A stretch of DNA of 64,000 bases from Hexactinellida sp. DTS-2022 (Eukaryota > Porifera > Hexactinellida): contig JAPNXP010000004.1 of the NCBI GenBank assembly GCA_028753945.1, forward strand, positions 2,852,001 through 2,916,000, read 5' to 3'. A program made the position numbers and the translations under genes. This document shows positions 1 through 64,000 of this stretch, in pieces (the first letter of the stretch is position 1; every line of letters begins with the position of its first letter). The notes under the pieces were generated by a model, which searched no databases, was not told the origin of the DNA, and saw only the letters and a program-made list of their open reading frames with translations.

Positions 1-3000
1 GGCGGGCAGCATATTACGCAGAGTTGTTATTGTAAAGAAGTACTTTTGCGCACCGTTTATGAATATTGTATATTTCTGAGCAGCCAGCATAATAAGGACA
101 GTTCTTATTATAGAGATGTACTTTTGCGCGCCCTTTTAGACTCATGTATATTTCTTAGTAGGGCAGTATAATATGCACAGTTGTTATTATAGAGAGCTAC
201 TTTTGCGCACCGTCTAAGAAAATGTATATTTCATAGTTGAGACATAAAAAGCACAGTTGATATTATAGAGAGATACTTTTGCTAACCGTTTATGACTAAT
301 GGATATTTCTTAATCGGGAAGCATAATAAGCAGAGTTGTTATTATAAGATGAAATTTTGCGCATCGTCTAAGACTAGTGTATATTTCTTAGAAGGGGAGC
401 ATAATAAGCACAGGTGATATTATGGAGAGGTACTTTTGCGCGCACCTGCTATGACTTATGTATATTTTTTGGGGCAGTATAATTAGTACAGTTGTTATTA
501 TTGAGGGGTACCTTTGCACCCAGTTTTAGACTAATGAATATATCTAAGTATTAGAGCATAAAAAGCATAGTTACTATTATAGAGCGGTACTTTTGCGAAC
601 CGTTTATGACTGATGGATATTTCTTAATCGGGAAGCATGAAAATCACATTTGTTATTCAAGAGAGGTTCTTTTCCGTTCCATCTAACATTAATGGATATT
701 CTCAGTCGGGAAGCATAATAACACAGTTGATATTATAGAGAATTACTTTTGCGCACCGTTTATGACTAATGGATATTTCGAAGCGGCAGTATAATAAGCA
801 CAGTTGTTATGATAGAGAGGTACTTTTGAGCACCGTCTATGACTAATTAAAATTTCTTAGTCGGGGAGCATCATAAGCACAGTTGTTATTATATTAGACG
901 TACTTTTGCTAACCGTTTATGACTAATGAATATTTCTTAGTTAGAGAGCATAAAAATCACATTTGTTATTCAAGAGAATTTATTTTTGCGCACCGTCTAA
1001 CACTAATGGTTATTCTCATTCGGCAAGCATAATAAGCACAGTTGATATTATAGAGAATTACTTTTGCGCATCGCTTAAGACTAATGTGTATTTCTCAGTG
1101 GTTAAGATAAATATGCACAGTTCTGATTATAGAGTAGTACTTTAGCACATCGTCTAAGACTAATGTGTATTACCCTAGTGGCTAAGCTTAATAACCACAT
1201 TGCATATTTTAGAGATGTACTTTTGCACACCGTCTTAGACAAATGAATATTTCTTAGAAGGGGGGCATAATATGCACAGTTGATATTATAGAGAGGTTCT
1301 TTTGGGTACCGTCTAAGAAAATGTATATTTCATAGTTGAGAGCATAAAAAGCACAGTTGTAATCATAGAAAGGTACTTTTGCGAAACGTTTATGACTAAT
1401 CGTTATTTCTTAGTCGGGAGCATAATAAGCAGAGTTGTTATTAAAAAGAAGCACTTTTGGGCAGCGTTTATGACTAATGTATATTTCTTACCGGGCAGAA
1501 TAAAAAGCACACTAGTTTTTATAGAGATGTACTTTTGCGCACCTTCTATGACTAATGTAAATTCGTTGTCGGGGAGCATAATAAGCACAGTTGTTATTAT
1601 AAAGAAGTACTTTTGTGCACCATTTATGACTAATGAATATTTCTTAGCGCGCAGCATAATAAATACAGTTGTAATTATAGAGAGGGACTTTTGGGCTCCG
1701 TTTTTGACTAATGATTATTTCTCTGCGGGCAGCATAATAAGCACAGTTGTCATTATAGAGATGTACTTTTGCGCTTCATCTAAGACTAGTGTATATTTCT
1801 TAGTAGGGGAGCATAATAATCACAGGTGATATTATGGAGTGGTACTTTCGCGCACCTTCTATGACTCATGTATATTCTTAGTCGGGCAGTATAATTAGTA
1901 CAGTTGTTATTATAGAGGTGTACTTTTGCACCCAGTTTGAGACTAATGTATATTTCTAAGTAGGAGAGCATAAAAAGCACAGTTTTTATTATAGAGCGGT
2001 ACATTTGTGGACCGACTATGACTGATGTATATTTCTTAGTAGGGCAGTATAATAACCACAGTTTTTATTATAGAGATGCACTTTTGGGCACTGTCCAATT
2101 TTAATGAATATTTCGTAGTATGGGAGCATAATATACACAGTTGTTATTAGAGAGTGGTAATTTTGTGCACCGTCTATGACTAATGTATATTTCTTAGTGG
2201 CCTGCATAATAAGCACAGATGTTATTATAGAGAATTACTTTTGCGCACCGTTTATGATTAATATGTATTTCTTAGTCGGCCAGCATCATAAGCAGAGTTG
2301 TAATTGTTAGGAAATCTTTTCCGCACCGTTTATGAATAAAGTATTTTTTTTAGCGGTCAGCATAATAAGCACAGTTGATATTATAGAGAATTACTTTTGG
2401 GCACCGTTTATGACTAATATGTATTTCTTAGTCGGCCAGCATCATAAGCAGAGTTGTAATTGTTAGGAAATCTTTTCCGCAAAGCGTTTATGAATAATGT
2501 ATTTTTTTTAGCGGTCAGTATAATAAGCACAGTTGATATTATAGAGAATTACTTTTGGGCACCGTTTATGACTAATGTATATTTCTTAGTTGGCCGGCAT
2601 ATTAAGGACAGTTGTTATTATAGAGAGGTCCCTTTAAGCATCTTCTAAGACCATTGTGTATTTCTTAATGGCTAAGCTTAATAAGCGCAGTTCATATTAT
2701 AGAGGGGAATATATTGTTACTCGTCTAAGACTAATGAATATTTACCTTAGTAGGGCAGTATAAGAAGCATATTTGTGATTATAGAGATGTTCTTTTTGCG
2801 CATCCAAAAAGAATAATGTGTATTCATAGTCGGGGAGCATAATATGCACAGTTATTATTATACAGAAGTACTTTTTCGCACCGTTTATGACTAATGTATA
2901 TTTCTTAACGGTCGCATAATAGGGACAGTTGTTATTGTAGAGAGGTACAATTCCGCATCGGCGAAGACTAATGTGTATTTCTAAGTGGCTAAGCATAATA

Positions 3001-6000
3001 AGCACAGTTCCTATTATAGAGGGGAATATTCGTTCCCCGTCTAAGACTAATGAATATTTCTTAGTAGGAGTGCATAATTAGCAGAGTTTATATTATGGAG
3101 AGTAACTTTTGCGCACCTACCTTAACTAATGTATATTCTTAGTCGAGCAGTATAATAAGCACAGTTGTTAATATCGAGAGGTATTTTGCGAACCGTTTTA
3201 GACTAATATATTTGTTAGCTGCTGCACAATAAGCACAGTTGCAATTACAGAGAGGTTCTTTTGCGGTACTGAAAGACTAACGTGTATTCTTAGTCGGGGA
3301 GCATAATATTCACTGTTGTATAATAGAGAGTAAGTTTTGCGCTCCGTTTATAACAAATGTGTATTTCATTGTCGGCCAGCATCATAAGCAGAGTTATAAT
3401 TAAAAATAAGTTCTTTTGCGCACCGTTTAAGACTAATGTATATTTCTTAACGGTCGCATAATAGGGACAGTGTTATTATAGAAAGGTACTATTCCGCATC
3501 GTCTAAGACTAATGTGCATTTCTAAGTGGCTAAGCATAATAAGCACAGTTCATATTATAGAGGGGAATATATTGTTACTCGTCTAAGACTAATGAATATT
3601 TCATAGTAGGAGAAATAATTAGCACAGTTTTTATTATGGAGTGTCCCTTTTGCGCACGCTCTATGATTAATTTATATTCTTAGTCGAGCAGTATAATATG
3701 CACAGTTGTTTATATAGAGAGGTAATCTTGCGAACCGTTCTTTACTTATACATTTCTTAGCAATAGAATGATAAGTACAGTTGTTATTATAGAGAGGTTC
3801 TTTTGCGCACAATGAAAGACTAATGTAAATTCTTAGTCGAGCAGTATAATATGCACAGTTGTTTAGATAGAGAGGTAATTGTCCGAACCGTTTACGACTA
3901 TTATATTTCTTAGCTGCAGCATGATAAGCACAGTTGAAATTATAGAGAGGTTCTTATGAGCAAACTGAAAGACTAATATGTGTACTTATTCGGGGAATAT
4001 AATATGCACAGTTGTTTATAAAGAGAGGTAATTTTGCGCACCGTTTACAACTAATGTATATTTCTTAGTCGGCCAGCATCATAAGCAGAGTTGGTATTAT
4101 AAAGAAGTTCTTTTGCGCACACTGAAAGACTAATGTAAATTCGTTGTTGAGCTTTATAATATGCACAGTTGTTTAGATTGAGAGGTAATTTTGCGAACGT
4201 TTTTGAACAATATATTTCTTAGCAGCAGCATGAAAAGAACATTTGTTATTATAGAGAGGTCCTTTTTCGGCACTGAAAGACTAACGTGTATTCTTAGTCG
4301 GTGGGCATAATATTCACAGTTGTATTATAGAGAGGTAGTTTTGCGCAAAGTTTATAACAAATGTGTATTTCATTATCGACCAGCATCATTAGCAGAGTTG
4401 TTATTATAAAGAAGTCGTTTTGTGCACCGTTTATACCTAATGTATATTTCTTAGTCTGCCGGCATGATATCAGAGTTGTTATTATTAAGAAGTTCTTTTG
4501 CGCACCGTTTAAGACTAATGTATTTTCTTACGGTATCATATTAGGGACAGTTGTTATTATAGAAAGGTACTATTCCGCATCGTCTAAGACTAATGTGAAT
4601 ATTTAAGTGGCTAAGCATAATAAGCACAGTTCAATTATAGAGGGGAATATTGGTTCCCCGTCTGAGACTAATGAATATTTCTTAGTAGGAGTGCATAATT
4701 AGCAGAGTTTTTATTATGGAGAGTCTCTTTTGCGCACTTTCTATGACTAATGTATATTCTTAGTGGACCAGTATAATATGCACAGTTGTTTATATAGAGA
4801 GGTAATTTTGCGAACAGTTTTTGACTAATATATTTCTTAGCTGCAGCATGATAAGAACAGTTGTTATTATAACGAGGTTCTTTTGCGCACAATGAAAGAC
4901 TAATGTAAATTCTTGGTCGAGCAGTATAATATGCACAGTTGTTTAGATAGATAGGTAATTTTCCGAACCGTATTTGACTAATATATTTCTTAACTGCACC
5001 ATTATAAGAAAAGTTGTTATTATAAAGACGTTCTTTGCGCACACTGATAGACTAATGAGTATTCTTAGTCGGGACGCATAATCTTAACAGTTGTATTATA
5101 GAGATGTAGTTTTGCGGACCGTGTAAAACAACTGTGTATTTCATAGTCGGCCAGCATCATATGCAGAGTTTAATTATTAAGAAGTTCTTTTGCGCACCGT
5201 TTAAGACTAATGTATATTTCTTAACGGTCGCATAATAGGGACAGTTGTTATTGTAGAGAGGTACAATTCCGCATCGGCGAAGAGTAATGTGTATTTCTAA
5301 GTGGCTAAGCATAATAAGCACAGTTCATATTATAGAGGGGAATATTTCTTCCCCGTCTAAGACTAATGAATATTTCTTAGTAGGAGTGCATAATAAGCAC
5401 AGAAGTTTTTATAGAGAGGTACTTTAACGCAACGTCTAAGACTAATGTATATTTCAAGTAGATAAGTTTAATAACCGCTGTTCATATTATAGAGAGTTAC
5501 CTTTGCGCACCGTCTGAGACTAATGTATATTTCTTACAGGGGTAATAAGCACATCTTTTTTATTATAGAGAGGTACTTTTTGGCCCCGTCTATGAAGAAT
5601 GTATATTTCTTAGTGTGGCAGCATAATAAGCTCAGTTGTTATTATAGAGAGGTACTTTTGCGCGCCGTTATGACTAATTTATATTTCTTTGTTCGGACAG
5701 CATAATTAGTACAATTGTTATTATAGAGAGGTACTTTTGCAACCAGTTTTAGACTAATGTATATTTCTAAGTAGGAGAGCATTAAAAGCACTGTTTTTAT
5801 TATAGAGCGGTACTTTTGCGAACCATTTATAACTAATGGATATTTCTTAGTCGGGAAGCATGAAAATCACATTTGTTATTCAAGAGAGCTTCTTTTGTCC
5901 ACCGTCAAACATTAATGGATATTCTCAGTCGGGAAGCATAATATGCACAGTTGTTATTATTGAGAGTTTCTTTTTGCGCACCGTATAAGACTAATGTGTA

Positions 6001-6171
6001 TTCTTAGTCGGGGAGCATAATATTCACAGTTGTTATTTTAGTGAGGTACTTTTGCGCACCGTCGAAGACTAATGTATATTCTTAGTCGGGGAGCATAATA
6101 ATCACAGTTGTTATTCAAGAGTTCTTCTTTTGCGTTCCGTCTAACATTAATGGATATTCTCAGTCGGGAAG

Positions 6172-8029
6172 CATAATAAGCACAGTTCATATTATAGAGG
6201 GGAATATATTGTTACTCGTCTAAGACTAATGAATATTTCATAGTAGGAGAAATAATTAGCACAGTTTTTATTATGGAGTGTCCCTTTTGCGCACGCTCTA
6301 TGATTAATTTATATTCTTAGTCGAGCAGTATAATATGCACAGTTGTTTATATAGAGAGGTAATCTTGCGAACCGTTCTTTACTTATACATTTCTTAGCAA
6401 TAGAATGATAAGTACAGTTGTTATTATAGAGAGGTTCTTTTGCGCACAATGAAAGACTAATGTAAATTCTTAGTCGAGCAGTATAATATGCACAGTTGTT
6501 TAGATAGAGAGGTAATTGTCCGAACCGTTTACGACTATTATATTTCTTAGCTGCAGCATGATAAGCACAGTTGAAATTATAGAGAGGTTCTTATGAGCAC
6601 ACTGAAAGACTAATATGTGTACTTATTCGGGGAATATAATATGCACAGTTGTTTATAAAGAGAGGTAATTTTGCGCACCGTTTACAACTAATGTATATTT
6701 CTTAGTCGGCCAGCATCATAAGCAGAGTTGGTATTATAAAGAAGTTCTTTTGCGCACACTGAAAGACTAATGTAAATTCGTTGTTGAGCTTTATAATATG
6801 CACAGTTGTTTAGATTGAGAGGTAATTTTGCGAACGTTTTTGAACAATATATTTCTTAGCAGCAGCATGAAAAGAACATTTGTTATTATAGAGAGGTCCT
6901 TTTTCGGCACTGAAAGACTAACGTGTATTCTTAGTCGGTGGGCATAATATTCACAGTTGTATTATAGAGAGGTAGTTTTGCGCAAAGTTTATAACAAATG
7001 TGTATTTCATTATCGACCAGCATCATTAGCAGAGTTGTTATTATAAAGAAGTCGTTTTGCGCACCGTTTATACCTAATGTATATTTCTTAGTCTGCCGGC
7101 ATGATATCAGAGTTGTTATTATCAAGAAGTTCTTTTGCGCACCGTTTAAGACTAATGTATTTTCTTACGGTATCATATTAGGGATAGTTGTTATTATAGA
7201 AAGGTACTATTCCGCATCGTCTAAGACTAATGTGAATATTTAAGTGGCTAAGCATAATAAGCACAGTTCAATTATAGAGGGGAATATTGGTTCCCCGTCT
7301 GAGACTAATGAATATTTCTTAGTAGGAGTGCATAATTAGCAGAGTTTTTATTATGGAGAGTCTCTTTTGCGCACTTTCTATGACTAATGTATATTCTTAG
7401 TGGACCAGTATAATATGCACAGTTGTTTACATAGAGAGGTAATTTTGCGAACAGTTTTTGACTAATATATTTCTTAGCTGCAGCATGATAAGAACAGTTG
7501 TTATTATAACGAGGTTCTTTTGCGCACAATGAAAGACTAATGTAAATTCTTGGTCGAGCAGTATAATATGCACAGTTGTTTAGATAGATAGGTAATTTTC
7601 CGAACCGTATTTGACTAATATATTTCTTAACTGCACCATTATAAGAAAAGTTGTTATTATAAAGAGGTTCTTTGCGCACACTGATAGACTAATGAGTATT
7701 CTTAGTCGGGACGCATAATATTAACAGTTGTATTATAGAGATGTAGTTTTGCGGACCGTGTAAAACAAGTGTGTATTTCATAGTCGGCCAGCATCATATG
7801 CAGAGTTTAATTATTAAGAAGTTCTTTTGCGCACCGTTTAAGACTAATGTATATTTCTTAACGGTCGCATAATGGGGACAGTTGTTATTGTAGAGAGGTA
7901 CAATTCCGCATCGGCGAAGAGTAATGTGTATTTCTAAGTGGCTAAGCATAATAAGCACAGTTCATATTATAGAGGGGAATATTTCTTCCCCGTCTAAGAC
8001 TAATGAATATTTCTTAGTAGGAGTGCATA
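6172..8029. repeat. Satellite A block duplicating 3535-5392
   Basis: An almost identical copy of 3535-5392 at a constant offset of 2637 bp, about 24 monomers long. Differences are single bases. The left copy continues past 5392 with a different monomer order, while the right copy joins at about 8021 to a copy of another segment. Confidence 0.88.
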
Positions 8030-8988
8030 ATTAGCAGAGTTTATATTATGGAGAGTAACTTTTGCGCACCTACCTTAACTAATGTATATTCTTAGTCGAG
8101 CAGTATAATAAGCACAGTTGTTAATATCGAGAGGTATTTTGCGAACCGTTTTAGACTAATATATTTGTTAGCTGCTGCACAATAAGCACAGTTGCAATTA
8201 CAGAGAGGTTCTTTTGCGGTACTGAAAGACTAACGTGTATTCTTAGTCGGGGAGCATAATATTCACTGTTGTATAATAGAGAGTAAGTTTTGCGCTCCGT
8301 TTATAACAAATGTGTATTTCATTGTCGGCCAGCATCATAAGCAGAGTTATAATTAAAAATAAGTTCTTTTGCGCACCGTTTAAGACTAATGTATATTTCT
8401 AAACGGTCGCATAATAGGGACAGTGTTATTATAGAAAGGTACTATTCCGCATCGTCTAAGACTAATGTGCATTTCTAAGTGGCTAAGCATAATAAGCACA
8501 GTTCATATTATAGAGGGGAATATATTGTTACTCGTCTAAGACTAATGAATATTTCATAGTAGGAGAAATAATTAGCACAGTTTTTATTATGGAGTGTCCC
8601 TTTTGCGCACGCTCTATGATTAATTTATATTCTTAGTCGAGCAGTATAATATGCACAGTTGTTTATATAGAGAGGTAATCTTGCGAACCGTTCTTTACTT
8701 ATACATTTCTTAGCAATAGAATGATAAGTACAGTTGTTATTATAGAGAGGTTCTTTTGCGCACAATGAAAGACTAATGTAAATTCTTAGACGAGCAGTAT
8801 AATATGCACAGTTGTTTAGATAGAGAGGTAATTGTCCGAACCGTTTACGACTATTATATTTCTTAGCTGCAGCATGATAAGCACAGTTGAAATTATAGAG
8901 AGGTTCTTATGAGCACACTGAAAGACTAATATGTGTACTTATTCGGGGAATATAATATGCACAGTTGTTTATAAAGAGAGGTAATTTA
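8021..8988. repeat. Satellite A block duplicating 3068-4035
   Basis: At 8021 the sequence switches to match 3068 onward (offset 4953) until about 8988. It begins inside a monomer at the shared text TAGGAGTGCATAATTAGCAG, which suggests out-of-register exchange between like monomers. Confidence 0.82.
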
Positions 8989-8990
8989 GC

Positions 8991-9438
8991 AACCAGTTTT
9001 AGACTAATGTATATTTCTAAGTAGGAGAGCATTAAAAGCACTGTTTTTATTATAGAGCGGTACTTTTGCGAACCATTTATAACTAATGGATATTTCTTAG
9101 TCGGGAAGCATGAAAATCACATTTGTTATTCAAGAGAGCTTCTTTTGTCCACCGTCAAACATTAATGGATATTCTCAGTCGGGAAGCATAATATGCACAG
9201 TTGTTATTATTGAGAGTTTCTTTTTGCGCACCGTATAAGACTAATGTGTATTCTTAGTCGGGGAGCATAATATTCACAGTTGTTATTTTAGTGAGGTACT
9301 TTTGCGCACCGTCGAAGACTAATGTATATTCTTTCTTAGTCGGGGAGCATAATAATCACAGTTGTTATTCAAGAGTTCTTCTTTTGCGTTCCGTCTAACA
9401 TTAATGGATATTCTCAGTCGGGAAGCATAATAAGCACA
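8991..9438. repeat. Satellite A block duplicating 5741-6188
   Basis: From AACCAGTTTTAGACTAATG at 8991 the sequence matches 5741 onward (offset 3250) for about 450 bp. The two copies diverge after GGAAGCATAATAAGCACAGTT. It lies directly after the block copied from 3068-4035, so this part of the array is a mosaic. Confidence 0.8.
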
Positions 9439-9727
9439 GTTGTTATTATAGAAAAGTTCATTTGCGCAGCGTTTATAACTAATGTATATTTCTTAGCAGG
9501 CAGCATAATAAGCACAGTTGTTATTATAGAGATGATCTTTTGCGCACCGTCTAAGACTAATGGATATTTCTTAGCGGCAGCATAATAAGCACAGTTGTTA
9601 TGATAGAGATGTACATTTGTGCACCGTCACTGACTTATGTATATTTCTTAGTCGGACAGCTAATAAGCAGAGTTATAATCATAAAGAAGTACTTTTGCTC
9701 ACCGGTTATGACTATTGTATTTTTCTT

Positions 9728-11832
9728 GGCGGGCAGCATATTACGCAGAGTTGTTATTGTAAAGAAGTACTTTTGCGCACCGTTTATGAATATTGTATAT
9801 TTCTGAGCAGCCAGCATAATAAGGACAGTTCTTATTATAGAGATGTACTTTTGCGCGCCCTTTTAGACTCATGTATATTTCTTAGTAGGGCAGTATAATA
9901 TGCACAGTTGTTATTATAGAGAGCTACTTTTGCGCACCGTCTAAGAAAATGTATATTTCATAGTTGAGACATAAAAAGCACAGTTGATATTATAGAGAGA
10001 TACTTTTGCTAACCGTTTATGACTAATGGATATTTCTTAATCGGGAAGCATAATAAGCAGAGTTGTTATTATAAGATGAAATTTTGCGCATCGTCTAAGA
10101 CTAGTGTATATTTCTTAGAAGGGGAGCATAATAAGCACAGGTGATATTATGGAGAGGTACTTTTGCGCGCACCTGCTATGACTTATGTATATTTTTTGGG
10201 GCAGTATAATTAGTACAGTTGTTATTATTGAGGGGTACCTTTGCACCCAGTTTTAGACTAATGAATATATCTAAGTATTAGAGCATAAAAAGCATAGTTA
10301 CTATTATAGAGCGGTACTTTTGCGAACCGTTTATGACTGATGGATATTTCTTAATCGGGAAGCATGAAAATCACATTTGTTATTCAAGAGAGGTTCTTTT
10401 CCGTTCCATCTAACATTAATGGATATTCTCAGTCGGGAAGCATAATAACACAGTTGATATTATAGAGAATTACTTTTGCGCACCGTTTATGACTAATGGA
10501 TATTTCGAAGCGGCAGTATAATAAGCACAGTTGTTATGATAGAGAGGTACTTTTGAGCACCGTCTATGACTAATTAAAATTTCTTAGTCGGGGAGCATCA
10601 TAAGCACAGTTGTTATTATATTAGACGTACTTTTGCTAACCGTTTATGACTAATGAAAATTTCTTAGTTAGAGAGCATAAAAATCACATTTGTTATTCAA
10701 GAGAATTTATTTTTGCGCACCGTCTAACACTAATGGTTATTCTCATTCGGCAAGCATAATAAGCACAGTTGATATTATAGAGAATTACTTTTGCGCATCG
10801 CTTAAGACTAATGTGTATTCTCAGTGGTTAAGATAAATATGCACAGTTCTGATTATAGAGTAGTACTTTAGCACATCGTCTAAGACTAATGTGTATTACC
10901 CTAGTGGCTAAGCTTAATAACCACATTGCATATTTTAGAGATGTACTTTTGCACACCGTCTTAGACAAATGAATATTTCTTAGAAGGGGGGCATAATATG
11001 CACAGTTGATATTATAGAGAGGTTCTTTTGGGTACCGTCTAAGAAAATGTATATTTCATAGTTGAGAGCATAAAAAGCACAGTTGTAATCATAGAAAGGT
11101 ACTTTTGCGAAACGTTTATGACTAATCGTTATTTCTTAGTCGGGAGCATAATAAGCAGAGTTGTTATTAAAAAGAAGCACTTTTGGGCAGCGTTTATGAC
11201 TAATGTATATTTCTTACCGGGCAGAATAAAAAGCACACTAGTTTTTATAGAGATGTACTTTTGCGCACCTTCTATGACTAATGTAAATTCGTTGTCGGGG
11301 AGCATAATAAGCACAGTTGTTATTATAAAGAAGTACTTTTGTGCACCATTTATGACTAATGAATATTTCTTAGCGCGCAGCAGAATAAGCACAGTTGTTA
11401 TTATAGAGATGTACTTTTGCGCTTCATCTAAGACTAGTGTATATTTCTTAGTAGGGGAGCATAATAATCACAGGTGATATTATGGAGTGGTACTTTTGCG
11501 CACCTTCTATGACTCATGTATATTCTTAGTCGGGCAGTATAATTAGTACAGTTGTTATTATAGAGGTGTACTTTTGCACCCAGTTTGAGACTAATGTATA
11601 TTTCTAAGTAGGAGAGCATAAAAAGCACAGTTTTTATTATAGAGCGGTACATTTGTGGACCGACTATGACTGATGTATATTTCTTAGTAGGGCAGTATAA
11701 TAACCACAGTTTTTATTATAGAGATGCACTTTTGGGCACTGTCCAATTTTAATGAATATTTCGTAGTATGGGAGCATAATATACACAGTTGTTATTAGAG
11801 AGTGGTAATTTTGTGCACCGTCTATGACTAAT
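9728..11832. repeat. Satellite A block duplicating 1-2184
   Basis: Base 1 onward reappears from 9728, offset 9727, with only scattered differences. The offset falls to 9648 near 11390 because the right copy lacks one monomer, present in the left copy at about 1660-1737. Similarity falls back to ordinary monomer level after about 11832 (left copy 2184). The left copy starts at the window edge, so the true block may be longer. Confidence 0.85.
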
Positions 11833-12528
11833 TTATTTCCTAGCAGAAACATAATTTGCACAATTGTTCTGATAGATAGGTACTTTTCTGCACCGTCTAT
11901 GACTAATGTATATTTCATATGGTTAAGATTGATATGCACAGTTGGTATCATAGAGCGGAATATTTGTGCCCCGTCTAAGACTAATGAATATTTCTTAGTA
12001 GGAGTGCATAATTAGCACAGTTTTTATTATGGAGAGTTACTTTTGCGCACCTGCCATGAATAATGTATACTCTTTGTCGAGTAGTATAATATTTACATTG
12101 TTTTTATAGAGTGGTACTTTTGCGCACCGTTTATGACTAATATATTTCTAAGCGGCAGCATAATATGCACAGTTGTTATGATAGACAGGTACTTTTGTGC
12201 ACCGTCTATGACTAATGTATATTTCTTAGTCGGGAAGTATCATAGGCAGAGTTGTTATTATAAAGAAGTCCTTTTGCGCACCGTTTAAGACAGAATGTAT
12301 ATTTCTTAGCGGCAGCATAATAGGTATGTTGTTATTATTGAGAGACACTTTCCGCATCGTCCAAGACATATGTGTATTTCAAAGTGGCAAAGCATAATAA
12401 GCACAGTTCATATAATAGAGGGGAATATTGGTTCCCCGTCTAAGACTAATGAATATTTCTTAGTAGGAGAAATAATTAGCACAGTTTTTATTATGGAGAG
12501 TCCCTTTTGCGCACGCTCTATGATTAAT

Positions 12529-14540
12529 TTATATTCTTAGTAGGGCAGTATAATAACCACAGTTTTTATTATAGAGATGCACTTTTGGGCACTGTCCAAT
12601 TTTAATGAATATTTCGTAGTATGGGAGCATAATATACACAGTTGTTATTAGAGAGTGGTAATTTTGTGCACCGTCTATGACTAATGTATATTTCTTAGTG
12701 GCCTGCATAATAAGCACAGATGTTACTATAGAGAATTACTTTTGCGCACCGTTTATGACTAATATGTATTTCTTAGTCGGCCAACATCAGAAGCAGAGTT
12801 GTAATTGTTAGGAAATCTTTTCCGCACCGTTTATGAATAAGGTATTTTTTTTAGCGGTCAGCATAATAAGCACAGTTGATATTATAGAGAATTACTTTTG
12901 GGCACCGTTTATGACTAATATGTATTTCTTAGTCGGCCAGCATCATAAGCAGAGTTGTAATTGTTAGGAAATCTTTTCCGCACCGTTTATGAATAATGTA
13001 TTTTTTTTAGCGGTCAGCATAATAAGCACAGTTGATATTATAGAGAATTACTTTTGGGCACCGTTTATGACTAATGTATATTTCTTAGTTGGCCGGCATA
13101 TTAAGGACAGTTGTTATTATAGAGAGGTCCCTTTAAGCATCTTCTAAGACCATTGTGTATTTCTTAATGGCTAAGCTTAATAAGCGCAGTTCATATTATA
13201 GAGGGGAATATATTGTTACTCGTCTAAAACTAATGAATATTTACCTTAGTAGGGCAGTATAAGAAGCATATTTGTGATTATAGAGATGTTCTTTTTGCGC
13301 ATCCAAAAAGAATAATGTGTATTCATAGTCGGGGAGCATAATATGCACAGTTATTATTATACAGAAGTACTTTTTCGCACCGTTTATGACTAATGTATAT
13401 TTCTTAACGGTCGCATAATAGGGACAGTTGTTATTGTAGAGAGGTACAATTCCGCATCGGCGAAGACTAATGTGTATTTCTAAGTGGCTAAGCATAATAA
13501 GCACAGTTCCTATTATAGAGGGGAATATTCGTTCCCCGTCTAAGACTAATGAATATTTCTTAGTAGGAGTGCATAATTAGCAGAGTTTATATTATGGAGA
13601 GTAACTTTTGCGCAATTACCTTAACTAATGTATATTCTTAGTCGAGCAGTATAATAAGCACAGTTGTTAATATCGAGAGGTATTTTGCGAACCGTTTTAG
13701 ACTAATATATTTGTTAGCTGCTGCACAATAAGCACAGTTGCAATTATAGAGAGGTTCTTTTGCAGGACTGAAAGACTAACGTGTATTCTTAGTCGGGGAG
13801 CATAATATTCACTTTTGTATAATAGAGAGTAAGTTTTGCGCTCCGTTTATAACAAATGTGTATTTCATTGTCGGCCAGCATCATAAGCAGAGTTATAATT
13901 AAAAATAAGTTCTTTTGCGCACCGTTTAAGACTAATGTATATTTCTTAACGGTCGCATAATAGGGACAGTGTTATTATAGAAAGGTACTATTCCGCATCG
14001 TCTAAGACTAATGTGCATTTCTAAGTGGCTAAGCATAATAAGCACAGTTCATATTATAGAGGGGAATATAATGTTACTCGTCTAAGACTAATGAATATTT
14101 CTTAGTAGGAGAAATAATTAGGACAGTTTTTATTATGGAGAGTCCCTTTTGCGCACGCTCTATGATTAATTTATATTCTTAGTCGAGCAGTATAATATGC
14201 ACAGTTGTTTATATAGAGAGGTAATCTTGCGAACCGTTCTTTACTTATACATTTCTTAGCAATAGAATGATAAGTACAGTTGTTATTATAGAGAGGTTCT
14301 TTTGCGCACTATGAAAGACTAATGTAAATTCTTAGTCGAGCAGTATAATATGCACAGTTGTTTAGATAGAGAGGATATTTTGCGAACTGTTTTTGACTAA
14401 TATATTTCTTAGGTGCAGCATGATAAGAACAGTTGATATTATAGAGAGGTCCTTTACCGCACACTGAAAGACTAATGTAAATTCTTAGTCGAGCAGTATA
14501 ATATGCACAGTTGTTTAGATTGTCCGAACCGTTTACGACT
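12529..14540. repeat. Satellite A block duplicating about 2028-4040
   Basis: The text TAGTAGGGCAGTATAATAACC and what follows at 2036 recurs at 12537 (offset about 10500). The match runs on through about 3.9 kb of the left copy with small indels (offset 10501, later 10499). The right part contains extra or rearranged monomers near 14.3-14.7 kb, so the end given is approximate. Confidence 0.7.
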
Positions 14541-15153
14541 ATTATATTTCTTAGCTGCAGCATGATAAGCACAGTTGTAATTATAGAGAGGTTCTTTTGC
14601 GCACAATGAAAGACTAATGTAAATTCTTAGTCGATCAGTATAATATGCACAGTTGTTTAGATAGAGAGGTAATTGTCCGAACCGTTTACGACTATTATAT
14701 TTCTCAGCTGCAGCATGATAAGCACAGTTGAATTATAGAGAGGTTCTTATGAGCACACTGAAAGACTAATATGTGTACTTATTCGGGGAATATAATATGC
14801 ACAGTTGTTTATAAAGAGAGGTAATTTTGCGCACCGTTTACAACTAATGTATATTTCTTAGTCGGCCAGCATCATAAGCAGAGTTGGTATTATAAAGAAG
14901 TTCTTTTGCGCACACTGAAAGACTTATGTAAATTCGTTGTTGAGCTTTATAATATGCACAGTTGATTAGATTGAGAGGTAATTTTGCGAACGTTTTTGAA
15001 CAATATATTTCTTAGCAGCAGCATGAAAAGAACATTTGTTATTATAGAGAGGTCGTTTTTCGGCACTGAAAGACTAACGTGTATTCTTAGTCGGTGGGCA
15101 TAATATTCACAGTTGTATTATAGAGAGGTAGTTTTGAGCAAAGTTTATAACAA

Positions 15154-15835
15154 ATGTGTATTTCATTATCGACCAGCATCATTAGCAGAGTTGTTATTAT
15201 AAAGAAGTCGTTTTGCGCACCGTGTATACCTAATGTATATTTCTTAGTCTGCCGGCATGATATCAGAGTTGTTATTATCAAGAAGTTCTTTTGCGCACCG
15301 TTTAAGACTAATGTATTTTCTTACGCTATCATATTAGGGACAGTTGTTATTATAGAAAGGTACTATTCCGCATCGTCTAAGACTAATGTGAATATTTAAG
15401 TGGCTAAGCATAATAAGCACAGTTCAATTATAGAGGGGAATATTGGTTCCCCGTCTGAGACTAATGAATATTTCTTAGTAGGAGTGCATAATTAGCAGAG
15501 TTTTTATTATGGAGAGTCTCTTTTGCGCACTTTCTATGACTAATGTATATTCTTAGTGGACAAGTATAATATGCACAGTTGTTTATATAGGGAGGTAATT
15601 TTGCGAACAGTTTTTGACTAATATATTTCTGAGCTGCAGCATGATAAGAACAGTTGTTATTATAACGAGGTTCTTTTGCGCACAATGAAAGACTAATGTA
15701 AATTCTTGGTCGAGCAGTATAATATGCACAGTTGTTTAGATAGATAGGTAATTTTCCGAACCGTATTTGACTAATATATTTCTTAACTGCACCATTATAA
15801 GAAAAGTTGTTATTATAAAGAGGTTCTTTGCGCAC
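15154..15835. repeat. Satellite A block, third copy of 4361-5042 and 6998-7679
   Basis: The same run of monomers occurs three times: at 4361, at 6998 (offset 2637) and at 15154 (offset 10793 from the first). Only a few single-base differences separate the copies. The block is therefore older than the 2.6 kb duplication or was copied again after it. Confidence 0.85.
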
Positions 15836-15940
15836 ACTGATAGACTAATGTGTATTCTTAGTCGGGACGCATAATATTAACAGTTGTATTATAGAGATGT
15901 AGTTTTCGGACCGTGTATAACAACTGTGTATTTCATAGTC

Positions 15941-16472
15941 TGCCGGCATGATATCAGAGTTGTTATTATCAAGAAGTTCTTTTGCGCACCGTTTAAGACT
16001 AATGTATTTTCTTACGGTATCATATTAGGGACAGTTGTTATTATAGAAAGGTACTATTCCGCATCGTCTAAGACTAATGTGAATATTTAAGTGGCTAAGC
16101 ATAATAAGCACAGTTCAATTATAGAGGGGAATATTGGTTCCCCGTCTGAGACTAATGAATATTTCTTAGTAGGAGTGCATAATTAGCAGAGTTTTTATTA
16201 TGGAGAGTCTCTTTTGCGCACTTTCTATGACTAATGTATATTCTTAGTGGACCAGTATAATATGCACATTTGTTTATATAGAGAGGTAATTTTGCGAACA
16301 GTTTTTTACTAATATATTTCTTAGCTGCAGCATGATAAGAACAGTTGTTATTATAACGAGGTTCTTTTGCGCACAATGAAAGACTAATGTAAATTCTTAG
16401 TCGAGCAGTATAATATGCACAGTTGTTTAGATAGATAGGTAATTTTCCGAACCGTATTTGACTAATATATTT
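15941..16472. repeat. Satellite A local duplication of 15250-15781
   Basis: The segment starting TGCCGGCATGATATCAGAG at 15250 recurs at 15941 (offset 691, just under nine monomers) and can be followed to about 16472. It is an example of recent local unequal exchange. Confidence 0.75.
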
Positions 16473-17164
16473 CTAAGCTGCAGCATGATAAGCACAGTTG
16501 TTATTATATAGAGGTTCTTTTGCGCAAACTGAAATATTAATGTGTATACCAAGTCAGGAGTATAATATGCAAAGTTGTTTATATAGAGAGGTAATTTTGC
16601 AAACCGTTTTTGACTAAGATATTTCTTAGCTGCAGCATGATAAGCACAGTTGTTATTATATAGAGGTTCTTTTGCGCACACTGAAAGAATAATGTAAATT
16701 CTTAGTCGAGCAGTATAATATGCACAGTTGTTTATATAGAGAGGTAATTTTGCGAACCGTTTTTGACTAATATAATTGTTAGCTGCTGCATAATACGCAC
16801 AGTTGTTATTATAGAGAGGTTCTTTTGCAGCACTGAAAGACTAATGTGTATTCTCAGTCGGGAAGCATAATATTAACAGTTGTATTATAGAGATGTAGTT
16901 TTGCGGACCGTGTATAACAAATGGGAATTTCATAGTCGGCCAGCTTCATATGCAGAGTTTAATTATTAAGAAGTTCTTTTGCGCACCGTTTAAGACTAAA
17001 GTATATTTCTTAACGGTCGCATAATAGATAGGGACAGTTGTTATTGTAGAGAGGTACAATTCCGCATCGGCGAAGACTAATGTGTATTTCTAAGTGGCTA
17101 AGCATAATAAGCACAGTTCATATTATAATGGGGAATATTCGTTCCCGGTCTAAGAGTAATGAAT

Positions 17165-17712
17165 ATTTCTTAGTAGGAGTGCATAATTAGCACAGTTTTT
17201 ATTATGGAGAGTTACTTTTGCGCACCTGCCATGAATAATATATACTCTTTGTCGAGTAGTATAATATTTACATTGTTTTTATAGAGAGGTACTTTTGCGC
17301 ACCGTTTATGACTAATATATTTCTAAGCGGCAGCATAATATGCACAGTTGTTATGATAGACAGGTACTTTTGTGCACCGTCTATGACTAATGTATATTTC
17401 TTAGTCGGGAAGTATCATAGGCAGAGTTGTTATTATAAAGAAGTCCTTTTGAGCACCGTTTAAGACAGAATGTATATTTCTTAGCGGCAGCATAATAGGT
17501 ATGTTGTTATTATTGAGAGAAACTTTCCGCATCGTCCAAGACATATGTGTATTTCAAAGTGGCAAAGCATAATAAGCACAGTTCATATTATAGAGGGGAA
17601 TATTGGTTCCCCGTCTAAGACTAATGAATATTTCTTAGTAGGAGAAATAATTAGCACAGTTTTTATTATGGAGAGTCCCTTTTGCGCACGCTCTATGATT
17701 AATTTATATTCT
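17165..17712. repeat. Satellite A block duplicating 11990-12537
   Basis: The run beginning TAGGAGTGCATAATTAGCAC and including the rare text CTCTTTGTCGAGTAG is found at 11.99-12.54 kb and again here (offset 5175), nearly identical. The copies diverge where the left one enters the segment copied from 2.0 kb. Confidence 0.75.
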
Positions 17713-20499
17713 TAGTCGAGCAGTATAATATGCACAGTTGTTTAAATCGAGAGGTATTTTGCGAACCGTTTTAGACTAATATATTTGTTAGCTGCTGCAC
17801 AATAAGCACAGTTGTAATTATAGAGGGTTGTTTTGAGGGACTGAAAGACTAACGTGTATTCTTAGTCGGGGAGCATAATATTCACTGTTGTATAACAGAG
17901 AGTAAGTTTTGCGCTCCGTTTATAACAAATGTGTATTTCATTGTCGGCCAGCATCATAAGCAGAGCTATAATTACAATAAGTTCTTTTGCGCACCGTTTA
18001 AGACTAATGTATATTTCTTAACGGTCGCATAATAGGGACAGTGTTATTATAGAGAGGTACTATTCCGCATCGTCTAAGACTAATGTGCATTTCAAAGTAG
18101 CTAAGCATAATAAGCACAGTTGTTATTATAAAGAGGTTCTTTTGCGGCACTGAAAGACTAATGTGTATTCTCAGTCGGGAAGCATAATATTCACAGTTGT
18201 ATTATAGTGAGGTAGTTTTGAGCACCGTTTATAACAAATGTGTATTTCATATTCGGCAGCATCATAAGCAGGGTTGTTATTATAATGAAGTCCTTTTGCG
18301 CACCGTTTATAACTAATATACATTTCTTAGTCGGCAAGCATGATAAGCAGAGTTGTTATTATAAAGAAGTTGTTTTGGGCACCGTTAAAGACTAATGTAT
18401 ATTTCTTAGCGGCAGCATAATAGAGACAGTTGTTATTATAGAGAGGTACTTTTGCGCATCGTCAAAGATTAATGTGTATTTCTTATTGGCTCAGCATAAT
18501 AAGCACAGTTCATATTATAAAGGGGAATATTGGTTCCCCGTCTAAGACTAATGAATATTTTTTAGTAGGAGAGCATAATTTGGACAGTTTGTATTATGGA
18601 GAGTTACTTTTGCGCACCTTCTATGACTAATGTATATTCTAAGTCGAGCAGTACAATATGCACAGTTGTTTAAATCGAGAGGTTAATTTTGCGGACAGTT
18701 TTTGACTAATATATTTGTTAGCTGCTGCATGATAAGCACAGTTGTAATTATAGAGAGGTTTTTTTGCGCACACTGAAAGACTAATGTGTATACTTAGTCC
18801 TGGAGTATAATATGCACAGTTGTTTATATAGAGAGGTGATTTTGCGAACCGTTTTTGACCAATATATTTGTTAGCTGCTGCATAATACGCACAGTTGTTA
18901 TTATAGAGAGGTTCTTTTGCGGCACTGAAAGACTAATGTGTATTCTCAGTCGGGAAGCATAATATTCACAGTTGTATTATAGTGAGGTAGTTTTGCGGAC
19001 CGTGTATAACAAATGGGTATTTCATAGTCGGCCAGCATCATATGCAGAGTTGATATTATAAAAAAGTCCTTTTGCGCACCGTTTATAACTAATGTATATT
19101 TCTTAGTCTGCCAGCATCAAAAGCAGAGTTGTTATTATAAAGAAGTTCAGTTGCGCACCGTTTAAGACTAATATATATTTCTTAGTCGGCCAGCATAATA
19201 AGCACAATTGTTATTATAGAGAAGTTCTTTTGAGCACCGTTTAAAAAGTGTAGATTTCTTATCGGCACTATAATTGCGACAGTTGTTATTATAGAGAGGT
19301 ACTTTTTCGCATCGTCTAAGACTAATGTGTATTTCCTAGTAGCTAAGCATAATAAGCACAGTTCATATTATAGAGGGGAATATTGGTTCCCCGTCTAAGA
19401 CTAATGAATATTTATTAGTAGGGTGCATATTTAGCACAGTTTTTATTATGGAGATTCACTTTTGCGCACCTTCTATTTCTAATGTATATTCTAAGTGGTC
19501 CAGTATAATATGCACAGTTGTTTATATAGAGAGGTAATTTTGCGAACCGTTTTTGACTAATATATTTCTTAGCTGCAGCATGATAAGCCCAGTTGTTATT
19601 ATAGAGTGGTTCTTTTGCGCATCGTCAAAGATTAATGTGTATTTCTTAGTGGCTCAGCATAATAAGCACAGTTCATATTATAAAGGGGAATATTGGTTCC
19701 CCGTCTAAGACTAATGAATATTTTTTAGTAGGAGTGCATAATTTGCACAGTTTGTATTATGGAGAGTTACTTTTGCGCACCTTCTATGACTAATGTATAT
19801 TCTAAGTCGAGCAGTACAATATGCACAGTTGTTTAAATCCAGAGGTAATTTTCCGAACCGTTTTTAAATAATATATTTGTTAGCTGCTGCATAATAAGCA
19901 CAGTTGATATTATAGAGAGATTCTTTTGTGGCACTGAAAGACTAACGTGTATTCTTAGTCGAGAGCATAATATTCAGAGTTGTATTATAGTGAGGTAGTT
20001 TTGCGGACCGTGTATAACAAATGTGTATTTCATAGTCGGCCAGCATCATATGCAGAATTTGAATTATAAAGAAGATCTTTTGCGCACCGTTTAAGACTAA
20101 TGTATATTTCTTAACGGTAGCACAATAGGGACAGTTGTTATTATAGAGAGGCACTATTCCGCATCGTCTAAGACTAATGTGTATTTCTAAGTGGTTTAGT
20201 AAATATGCCCAGTTCATATTATAGAGGGGAATATTGGTTCCCCGTCTAAGTCTAATGAATATTTTTTAAGTAGGAGTGCATAATTAGCAAAGTTTTTATT
20301 ATGCAAATCACTTTTGCGCACATTCTATAACTAATGTATATTCTTAGTCGACAGTATAATATGCACAGTTGTTCATAAAGAGAGGTAGATTTCCGAACCG
20401 TTTTTGACAAATATATTTCAGAGTTGCAGCATAATAAGCACAGTTGTTATTATAGAGAGGTTCTTTTGAGCACACTGAAAGACTAATGTGTATTCTTAG

Positions 20500-20755
20500 T
20501 CGGGAAGCATAATATTCAGAGTTGTATTATAGTGAGGTAGTTTTGCGGACCGTGTATAACAAATGTGTATTTCATAGTCGGCCAGCATCATATGCAGAAT
20601 TTGAATTATAAAGAAGATCTTTTGCGCACCGTTTAAGACTAATGTATATTTCTTAACGGTAGCACAATAGGGACAGTTGTTATTATAGAGAGGCACTATT
20701 CCGCATCGTCTAAGACTAATGTGTATTTCTAAGTGGCCTAGCAAAATAAGCACAG
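20500..20755. repeat. Satellite A local duplication of 19958-20213
   Basis: The run containing CATATGCAGAATTTGAATTA and GGTAGCACAATAGGGAC is repeated at an offset of 542 bp, seven monomers, almost without change. Confidence 0.7.
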
Positions 20756-23700
20756 TTCATATTATAGAGGGGTATATTGGTTCCCCTTCTAAGACTAATG
20801 AATATTGCTTAGTAGGAGTGCATAATTAGCAGAGTTTTTATTATGGAGAGATACTTTTGCGCACCTTCTATGACTAATGTATATTCTTAGTCGAGTAGTA
20901 TTATTTGCACAGTTGTTTAAATCGAGAGGTTAATTTTGCGGACAGTTTTTGACTAATATATTTCTAAGCAGCAGCATGATAAGCACAGTTGTTATTATAG
21001 AGAGGTTCTTTTGCGCACACTGAAAGATTAATGTGTATACTTAGTCGGGTAGTATAATATGCACAGTTGTTTATATAGAGAGGTAATTTTGCGAACCGTT
21101 TTTGACTAATATATTTCTTAGCTGCAGCATGATATGCACAGTTGTTATTATAGAGAGGTTCTTTTGCGCACACTGAAAAACTAATGTGTTTTCTTAGTCG
21201 GGGAGCATAATTTTCACAGTTGCATTATAGAGGGTAGTTTTGCGCACCTTTTATAACAAATGTATATTTCTTAGTCGGGAAGCATCATAAGCAGAGTTGT
21301 TAAAATATAGAAGTCCTTTCCGCACCGTTTATGACTAATGTATATTTCTTAGCGGCAGCATAATATGCACAGTTGTTATGATGGAGAAGTTCTTTTGGCG
21401 CACCCTCTAAGACAAATGTGTATTCTTAGTCGGGGTGCATAATTACCACTTTTGCTATTATAGAGAGGCACTTTTGCGCACCGTTATTAAAAAATCTGTA
21501 TTTCATACCTGGTCACCATCATAAGCAGAGTTGTATCTTAAAGAATTCCTTTTGCGTACCGTTTATGACTTATGTATATTTCTAAGCGTTAGCATAATAT
21601 GCACAGTTGTTATGATAGAGAGGTTCTTTTTGCGCACTCTCTAAGAATAATGTGTATTATTAGTCGGGGAGCATAATATTCACAGTTGTTATGATAGAGA
21701 GGATTAGTTTTGAGCACCGTTTACACCAAATGTATATTTCCTAGTCGGCCAGCATCATAAGCAGAGTTGTTATTATATAGAAGTTCTTTTGGGCACCGTT
21801 TAAGACTAATGGATATTTCTTAGCGGCAGCATAATAGGGACAGCTGTTATTATAGAGAGGTACTTTTCCGAAACGTCTAAGACTAATGTGAATTTCTTAG
21901 TGGTTAAGATTAATAAGCACAGTTCATATTATAGAGAGCTTCTTTTGCGCAAGTTAAGAAAATGTATATTTATTAGTTGAGAGCATATAAAGCACAGTTC
22001 GTATTATACTGAGTTATTTTTTCGCATCGTCGAAGAGTAATGTGTATTTCTTAGCGGCAGCATAATTAGAACCATTGTTATTATAGAGAGGTTCTTTTAA
22101 CGCACCCTATAATACTAATGTGTATTCTCAGTCGGGGAGCATAATATTCACAGTTGTTATGATAGAGTGGTACTTTTGCGCATCTTTTTAGACTAATGTG
22201 AATTTCTTAGTCGGCCAGCATCATAAGTAGAGTTGTGATTATAAAAAAGTTAGTTTGCGCACCGTTTATGACTAATGTATATTTCTTAGCGGTAGCATAA
22301 TATGCACAGTTGTTATGATAGTTAGGTTCTTTTTGCGCACTCTCTAAGAATAGTGTGTATTATTAGTCGGGGAGCATTATATTCACAGTTGTTATGATAG
22401 AGAGGTACTTTTGCGCATTGTTTAATACAAATGTCAATTTATTAGTGGTTAAGATTAATATGCAATGTTCATATTATAGAGAGCGTCTTTTGCACGTTAA
22501 GAAAATGTATATTTATTAGTTGAGAGCATAATATCGACAGTTGTTATTATAAAGAGGTACTTTTTCGCATCGTCTAAGACTAATGTGTATTTCTTAGCGG
22601 CAGCATAATTAGAACCATTGTTATTATAGAGAGGTTCTTTTTGCGCACCCTATAAGACTAATGTGTATTCTTAGTCGGGGAGCATAATATTCACAGTTAT
22701 TATTATAGAGAGGTACTTTTGCGCACATCGTTTAAGACTAATCTGAATTTCTTAGCGGCAGCATAATAGGGACAGTTGTTACTAAAGAGAGGTACTTTTC
22801 CGCATCGTCTAATACTAATGTGTATTCTTAGTCGGGGAGCATAATATTCACAGTTGTTATTATAGAGAGGTACTTTTGCCCTAGGTTTATGACTAATATA
22901 TTTCTTATCGACACAATAATAAGCACAGTGTTATGATAGAGTGGCACTTTGGTGCGCCGTCTATGACTAATGTATATTACTTAGTCGGCCCGCATCATAT
23001 GCACAGTTGTTTTTATAGAGAGGTACTTTTGCGCACCGTTTATGACTAATATATTTCTTAGCGGCTGCACAATAAGCTCGTGTTGTTATGATAAAGGGTA
23101 CTTTTGTGCACTGTCTATGACTAATGTCTATTTCTTAGTAGGGGCGCATAATAAGCACATTTTGTAATTATAGAGATGTACCTTTGCGGACAGTCTAAGA
23201 ATAATGTTTATTTCTTAGTAGGTGGATCATAATAAGCACATTTTGTAACTATAGAGAGGTAATTTTGTCCAACGTGTAGGACTAATGTGTATTTCTTAGC
23301 GGCAGCATAATAAGCTCAGTTGTTATGATAGAGAGATACTTTTGCGCACCGTTTATGACTAATGTATATATATATATTACTTAGCGGGCAGCATAATAAG
23401 CACAATTGATTTATAGAGAGGTACTTTTGCGCATCGTCTATGACTAATGTGTATTTATTATTAAGTATGCATAATAAGCACAGTTCTTATTATACAGAAG
23501 TACTTTTGCGCACCGTTTATGACTAATGTATATTTCTTAGCGGCAGCATAATATGCACAGTTGTTATGATAGAGAGGTACTTTTGTGCACCGTCTATAAC
23601 TAATGTTTATTTCTTAGTAGGAGAACATTATATGCACTGTTGTTTTCATAGAGAAATACTTTTGCCCACCGTTTATGACTAATGTATATTTCTTAGCGGG

Positions 23701-24102
23701 CAGCATAATAAGCACAGTAGATTTTATAGAGAATTACTTTTGAGCAACGTTTATGACTAATGTATATTTCTCAGCGGGCAGCATAATAAGTACAGTTGTT
23801 ATTTTAGAGAGGTTCTTTTTGCGCACCGTATAAGATTAATGTGTATTCTTAGTCGGGGAGCATAATATTCACAGTTGTTATTATAGAGAGGTGCTTTTGC
23901 GCATCGTCTATGACTAATGTGTATTTATTAGTAAGTATGCATAATAAGCACAGTTCTTATTATAAAGAAGTACTTATGCGCATCGTTTAAGACTAATGTG
24001 AATTTCTTTGTGGTTAAGATTAATATGCACAGTTCTTATTATAGAGAGCAACTTTTCGCACGTCTAGGAAAATGTATATTTCTTAGTTGAGAGCATATAA
24101 AG

Positions 24103-25511
24103 CACAGTGGTTTGGGGCACGTATTTGGTAAAAGATCGTCAACCCCAAAACGCAAAGAAGCATCGTGATTTGCTTCCTAGATGTCTAAATAGTATGCATA
24201 TCAAATTTGGTACGAATTGAAAGCTTAGAAATACAAAACGACTTCGATGTCTGATGTGGATTGTCGCTACATTTAAATTCATATTCTGTGGTTTGAAAAC
24301 ACACAAAAATTTACATCCGAAATTTTTACCTCAGTAAGATATAAAAACATTTAACTATTTTAGTACATAGTATTGACTCAAAAATAACAATTTGGAACCA
24401 AAATGTTTGATTTCAAATCTAGTTTGTGAAATTTTTAGCTTCGACTTTGATGGAGTCAGAAAACATTATTACATTATGATGTTTTAAGTTTGAAATTAGC
24501 CGCAAAAATAAAGACCACCTTTGACCAATTTGAAATTTTGTATGCTGACCCTGTAATGCGATATAATGAACATATTTGAATTATAAGATCCGCTTCGATG
24601 CGCAACATTACAAAAATTGTTACATTCCATAATCAAGTATTCGTTGCTAGGTTACGCTTTATTGCCAAATATATGTTTTAATGGCCTCATTCTTTTACAT
24701 AGTGCACAAAATAGTAACTAACAAAGCATTTGAAACTACTACATCTGCATAACATCGCGTTATCGCGTAAGAACAACTTTGAAAGTAATATTATTGATAT
24801 TTTTGTGAGACTATCACCTCAAAGCGACCCTGAACTGGTATAATATCGGAGGAATTTATTTTTTGCAAGATGTGGTCAATCAGGGCATACCGAGAGAATG
24901 AAATGCAAGATAGAAAGTCAACAAACCTCAAACATTGAGAATCTAATTTCTTCATTAACAATTTCTACCAATGCAGATTGAGAAAAATATTTTTCGTAGA
25001 AATCTAGAATAGATGAATTTACTGATATTTAATATATTCACACTGTAACTTACACAAATATTTAAACAGTGCTCTTTGGTTAAATATCTTATTGGTCGGA
25101 AATTGTACGATTAGGAATTTCGTATAACAAATAGCCAATCTTGCAAAGGTTACAGGTATTTCAAATATAATAAATTTTGTATAATCATGATGATGTAATA
25201 ATCTAAAGACGAGTTGAAGTTTATGAGAAAATAATAGTGCCATAGCATAAAACATAAATAGAGCCACAATCAAGTCAACTTTGAAACAAAAATATATAAT
25301 ATTGGTGAAGTAACATTTGGTTTTGCAAATTTTCGAAAATCGTCGAAGGTGACGATAATGTCATAACTCCAAAAATATAAATCCAAACAACTTTTTACAA
25401 TAGGGGATGTATTCACAAGTATTGATAACCCATATGTAAATAATACATTATGTGTCGCTAGGATTTACACAGATACCTAAAGTTTACTAAATGCGATTTT
25501 AGACCACTGTG
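24103..25511. mobile_element. Non-coding 1409 bp TIR element inside satellite A
   Basis: The satellite stops mid-monomer at TAAAG (24098-24102) and resumes at TAAAG (25512-25516), giving a 5 bp target duplication. The insert starts CACAGTGGT and ends with its complement ACCACTGTG. The next 20 bases of each end are similar when mostly transitions and one gap are allowed. No credible protein is present; the longest frame inside (25019-25273, - strand) is AT-rich with no recognised domain. I read it as a non-autonomous DNA transposon. The CACAGTGG end and 5 bp duplication could fit a hAT-like group, but the superfamily is not settled. Confidence 0.75.
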
Positions 25512-27361
25512 TAAAGCACAGTTGTTATTATAGGGAGGTACTTTCACGCATCGTCTAAGAGAAATGTGTATTTCTTAGTGGCTAAGCTTAATAAGCACAG
25601 TTCATAATATAGAGGGGAATATTTGTGCCGCGTCTAAGACTAATGAATATTTATTAGTAGGAGTGCATAATTTGCACAGTTGTTATGGTGGAGAGCTACT
25701 TTTGTGCACCTTCCATGACTAATGTATATTCTTAGTCGAGGAGTATAATATGCACAGTTGTTAATATAGAGAGGTACTTTTGCGAACTAATTATGACAAA
25801 TGGATATTTCTTAGTCTGGGAGCATAAAAATCACATTTGTTATTCAAGAGAGGTTCTTTTGCGCAACGTGTAACACTAATTGTAATTATCAGTCGGGGAG
25901 CTAAAACACACAGTTGTTATTATAGAGGCAATTTTGCGCGCCGGTTATGACTTATGTATATTGCTTAGTCGGTCAGCATAATAAGCACAGTTGTTATTAT
26001 AGAGAGGTACTTTCACGCATCGTCTAAGAGTAATGTGTATTTCTTAGTGGCTAAGCATAAAAACACAATTCATATTTTAGAGAGGTTCTTTTGCGAACTG
26101 TTTATGACTAATGGATATTTCTTTGTCTGGGTGCATAAAAATCACATTTTTTATTCAAGAGCGATTCTTTTGCGCACCGTCTAACACTAATGGATATTCT
26201 CATTTGGGAAGTATAATAAGCACAGTTGTAATTATACAGAAGTTCTTTTTTGCGCACCGTATAAGACTAATGTGTATTCTTAGTCGGGGAGCATAATATT
26301 CACAATTGTTATTATAGAGAGGTACTTTGCTCACCATCTAAGACTAATGTTTATTCCTAGGCCGGGGAGCATAATAATCACAGTGATTATTATAGAGAAT
26401 TACTTTTGCGCACCGTTTATGACTAATGTGTATTTATTAGTCGGGCAGCATCATAAGTAGAGTTGTTATTATAGAGGGTTCTTTTTGCGCACGGTATAAG
26501 ACTAATGTGTATTCTTAGTCGGGTAGCATAATATTCACAGTTGTTATTTTAGAGATGTACTTTTGCGCATCGTTTAAGACTAATGTGAACTTCTTAGTTG
26601 TTAAGATTAATATGCACAGTTCTTATTATAGAGAGGTACTTTTACGCATCGTCTAAGACTAATGTGTATTTCTTAGTGGCTAAGCTTAATATGCACAGTT
26701 AATATCATTGAGGGGAATATTTGTGCCCCGACTAAGACTAATGTATATTTCTTAGTAGGAGTGGATAATTAGCTCAGTTGTTATTATGGAGAGTACTTTT
26801 GCGCACCTTCTATGACTAATGTATATTCTTAGTCGAGCAGTATAAAATGCACAGTTGTTAATATAGAGAGGTACTTTTGCGCACCGTATAAGGGTAATGT
26901 GTTTTCTTAGTCGGGGAGCATAATATTCACAGTTGTTATTTAGAGAGGTACTTTTGCGCACAGTCTAAGACTAATGTAAAATATTTTCGGGGAGCATAAT
27001 AATCACAGTTGTTTTTATAGAGAGGCTCTTTTGCGCGCCGTTTATGACTAATGTATATTGCTTAGTCGGACAGCATAATAAGCAAAGTTGTTATTATAGA
27101 GAATTAACTTTGCGCAGCGTTTTTGACTAATGTATATTTCTTAGTAGGGGAGCATAATATATACATTTTGATATTATAGAGAGGTTCTTTTGGGCACTGT
27201 CTATGACTAATGTTTATTTCTTAATCGGGCAGGATAATGACCACATTGTATATTATAGAGATGTACTTTTGCGCACCGTCAAAGACTAATGTATATTCTT
27301 ATTCGGGGAGTATAATAAGAACAGTTGTTATTATAGAGAGGATCCTTGGACACCCTCAAAG
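25512..27361. repeat. Satellite A, continuation (about 23 monomers)
   Basis: The same 77-79 bp monomer continues after the inserted element, in the same orientation and phase. The last clear landmark is TTATTATAGAGAGG at 27331-27344, and a decayed monomer tail runs to about 27361. There the array meets satellite B directly, with no spacer. Confidence 0.93.
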
Positions 27362-28179
27362 TTTTTTTGTGCAAAGTCTGTAGAAAGACACTCGATTTTT
27401 AAAATTAGTTGTTTCAGGAAGTTGGAAACTGTTTCTTTTGATGCTCTAAATAACATATCGTTAAAGACAGAGTTGTGGATTTGATTGATATTTCATTCAA
27501 ATCCAAATCAAATCAAATCAAATCAAATCCAAATCAAATCCATCCAAATCAAATCAAATACAAATCAAATCCATCCAAATCCAAATCAAATCCAAATCAA
27601 ATCTAAATCAAATCCAAATACTACAGAGCATAGCCTACTCTATATATGGCCTGACAGTAGATGTACCAGGGATGCACAAGAAGATGGGAAATTTTAATTT
27701 TTAATGTTTTCTATATTGAACTACTAAGTTCTTTATGGGTCTCTAGGTCGTAAACATAACTCAGCAGTGCTAGCCCGTGATTAATATTAGCTGTAATGAG
27801 AACGGTGATTGGATTTTCATAATTTAATAGTAATATAAACACAAACAGTACAATTTCTAATATTAATATACAGTAAATAATACACAATTATTTGCTTTCT
27901 TTCCCCTCTCTGGCTCTAGCAGTGACACACGACACACTTAACTACATAATAGAAATAAGAATAACAGAGTAATACAAATCATGGTAAATACAAATAAGTA
28001 GACACATAATTAAGAGAATTTCTTAAATTTACGCTTTCTATACTTTTTGAAAGAACCAGCGAGTTATAATTCTTAACTTTGTTTGCAAGAAAGCAATTCG
28101 CTGCAGTAAAGACGAGCTTCGATAAGATGTTCCAACTAAACACACCACAGCTAATTCAAGTAGACTTTCAAATACTTGG

Positions 28180-29898
28180 ATCACGATTATCACTATCTTC
28201 CAAATACATCAACGTGAGTTCAACTAGTATTTTCCTAGAAGGTCCACTTACAAGCTTCGCCATCAGCTCTTTATTGTTTTCGATGGCACTAAAGGTCTTC
28301 CATATAACAAATATGGAATTCAAAACTGGCTCAGATGGATATTTAATTCGCCACGGTCCGTTAGCTGCATAAGTTTATACTAGGAGTCCAGGTCTAAATC
28401 AAGGAGAAATTCTTTATCAACTGTTAGCATATGTACAGACATGACACGGTTTTGTTTGTTTCAGGTACTGATGGACAGTATAGCCTGCAATAAAGGCTAA
28501 TGATTGAAGAAACTGTGAACCACAATCAATTGTTGATAAATCATTAATCGCATCAAGAAATGGCTCCAAATTGAACTCATCATCAGTAGTGGAATACGCT
28601 ATACGTAGAAGAAATGACTTAACAAATGACTGAATACATAGATTGAAAGGAAGTGTCTTGTTGGTCAGCAAATATGTTTGATTATGCTAGAAAGTTTAAG
28701 TCGACGCTCGGTTCAAGGATTTGAAGTTAGGAGATGTGATAATTAGAACCCGACATCATACGGTATAAACAGTAGCGTAGCCAGCTTTTTTATTCGGGGG
28801 GGGGGGGGGCCAATGTAGTTTCAAATTCTAGCATAGTTAGTCTCATTAGTTACTAGAAGCTATAGATATAATTGTAACTAATCATCAAAATATTTCGGGG
28901 GGGCCATGGCCCCTTGGCCCCCCCCCTGGCTACGCCACTGGGTATAGACCGAAATGGTCCAAGGGATTCGTCTGTAGAAAGGAGGACAAGACAACAGATA
29001 TGTAATTCCACAAGATTGAGTCAAATGATTGGTAATTTGTGGTAAGGTAATACAAGCATGTCTAAAGCTGGTGTATGTTGTTTACTCAGTTTGCCAAATT
29101 TTTCTGGTAAAGTTTGCCAAGCATCTAACCAAAACTACATGAGTAAAAAATAGAAATCGCTCGTCATTAAAAGTCAAAGGCTAGAGAAATTATCGTTCAA
29201 ACGTATTCCTTTAAATGGTGTGTTAAAGCAAGTTCCTGCAAAACAGATTCAATTTCTCGGATGTCACTAATTGCAGCAATGGAAACGGATATACTCTGTC
29301 TATTAAAATAGGCTGAGGTGGATAAATAAGCATTGATTTCAAGGTACAAATCTACGGAGATATTTTTTCAGCCATTTTAGCGAGAACAAACGTTATGTTG
29401 CTTTCATTACGGAACCACACCAACCAACTATTAGGTAAATAAATCAAGGTTAACTTATCTTTCAAGTCCTGTGGAGAGTTGACCACAAACTTCTCTTTCT
29501 CTTGACTCTCGGATCTCAAGCTGAGTTGTAGTGTTTGGTTCATCAATTCTTCCTCTTTTGCATCGTATGAGAAGCGATTCCGTTTGTAAGGTTTGGATGA
29601 GTAATATGCTGGGCAGCCGGGCAGTAAACTTGGTACAGCGCCTTCTTTCAGCTTTGGCTTTGCCCGCGGTACATCTCCTCTTGGGACTTGGAAAGTGTAG
29701 TCTATGTTTTCTTTCTGAAAATGGTTGATACATACATAGACCACCTTCAGGTCACCGATATCCTCGCGACGAAGAGCGCGAGCGCATGTCCAGGCATGAT
29801 TCAGGGTTGGTGGATTTTGAGGCATCTTGAACACAAGGAACATGGTCATCAGGGTTGTAGTTGCTCTTGCATCCGGGGACAGAACACGAGTTAGGCAT
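28180..29898 (-). pseudogene. Decayed THAP/P-element-like transposase
   Basis: Read on the minus strand, an ATG at 29898 opens a THAP zinc-finger start (PNSCSVPGCKSNYNP, giving the C-x4-C pair). The frame then shifts near 29845 into FKMPQNPP, a conserved W, VCINHF (the second C-x2-H pair, about 29730) and AVPSL (about 29635), all in THAP order. THAP domains bind DNA and form the N-terminus of P-element transposases. A stop at 29352 is followed in another frame by more plausible sequence to about 29190. A further segment at 28671-28417 contains FIAGYTVHQYLKQ and CHVC, and one at about 28370-28190 continues the C-terminal region. Most of the central catalytic core is missing, and a MITE sits at 28770-28940. 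The gene is non-functional. Confidence 0.7.
28770..28940. mobile_element. 171 bp hAT-type MITE (CAGTAGCGTAGCCAG ends)
   Basis: Ends CAGTAGCGTAGCCAG and CTGGCTACGCCACTG are inverted repeats. The flanks GGTATAAA (28762-28769) and GGTATAGA (28941-28948) form an 8 bp TSD with one mismatch. The inside contains G and C homopolymer runs that can pair. It interrupts the P-like element. Confidence 0.88.
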
Positions 29899-30526
29899 GA
29901 ATAGAAGCTAATATGAATAAAATACCAAAGCGAAATTAAAAGGATGAGATTTTACGTCAATAGAAGAGTTTGGAATAAAATATGATCAATAATTGTATAT
30001 ATTTCAAGAATATTTCTAATTAATGTGGTTGATTATGATTATTATTTTTGAAATTAAATATTGTGGTTGGATAAATATTACCATCTTCTCCTTCATCCTT
30101 GGTCCACATTTTCTAGGTTACTGTCAGGCCATATATAGAGTAGGCTATGTACAGAGATAATTAATTGAGATGCGTACTTAGTTAGATATAATATAATATA
30201 ATATACTACTGTATTATACAGATATTTATTCACGTTAATACGAACGCCAGCCAACAAAATCTGTTCGAATTACCCAGAATTCGGATTTACGAGTCTACTG
30301 ATAGTGTAATATCATCAATATCATATGTAGTACATATTGTATAGTACGTAAATTTAATTTTAAAAAGGATTTGACTCAAACATTAAATCAAATCCAAATC
30401 AAATCAAATAATAGTCAATCAAATCCAAATCAAATCAAATCATTTTCCTATTAAAATGCATCAAATCCATCCAAATCAAATCCAAATCAAATCAAATCCA
30501 CAACTCTGGTTAAAGATGTACTAGAC

Positions 30527-30804
30527 CAGTAGTTCTTAACCTGGGGGAAATTTCCCCCTGGGGGGAAATTTCGGGAATATGAGGGAGAAATCAATTTAGA
30601 CAAAATAAATAATAATAATAAAACCTAAATATAATAATACAACCCAAATTGATCCACTGGTGGCCGAGAAGCAGTTATCGCCAGACAGCTAATAATTTGA
30701 AATTTCAAGGCTACTTTATTCCGTATACTACAAATGGAGGGGGAAATCGGGTAGAGTGAACAGGCCAAAGGGGGAAATGACATAAAAAAGGTTAAGAACC
30801 ACTG
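30527..30804. mobile_element. 278 bp hAT-type MITE (CAGTRGTTCTTAACCT ends)
   Basis: It starts CAGTAGTTCTTAACCT and ends with the complement of CAGTGGTTCTTAACCT. The perfect 8 bp TSD TACTAGAC lies at 30519-30526 and 30805-30812. Without it, satellite B reads straight through (compare the intact text at about 31970-31990). G-rich and C-rich blocks follow each end. Confidence 0.92.
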
Positions 30805-32800
30805 TACTAGACAGTGGTCCTGAAAATGCACTTCGTTCATTTACATTCATTAAAGAGGTTTAAATGAAGAAAAAAGATTTTGTGAGCACATACAATAAAA
30901 ACACTCAAAATGTATAATTTGTGGTTTAAGATGTTCAAAACAAGAAATCCATTTTTTGTGCTGACTGTAAAAACACTCGATTTATAAATTCGTGGTTTCA
31001 AGTAAGTTGAAATCTGTTTCTTTTGAGGCTCTAAATATCATATCGTCAAAGGTGCATAATTGTGAATCTGGAAATGCACTTAGTTTATTTACATTCATTT
31101 AAGAGTTATATAACGAGAAAATCCATTTTTTGTGCTTACTGTATAACACTCGCTTTTTAAAATTAGTGCTTTAAGCACGTTGAAATCTGTTTATTTTTAT
31201 GCTCTAAATGACATCTCGTCAATGGTGTGTAAGAGTGAATCCGGATTTGCACTTCATTCATTTACATTCATTTAAGAGGTTTATTTAAACAAGAAAATGC
31301 CTATTTTGTGCAAAGACTGTAAACACTCTCAATTTTTAAAATTCGATGTTTAAGAGGTTTAAAACAAGAAAAACCATTTTTGTGCAAAGACTGGAAAACA
31401 CTCGATTTTTAAAATTAGTGGTTTAAGGAAGTTGGAAACTGTTTCTTTTGATGCTCTAAATAACACATCGTCAAAGATGTACTTTAAAGTGGTCCTGAAA
31501 ATGCACTTCGTTCATTACTTAAATTATAAATGGTTGAAATCAAGAAAATGCATTTTTGTGCAGACTGTAGAACACTCAATTTTTGAAATTTGTGGTCCAA
31601 GTGGTTTAAAACAAGAAACCATTTTTGTGTAAAGACTGTAAAACAGTCTGGATTTTTACAATTAGTGGTTTTAGAGGTTTAAAACAGGAAAATCCATTTT
31701 TTGTAAAAGACTGTAAAACACTCGATTTATAAAATTAGTGATTTAATTAAGTTGAAATCTGTTTCTTTAATGTTGTAAATATCATATGTCAAAGGTGTAT
31801 AAGTGTGAATTTGGAAATTCTCTTCGTTCATTAAGATTCATTTAAGAGGGCCAAACGAGAAAATCCATTTTTTGTGCAAAGTCTGTAAAAAGACACTCGA
31901 TTTTTAAAATTAGTGGTTTAAGGACTTGGAAATCTGTTTCTTTTAATACTATAAATGAGACATCGTCAAATATGTACTAGACAGTGGTCCTGAAAATGCA
32001 CTTCGTTCATTTACATTCATTTAAGAGGTTTAAATGAAGAAAAACCATTTTGTGAGCACATACAATAAAAACACTCAAAATGTATAATTTGTGGTTTAAA
32101 ATGTTTAAAACAAGAAAATAAATTTTTTGTGCAAAGACAGTAAAAACACTCTCGATTTATAATATTCGTGGTTTTAAGCACGTTGAAATCTGTTTCTTTT
32201 GATGCTCTAAATATAATATCGTCAAAGGAGCATAATTGTGAATCTGGAAAAGAACTTCGTTTATTTACATTCATTTAAGAGTTATATAACGAGAAAATCC
32301 ATTTTTTGTGCTTACTGTATAACACTCGATTTTTAAAATCAGTGGTTTAAGGACGTTGAAATCTGTTTATTTTTATGCTCTAAATGACATCTCGTCAATG
32401 GTGTGTAAGAGTTAATCTGGATTTGCACTTCATTCATTTACATTCATTTAGGAGGTTTATAACAAGAAAATCCATTTTTTGTGTAGATTGTAAAAACATT
32501 CTCGATTTATAAATTAGTGGTTTATAAGGACTAGGAAATCATTTCATTTTGATGCTTATAATATCATATCGTCAAAGGTGTATAAGAGTGAATCTGGAAA
32601 TGCTCTTCGTATATTAACATTCATTTAAGAGGTTTAAAACGAGAAAATCCAATTTTGGGCATACAGTATAAACACTCGATTTTTGAAATCAGTGGTTTAA
32701 GGACTTTGAAATCTGTTTCTTTTTATCATCTAAATAACATCTCGTCAATGGTGTGTAAGAGTGAATCTGGATTTGCACTTCATTCATTTACATTCATTTA

Positions 32801-33628
32801 ACTGTTACAGAGCTATATTCGATATTGATTCACTCTTTGCCAACTTATGAATAAAATAAAAACATTTGTCCAAGCATCGAACATGTTCGACCATGCTCAG
32901 AAATTCTCCAACATGTTAAACTTCTAGTTACTTCAATAAATTCTGGACTTATAATCATCATATAGGTATATATAGTATACGGGAAATAGGAATATGTACT
33001 AATACATAACCGAAATTTCGCTTAAAAAAGTTCTGTAATTTGTCATAAATTTCCAAGTACCGGAATTAGAATCCTAAAGCTACAGGAATCTTTAATTACT
33101 AAAATTGGTCGTGATCTAGGATATACTCTTTTCTTCGAAATCCAAACCATCAATTTAGCGGTTTTGTTGATGACTCATAAGTTTTATATTTATTAACACC
33201 AATTGTTATTATTCAACTCGATAATAGAACAACAATAATGTTTAGAAATAATTTGAATATTGAAGATATAATTTGGTATAATAACTGAAACTCATGGTTA
33301 ATTAACAATGTTGGTCATTTATGAACCATGGATCCAATGAAAAACCTATATTTTTTAATGATCTTAAACAATTCCATGGGACTTTCAATACTTCAGATTG
33401 ATTACTCTAATATCTAAAAATGGTAATTAAGAGAAAACGAATTTTTCCGAAAACATTCCCAACTAAACAATTTGTAATAATTTCTAAACAGATTATCCTT
33501 AACGTAAACAATATAATTACCTGTTTGACGAAATCATATTTGGAAAGATTCGTTGAAACAAGTTTTCATCTCTTAAGAAAAAAGCAACTGTTTCCAGAAA
33601 TGGAGACATCCACAACAAGAACAAACAT
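32801..33628. other. AT-rich spacer, no gene seen
   Basis: Low-complexity AT-rich DNA between satellite B and the next MITE. An open frame at 33420-33674 of 84 codons has biased AT-rich composition and no recognisable motif, so I do not call it a gene. Confidence 0.6.
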
Positions 33629-34416
33629 CAGTGGCGCCCAAGTATCGAAAATGTCGGGATGTAGACTCACTTGATTTGAGCTAATATTTAATAGGAATAT
33701 ATAACAGTATTACCACAATTCTCTATAATGAAAATTTAAATTAGACATCAATAGTTTAAAATAGCCTAATAAGGAATCCAATACTAGTCAATATAATTGT
33801 AGCTATTTACTCTATTTGGCGCAAGTTCTATTATAGTGCAAGTTTAACTCTACTCTATTATTAGAAGTGACTATGCCGCACAGAATTTACGATATCGATT
33901 GAATTCTTTTTTTCTATATATTTTCAAATAATAACTCGATTTTAGCAGAATTTTGGCGTTATATAATTATTAACTCTATAACTTTGTATTAATTAAAGTT
34001 TAAAATCGACACGGCATAATCACAAGAACAACTGATAAGGATCATTTTTGAGGCATTGTTTATTTTCTCTACGACTTAATACTTTTTGAGATATGCTAAG
34101 GTATACAAAGGTCACTTCCAGGAAATCTTGGGGAATTTCTTTTTTACAAAATGACTGCGATTTTGACCTTTAGATACGTCAAAAAGGTTTTAAAAAATGT
34201 CCTAATCAAATTTTTCTTTCGGATTTGGATAGATAACATCTTAAAGTGTATTTTGAAATGGTAATAGATTAAATGTTGCTTTTAGTTTGATTTCCTGAAA
34301 TCGACCATTCTATCTCAAATCTCCTTAATTGTCTTTGTAAGTAAGCGCAGATTTCCTCCATCCTACAATTTCTCGGGATGGAAAACCATCCCAGAATGGC
34401 AAGTTGGGCGCCTATG
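33629..34416. mobile_element. 788 bp TIR element (CAGTGGCGCCCAA / CATAGGCGCCCAA ends)
   Basis: The left end CAGTGGCGCCCAAGTATCG and the complement of the right end, CATAGGCGCCCAACTTGCC, match over about 13 bases. GGGATG stretches follow at both ends. AACAT flanks both sides (33624-33628 and 34417-34421), a possible 5 bp TSD. No coding region. Probably a hAT-like non-autonomous element. Confidence 0.6.
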
Positions 34417-34488
34417 AACATACGTTGGACCTTGAGATATCTGGAAGAAATTACTTTGAATAACAGAGTTAAATCTCTCAGTCTTAAA

Positions 34489-35109
34489 TTATAGCTGATG
34501 TTTATTATGCTCAGCCCGCTTCTTAGGATCCTTCAATCTCTTTGTAATGTCCCGTAATTGATTTTCTTTGTGCTGAGATAGAAAATCGGGATCTTCACAA
34601 TCTTCAATGAAACGTTCAAGACGAGCCTCATTCTCAGTCTTACAAAACTCTGAGTCATCAGATCGTCTCTTCTTGATAGCAACTCGATTTCTATCTTTTC
34701 TAGCCCGATACCCTATTCTCTTACGAGACTTAGGGATAGAGATACCTTTCTCAGGAGTCATTGGGACATCAGAACACTGGCTAGACAAATCGATGTCGTT
34801 TAGAGTTACAACTTGAGACGATATCGGAGTTTGCTGGACCGTTTGAGAAGAGAACAGAAACACAGCTGACTGGGAAGATTCTTCTATTTCCATAGAACAA
34901 ATATCCTCCTACGTTGTTGAACCAGGCCTAGGATTTATTTGAATCCCACCGATTATCAATAAGGCGCTTATGGTATTAGCCTGTAGGCGGGTAGAGAATA
35001 AAATGTCGATACATATGATAGACTTTTTGATGATACACTGGGATAGTGGAGACCTAGCACTCCCATCCCAGCCACTTATTCTTGCTCTATAGAGCTCGAT
35101 TGATATCAT
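34489..35109 (-). pseudogene. Unknown ORF with 2A-like motif, one in-frame TAG
   Basis: Two minus-strand frames, 35109-34909 and 34893-34489, are in the same phase and separated by a single TAG codon (34911-34909). The upstream part ends ALLIIGGIQINPRPGSTT. This resembles the LL-x-GD-x-x-x-NPGP peptides (2A-like) found near the start of several transposon and non-LTR retrotransposon proteins, although the core here is NPRPG. The downstream part is 134 residues, hydrophilic, Ser-rich at first, then basic (PKSRKRIGYRARKDRNR) and highly charged to the end. I do not recognise the family. It is probably the N-terminal fragment of a mobile-element protein; a host protein exon is less likely. Confidence 0.4.
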
Positions 35110-35400
35110 ATCTAATTAATAAGTCAAAAATATAAAGCGAAATATAGAAGACATCTACAGTAAATACAGAAGTGAAAAATAAAGTTTTTACTATATTTTA
35201 CTATATTTGCATATTATTTTACATTAAAATAGATTTCGAAATTTCGGTAGTTTAAACTTAATTAATATACATAAATTCTAGTTATACCAGTAAATATTGA
35301 GAACGAATAGTGATAAAGAAAAAGAAAGTGTATTAATAATAGAATAGGAAAATATTACCTTCAAAAATAGCAGTTTATCACAATAATTCAAAACATGGAA

Positions 35401-35553
35401 GCATTATACGATTATACCTTATACGTTCGGGGAGCGTATAATGGACCTTATATACGTTAAAATCGTTATACGTCGTATGATACGTATGATGGCATTATAC
35501 GTTCACCTATCGTATAATGGTACCATATATACGTTATACGTTACGTATAATGC
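35401..35553. repeat. Dense ATACG/CGTAT palindromic block
   Basis: GCATTATACG opens and its complement CGTATAATGC closes a block of about 153 bp packed with TTATACGTT, CGTATAAT and TATACG words in both orientations. It can fold on itself. It may be a tiny MITE, but I could not see a target duplication. Confidence 0.5.
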
Positions 35554-35765
35554 AACTATGATTCAAAAGATAAAGTCAAAAAGAATAAGTCAAATAATGA
35601 GAAAGATAGAAATTAGTTAATTTATACATTTTGAAATAGACAAAATCCATATATGATATAGAATAGAAACCTGTAAGTATAGATGTTTCAATAAATATAA
35701 CTATCGAAAAGTGAAATGAAACAATAGAAAACATTGAACAATTTGAATCAATATCATTATTACTA

Positions 35766-36733
35766 CAGTCAAACCTCTCTATAGTGAACACCCTCGGGAC
35801 CGGAATCTTTGTTCATTATAGCGAGGTGTTCATTAATCAGAGGTTACATTGGGATAGTATAACAATGAAATTTATTAAGCCGATGATTTAAAACATTCTA
35901 CTAAGGAGAACCTCGTTATTATCCGCAATTTATTATATCCACTTTAAGTATGGAATGTTAACTGTGTATTTCGCTTTTAATTAATCTTATTTAAATAATC
36001 AGTTAGTTTTGACTGCCTTTGACATGTTCCTTCAAATATTAACTCTTTGATTGCTGATTCAGCTTTCATTACAGCTCCAAACACCTGACTGTCGTACTTA
36101 CTGAATGCCTTGATTACAACTAACCACTGCCAAATAAGAATGACTAGATAAGAATGACTCGCAATGACTAGACAATCTAACTCTCTTCATTTGTGGATTA
36201 CAGTTTTCTTTGCAAGCCATTTTGATTTCCTGTTTCTTCTTAAGGATATTATTTACGGCTCCCACAGATATGCCAAATCGATTAGCCACATCACGCTGGC
36301 GGCTATGGGTTGAGGCAAATTATACTACATTGAGCTTTTCGGATATTGTAAGATTTTTCCTTTTCAGTGACATTACGTCTAGATGAATAAATAAACCTGA
36401 CTTGATAGAGTAATTCAAAATTACGTAGTACGTAATATACCCATTGATAACTTATGAGTAGTCTATGACATACATCTTTTCACGATTTATATATAACACC
36501 GATTATTATGTATTCAGAAACCTGACCCATGTTCACTAATTAGAGGTTCATTCTAATTGAGATACATAGGAAGTGTTCACATAAGGTGTTCACTATTCAC
36601 AATATAGAGGTGTTCATTAAAGAGAGGTTCATATTAAGATTATTTGATAGGGAAATATTTGGGACCGGAATATAGTGTTCACTATTTGGAGGCGTTCACT
36701 AATGAGAGGTGTTCACTATTGGAGGTTTGACTG
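35766..36733. mobile_element. 968 bp Tigger/pogo-type element, TA TSD
   Basis: It starts CAGTCAAACCTC and ends with the complement GAGGTTTGACTG, flanked by TA (35764-35765 and 36734-36735). Subterminal text repeats GTGTTCACTA and related GTTCAC/GTGAAC words. The length and the transposase remnant show it is an internally deleted member of the pogo/Tigger group of Tc1/mariner elements. Confidence 0.88.
36098..36373 (-). pseudogene. Tigger-like transposase N-terminus (CENP-B-type HTH)
   Basis: On the minus strand from ATG 36373: LKRKNLTISEKLNVV, then an in-frame stop, then SRQRDVANRFGISVGAVNN, ILKKKQEIK and NPQMKRVRL. This is the psq/CENP-B N-terminal helix-turn-helix of Tigger and jerky-like transposases, which binds the TIR. 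After about 40 more residues the frame leaves the family. The DDE catalytic domain is absent, so this is a dead remnant inside the 968 bp element. Confidence 0.8.
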
Positions 36734-37188
36734 TAGTTAAAACAATGAAATAGAAGCCAGCTCGAATTCACAAGTTAAATCAATATAATGATCGCAAATT
36801 GAAACAATGGTGAAAGATTTATCAAGTTAAATCAATAAATTTATTACAAGTTGAAACAATTGAAATTGATTTAACAGTTTACTGAATCTGAAGTGTGAGG
36901 AAAAAGAGGAGATTGGCACCCCAATAATGGCACAAACCCTGGCCAAACTGAAAATTTGTGATTTACCAAAGGTGTAGAATTTAATTCACTATCCAAATAT
37001 GTAAATTTAGCAAGCTCACTATTTGTTATTTAATGTTAAGCCATAATTAGATTAAATAGGTGTTAAGAAATTTGAATCAAAATCGTAACTCCAGGTGCAA
37101 ATTAGACGGTCACTCCGCACCTACATGCCATGTTTCAGCCCATGATGTAAAAAGGTGTGCCCAAGACACCGTCTACGGAGAAAAGTAC

Positions 37189-37314
37189 AAAAAAATCCAA
37201 AATTGCAGCCTATGCTGACGCATGTTCCTTTGGTGGCACTATATTATGTTGGTGGTTTACTGATAGTGCCTCCAAAGGAACATGCTGTGGGCACAGCCGC
37301 AATTTTGGATTTTC
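37189..37314. repeat. Hairpin in unit 1 (about 52 bp arms)
   Basis: The left arm AAAATCCAAAATTGCAG ... GGTGGCACTAT pairs with the right arm ATAGTGCCTCCAAAGGAAC ... CAATTTTGGATTTT across a loop of about 20 bases, with a few mismatches. Confidence 0.8.
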
Positions 37315-38024
37315 GCCAAGTCATCAACGCATCAAGGTGTCGAGAACCATTTGTCAATTGGTCCGAGTCACAAGGAACGATAGATAAATTTGAAGTTTGT
37401 TTCTATCATAAACCATCTTGAGTTTAATGCCATTCATTCATTCATTATGTATTGATAATAGAGTATATTATTATTTATTTATTTTAGCAATGTTATCCAC
37501 GGTGAGTTGAGTAAACTCAGTAAAGTCAACAAATTCCATATATTATTTTATTTTATTAATCCATTGTATAGTAATACTACAAATTAGTCTACAATTAAAT
37601 AGAAACCAACTGGAATATATAAGTTAAATCAATATATTTATCGCAAGTTGAAACAATAGAGTAAGTTTTAAAAAGTTAAATCAATATACTAATTATATTC
37701 AACAGTTTTACAGAAATTGAAGTGTGAGTAAACAAAGAATTCAACCCCCGTTTCTGGCAGAAATTAAACCCATTTTTTTGTAATTTCTTGTCTCATCAGA
37801 CGCAGAATTATAAGATGAATCCAATAGTGAAATATAAACTGGGGTTTAGTAAAACATCTTTTGAGTTATGGACCAGACAAATTTTGAAAGGTATAAAAGA
37901 TGTGTCAAAAGATGTGTTAATCAAAAATCGTAACCCCAGGTGCAAATTAGACGGTCCATCCGCACCTACATGCCAAGTTTTAGCCGACCAACTATAAAGC
38001 TCAGCCCAGGGCACCGTCTACGGA

Positions 38025-38160
38025 GAAAAAAAAATCCAAAATTGCAGGCTGTGCCGACGCATGTTCCTTTGGTGGCACTATATTTTGTTGGTTGTTTATT
38101 TATAGTGCCTCCAAAAGAACATGCTGTCGGCGCAGGCTGCAATTTTGGATTTTTTTTTCG
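38025..38160. repeat. Hairpin in unit 2
   Basis: The same foldback as in unit 1, with arms containing CATGTTCCTTTGGTGGCACTA and its complement. It is flanked by an A-run and a T-run that extend the pairing. Confidence 0.8.
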
Positions 38161-39461
38161 CCATGTCATCATCACTATGAAGGTGTTAAATTATTTCAAA
38201 AAGGTGTTACAGAAGGCATCGACCCTTAGAGTGGTGGAAGTTTCCATTTAGTTCATATAATTTTAGAGATATTCAAGTTTGAGTAGAATATAATAGCTGA
38301 TGACTCAGCATTTTTTATGTGTGTGTTGGGTCATCACCCAACATCAACTAACCCATTTTAAATATCGAATTAACAAAATTGTAAAAATACAATTTTTGAC
38401 GATGTCATAATCACCTCAAGGTGTCAAGACCCACTTGTATAGGTGGTACCTGGCATAAGGACCAATTGATAAATTGAAAGTTTGTTTCTATCTTGTATCA
38501 TCTCTGAGATTAATGAAATTTATCTAATTAGTATAAATATTTAATTTATTTATTTATTATTTAACACCATTATTATATACAGCAAAATAAATTAAGTTCA
38601 ATTATTTGCAATTATTATTAATTTAAATTGAATTTCACTATAATATTTGAATTCCACGCACTCGATAACCCCAATAATCTATTTGGAACCGTCTATAAGT
38701 TAAATACAAAATGAATTAATTAGAATTAATTAAGTCAGTCATTAATTGTGCAAGAATATTCTCGCAGAAATAAATATAATCACTTAATCTGTCGTTGTTG
38801 TGGAATGTAAAATCTTAACGGTTCTATCATAAACCATCTTTAGTTTAATGCCATTCATTCATTATGTATTGATAATAAAATTATATTATTAGTTATTTAT
38901 TTTAGCAATGTTATCCATGGTTGGTTGAGTTGAGTCAACAAATTCCTTATATTATATTATTTAATTTAATCAATTGTATAGTAATACTAAAATTAAATAG
39001 AAGCCAGCTGGAATTTATAAGTTAAATCAATATAATTATCGCAAGTTGAATCACTAGAGTAGGATTTAACAAGTTAAATCAATATAATTATTACAAGTTG
39101 AAACAATAGAATTAGATTTAACACTTTACTGAAATTGAAGTGTCAGTAAACAAAGAAATTTCAACCCCCATTTATGGCAGAAATTGACCCCTTTATTGAA
39201 AAATTTCTTCTCCCATCAGACGCAGAATTTTATGGTGAATCCAAATGTGAAATAAAATTTTGGGGTTTAGTAAAACATTTTTTGAGTTATGGACCAGACA
39301 AATTTTGAAAGGTGTTAAAGATGTGTCAAAAATTTGTTAATACAAAATCGTAACCCCAGGTGCAAATTAGACGTCGACTCCGAATCTACATGCCAAGTTT
39401 CAGCCCTCTATGTATACAGGTGTGGCCAGGGCACCTGCTACGGAGAAATAATAATAATAAT

Positions 39462-39590
39462 AAAAAATCCTAAATTTCAGCCTGTGCCGACGGATGTTCC
39501 TTTGGTGGCACTATATTTTGTTTGTGGTTTTTGATAGTGCCTCCAAAGGAACATGCTGTCGGCACAGGCTGAAATTTAGGATTTTTTTTT
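39462..39590. repeat. Hairpin in unit 4 (about 53 bp arms)
   Basis: The arms AAAAAATCCTAAATTTCAG ... GGTGGCACTAT (39462-39514) and ATAGTGCCTCCAAAGGAAC ... TTTAGGATTTTTT (39534-39590) pair with very few mismatches across a loop of about 19 bases. An identical copy lies 854 bp downstream (40316-40444). Confidence 0.88.
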
Positions 39591-41171
39591 CGCCAAGTCA
39601 TCAACGCCCAAGTTGTGAAGAACCATTTGTTAATTAGTCGGAGTCACAAGGAACGGTAGACAAATTTGAAGTTTGTTTCTATCATAAACCATCTTGAGTT
39701 TAATGCCATTCATTCATTATGTATTGATAATAAATTATATTATTAGTAATTTATTTTAGCAATGTTATCCATGGTTGGTTGAGTTGAGTCAACAAATTCC
39801 TTATATTATATTATTTTATTTAATCCATTGTATAGTAAGACTAGAATTAAATAGAAGCCAGCTGGAATTTATAAGTTAAATCAATCTAATTATCGCAAGT
39901 TGAATCACTAGAGTAGGATTTAACAAGTTAAATCAATATAATTATTACAAGTTGAAACAATAGAATTAGATTTAACACTTTACTGAAATTGAAGTGTCAG
40001 TAAACAAAGAAATTTCAACCCCCATTTATGGCAGAAATTGACCCCTTTATTGAAAAATTTCTTCTCCCATCAGACGCAGAATTTTATGGTGAATCCAAAT
40101 GTGAAATAAAATTTTGGGGTTTAGTAAAACATTTTTTGAGTTATGGACCAGACAAATTTTGAAAGGTGTTAAAGATGTGTCAAAAATTTGTTAATACAAA
40201 ATCGTAACCCCAGGTGCAAATTAGACGTCGACTCCGAATCTACATGCCAAGTTTCAGCCCTCTATGTATACAGGTGTGGCCAGGGCACCTGCTACGGAGA
40301 AATAATAATAATAATAAAAAATCCTAAATTTCAGCCTGTGCCGACGGATGTTCCTTTGGTGGCACTATATTTTGTTTGTGGTTTTTGATAGTGCCTCCAA
40401 AGGAACATGCTGTCGGCACAGGCTGAAATTTAGGATTTTTTTTTCGCCAAGTCATCAACGCCCAAGTTGTGAAGAACCATTTGTTAATTAGTCGGAGTCA
40501 CAAGGAACGGTAGACAAATTTGAAGTTTGTTTCTATCATAAACCATCTTGAGTTTAATGCCATTCATTCATTATGTATTGATAATAAATTATATTATTAG
40601 TAATTTATTTTAGCAATGTTATCCATGGTTGGTTGAGTTGAGTCAACAAATTCCTTATATTATATTATTTTATTTAATCCATTGTATAGTAAGACTAGAA
40701 TTAAATAGAAGCCAGCTGGAATTTATAAGTTAAATCAATCTAATTATCGCAAGTTGAATCACTAGAGTAGGATTTAACAAGTTAAATCAATATAATTATT
40801 ACAAGTTGAAACAATAGAATTAGATTTAACACTTTACTGAAATTGAAGTGTGAGTAAACAAAGAAATTTCAACCCCCATTTATGGCAGAAATTGACCCCT
40901 TTATTGAAAAATTTCTTCTCCCATCAGACGCAGAATTTTATGGTGAATCCAAATATGAAATAAAATTTGGGGGTTTAGTAAAACATCTTTTTAGTTATGG
41001 ACCAGACAAATTTTGAAAGGTGTTAAAGATGTGTCCAAAATTTGTTAATCAAAAATCGTAACCCCAGGTGCAAATTAGACTTCGACTCCGAACCTACATG
41101 CCAAGTTTCAGCCCTCTATGTATACAGGTGTGGCCAGGGCACTTGCTACGGAGAAATAAAAATAATAAAAA

Positions 41172-41415
41172 TAAAGGCAGTAAGATTAGAACTGGGCCAC
41201 TATACTATAGTATAGTCGGCACAGTAAAAATATAATATATTAAAGGCAGTAAGATTAGAACTGGGCCTCTAAACTATAGTTAGCCGGCACAATAAAATAA
41301 TAAAGGCAGTAAGATTAGAACTGGGCCACTATACTATAGTATAGTCGGCACAGTAATAAAGGCAGTAAGAGTAGAACTGGCCCACTATACTATTGTATAG
41401 TCGGCACAGTAATAG
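41172..41415. repeat. Palindromic minisatellite, left block
   Basis: Four units of roughly 50-70 bp read AAAGGCAGTAAGATTAGAAC, TGGGCC, ACTATACTATAGTATAGT, CGGCACAGTAATA. The 18 bp core is a perfect palindrome; some units have a shortened core. The block follows directly after the last truncated 854 bp unit. Confidence 0.9.
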
Positions 41416-41422
41416 AAAAAAA

Positions 41423-43279
41423 CAGGGATGGATCCACCGGAGGGTTGCCCCCCAATAATGGCTCAGGGGGAGTGCGAACCCCCCCCCCCCTACCAAGAAT
41501 ATTATATACTAGCGCGCGCTTCGCTTGCTAGGTCGCTGCCAAATTTAACAATGTGAAATTTTAATGATTACGTCATCATGCTATAATGAGCTAGCATAGT
41601 GGCGATCTGGTGTAACCACCATGTCCGATTTGCTCCCGGTTGAGCGATACCAAGTTTGGCGAACTCAAATGAGCGAAACCTAATTAGGCGAAACATAATT
41701 GGGCGAAACCACATTGAAACTATTGAACGATGCTATTATTCAATGAAACCTTAGTATTGCATAGGTCTAACTCCACTATTTTTTTGATTAGTGATGACAA
41801 ATAGACACCTCAGGGATACTTCATTTGTATAATTTAATTCACTATAAATTCGTTGAAATTCTATGTTAACTATCTAAAGGGTTATTTTCAACATGGCATC
41901 AAATTATGAGACCACAAAAAAGTGTCCTGCTATTGCTTTCGAAGGCTATTCCTACAGATTTGATAAATTTATGTCCAGTAACACACAAAAACGATGGCGG
42001 TGTCTTACTTTGGGACTGTATTGGGTGCTATATACTGCTAACAATAATAGAAAATACTAATAGCCGTCTCCAAATTCCTCATCGCGATCATTGCATTTCT
42101 GACCCAGAGGGAAAATGTATTGAAAAGGTGGTATCGGATTTAAAAAGCAAAGTTCGTACACAAGTAGTCCCAATCACAACATTGTTGACGAATCAGCTGC
42201 AATGCTCTCTCAAACTCCGACAATTGCATCACGCTTTCCTCTCTTTTGTCTGCTCGATTCTTCTCTTTATAGAGAGAGACTAACTAATTTTCCTAAGCTA
42301 CCTACATCCATACTCGCTTTAGAACTTCCAAATTGTATTTTACAAACAATTGCTGGTTCTAACTTCGATCTATATTCTTCTCCAACTAATGATATACTTA
42401 TCTTCGGGACTAAAAGTAATATTAATAAATTATCTATGAAATCACACTGGTGTGTCGATGGAACGTTTAAAAGTGTACGTAATTTATTTATGCAACCTTT
42501 CAGTATTAATGTATTCGAAGGAGATAAACTTATTCCACTCATCTACTGTTTACTTACAGTTAAAACACGTGTAATGTATTCAGAAGTTTTTCGCTATCTC
42601 AAGGATAAGGCAAGCAGTTTAAATGTGGTCTTATAGCCCACTCTGTTGACATGTGATTTCGAAGCTGCTCTTATTGCTAGTATTAGAATAGAATATCCAA
42701 CTGCACATATCCGCGGGTGCGACTTTCATTTTACTCAAGCTATTTACCGACATGCACAGTCTCTAGGTTTCACGATGAAAACAGCCGACTGGACATACGA
42801 AAGCAACTAGCTCTTGCATTTGTTCCATAGTGCAGGTACCTCTAATATTTGAGAACTTAAAGTCAATGCTTTCTCAATTACAACCACTTTTTGAGTATTT
42901 TGAAAGATAAGGGATCAAGATAGTCGATCTTGCACTCTGGAACATGCATGAGGTACAGCGACGAACGAATAATAACCTCGAGGGATGGCATTTGCGTTTG
43001 AACCGGAAAGTTGGCAAGGCACACGCCAATATTTATGAATTCATTTCAAAACTAATTCAGGAGCAAGGGGTGACAGAAACTCTATTAGCACAAATTGGTG
43101 CTGGAAATATCAGTGTACAATCAAAAAATAATAAATATAAACAAATTAATGATTAATAGAAAAACTCATTAATTACTACAATTCAGAAAACATTAATATA
43201 GATGAATTTCTTGTTGGAATAGCCCTAAGGTCCAATCCAGGGCATTGCACCCCAGATATTTTGTGCTGGATCCATACTG
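41423..43279. mobile_element. Putative MULE element inserted in the palindromic minisatellite
   Basis: Minisatellite text stops at about 41415 and resumes at 43286. The insert begins CAGGGATGGATCCACC and ends with the complement of CAGTATGGATCCAGC, an imperfect TIR over about 14 bases. No clean target duplication was found, so the boundaries are tentative. A MULE transposase remnant occupies 41893-43156. GC-rich homopolymer runs at 41445-41500 may be a further small insertion. Confidence 0.5.
41893..43156 (+). pseudogene. FLYWCH-MULE transposase, frameshifted
   Basis: From ATG 41893 the frame reads FEGYSYRFDKF and KRWRC, the start of a FLYWCH zinc finger. It is completed in another frame by IPHRDHCISDPEG, which supplies the His-x-x-His region, and LKSKVRTQVVP. 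From about 42205 a third segment has the MULE catalytic landmarks: HWCVDGTFKS (first Asp at 42457), PLIYCLLTVKT, a stop at about 42634, then CDFEAALIASI (second Asp at 42655) and GCDFHFTQAIYRHAQ. After more stops, LWNMHEVQRRTNNNLEGWH (about 42935-43000) and the C-terminal helical part run to 43156. Order and motifs match animal Mutator-like transposases. Several frameshifts and stops make it inactive. Confidence 0.88.
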
Positions 43280-43285
43280 GATATT

Positions 43286-43466
43286 GAAAGGCAGTGATTT
43301 CAATAATGGGCCACTATAGTATAGTATAGTCGGCACAGTAATAATAATAAAGGCAATCATTTCAATAATGGGCCACTATACTATAGTATAGTCCGCACAG
43401 TAATAATAATAAAGGCAGTGATTTCAATAGTGGGCCACTATACTATAGTATAGTCGGCACAGTAAA
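43286..43466. repeat. Palindromic minisatellite, right block
   Basis: Three units of AAAGGCAGTGATTTCAATAA, TGGGCC, ACTATACTATAGTATAGT, CGGCACAGTAATAATAAT, in the same orientation as the left block. The leader differs slightly (GATTTCAATAA instead of AGATTAGAAC), so the two blocks are separate subfamilies. Confidence 0.9.
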
Positions 43467-43867
43467 ACCAGAAGGTGCAGTGGGAAAAAGGGCAAATAGA
43501 CAATTTGGTAGGAGATAGCCACAAATGAAGTATTTCTGAAGTATAGGTTATTGTAGCGTCAAACCGAATCGCATCAACAAAAACGATGTATGTAATCTCA
43601 AAAAGAGTTGTTTTGGACGACCGATGTAATTTTTTAATTAATTATATTTTTGGTTTTGTAACAATCATTTATTATTCAACCATGATTGTTTATCATAAAT
43701 CTTAACTTTGAGGAAAAATTAAAATTTCAAATTCCATGAAAATATGGTATTGCATTAAATTTAAAGAGGCTAGCTAGATTGATGAAGAGTTAAATTCACA
43801 CAGGTGTAAGTACTCTTTTAAGAACCGTACCTCGTTCTTGGTAGCATAGTTGTAATTGTGGAACATA

Positions 43868-44512
43868 CAGTAACCGGACAAAAGTATTCGACCACCCAAC
43901 ATTTTCCCATTGAAAATAGTACTATAGTAGGCCTAATCAGGCTTTCATCTAGGCAAAATTTCCCGCGCGCCTAGATTAAGTTTGAGCTCGCTCACACGCG
44001 CCTAAAATACTCAATTTGTATTACGTCTATGGGAGCATCTCTCAATTTTCGCGCGCCTAGAAAAGTTTCCCTTTGAAATTACGCGCCTGCAGGCGTATCG
44101 CATACGCCTGGATGAAACCCTGGGCCTAATAATATTGTTTAATGTATTAAAACTTTATGACATATTGTTATTTTGAATTCAGATTCGTATTCTACGCAAT
44201 CGCATTACCCATTGTAGATGCCTTCAATTTCATCAAATGGCAACATGTGCCACCAGTTCCCATCTCTCCCATAGTGGCAATTTGGGAAAAGTGGTGCATA
44301 GTGGCACAGGAAGATAATTTTTAACCAAATCATAAAGGGATTGAATTGTAAGCTCCTACAATTGTTAATTCGAATGTGCAGAATACGAATATGTAATCGA
44401 AATAGCAATATCTCATGTAATTTTAGAACGCCATCTTCCATCGTTAACCCCACTATAGTATTATTTTCAATGGGAAAATGTTGGGTGGTTGAATACTTTT
44501 GTCCGGGTAGTG
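43868..44512. mobile_element. 645 bp Tc1/mariner-type MITE, TA TSD
   Basis: The left end CAGTAACCGGACAAAAGTAT and the complement of the right end CACTACCCGGACAAAAGTAT are inverted repeats. They extend about 60 bases through CCACCCAACATTTTCCCATT. TA flanks both ends (43866-43867 and 44513-44514). No transposase is present. A second element sits inside at 43938-44122. Confidence 0.9.
43938..44122. mobile_element. 185 bp hAT-type MITE nested in the Tc1/mariner MITE
   Basis: The ends CAGGCTTTCATCTAGGC and CAGGGTTTCATCCAGGC (complement) are inverted repeats. The perfect 8 bp TSD GGCCTAAT lies at 43930-43937 and 44123-44130. The interior is rich in CGCGCGCCTA motifs. Confidence 0.92.
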
Positions 44513-44814
44513 TAGGTAGCGCCTAAATTTCTTCAAAATCTAATAAAATTATCTTAAAGAAATTTTAAAAGCATTAAAGAATTCCTAACTTGATGTGCTG
44601 ATTGATAGGTTTGAGTTAAATAACTATTGTTCTTGAATAGAAACAATAAAATATTTGGAAACATCCGAAGATGTATTAAAATAGAAAATTCTAATTTTAG
44701 CCAATTTTAGTAAATTGAAAGGGGTAGGCAGCGACCTTAGATCGGTTAGGAAATCTATAGACACGTTCACTCACTTAACAACCATATGCATTTTATAGAG
44801 AATTTTCTCTAGTT

Positions 44815-45650
44815 CAGGGGTCGGCAACCTTTTCAGCCTACGGGCCAGATTGAGTAATTACTGCATTATTCGGACCAAGCGATTTACTATCCTTTGGTCA
44901 TACTCGTAATTTCCATTGTAGAATTGTTAATTATGACTAAATATCATTGACTTTTCTAAGTTTTCCTAATAATATTGTTGTGAAGCGGAGTGCGCGCTTA
45001 GACGGAAACGTTATAGATACACCGTACTATTATTACTTGAGAATACTGACAATAGAGAAAAACAGAAATAATGCTGGTATGCAATACTAAACTAACTAAT
45101 TGACTCTAATATATACTAGCACTAGTGAATACCTATACTATTCTAAGTGGGGGGTCTGGTATATACTAATTCGGTCTAACAATATTACCATTATTATTTA
45201 TAAAAATATTGTACACCCTTGCAAATCCGATCCTTGCTAGTCCGAACAGCAGATCCAAAACTATTTTTCATATAAATTGGAAAAAAATTGAATATTATAA
45301 TGGAATTGTGAAAAATGTCTTAGAAAAGTATTTAGGTAGTATACTATGTTTAATAGATGTTTAGCTTGGATTTAAAGGGTTTGGACTTGTTTCGTTCAAA
45401 TTATCAGGATCTCATTTTATAGAGACTTTAATATAGAAATCGTATTACTACTTCACTAATCCGTACAATTTCACAATCGGAACAGAATTTCTTTGAATCG
45501 CAACACCTCTAGCGAGGGTGTATGATGTTGGATTTCATTTGAATGACCGAATCGGGGGTCACGATGAGCAGGTTTATAGAGAGCAGCGGGCCGGATAATT
45601 TCGCCTCGCGGGCCAGATCTGGCCCGCGGGCCGGGGGTTGCTAACCCCTG
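44815..45650. mobile_element. 836 bp hAT-type MITE (CAGGGGTYRGCAACC ends)
   Basis: The ends CAGGGGTCGGCAACC and CAGGGGTTAGCAACC (complement) are followed on both sides by CGGGCCAGAT-type text. The flanks CTCTAGTT (44807-44814) and TTCTAGTT (45651-45658) form an 8 bp TSD with one mismatch. No coding sequence was recognised. Confidence 0.9.
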
Positions 45651-45658
45651 TTCTAGTT

Positions 45659-46717
45659 TATTATAAACTTATTTAAATTTCTGGCCAAAAACAGGCAAAA
45701 TAAGTACGAGGACTAAATATGGGAAATAAATATATTTAAAATGTTTCTAGAGTGGGATAGACAAAATGTATGCTCATCTAAAACCGTAAGGGGGTTATTA
45801 TTACTATTTCAGTATTAACCTACGATAAAAATTGATTCGAATAAGCTTATATGCTGCTTTTATATTGTTATAAATAATAGAAACTCTTACATTCGCTTGG
45901 AATGCGTATGTAATGACTCTACTCAAATTGAAATATTTGAACTACCAATTGGAATGTGCTAAAAATAATTACATTTCTTTGATCCTTAGCTATCTTAGAA
46001 ATAAAAAATATATCAATTTTACGCATATAGAGGAATTAGAAATAACGTTATTTCCACTGGTTGGTCCACTGTGCCGCGCGCGCGCGCGCGTGCACGCATG
46101 CATGGTGGTAATTAATCTCTGATTTAAAGCATTATGCCATCCTTCTGGTTAGTGCTAATTTGGATGAAACTCGATTATGCATATCCGATATCCTTATTGG
46201 CAAAGGTGGTACTCTTGGCTATATTTTTGAAGTCTTTGATCGAGGTAATTAAAGAGAAATATTTAGCGAGTTCTAAATGCTTAATCTCGAAAATCTACCA
46301 TGAATTTCAAAAAACAATCAATTACATCATTATCAAGTAAGAACGTAGGCCTTGGTAAACATCTTCATCCGGATTGAGAATTCCATAAACTTCTAGATAT
46401 TGCCACTACGTAATCCTTTTTACTTAAATTTGACTGAGCATTTATTAAGATTATACCCCAATGGATGCCTTCTCCATATTTTATTATATCTATATAAATC
46501 GATCATAAAATATCTTAAAAGTATGACGTTCAGTTTGTGATCGAAAATTCAAAAAGGTCTTGAAAACTAGTCTGGTTTCCGGGCGATGTCATCTATAACA
46601 ACAAAATGAACAAATGGACTTAAATATCAGAAGAAAAAAGTCTAACGACGAAAGGTCCGACGACAAAGTGGCAGACATTCGAAAACCATGAATATCTCAA
46701 AATTTGAATTATGGTTA
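45659..46717. other. AT-rich spacer with a CG-alternating run, no gene seen
   Basis: Open frames here (for example 45913-46122 and 46134-46340) have no recognisable motif. A GCGCGCGCGCGCGCG run followed by TGCACGCATGCATG at about 46074-46103 is a potential Z-DNA tract in otherwise AT-rich DNA. Confidence 0.5.
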
Positions 46718-48107
46718 AGGGTATCCCATTATGGAGAAAAACCGGAAATTTTGCTCCAAAAAACAACATAAATTAATTTTTTTTTTTTACCAAACACTAC
46801 CGAAGGACCATAACTAACGTTTGTATATGGTTTTGAGCCAGGTCCAAGCGTATTTTCTGAGTTATGAGCTATTTTGTACAGCGTATCACGGGGTTCTCCA
46901 CTTTGAACTATTATCAGTACTGTATTCCTCAACAATGGTAAGATTGGTGGTATCATTACTCTATCCTAGCAATCAATGACGAAAATAAACAACAATTGAT
47001 CAAAAAAAATTCGCAAAAAGTGAAAATCTAAACATTTATGGTCTATAATCTCATTCGAGGGTACGTTTTCTTGTCCATTTTCTATCTCAGGCACCCGAGC
47101 AGCTAGCATCAACACATACGTCTCAAAATGCTCGCAATACACAACTTCCTATACGTACATAATACATTTTGGGACCCTAACACCCTCCGTTTTCAAAATG
47201 ATCCCTATATGGGCATGCAATGTGCCCAATTTTGATGACACAGCAAAATCTATATCAACGAAAGTATAAACTCTAGAGTTTAGCTCTAACATTCTATTCA
47301 CATCAATATCCTACTACAAAGTCATTGAAAGTACAAATGAGACTCATAATCCAATGGTCACTCTTCTATAAATTTACATACCCATATATGGTGGTGTCAT
47401 TTCAGAAATGAAACCATGAACTTTGAAATTAAATAATGTGCTAGAGTTAAGTTCCAACTTCCTAGTAACATCAATAATCCTTTTTAAGTTAGATGGTATA
47501 GTTATCGAATACTACTTCGTAAATTTAATCGTGTGGGGATTCTTTGCGGCCTTTTTCTCAAAATAATATAAATGCCGGTGTTTGGGGGCTAATGTCACGG
47601 AGTGTGACGAAATCAAGATAGGTTAAGAGCTCAAAAAATTTCTACAAGTTCTAGACCACTAACATTTAGCTACGAGTGATTGAATAAGCAAAAAACACCA
47701 TAATTCTACTAATAAGAGAGAAACAATCTCATAACTAAATACATATTCAAATATCCCTACCTCAGACTTTGTCCCCTTCATATTCGTTGAAGAAATTTCG
47801 AAATCTCATTTTATTCGAAATAGCTTCGAAAGATATTGCTTTTATATAGTTGAATTGAGCTAGAGAACATTCTAGAACAATTCAGAAACTATATACAAGC
47901 TTGACACTATCTATGTTATATTGAATAGACGCACATAACTGTATATTAAAAGAATCCATACCTAGACAAAACAATTCAATATGCACTTGAATGAATAAAT
48001 TCTTGGCTATTTTTAAGCTGATCAACTTGTGTTATTACTTAGAAGTATTCAGAGAATCTATAGACATGTTCTACAGTGATTTATCAGTTTCCTATAAGGG
48101 ATACCGT
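46718..48107. mobile_element. 1390 bp TA-flanked non-autonomous element, copy 1
   Basis: It starts AGGGTATCCC and ends GGGATACCGT, with TA on both sides (46716-46717 and 48108-48109). It shares most of its length with a second copy at 56189-57581: CAACAATTGATCAAAAAAAA, CGAGGGTACGT, CTTGTCCATT, CATATATGGTGGTGT and others occur in the same order. The matching length (1390 and 1393 bp) supports these boundaries. No transposase frame. Confidence 0.82.
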
Positions 48108-48798
48108 TATAGGAAGTAGCATAACCAGGATGTTTTTGGCTGAAGCTGCCAAAGTCAGGAACGCTTAAAAGGCTATATAGAATAGAGATAAAGATATATA
48201 GATATATAATACAACAAAAAGGATATGTGATTAAATACAGTGACTAGATCACAGTAAATGAATAATGGATGTATAAATATTACTTGTAGCTCCCCTGTAA
48301 TAAATGTCTAAAGATGTTTCAATAGCAAAAAAATTGAATGAAACTAATTATAAAATTTCAAAAAATTTTATCGCCAAATCTTTTACTATCTGTTTGCTTA
48401 GGGCAGGCCTAGCCCCGAGGCCCTACTGGGTTAAGGTAGTGTTTCAAGGTAACCTTTGGACCCTCTCACAATATGGGAGTTCCGCAACTTCCGCTGTATA
48501 ATTCCCACTCCAATCAGAGCTACATGACTTCTTTCTTAGATATGGAGAAATGTGATAATGTAATTAATCGTATATAATTGGTACTCTATGTATGAGAATA
48601 AAAGATTAAATTTAAGAAACTTGGTCATTAATGATGTAAAAATTTTATAACACCATACGTGACCTACGTTATTACAAGGCCTATTCAGTGTTATCAAAAT
48701 GTGGACTATGGATACTGTCGAAGGCCATTGTAAAATAGAGGGCACTTCTTTATCTCAATTATTAGTAATGGTAGACCTGAATATGTTTTGTAACTATA

Positions 48799-49246
48799 CA
48801 GGGGGGGGGGGGGGGCCCATCGGAGAACTTCAGTGGTGTATCCAGCATTATCCTGAGGGGTATGCTTTGGAGCGAGCTTAGCGAGCGATAGTAAGGGGGG
48901 GTCTGGGGGGCAAGACCCCCAGAAATTTTTAAAAATATTAGAAGCTCAAACATGGATGTACAGCTATCTTGTCACATAGTAGGAGGAGTGTAATATTGTG
49001 CAGTTGTACCAAATTATAAATAACAACATATCCCTTTTGGAAACCAGTTATGAGGGGGTTGTTTGAACACCCAAATCCCCCCCCCCCCCTGGATACGCGA
49101 CTGAACTTTCAGTGCTTTTGTACAGATAAAATAGCTAGATAAGGGCCCCCAAGGGGGCCCTTATCTAACTAGGAGCCCGAATTAGGAACCCCCAAGGGGG
49201 GCCCAGCGGGGATTCCCCGCTGGCTTGTATGGCCAGGACGCCCCTG
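48799..49246. mobile_element. 448 bp hAT-type MITE in the left foldback arm
   Basis: It begins CAGGGGGGG and ends CCCCTG, with flanks TAACTATA (48791-48798) and CAACTATA (49247-49254), an 8 bp TSD with one mismatch. The uninterrupted sequence is preserved in the right arm of the foldback, which confirms the insertion. It contains another small element at 48831-49103. Confidence 0.85.
48831..49103. mobile_element. 273 bp MITE nested in the previous MITE
   Basis: Ends CAGTGGTGTATCCAG and CTGGATACGCGACTG are imperfect inverted repeats of the same type as the 28770 element. AACTT borders both sides (48826-48830 and 49104-49108). The inside has the CGAGCTTAGCGAGCG motif and paired G and C runs. 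Confidence 0.75.
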
Positions 49247-50419
49247 CAACTATATGGTAACATCCGAATATGATATATAGAACCTTTCAGAATTGAAATA
49301 TGTCATCATTTGATGACGTAATCGTCAATTTTCGTTCGAATTATCATGTTTTTAAAGCCCTGTTTTAACAGTTAAACGCGTTATATATGTTCAACATTGG
49401 TACATGATGATACCCAGACCTAGTTAAATAAAATATATCAAAATTATAATAGGAATGTTGACACATTCCTCGGTTGTCAGGCAAATGTATTTTTCCTAAA
49501 ATGAGCCATAACACCAAAACTATAATTGTTATGTAAACTAGACCACGCCTCATCTATCCGCAATAGGTGACTTCCTACTCATCGATAGTACATTTTCTAT
49601 GCCTTACTTTATACTTTTTGAGTTAATGAGATAATTAACTCGTATTCCGTAAATGGTACTGAGCTCATAAACTCAAAAAGTATCAAAGTAAGGCATAGAA
49701 AATGTACTATCGATGAATAGGAAGTCACCTATTGCGGATAGATTTGGTGTTATGGCTCATTTTAGGAAATTTACATTTGCCTGACAATCGAGGAATGTGT
49801 CAATATTCCTATTATAATTTTGATATATTATATTTAATTAGGTCTGGGTATCATCATATACCAATGTTGAACATATAAAACGCGTTTAACTGTGTTAAAA
49901 CAGGGCTATAAAAACATGATAATTCGAAAGAAAATTGACATTTACTTCATCAAATGATGACATATTTCAATTCTAAAAGGTTCTATATATCATATTCGGA
50001 TGTCCCCATATAATTACAAAACTTATTCAGGTCTACCATTACTAATAATTGAGATAAAGAAGTGCCGTCTATTTACAATGGCCTTCGACAGTATCCATAG
50101 TCCACATTTTGATAAAACTGAATAGGCCTTATTATAACGTAGGTCACGCACCATACTATCTATACTTACACTATAAAATGTTCGCACCCTTGAATTTCTA
50201 CATTGAAAATCAGGTATTAAAGGACAACCAATCCCACCGGGTAGACTATAAATTTTTTAAATGGTGTTTAAAAAAGAGATTATGCACCTAAAGTATAATC
50301 TCAGAACAATATATTGCATGTAAATAAGCAAGAAAAAGTACTTAATCAGTTTTAGTTCATAAATTGTATACTAATTAAGAGTAAACAACATCAAACAAGA
50401 AACAGACTGCTGAACTTAA

Positions 50420-52462
50420 TCAAAACTCAAACTTGTCATCAGCCATATCCATCGCCCAGGCAAATTTTTCTCTCTGAGTCTTATTAAAGATTTTTTCTAT
50501 ACCAACTGAATACTTTTTACACCATGCAACCGTAATTCTTGGGTCGAGATAGTTTAACTTTGAAGTACCCAAAGCAATTTGTTTATTTTCTTCTTTATCA
50601 GTGGCCTGGATTTTAAATTTATGTAACTGTTCTTCCACACTTTTAATTTTAACATTCAATTTTTTGAGGTTGGGTGGGATGTCATCCTTAGCAGATTTCT
50701 TTACAGATTTCTTTGTTTGCTTATACTCCTTACGAAGTTGATTTAATTCTTCCTCTTTTTCATCAATTTTCTTATTAATGCTAGTCATTTGTTTATCAAA
50801 CGATTTTGGTACTGCTCTCTGGTGGTTACAAAGTAATGCAACTGCTCTGTTCGCGCGATTGTAAAGCAATAAAAGTTCCGGTAATGAAGTTGTACTGGTA
50901 GATGTTAATTCAGTTAATTGTTTTTGAAGTGTAATTGAGGCATTATAAGTTCTAAAAACCTTAGCAGTAAGACCTACCATCAATTCATGGAGATATTTAT
51001 TAAGTATGCTAGTATTTAAACGATCGAACAAATCGTCTGAAGGGTCTTTATTTTTAACAAAAAGTTGTAAATTTTTAAAGACTTGTTTATCTATTGGAAT
51101 CCGATTTTGATAGCGAATAGAATCTTTTCCTAAAAAATCAAATTCAACTATAAACTTAGACGCTACTAAATCTTGAAATAATTCAATATGCTCAACACGC
51201 AATGAGCAACACCCCACGGTATCTGCTTCTTCATCGGCATCCTTTTCATTTCCAGCTCTCAATGCAAGATGATCTATCAAATATAAAGCAACTGATCGTT
51301 GGCGGATAAACATTTCTCTAGATTTAAGCCCAAAGAAATAATCCTCACGAATTTGAGATACATGAATTTTTAACTTACGTGCTATTTCATACTTTTGCCA
51401 ATCTTTTTCACCTTTTAAACGAGAAGTTGGATTGAGCATTATGTATTTATAATTTCCAGTTATATTTTCTATCCAACAAGCGAGCCAAGTAACTGTAGAA
51501 TCATGTTGAACCTTTTTCCATTTTTGAGAGGGCGGTGGTGCGGGGACTTTCGCATCTTTGCCAATGTTTATTATTACGTCTCCCGCATGTATACGATTTT
51601 TTAGCCTACCTTGTTTTGGATGATCACCTCTACCCCTAAATAACCCTGGAGGTTCAATGCGGTAATTTCCAACCTTTTGCTTATGGCAATCAATAATGCA
51701 AAAACCATACTTATTCTGCAATAGAGTATTCTCAATTTTGATTTGTTCTTTCTCTAACTTGCTAAGTGACTTGCGTTGTTCAGAAACACATTTGAAGTGT
51801 TCATGCATTTGGGAAAAGTCACAGTTTTCGAGATTCATTATGATTTCAGATTCTTCCATAGTCATAATTTTTCGCCAATCATTGAAGAAATTGATATTAA
51901 AGATGTCTTTTTTAGTGTATTCATGGTCTAACATTTTCGAATAGAAACCCGCAATTTCTTCACTCAGTGAACTTAATTTAATATGCTCACTTTTGTAGTA
52001 AAATTTCACATGAGTTGGTAACGGTTCGTATTCGGGTGGAAACAAAGGGCCTCCATGCTCCAATGTTAACCATTTAACTCCTTTTGGAAGGGGATCTTCT
52101 TCCCACCATTTCCACATCAAATCTTCAGATTCTGTTGCAATATGATTTTTATCTCTAATCAAAAGTTTATTTGATTTAGAAGATTTTTTCCTTTTGAGAT
52201 TGGGGACATTGATTAACTCTTCCGATAAATTTGCAGTAATGGATCTGGTTCTTTTTGATCCCACCTTGGAAGCTCGTTTGAAACATTTAGAATCAGGTGT
52301 ATGCAACTTTTTTAAGGAATTCATAGAAAACGCCGAATCCACAGAATCAGCAAGACGAATATCGGGTTTGGATTCAGAATAATAATCACTATCATCATCC
52401 GAAAATGAATTGATAGAACTAGAACTTTGAGATAGATGTTTCATATAGGATCTAGAAGCCAT
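50420..52462 (-). CDS. TOP1: DNA topoisomerase I (type IB), single exon
   Basis: This enzyme relaxes supercoiled DNA in the nucleus by a single-strand break and a 3'-phosphotyrosine link. I start at the MASRSYMKHL methionine (680 residues) because the 12 codons before it are hydrophobic and unlike the family. Residues 1-110 are a Ser-rich, then basic tail with LKRKKSSKSNK. The core has YGFCIIDCHKQKVGNYR, EPPGLFRGRGDHP and LALRAGNEKD. The catalytic set is Arg402, Lys446 (FLGKDSIRY), Arg504 (FRTYNAS), His547 (LLCNHQR) and Tyr638 (SKLNYLDPR). The spacing agrees with human Arg488, Lys532, Arg590, His632 and Tyr723. Residues 555-625 form the charged coiled-coil linker, and the protein ends DDKFEF. 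The human protein is 765 residues, the difference being the short N-terminus. It has no introns and no stops, so it is either a functional intronless gene or a young retrocopy. No poly-A tract was seen at its 3' side. Confidence 0.96.
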   Translation of the reverse strand: MASRSYMKHLSQSSSSINSFSDDDSDYYSESKPDIRLADSVDSAFSMNSLKKLHTPDSKCFKRASKVGSKRTRSITANLSEELINVPNLKRKKSSKSNKLLIRDKNHIATESEDLMWKWWEEDPLPKGVKWLTLEHGGPLFPPEYEPLPTHVKFYYKSEHIKLSSLSEEIAGFYSKMLDHEYTKKDIFNINFFNDWRKIMTMEESEIIMNLENCDFSQMHEHFKCVSEQRKSLSKLEKEQIKIENTLLQNKYGFCIIDCHKQKVGNYRIEPPGLFRGRGDHPKQGRLKNRIHAGDVIINIGKDAKVPAPPPSQKWKKVQHDSTVTWLACWIENITGNYKYIMLNPTSRLKGEKDWQKYEIARKLKIHVSQIREDYFFGLKSREMFIRQRSVALYLIDHLALRAGNEKDADEEADTVGCCSLRVEHIELFQDLVASKFIVEFDFLGKDSIRYQNRIPIDKQVFKNLQLFVKNKDPSDDLFDRLNTSILNKYLHELMVGLTAKVFRTYNASITLQKQLTELTSTSTTSLPELLLLYNRANRAVALLCNHQRAVPKSFDKQMTSINKKIDEKEEELNQLRKEYKQTKKSVKKSAKDDIPPNLKKLNVKIKSVEEQLHKFKIQATDKEENKQIALGTSKLNYLDPRITVAWCKKYSVGIEKIFNKTQREKFAWAMDMADDKFEF

Positions 52463-52498
52463 GAATTCAAAAAAAAGATCTACAAAACAAAAAATCAA

Positions 52499-52771
52499 TT
52501 CCCTTAGTTTGAAATTAAATCAAACAGTTGCCCCAATCATAGATTGTGGTAAAATATAGTGGGAACTGGCACAGCAATTTCAAGGGGTCTCACTTGTTTC
52601 AAAATGATAGTTTTTAATTGTTCACTTTAATTAACCTTTGAATGCAATTAACCTATTATATTATACCAGTTAATGAAAATTCAAAATCAACCTAGAAGTA
52701 ACCTAGAACTTCAACGGAAATTATAGGTAAACAAGTATGCTGATTTCGAATTTGGGATTTACAAATTTCCA
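52499..52771. other. Upstream flank of TOP1
   Basis: AT-rich sequence 5' of the gene. CTATATTTTA on the minus strand (about 52549-52558), some 90 bases before the start codon, could serve as a TATA-like box, but this is weak. The 26 bp text containing TTCAAAATCAACCTAGAAG at about 52672-52697 recurs at about 55495-55520, beyond the next cluster of insertions. Confidence 0.3.
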
Positions 52772-53488
52772 AGGTTGCAACCATAGCATTCTATACATAA
52801 GGCAATGGTACGCACTCAAATTTCTGGACCAGGGATTAACTAGTCTAGTCAACTAAATAGATGCAACTCAATTATTCTTCGAAATAACTAATCCAGGGTG
52901 CTTCTACTTATGTAATTGTTTTTTATAAAGGTAGTCATGTACAAGACGCATATTTTTGAGATGCCACTTGGGCGAAATGACGTCACTGTATTGTCTAATA
53001 GTCCAAATATGCCAAAACTTTGAACGCATGTAAAATGTTCAATTTCGCTTTTTAAAACAAATCGCTGTGACTAACCCATCTAGGAGTCATTTTACATAAA
53101 ATATCTCAGAATCAGTTATGGAATGTTGACACATTCCTCTGTTGCTATGGAAACGTGATTTCAATGCTTGAGGTAATATCTCGACCAATTTTCTGAGAAT
53201 TGTGATTATTGTAATATACATTCAAACGGTTATACACATTTTGCGCAAAATTGGTTGGAGATGGAACATCGAAATGTATAATCTTTGAATAAGAAGTTGA
53301 GGACGGGCTATCAATTGGATCCATTGACTAAGCTGCAACTATATTTCTTCTCGAGATATTACCCCAAGCATTGAAATCACGTTTCCATAGCAACAGAGGA
53401 ATGTGTCAACATTCCATAACTGATTCTGAGATATTTTATGTGAGATATTTTATCATTGCCTTATGTATAGAATGCTATGTTGCAACCT
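52772..53488. mobile_element. Second foldback element, about 717 bp
   Basis: The outer ends AGGTTGCAACCATAGCATTC and the complement of the right end (53488 inward) match over about 35 bases. An inner stretch, about 53085-53180, pairs with about 53360-53455 (AAAATATCTCAGAATCAG, ATCTCGA, CAATGCTTGAGG). The left arm has about 280 bp with no counterpart, probably another insertion. It shares the near-palindrome GGAATGTTGACACATTCC with the larger foldback at 48.7-50.1 kb, so the two may be related. Confidence 0.75.
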
Positions 53489-53499
53489 AATAATGATAT

Positions 53500-53741
53500 A
53501 TTTAGTTGAACCGAATAATTGATATTCGGTTGTCAACCTGATATCATTATTCGGTATTCGGTTGCCCGACTGAATATCATTATTCGGTATTCGGTTGCCC
53601 GACCGAATATCATTATTCGGTATTCGGTTGCCCGACAGAATTTCATTATTCGGTATTCGGTCTCCCGAGCAAATATGATCAGTATTCATATTAGTTTTCC
53701 ATCCGAATATTCTAATTACGTGTATTCGTATTCGGTTAGGG
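53500..53741. repeat. 33 bp minisatellite (ATTCGGTATTCGGTTGCCCGA)
   Basis: Units of 33 bp with ATTATTCGGTATTCGG and TTGCCCGACYGAATATC are repeated about five times, with decayed units on each side. Because 33 is a multiple of 3 both strands remain open and give an 11-residue repeat, but there is no sign of a real gene. More decayed units are found at 55327-55410, on the far side of an inserted element. Confidence 0.85.
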
Positions 53742-54174
53742 CAGGGGTGTGCAAACCTTTTAGGCCGCGGGCCAAAATGGATAAATGTCATAGTGTTGCG
53801 GGCCTGAGAGTGAACATTTCTTATTTAACACATTTTTTATTTATTTCAAGTAGCATTAATGGAGAAATAAACGATGATACTGAGGAAGTATAAACTAATC
53901 TAATCACATACGTATTAGGAAGTATAAATAACTAGTGGGAGTTGTGCAGTTAATCCTGCGTTTTTATTAGCTTATCAAAATTTGGTTCTCTTGCTGAAGT
54001 AGCAATACACATAAGCTGAGAAATGTACTCATCTGTCAATGCTGATCTTGACATATTTTTGATAAACTTCATCATACCTGCCAATCGTACAGGGATCCCT
54101 GTCCTGTAAAAGAATTTTAAACATTTTGGCCATTCTGTACAGGCGTACAGGGATTTTTAATTACTAATTATGTG

Positions 54175-54926
54175 CATAGGCGTCGAACTTTCCAATTTTT
54201 CTGAAAATCTGGGGGGGGCAGCCAGACATTTATTTTATTTTGCAATTAATACGCAAAAATCACGCATAAATAGTAAATAAATAACGTAGAGACTCTAGAG
54301 AGATGCAAATTTACTGAGAAAGCTTTATGTAACTTGAAATTTTTGGCAAATAAAATGCTGTTATCCTCCACTGTTTCAACTAATTTTCAAGAGAAATGCC
54401 AGCTGAGGGAACGAAATCATACTTGCCAAACCTACAGGGATTCCCTGTACAGTACAGGGATTTAAACATTTTGGCGGCACGGTACAGCGTACAGGGAATT
54501 TTAATTTACTAATTAGGTTTCAAATAATGCCTAAAAATGTCTACAGTGATGATAGCCTATTCTGCCGTGCATTCTGCATTGACCACATAAAGGCAAAACT
54601 GGTTAATATATATATATATTCAAGCGTTCAGGGATTCCCTGTACAATATATAATTCAATGCTTTCTCCTTTCCAAGTACTAATTTATCAATGTAAGTGAA
54701 TAGTAATTCCTTGGACGAGCGAGCGCAGCGAGCGAGAGATTTTTGGGGGTGTGTACATGGATTTTGGCCAATGTACAGAGGAAAATTGGAGCCCTGTACA
54801 GGGACATGACTCAAATAGGGTGGCAGGTATGCGAAATCTGGGGGGGGGCGAGACCTATGCTGCCCCCCCCCGACATTTTTTCGGGGGGGGCATGCCCCCC
54901 CCGCCCCCCATGCAAAGACGCCTATG
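54175..54926. mobile_element. 752 bp hAT-type element nested in the CATACCTGCC element
   Basis: The ends CATAGGCGTC and GACGCCTATG are inverted repeats. The perfect 8 bp TSD ATTATGTG lies at 54167-54174 and 54927-54934. Long G and C runs lie near both ends. It contains a complete second copy of the CATACCTGCC family. Confidence 0.9.
54418..54831. mobile_element. 414 bp CATACCTGCC-family MITE, 6 bp TSD
   Basis: It begins CATACTTGCCAAACC and ends GGTGGCAGGTATG. CGAAAT is repeated on both sides (54412-54417 and 54832-54837). Both ends carry ACAGGGATTCCCTGTAC-like words. It includes the CGAGCGAGCGCAGCGAGCGAG motif (about 54714-54735). Confidence 0.85.
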
Positions 54927-55334
54927 ATTATGTGTAAATATTGCCTAAAATGTCTACAGATGTGATAGTAAATTCTGCCATGCATTCTGCATTGATTACA
55001 TAAGGCACACCTTTGTTTCTATATTTATTCAAGTGTATAATAATTCCCTGGACGAGCGAGCGAAGCGAGCGAGATATTTTTGGGAGGAGATTGAACTGTA
55101 ATCTCGTTTTCTGCTAGAACTCGCCATTTCAATTTAGGTTCTGCCTCCTACGTTTTCTAATAATATCTAATAATTGATAGAATTCGTAAATGCAAACTAT
55201 AGTTACAAAATACTGTATTCAAACTAGGAACATTGATGCATTTGTAGAGTATATATAATTGAAAAGAAGCGAATTATCCGCGGGCCACAGCAAATGGTCT
55301 CGCGGGCCACGGTTTGAGCACCCTTGGGTTAGGG

Positions 55335-56188
55335 CAACCAAAGATTATCGGTATTCGTACTCGTTCTACCAACTGAATATCATCAATATTCGTATTTGGT
55401 TGACGACTTGAGGTAGGGAAACTATTCATGAATGCAAATTTCTAATATGAATATTTATTGCTGTGGTTTACAAAAATAGGTAACAAATGAAAAAATGAAA
55501 ATTCAAAATCAACCTAGAAGCTCTCAACCATAGGTGTCAAGTTTTGGAAAATATAATGAAAAATGGGGGGAGGGCCACTGGGAAGTTTACCAAATAATTC
55601 CAGATTTGTTTCTTCAGAAACAAAATCTGAATATATTGAGTAAACAAACGGGATTCTCACCCTTTATCATCCCTTGGTCGATCAAAAGGACGTGTTGCGT
55701 GGGAAATTTAGGCACGTGTAATTTTGACTCAAATGCATTAGTGGAATATGGATATTACTTTACCGTGTAATTTTGAGTCAATCCAAGTTCCTTTTGTGTA
55801 ATAAACATACAGTCCAACTCCATCTTATTCAGACAAATTCTCGACCCACACCATAAACAAGACAATCCAGAATGTTCATTAGTTGGTATAAGTACTTATT
55901 CAGAATGGTCTATAGCAGTCTTCCGCAACCCTTCATATGCCGGCCGCATGCGGCAGGCAAATTACTTTTTGCTGCAGACAGAATTTTTTCAAATACTAAA
56001 AATGATTGTTGTTTTATAGAATCTCTTTTGGATTTGAAGTTCAATGTAGGCCTTTGGATTATATGAAGTATTTTTGTCACTCTTGAAAACCAAGTACATC
56101 AATTTGGGTGGGTTGGTAATCTCGAAAATAAATACACATTCTATTCGAAAACAAACATTATGTATTGTGTAGTTTGTTATTTAATGTA
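55335..56188. other. Decayed minisatellite and spacer, no gene seen
   Basis: The first 75 bp hold diverged 33 bp minisatellite units. The rest has no recognisable protein; frames at 55534-55770 and 55872-56066 lack motifs. CGCAACCCTTCATATGCCGG with GCCGCATGCGGC at about 55925-55955 looks like a fragment of another GC-rich MITE end. Confidence 0.45.
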
Positions 56189-57581
56189 ACGGTATCCCCT
56201 GTATGAAAATTTGTCGATGATGTTTTGAAAAAGAAATTATCCCGAATTTTTTTATTTTGCCAAACAGTAGAGACGTACAAAATATATAATTTCCACATGT
56301 TTTGACTATTTTTCATTGTTATTTTCAGAGATATGACCTATTTGCTTAGCGGTAGATTGGATTTCACCGTTTGCATCGAATGCCCGTAGTTTATTCTCCA
56401 ATATTCGAAAGATTGGTGTCAACATAACTTTTTCCATGTTTTGTCTGACAAATATAATCAACAATTGATCAAAAAAAATAATTAAAAAGTCAAAATTTGA
56501 AACTTTATGGCCTATAATCCCAATCGAGGGTACGTGTTCTTGTCCATTTCTTTCTCAAACACCCGGGGTGGTAGAATCAAAAATAACGTCCCAAAATACT
56601 CGCAATACCCGACTTCCTATCCGTCAATAATACATTTCGTGACCCTAACACTCACCGTTTTCAAAATGATCCATATAAGGGCATGTAATGTGCCCATTTT
56701 TGATGACGCAGCAAATTTCCTATCTCCTAAAGTATATACGCTAGTGCTTAGGTCTAACCATCTAATCACATCAATATCCCATTACAAAATCATTGGAAGA
56801 ACAAATGAGACCATTATCCAAATGGCAACAATTCAACAAATTCACATGCCCATATATGGTGGTGTTATTTCAGTGATGTGACCAAAAGATTGAAATTAAA
56901 AAAGTATCTAGAGCTTAGCTCTAACTTTCTAGTAATATCAATGATGCATATTAACCAATACCCGAAAACTAATGTGGATAAAATCCCTAAAGTTTAGGAA
57001 ATAATAATAAAAATAAACTTTGAAAGCTTCTTTCTCAGAATATTGTATTTGACCAACCTGACAAAACGGGGTTGATCTTAGGGGTCACAATTCAGTCACA
57101 AAAGGTTTGAAATTTGTACTGAACATTACCAATATATATATATCCCTCGAAACTGAGGCGATTTTTAAATTTCTCAAAACTTCCCTCAGGGTGAATGAGC
57201 ATAGTTTGTTCTGGACAATAATTCATCAATAATTAGGAAAAATCGCGAAATAATTCGAAAATAAATAAATCTAAAAGCGTAATCAAAATTTCGATCTGGT
57301 AAGTAATTTACTCATAGTTGAAGTAGTTCAGATAGGCCTAATAAAACTATGTCTATAAGATAAGAGTATTAATCCATACTAATATAACTATTTTACCTCC
57401 TATGAAGCTCCAAAAGCTATTTTTTAAAAATCTTATAAGCTGTTTAGAAATCAATGTTTTCGACTATTACAATTGTATCCACGACAGCATTTATTTTTGG
57501 TATTTGGGACATAGAAATGCTCTCAGATAAACGTGTTCAATTTAGCCATGGAATCGAAGATTCTTCTTCAGGGGATACCGT
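56189..57581. mobile_element. 1393 bp TA-flanked non-autonomous element, copy 2
   Basis: The ends ACGGTATCCCCTG and CAGGGGATACCGT are inverted repeats, flanked by TA (56187-56188 and 57582-57583). It is a diverged full-length copy of the element at 46718-48107. Open frames in it (such as 56507-56881) have no counterpart in the other copy, so they are not genes. Tc1/mariner-like by its TA target, but without a transposase this is only a placement. Confidence 0.87.
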
Positions 57582-57774
57582 TAGTGTAAACCACCCATTT
57601 GAACAATAAAAAATCTATATTATTAAACCTCGATAGTTGTTTGTTTGTTTGTGTATTTGTTTGTATGCAAGTAATGGGGAGAATACAGTGGCGGCTTTGG
57701 AGGGGCGCAACTGAGTACCATGAAGAAAATCCTGCGCCCTAATGTAAAGCAGGATTTTAAGCAATAGCTATGTA

Positions 57775-57944
57775 CAGTCGAAATCGGGTTTATTTGCTCC
57801 ACTAAATGCATGGAAAAGATGCAAAAAACCCGATACGCAAAAAAACCCGGATTTAACAATTCACAGTTCTATGAAGTTAGGAAAAACAAGGAGAAGCAAG
57901 GAGGGGAAAAAAGCCGGAGAGGCAAAAAAACCCGATTTCTACTG
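57775..57944. mobile_element. 170 bp Tc1/mariner-type MITE
   Basis: The ends CAGTCGAAATCGGGTTT and CAGTAGAAATCGGGTTT (complement) are inverted repeats, flanked by TA (57773-57774 and 57945-57946). It lies a hundred bases right of a hAT-like left end, CAGTGGCGGCTTTGGAGGGG (57688), whose partner end was not found. Confidence 0.87.
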
Positions 57945-58029
57945 TAATAATTTGTGATTTCACTTCTATGTATTTTGGATTAGAAAAAACTTGGTTAATG
58001 AATCACAAATAATAGTACTTAAGTTTAAT

Positions 58030-58763
58030 ATACTAATTTATAACATTTTTGTACGTGAACTAAGCAGATCCGGCGGTATTTTTCAGCAAACCGGTTCAAT
58101 ATGTCTTCTTCATCGACGGGGGTAAGTATATTGCAATTAACATGAAGCACCCTCAAGTCGCTACCCCGCTCTTCTGACATTGTCAAACGAAGGTACGATT
58201 TATTCCGTTTCAGTGCACTGAATGACCTTTCCGCCGACGAGCTCGATACAGGAACTGTAGCAGCTATTTCAATCGCTGTGCAAATAAGTGGAAATAGAAT
58301 CTTGTGTGGAGAAATGAAAACGCAAAATTCAGCAACGTCTTGGGAATTTCTTCCTCTCTCGTGAACATGTCCTTCATTAGAGCAATCTCAGATTCCACAG
58401 CAACCAAAATATCTCCACAAAACAAACCATAGTGTCTACAGAATGCATTGATATCAGCGACATCCAAGAACGTAAGACTTCCTGGAGAGAGAGCCGCAAT
58501 TCCATTGTACACTATCCGGTTCTCATTATTCATGAAGCGTCTATCGAGCTCTTTCGCGAGTGTGCGACACAGTGGCAAGAACAATCGATGTCGATACTCA
58601 TCTGGACTTTCAAAGTTACCAACATGCTCTCCTTCGGCTCTACGGACGCGGACGCTGCGCATACGATGAACTGGAGGTGCATGAAACTCACATTGGATGG
58701 TTAGCTCCATGGCTTCGCTCCAGATGCAGTTCCATACGGCGTCAGGTTGAGAGGTATTAAAAA
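58030..58763 (-). pseudogene. hAT transposase C-terminal part, frameshifted
   Basis: On the minus strand a segment (about 58763-58290) reads FNTSQPDAVWNCIWSEA, YRHRLFLPLCRTLAKELDRRF and, further on, ALMKDMFT. After a frameshift near 58290 it continues in the next phase with PLICTAIEIAATVPVSSSSA, ERSFSALKRNKSYLR, MSEERGSDLRVLHVN and EEDILNRFAEKYRR. The second part is the hAT C-terminal dimerisation domain with its ERSFSALKR signature; the first is the preceding helical region. The N-terminal zinc finger and most of the catalytic region are missing. A MITE interrupts the 5' side at 58764, and coding text can be traced only about 30 bases beyond it. It is a dead fragment of an autonomous element. 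Confidence 0.85.
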
Positions 58764-59194
58764 CAGGGTTCCCTGCTTTTTTGCCTTTTTTTCTCTCATC
58801 CTCCCGACCTCCCGCCAAACTTTTAAAACTCCCGCTTTTTGGAAATTGTTTATATATTTAGATTTTATGATAATTAAGTAAAATAACGGGATTTGTTTAA
58901 ATTATTCAAGTAAATTACTCAACCTACGAGCAACAAGTTTTTTTTTTTTCAAGTTTTTTTAGTTGTAGTTTTTAATTTTCAGTTTTTTTTCGAGTACCAA
59001 GTTTTTTCCTAATTGTAGATATCAAAACATACTAAATAATCATATTATATCGTTCTATTCATGATAGATTTAAAAAAATAGCATATATATTGAGTCTCCC
59101 GCTTTTTCATCTTCGACCTCCCACTTTTTGGTGAAACTCCCGCCAAAATTTGCAAAATCTCCCGCTTTTTTGTTTTCAGAGGTTGGCAACCCTG
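58764..59194. mobile_element. 431 bp TIR MITE (CAGGGTTSC ends, CCCGCTTTTT motifs)
   Basis: It starts CAGGGTTCCC and ends with the complement of CAGGGTTGCC. TTAAAAA borders both sides (58757-58763 and 59195-59201). Repeated CTCCCGCTTTTT and CTCCCGCCAAA words occur near both ends in the same orientation. It interrupts the hAT pseudogene. Confidence 0.75.
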
Positions 59195-59230
59195 TTAAAA
59201 AGTACTCGCTGAAAGTACTCAGCGCAACCC

Positions 59231-59316
59231 TAGCGCATAGATATCTATGCGCTAGCGCATAGATTACATAGATTATGCGCTAGCGCATAGGTACTTAGAA
59301 TATGCGCTAGCGCATA
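59231..59316. repeat. Cluster of TATGCGCTAGCGCATA palindromes
   Basis: The perfect 16 bp palindrome TATGCGCTAGCGCATA occurs three times, at 59246, 59274 and 59301, spaced 28 and 27 bp apart. A fourth, overlapping palindrome TAGCGCATAGATATCTATGC with its continuation covers 59231-59254. It lies between the hAT fragment and the Ulp1/KDZ region. Confidence 0.93.
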
Positions 59317-59727
59317 CAGACTTTGCGCAATTATACACTGGGGATACTCAATTAGATTTTCGTACACGATTTAGTTCATCTCTCTCAAAATTAATTATTT
59401 GTTATTTCTAAGGTCTAATAGCTTTTGTTTTTGTTTTATTGTTCATCCTAATAATGAAACGAAATCACGTTGGCAACCTATCTTCACAAAAGTAATTTCT
59501 GAGACAATTTTAAAGACTAGGAAATAAAACCACAGAATACGAATTTCAATCATGCAATCAGTTTCCAGCTAATACAGTGGCACAATCTAAATTGTCATGT
59601 GATTAAATTCTTAGCATCCTAACCGTTTCTATGACCAGTTGATATGTCAGCGGAAAGATCTAACCTGGAATAATCGCTGTCGAAATGTCTCATATAAATA
59701 AAAGAATGCGAAGACCAATTTATCAGA
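59317..59727. other. Spacer before the protease gene
   Basis: AT-rich DNA without a recognisable gene. ATATAAATAAAAG at about 59693-59705, just 5' of the first ATG of the protease gene, could act as a TATA-like element. If the Ulp1/KDZ pair is one transposon, its left end should lie in or near this stretch, but I could not find a matching right end inside the window. Confidence 0.3.
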
Positions 59728-60162
59728 ATGCCAAGAATCACTAAAGGAAACGCCAAAGAGCATCTCTTTGCTGCAGTACAATCGTTTACTCAACTAACTG
59801 GTGAACAAGTTGGGATCGTACTGACATGGAAAGGGAATTAGACTGTAATCGGGAAAGAACCATTCAAAGAGTATGTAAACGAACACCGGAGGGATATCCA
59901 AAAACCTCTGTTAACCACTACTCAGATAACAATACCGTCACCTCTACCACAATTATCGTCACCTCTACTACCAGTATCGTCATCTCTACTACCAGTACCA
60001 CCTCCACACTATCCTAAAGAGAAGGAAGTACTAGACTTGCTCGATTCTAGACTTGATCCATCCAGCATTCAATGGAGAGACTACGAAACTTTCTCTCTAC
60101 TGCAATCAGAAATTCTACTGGTAGGTATTCATTTTCTTTAAGTAATTAATACTTAACTAATA

Positions 60163-60579
60163 CAGTAGAACCTGCATAATCCGACACGTTGGGAAGAGAT
60201 ATATCTACCGGATTAAGGCGAATTCCGGATTATAGTGGGCATACCTGCCAACCTATTTGAGTAGTATCCCTGTACGGAGCTCCAATTTCCCCCTGTACAT
60301 TGGAAAAAATCTCTGTACACCCAAAAAATTTTATCTCGCTTATGTAGGGAAATTTCCCTACATGTGCGAGATAAACACTATAAGATTGATTAGGAATTGT
60401 TACTTTAACAAAATGCTACATTTTGAGAGTAAAGACATTTTTTAGGTTTATTTGACCTACAATCATTAATTTTGTCCCGACTTAAAATCCCTGTACAAAT
60501 GTAATAATTCCCTGTACTGTACAGGGAATCCCTGTACGGTTGGCAGGTATGAGTGGGTCGGATCACGCAGCTTCTACTA
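60163..60579. mobile_element. 417 bp Tigger-type MITE, TA TSD, with nested insert
   Basis: The ends CAGTAGAACCTGCATAATCC and TAGTAGAAGCTGCGTGATCC (complement) are inverted repeats with TA on both sides (60161-60162 and 60580-60581). Without the 312 bp inner element it is only about 100 bp. It lies in the presumed intron of the protease gene. Confidence 0.82.
60240..60551. mobile_element. 312 bp CATACCTGCC-family MITE, 6 bp TSD
   Basis: It begins CATACCTGCCAACC and ends GGTTGGCAGGTATG. AGTGGG lies on both sides (60234-60239 and 60552-60557). The subterminal words TACAGGGAATCCCTGTAC match the copies in the 54 kb stack. Confidence 0.88.
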
Positions 60580-61919
60580 TATAGAGTTTAATTTAATATT
60601 AATTTTTGTATATTCTAGATGGTAGGTATTGGTCAAAGAGATCATGTCCCAAATGGTGGGATCCAACTATCGAGTTTCGCAACCTTAAATCTGGATATAG
60701 TAAAGATATGCTGATAAAACTGACTTTAGCGTACAGAGCATCTCATTCTCTTACTTCTCCGATACGGGATAGATCACCTTATTCATCCCCTGCACATACC
60801 TTAGAATCTTATCCGAGTTCTCCATTATTGTCACCCCATCTGGTTTCTCAGATGTCAACAATTCTCCGCAACGTATAACACCGGATTCCACACATTCTAC
60901 TGTATCGGACTCCAGCTTATTTCAGGCTGCTGATTCTGACAGTTCAAATTTAGGCCAAGAGGTCGAGATATACGCAGATAGTTTGGATGGTAGTGACAGT
61001 AAGTGTAGCAGCGAACAACCCGAACCTTATTTTCCCGCCCGAAAGAGTATTTTTGAACCTCAAACAATAATAACTGTAAACCGCGACGACGACCTTGCAA
61101 CTGCTTTGAGTGAACTATCGGATAAAGATACTCTACTTACGGATACTACAATTCACGCGTTCATGGTATGTTAAATTTATTCGATTTCATCGGAATTCTT
61201 ACGCTAGCGTCTTATAAATTGCTAAAATAGTTTGGTTATTCATTAATCTTTTTTCATAGACTATTCTCCGTAATCAATTCCCTCGTGTTCGTGGCCTCCA
61301 AAACATTATTGAGAGTTATGCTGCTTATAAACCTCATCCACGAAATAGTATCCAAATTCATCATGACAACTCTAGGACACATTGGCTGGTTTCCTGTGCC
61401 GATCGTAATGGTGTGGTTAATGTATTTGATTCAATGTTTGATAAAACTACAGAGGAAGTTGATATCCAATTATCACAGATTTACCCTCAGAAACATTGGT
61501 TCAAGTATGTTAGACAGGAATTGCAACAACAAGTAGGCCCATCAGATTGTGGGTTATTCGCTACAGCTGTTTGCACGGCTCTTGTTATTGAAGTAAACCC
61601 TTCACAATGTGCATGGGATCAAAGCCAAATGCGCTCCCATCTGTCGAAATGTTTAATTCAACAAGATTTATCTCTGTTTCCAACACTTAAGAAGGCAATT
61701 CTTGTTCAAGTTATAAATAGGAAGTCTATGTCTTTCCGTTTGTATTGTTCATGTGCATGCCTGAATTTTTTAGTCAATACATGACCCAATGTATTGACTG
61801 CAAGAATTGGTTTCACAATCCCTGAGTCAATCTCCCTGATGCAAACCTAAAATGTAGTAACTTTACAGAAGTGTTTAAATGTCCTAATTGTAGCCCTATA
61901 GTTTGTTAATTGTAGTTCT

Positions 61920-61925
61920 TTTATT
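61920..61925 (-). terminator. Polyadenylation signal of the KDZ gene
   Basis: AATAAA on the minus strand, about 25 bases after the TAA stop at 61949. The position is usual for a compact 3' end. No equivalent AATAAA follows the + strand protease gene before the two genes meet. Confidence 0.5.
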
Positions 61926-61948
61926 TGGATAATGTATTACATTGTATA

Positions 61949-63771
61949 TTATAATTTATTTAATGTTTCTCTGTTGGTTTGACTTAGGAAATAACGAGTT
62001 GTATAGAATATATTTTCCACTTTCATATAAGACAACTGTGGAGAAATACACCGTAATCTAGAGTATAGCTGTTCACAGACTTGGGAGTTGATAGTTTTAA
62101 TTTCTCTTGTTTGAATACTTCGCATTGAGTAGCCTGGATTGCACTTGTGGTTGATGGAGTGAAATCGGTCAATCAAAAAAGTTGTCTTTCGAAATTGTCT
62201 TGGATCTCTAAAAGCCCAAATAGTTTAGTTTACAAGCAAATACGTATACAAGTACATAATGGTTATAGTGATAATTTGTACTGTACATATATACAATTAA
62301 TAATTAAAGTACTTAGTTACATTATTAGACATGTGTTGTGTAGATTGCACGCATTATCGTATATTAGGGGTATCATAAAGTACTGCATCAAAATGTTGAA
62401 GATTGTAACAGTCGATTCCCCTGAAGTCAGTATTTTAAAACCATAACATATACCATGACGGCAAGACATGGTTACCATTCCGGGGGATAGGATCTTATGT
62501 TTCGGATAAGTTTTCTTACATCCTTGTTTATCTTTTCGATTTTCAAGATCATAATTTGGCAATCTAAATAAATTAAACAATGGTTATACAAAACTATTAG
62601 ATTAACCTAATACATTACTCACCTGTATTGTTGTTCAAAAGCTGGAAAATAGTTGAAGTATTCCTGCTCAACGTAGACGCGAACAGGCTTTCTGGTTCTG
62701 CTAGTGTATAAATTTTCTACCTTATCAATTATTTTTAATAACAAACCGGAAACTAAAGGATGGAGACGGATTAATTCTGACGGCATTACTTGCACTTCGT
62801 AAGATAGAAAAAGAGGTTTGAAGTTTACCATTTTATTGTACAGCAGATCAATCACGCAAACTTTTCTCGGTATACCAACTGATAAATCGACAAATAATGC
62901 TAATTCTTCCTCATCCAAAATTGAAAACTGAAAAACTCCAGAAATAGGCTGAGTTGTAGACAGTTAGCTAAGAATCAATGAAACATGCTTATTAATAGGT
63001 TTATAGGTCATGTTTCCTCCGCTGTTAATAACAGTGTAACTGTTGGCTACATATTCATTAAAACATCCAGGGTCAAGATCCACCATTAAAATCCCGAATG
63101 CTTGTGGCGATAACCCATCTGTTGAGTAGTGTTGTAACGCTCTTCGCAGCTTGCTATTTGTGATCCATACGCGATTTTCCATTGGTATGTGCGCTATTTG
63201 GATATCTTCTTTCGGAACAGATTCAGTGGGAATTTCTTTATTAGCAGTTACACAAATTGGACAGGAAAAACACCGAGAATAATCAATAGCACTGAGTCTA
63301 AGGTAAGCATTCCAAGCTAAATGCATCGTGTGATACTTGAGAAAGTTGGTACTTCCCATTCTCTTCAATTTATTGTTTTTGGCACTATTAAGATTAAGAA
63401 AGTGATTATAGTAAAAAGTTCACCAACTTATAATTGCAAAATATTGAACTAAAATTACTATCTCTTTAAAATAAATACCTGACAAATGCATAAAGTGGAT
63501 TTCTTGCAGTCCTCATTAGTTCGCTATACTCATACAGCAGCCCGTAATGGATCAAGTAGTGGTCATTTAGGTTTAAGAGAAGATGTTCATGGCCTTGATA
63601 GCCTTGCTCACATTTACAAGGGCCATCACAGATTGATGTATAAACTAAATATATAATGTTAGTAACTATACTATTAAGCAGCACATAGAATGATAAATAC
63701 ATACCTCGGTGTTTGGGTAATAGTATTACGTCGCTTTCTGTATAAAGAATAATTCCTTTATGATGGGGCAC
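61949..63771 (-). CDS. KDZ-type transposase, multi-exon, 5' incomplete
   Basis: A minus-strand gene with introns at 63645-63704, 63385-63478, 62564-62622 and 62208-62320 (60, 94, 59 and 113 bp), all GT-AG. It matches the Kyakuja-Dileera-Zisupton transposase family. Landmarks in order: CDGPCKCEQGYQGHEHLLLN (cysteine cluster), SELMRTARNPLYAFVR, KYHTMHLAWNAYLRLSAIDY, CFSCPIC, YFNYFPAFEQQYR, LPNYDLENRKDKQGCKKTYP, LSPGMVTMSCRHGICYGFK, SGEST, LIYDNACNLHNTC, DPRQFRKTTFLIDRFHSINH, CNPGYS, INSQVCEQLYSRL. It ends at TAA 61949, with AATAAA about 25 bases further on (61925-61920). One TAA in phase at 62964-62966 is the only clear lesion, unless a non-standard intron removes it. The reading frame continues upstream to at least about 63790, so the N-terminus may lie outside the window. 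It is tail-to-tail with the Ulp1-like gene, 164 bp apart. Confidence 0.82.
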
Positions 63772-64000
63772 AGTGGGGCAAATACACCGATTAAGTGGAA
63801 AATTTTATATAAATAGAACTGCTCCTTAGCATTTTATTCTGATTCTGCACATTTTCATATCTATAAATTCAAAAAGTCGGCGAGTAGTAGTGATTTTATT
63901 AGGGTTACGATATCAATAAATGCAGCGTTTCAAGTATGAGCTCAAAATGATGATGAATTCACTAAAAAGTCGCTAAATATAACTTGTCAGAAATTTCAAT

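Follow-up and report, generated by a model that had tools for sequence, protein, structure and literature searches.

The window, by which we mean the whole stretch of 64,000 nucleotides that was analysed, holds near its right edge two genes that converge on each other, together with the left end of the mobile element that carries them (Table 1). By its motifs and profile matches the minus-strand gene codes for a KDZ transposase, in which there is also a CxC4-like cysteine cluster. The plus-strand gene, as far as domain homology tells, is composed of an NRF1-like DNA-binding domain, a Ulp1/C48 domain and a C-terminal PHD finger.

Table 1. Features of the element copy in the window, numbered from the first nucleotide of the window
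Feature	Positions	Strand	Remarks
Left target-site duplication, CAGGTTGA	58743..58750	.	Identical 8 bp at the right end, C13:2921960
Left terminal inverted repeat, opens GAGGTATTAAAAA	58751..59702	+	Inverted alignment to the right end, in the window and sister copies
Nested 431-bp insert splitting the left terminal repeat	58764-59194		Not the element's own end
Three palindromes TATGCGCTAGCGCATA, NRF1-like sites with TA replacing the central AT	59246..59316	.	Starts 59246, 59274, 59301
Accessory exon 1, NRF1-like dimerisation part	59728..60120	+	Stop at 59839-59841 in the window copy; splice site read by eye
Nested 312-bp MITE, intron 1 of the accessory gene	60240..60551	.	Foreign to the element; empty site in the C2a copy
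Accessory exon 2, NRF1-like DNA-contact part	60619..61165	+	KWWDPTIEFRNLK at 60651-60689; frame-shifted in the window copy
Accessory exon 3, C48/Ulp1 catalytic part and PHD finger	61260..61909	+	Window copy: frame shift before the PHD finger, stop 61784
KDZ exon, motifs DRFHSINHKC and VCEQLYSRLR	61949..62206	-	
KDZ exon, YDNAC at 62338-62361	62335..62571	-	
KDZ exon, CPIC at 63243-63263	62619..63419	-	FDG segment of sister copies missing here
More N-terminal KDZ exon(s), CxC4-like cysteine cluster CDGPCKCEQ at 63604-63633	63466..63768	-	
Start of nested 4,542-bp Transib/RAG1-like element	63769..64000	.	Foreign to the element; empty site in the C2a copy

The two genes

The preliminary description of this locus saw a five-exon KDZ transposase on the minus strand. 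The transposase is real: with the two C-terminal exons of the window copy joined, PF18758 is matched at 1.6e-8 (34.9 bits; cut-off 26.6), and the joined exons of C6, a sister copy of the window's family, and of L040, from another family, reach 40.7 and 47.1 bits, the whole range being 1.6e-8 to 3.1e-12. Single exons stay under the curated cut-off of 26.6. The count of five exons is plausible, the splice sites having been read by eye. FDG or LDG, YDNAC, H..H..C and CEQ are conserved between C6 and L040, and we take the conserved acidic residues and C/H motifs to have roles in the KDZ transposase. The CxC4-like cluster matches PF18717 at 8.7e-4, under the curated cut-off. The 5' part of the gene in the window copy lies past the 4,542-bp insert beginning at 63769.

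The C48-type exon that had been described on the plus strand, with its His, Asp, Gln and Cys motifs, is equally real. Within 61260-61784 we find the H in THWLV (61377-61403), the D in VFDSMFD, and QQQ and the C in SDCG (61524-61565), and all four residues are invariant when the exon is aligned with a diverged relative. Of the Pfam comparison that had been suggested for both proteins, the KDZ part came out above cut-off, but the C48 exon of the window, taken alone, did not (0.014, 15.7 bits against 20.7); the C6 sister exon gave no C48 match in the Pfam scans, and the L040 domain scores 25.8 bits, over the same cut-off. A structure predicted for the window's protease exon alone has a mean pLDDT of 39.8. 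The C48 domain probably starts already in exon 2, at LTDTTIHAFM (61136-61165).

The plus-strand frame of most sister copies continues into a PHD finger (PF00628: 27.5 bits in L040, over the cut-off of 24; 19 bits in C6, under it), the profile of which is nearest in the PDB to PHF2/PHF8/BPTF. The distance of 164 bp formerly given between the two stops is an effect of the frame shift, because the sister frames run on into this finger; the corrected gap measures 49 bp in the C6 copy and, at the equivalent position of the window, about 39 bp.

Nor is the plus gene the single exon for which it was taken. Two more exons belong to it, and they carry the NRF1-like domain. NRF1 is the best PDB match of a profile built from 11 families (9.5e-11; the next unrelated match is at 0.095), and PF10491 matches the joined exons of both families tested above its cut-off of 23.5 bits (1.7e-8 and 1.2e-11; 34.9 bits in L049 and 45.1 bits in L051). 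Exon 2 of L040 alone reaches 17 bits, below that cut-off; the window family gave no PF10491 match in a scan of single exons, and the N-terminal exon by itself gave no Pfam match and, in the PDB, a best value of 0.51. NRF1 surfaced with L040 exon 2, with joined exons and with the multi-family profile, and the domain is recognisable in 11/11 families aligned. For 50 of the 61 PF10491 matches a protease lies within 4 kb downstream on the same strand; the host's own NRF1 is one of the 11 matches lacking it.

According to the available text of PMC10810270, NRF1 contacts bases through R206, N242 and R244. In our alignment an arginine occupies the R206 position in 11/11 families and an asparagine the N242 position in 7/11, while R244 is kept in 0/11 as aligned, five of them falling in gaps. 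The host NRF1 keeps R206 and N242.

The element and its copies

The window copy starts at 58751 rather than at 59728, as had been proposed, its left repeat being split by the 431-bp insert. We had also considered 58764-59194 as the element's own end, which is rejected, this being a nested insert. The right part indeed lies outside the window, as was stated, and the right end is reached at C13:2921960; the 8-bp duplication that was to be looked for is there, CAGGTTGA flanking both ends of the copy. A terminal repeat had been expected in 59.2-59.7 kb, and the left repeat was found, but it spans 58751..59702. A complete sister copy measures 5,970 bp and has terminal repeats of ~0.45 kb; those of the L040 family are about 98 bp. 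Among six copies with both ends, the 8-bp duplications are perfect in three, match at 7/8 in two and at 6/8 in one.

The window copy is broken. Exon 1 contains a stop, the frame shifts in both exon 2 and exon 3, the FDG segment of the transposase is lost, and three nested inserts are present; breaks are also present in other copies of the family. The 312-bp MITE has at least 31 further copies among the matches listed, and the nested Transib/RAG1-like element has CACAGTG ends and a 5-bp duplication, TGGGG. Comparisons among copies of the window family rest on few differences and give dN/dS values anywhere between 0.25 and 1.53, so that selection is unsupported there for either gene. Close pairs within other families give 0.20 to 0.98, again on few differences, and comparisons between families are mostly saturated, one protease pair standing at 0.11 and one KDZ pair at 0.18, both with dS above 2.

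That one element holds both genes, as originally suggested, is borne out. Both are present, at least partly, in 8/8 copies of the window's family, and the terminal repeats and 8-bp duplications of this family lie outside both. Element ends between the two genes, which would have spoken for separate elements, are absent; we reject them, as common ends flank the pair. Copies with one gene only do not occur among the eight coding copies of the family, but unpaired loci do occur elsewhere: no partner is present in the 3 kb around 19/117 KDZ loci and 39/136 protease loci. A lone element end without a coding match was observed at C13:2328737-2329252.

One could argue that the protease gene does not belong with the KDZ copies beside which it lies, being a host gene or an element of its own. 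The KDZ E-exon is, after all, absent within 3 kb of 39 of the 136 protease loci, and Ulp1 domains are known in several other transposon groups (available text of PMC2836005). In our opinion this is extremely improbable, and we reject it because the convergent pairing is fixed. A single orientation holds in 8/8 window-family copies and, genome-wide, in 98/117 KDZ loci, where the Ulp1 gene is nearest within 3 kb, always convergent, and in 96 of the 98 within 800 bp; pairs in any other orientation within 3 kb number 0, and the chance expectation is about 0.007 per KDZ locus. The convergent pair recurs across diverged families, and in the window family it is enclosed by common ends and target-site duplications.

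Palindromes at the element ends

Inside the terminal repeats, palindromes recur every 21-28 bp, and exon 1 begins no more than a few hundred bp downstream of the arrays they form. For the window array, three copies of a 10-bp palindrome were reached in 0/300 shuffles. The arrays are linked to the element ends on a larger scale as well. In 112 Mb, pairs of GCACATGTGC fall 18/18 within six ends of the L040 family, whose arrays are equal at both ends, with 3 pairs at each of 6 ends. We counted 151 pairs of GCGCATGCGC, whereas the backward control gave 0. Seventeen array clusters were listed, all on C1. Thirteen of them have a protease or NRF1-like match no more than 5 kb away, which is true of 1.6% of C1; the other four are far from any element match.

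The exact GCGCATGCGC site occurs in the terminal arrays of three sampled families, L044, L046 and L047, the last of which has the sites and lacks the N242 residue. Different palindromes, GCACATGTGC, CCGCATGCGG and GTGCATGCAC, are found in other families, and L051 has nine TTCGACAGTCGAA repeats, unlike an NRF1 site. There was no array in the examined sequence of L043 (233 bp only), L045 (84 bp only) or L048, a family in which we did not locate exon 1.

With the palindrome arrays, the PHD finger and the NRF1-like domain in view, the locus no longer reads as a protease plus a transposase; the protease domain now reads as part of an accessory protein that probably binds the element ends. We think it likely, judging from sequence, that this two-gene element is a cut-and-paste transposon belonging to the KDZ superfamily; of its convergent genes, the one on the plus strand would encode that accessory protein. 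Cleavage of the ends and insertion with an 8-bp stagger would fall to the KDZ transposase. The NRF1-like domain, as a dimer, would most likely bind the terminal-repeat palindromes, and the bound protein would mark the two ends and bring them together for the transposase. H3K4-methylated promoter chromatin may be where the PHD finger tethers the complex. The protease, for its part, may take SUMO off the transposase or off silencing factors.

It is possible, although we tend to doubt it, that the accessory protein is mainly the element's transcription factor, which by binding the palindromes activates both genes while playing no role in how the ends are cut or paired. NRF1 activates transcription via GCGCATGCGC sites in promoters (PMC10810270, available text), and the location of the arrays shortly upstream of exon 1 fits a promoter role. 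However, the equal arrays at both ends of L040 fit end recognition as well, and both roles may coexist. We regard as distinctly unlikely another explanation, namely that the host NRF1 binds the ends, the elements mimicking host promoters, and that the element's NRF1-like domain is a competitor or a decayed capture. The host does own an NRF1 with R206 and N242 kept, and the terminal arrays of L044, L046 and L047 carry the exact GCGCATGCGC site; but other families have differing palindromes and domains that differ at contact positions, and the domain is still recognisable in all eleven.

Known systems and a possible origin of NRF1

Zisupton has a KDZ transposase, terminal repeats and 8-bp target-site duplications, and in the same source, as far as available, the duplications of Dileera are also 8 bp and those of Kyakuja 7 bp (PMC12730594). 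The sponge element is like Zisupton in all three of these features. A Ulp1 SUMO-protease domain was reportedly found in Zisupton by Boehne et al. 2012. Zisupton itself has a single long gene of several exons, Ulp1 lying close to the end. The Ulp1 of the sponge element, in contrast, is in a separate convergent gene, beside an NRF1-like domain and a PHD finger; a Ulp1 inside the transposase coding sequence was not found.

In the RAG-like transposons (ProtoRAG; RAG1/RAG2), a DDE transposase gene and a convergent accessory gene with a PHD finger lie between terminal repeats (PMC7204232, available text). Two convergent genes and a PHD-bearing accessory are what the sponge element has in common with them, in layout only. 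It differs in having KDZ rather than Transib/RAG1, NRF1-like and Ulp1 domains rather than kelch, and 8-bp rather than 5-bp duplications. We therefore reject a RAG-like transposon, since the transposase is KDZ and its partner NRF1-like, Ulp1 and PHD. In Ginger1, Ulp1 is at the transposase C-terminus, and Ginger1-9_HM has Ulp1 and PHD (PMC2836005, available text). The sponge element likewise carries Ulp1 and PHD, whereas the Ginger1 transposase is Gypsy-integrase-like with the domains fused to it, and an NRF1-like domain is absent from its description in the available part of that paper.

With NRF1, EWG and P3A2 the element domain shares dimerisation and DNA-binding parts in equal order, R206 and often N242, and with NRF1 also the GCGCATGCGC site in some element families. 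Unlike NRF1, it is fused to Ulp1 and PHD, is mobile, exists in many diverged copies with several other sites, and does not keep R244 as aligned. The literature searched, which Repbase and most subscription papers lie outside, showed no description of a transposon with an NRF1-like domain.

We would tentatively raise the idea, which we consider possible but not probable, that animal NRF1 arose by domestication of an end-binding protein from this transposon lineage (or that both come from one ancestor). The GCGCATGCGC promoter motif would then have been a transposon-end site first, and other families would have kept evolving pairs of domain and palindrome.

The fold of a conserved animal transcription factor is in this way linked to a mobile element, and the families would offer a natural series of protein-palindrome pairs from which the evolution of DNA specificity may be read. 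Besides RAG, there is another transposase with a convergent PHD-bearing partner. Finally, the Ulp1 domains of transposons, long noted, gain a concrete setting, that of a protease forming part of a protein predicted to bind the ends of its own element.

Both genes within one element

Both coding regions of the preliminary description, which had paired a Ulp1-like protease with a KDZ transposase, are real (see table), and its proposal that they belong to one element is borne out. A DNA search of the genome (112.4 Mb, 18 contigs) with window positions 60000-63900, in which 40 of 823 candidates were scored, lists seven further copies, here named by contig, at 90-96% identity over the main pieces; all eight listed copies carry both genes, at least in part. 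When the copies are aligned with their flanks, long inverted terminal repeats with ends CATGTATTAAAAAGTACTC and GAGGTATTAAAAAGTACTC enclose both genes. Both ends are seen in six of the eight copies, while in C5 and in C2b at least one was not found, and all six carry 8-bp target-site duplications, three of them perfect.

Features of the element and its copies (bare positions are window coordinates; L numbers are other loci or diverged families of the element; palindrome counts in brackets)
Feature	Location	Strand	Details
Protease exon	61260-61784	+	window copy
Transposase exons	from 61949	-	window copy
Nested element, 4,542 bp	C13:2915769-2920310 (window 63769-64000 and beyond)		CACAGTG ends, 5-bp duplication TGGGG
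Insert, 431 bp	58764-59194		CAGGG...CCCTG ends between TTAAAAA repeats; splits left terminal repeat
MITE, 312 bp	60240-60551		CATACCTGCCAACC ends, AGTGGG flanks
Perfect duplication	window; C2a; C16a		CAGGTTGA; AGATTAAT; TGAAAATT
7/8 duplication	C6; C16b		
6/8 duplication	C11		
GCGCATGCGC	upstream of exon 1		L044 (2), L046 (6), L047 (2)
GCACATGTGC	upstream of exon 1		L040 (4)
CACATGTG	upstream of exon 1		L042 (8)
GTGCATGCAC	upstream of exon 1		L049 (2)
CCGCATGCGG	upstream of exon 1		L050 (5)
TTCGACAGTCGAA	upstream of exon 1		L051 (9)
TGCGCTAGCGCA	upstream of exon 1		window (3)

Copy C2a measures 5,970 bp; the window copy (C13:2910751-2921960) is enlarged by three nested inserts. The largest is, judging from its sequence, a Transib/RAG1-like transposon: one of its open frames has a match to Pfam RAG1 at 6.5e-5, which is under the cut-off, another matches the DNA-mediated transposase PDB 6pqn (6.9e-4), which we take to be HzTransib, and its ends resemble the RAG signal heptamer. 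The 431-bp insert is hAT-like, as judged by its ends; for the MITE, the listed matches (40 of 823 candidates scored) include at least 31 further copies. With the terminal repeat as query, a lone end of the family comes up at C13:2328737-2329252, 98% identical, together with fragments on C1, C3 and C15 that match less well; the lone end, where no coding match to 60000-63900 is listed, is a deleted or non-autonomous copy.

The 164 bp previously given between the two stops is the correct distance in the window, where, however, a shift disturbs the plus frame. Most sister copies have a protease exon that runs on into a PHD finger; read in that way, the window copy, with its stop placed at 61907-61909 from the comparison, has a gap of about 39 bp, and C6 has one of 49 bp. 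On the other strand, the two C-terminal KDZ exons, when joined, match PF18758 at 1.6e-8 in the window (34.9 bits, cut-off 26.6) and at 2.7e-10 in C6, and the protein is a member of the KDZ superfamily. Upstream of these exons is a cluster, under the Pfam cut-off, of CxC4, a family whose name reflects its association with KDZ. An FDG segment is kept in C6 and lost from the window copy.

The two-gene layout across the genome

A second family, L040 (C1:12102500-12107999), shares this layout; its identity to the window family is 36-58% in three compared KDZ exons and 38% in the protease exon. Its relatives on C7 (L041; DNA identity 98.1-99.7%) and C18 (100% in three searched exons) share with the C1 element, of about 5.7 kb, inverted repeats of about 98 bp at the ends. 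Genome searches with three L040 exons list 150, 125 and 145 matches. Once the listed matches are merged, the nearest protease lies within 3 kb of 98 of 117 KDZ loci, convergent every time, and within 800 bp in 96 of those 98. Unpaired among the matches listed are 19 KDZ loci and 39 of 136 protease loci; since 150 of the 241 candidates of the protease search were scored, some of these KDZ loci may have unscored partners.

Five closely similar open protease-PHD exons (C1:1385174, C11:13619450, C11:14135545, C17:3344082, C4:4633748) have no KDZ E-exon within 3 kb among the matches listed. They may be elements that carry the protease alone, or else domesticated genes; L043, the single locus of these that was read, has an NRF1-like domain upstream. 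Other exons resembling C48, with open frames some 300-800 aa long (C6:3826192, C13:3115890, C4:1188945, C3:829302 and others), likewise have no KDZ nearby among the matches listed, and perhaps represent another Ulp1-bearing transposon group.

An accessory protein with an NRF1-like domain

The L040 C-terminal exon exceeds the Pfam cut-offs for both Peptidase_C48 and PHD. Against PDB, a three-sequence profile has SENP5 as its top protease match (0.0036) and PHF2, PHF8 and BPTF as the closest PHD fingers. For L040 exon 2, NRF1 is the sole PDB match (0.0032). We took upstream sequence at ten further loci and joined the domain from nine, exon 1 of L048 not being found in the sequence fetched. The resulting profile of eleven families, the window's among them, aligns its positions 12-139 with NRF1 (8k4l) at 9.5e-11, the next unrelated match being at 0.095. 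Both families tested with joined exons pass the Pfam NRF1 cut-off (L051 1.2e-11, L049 1.7e-8); the window family's exons, scanned singly, give no Pfam match. Genome-wide there are 61 PF10491 matches, of which the host's own NRF1 (C1:12370499-12371152, 3e-50) is the strongest, the other 60 being weaker. Of all 61, 50 have a protease on the same strand within 4 kb downstream, and one more has a nearby protease that is arranged differently.

Zisupton reportedly carries a Ulp1 domain. It does not share the two-gene layout, and we liken it to the present element by features, not by clade. Among the known systems compared, Zisupton comes nearest, through the 8-bp duplications common to both (PMC12730594), RAG-like transposons have a convergent layout with a PHD partner, as here (PMC7204232), and Ginger1 likewise combines Ulp1 and PHD (PMC2836005). 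The literature searched, with Repbase and most subscription papers outside its scope, holds no report of a transposon with an NRF1-like domain.

Palindromes at the ends and a proposed mechanism

Repeated palindromes lie upstream of exon 1 in the families tabulated, at intervals of 21-24 bp for most, 26 bp for L049 and 27-28 bp for the window. We counted how often the most frequent 10-bp palindrome recurs and compared this with 300 dinucleotide shuffles: none reached the count for L040, L046, L047, L049, L050, C16a and the window, and one did for L044. The test is blind to L042 and L051, whose repeats are not even 10-bp palindromes, and gave no signal in C2a (two palindromes, one copy each) or in L043, L045 and L048. 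Tandem GCGCATGCGC pairs number 151 genome-wide (backward control, 0). Among the places listed they form 17 array clusters, all on C1, 13 of them having a protease or NRF1-like match at most 5 kb away, while 1.6% of C1 is that close. Four arrays more than 290 kb from any such listed match (C1:3942018, C1:11492501, C1:11521952, C1:15117184) may represent non-autonomous elements or host sites. All 18 GCACATGTGC pairs in the genome fall at the ends of the L040 family: its three copies have six ends, and each end holds three pairs.

According to PMC10810270, human NRF1 reads bases with R206, N242 and R244. In our eleven-family alignment R206 is conserved in all eleven and N242 in seven; R244 is found in none as aligned, with a gap there in five. 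An ungapped reading by eye places K at this position in the window family, L044, L045 and L046, likewise in host NRF1. On the same reading, the N-x-K families with a known site (window, L044, L046) have a GCGC palindrome and the N-x-Y families (L040, L042) CACATGTG; human NRF1 combines N-x-R with GCGCATGCGC, and L047 is an exception. This suggests, from few families, that domain and site change together.

Beyond the observed anatomy, ends, duplications, homologies and placement of the palindromes, we propose that the accessory protein would dimerise on these palindromes, which mostly recur about every two helix turns, and together with the KDZ transposase would assemble the ends. The PHD finger, which in the window family retains the Y, M and W of a putative H3K4me3-binding cage, would read H3K4 methylation, and the protease would remove nearby SUMO. 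The window copy is broken, and dN/dS among its family is scattered (0.25-1.53). The L040-family copies are almost identical, and all three exons searched are open in them, an indication that this family has been active recently.
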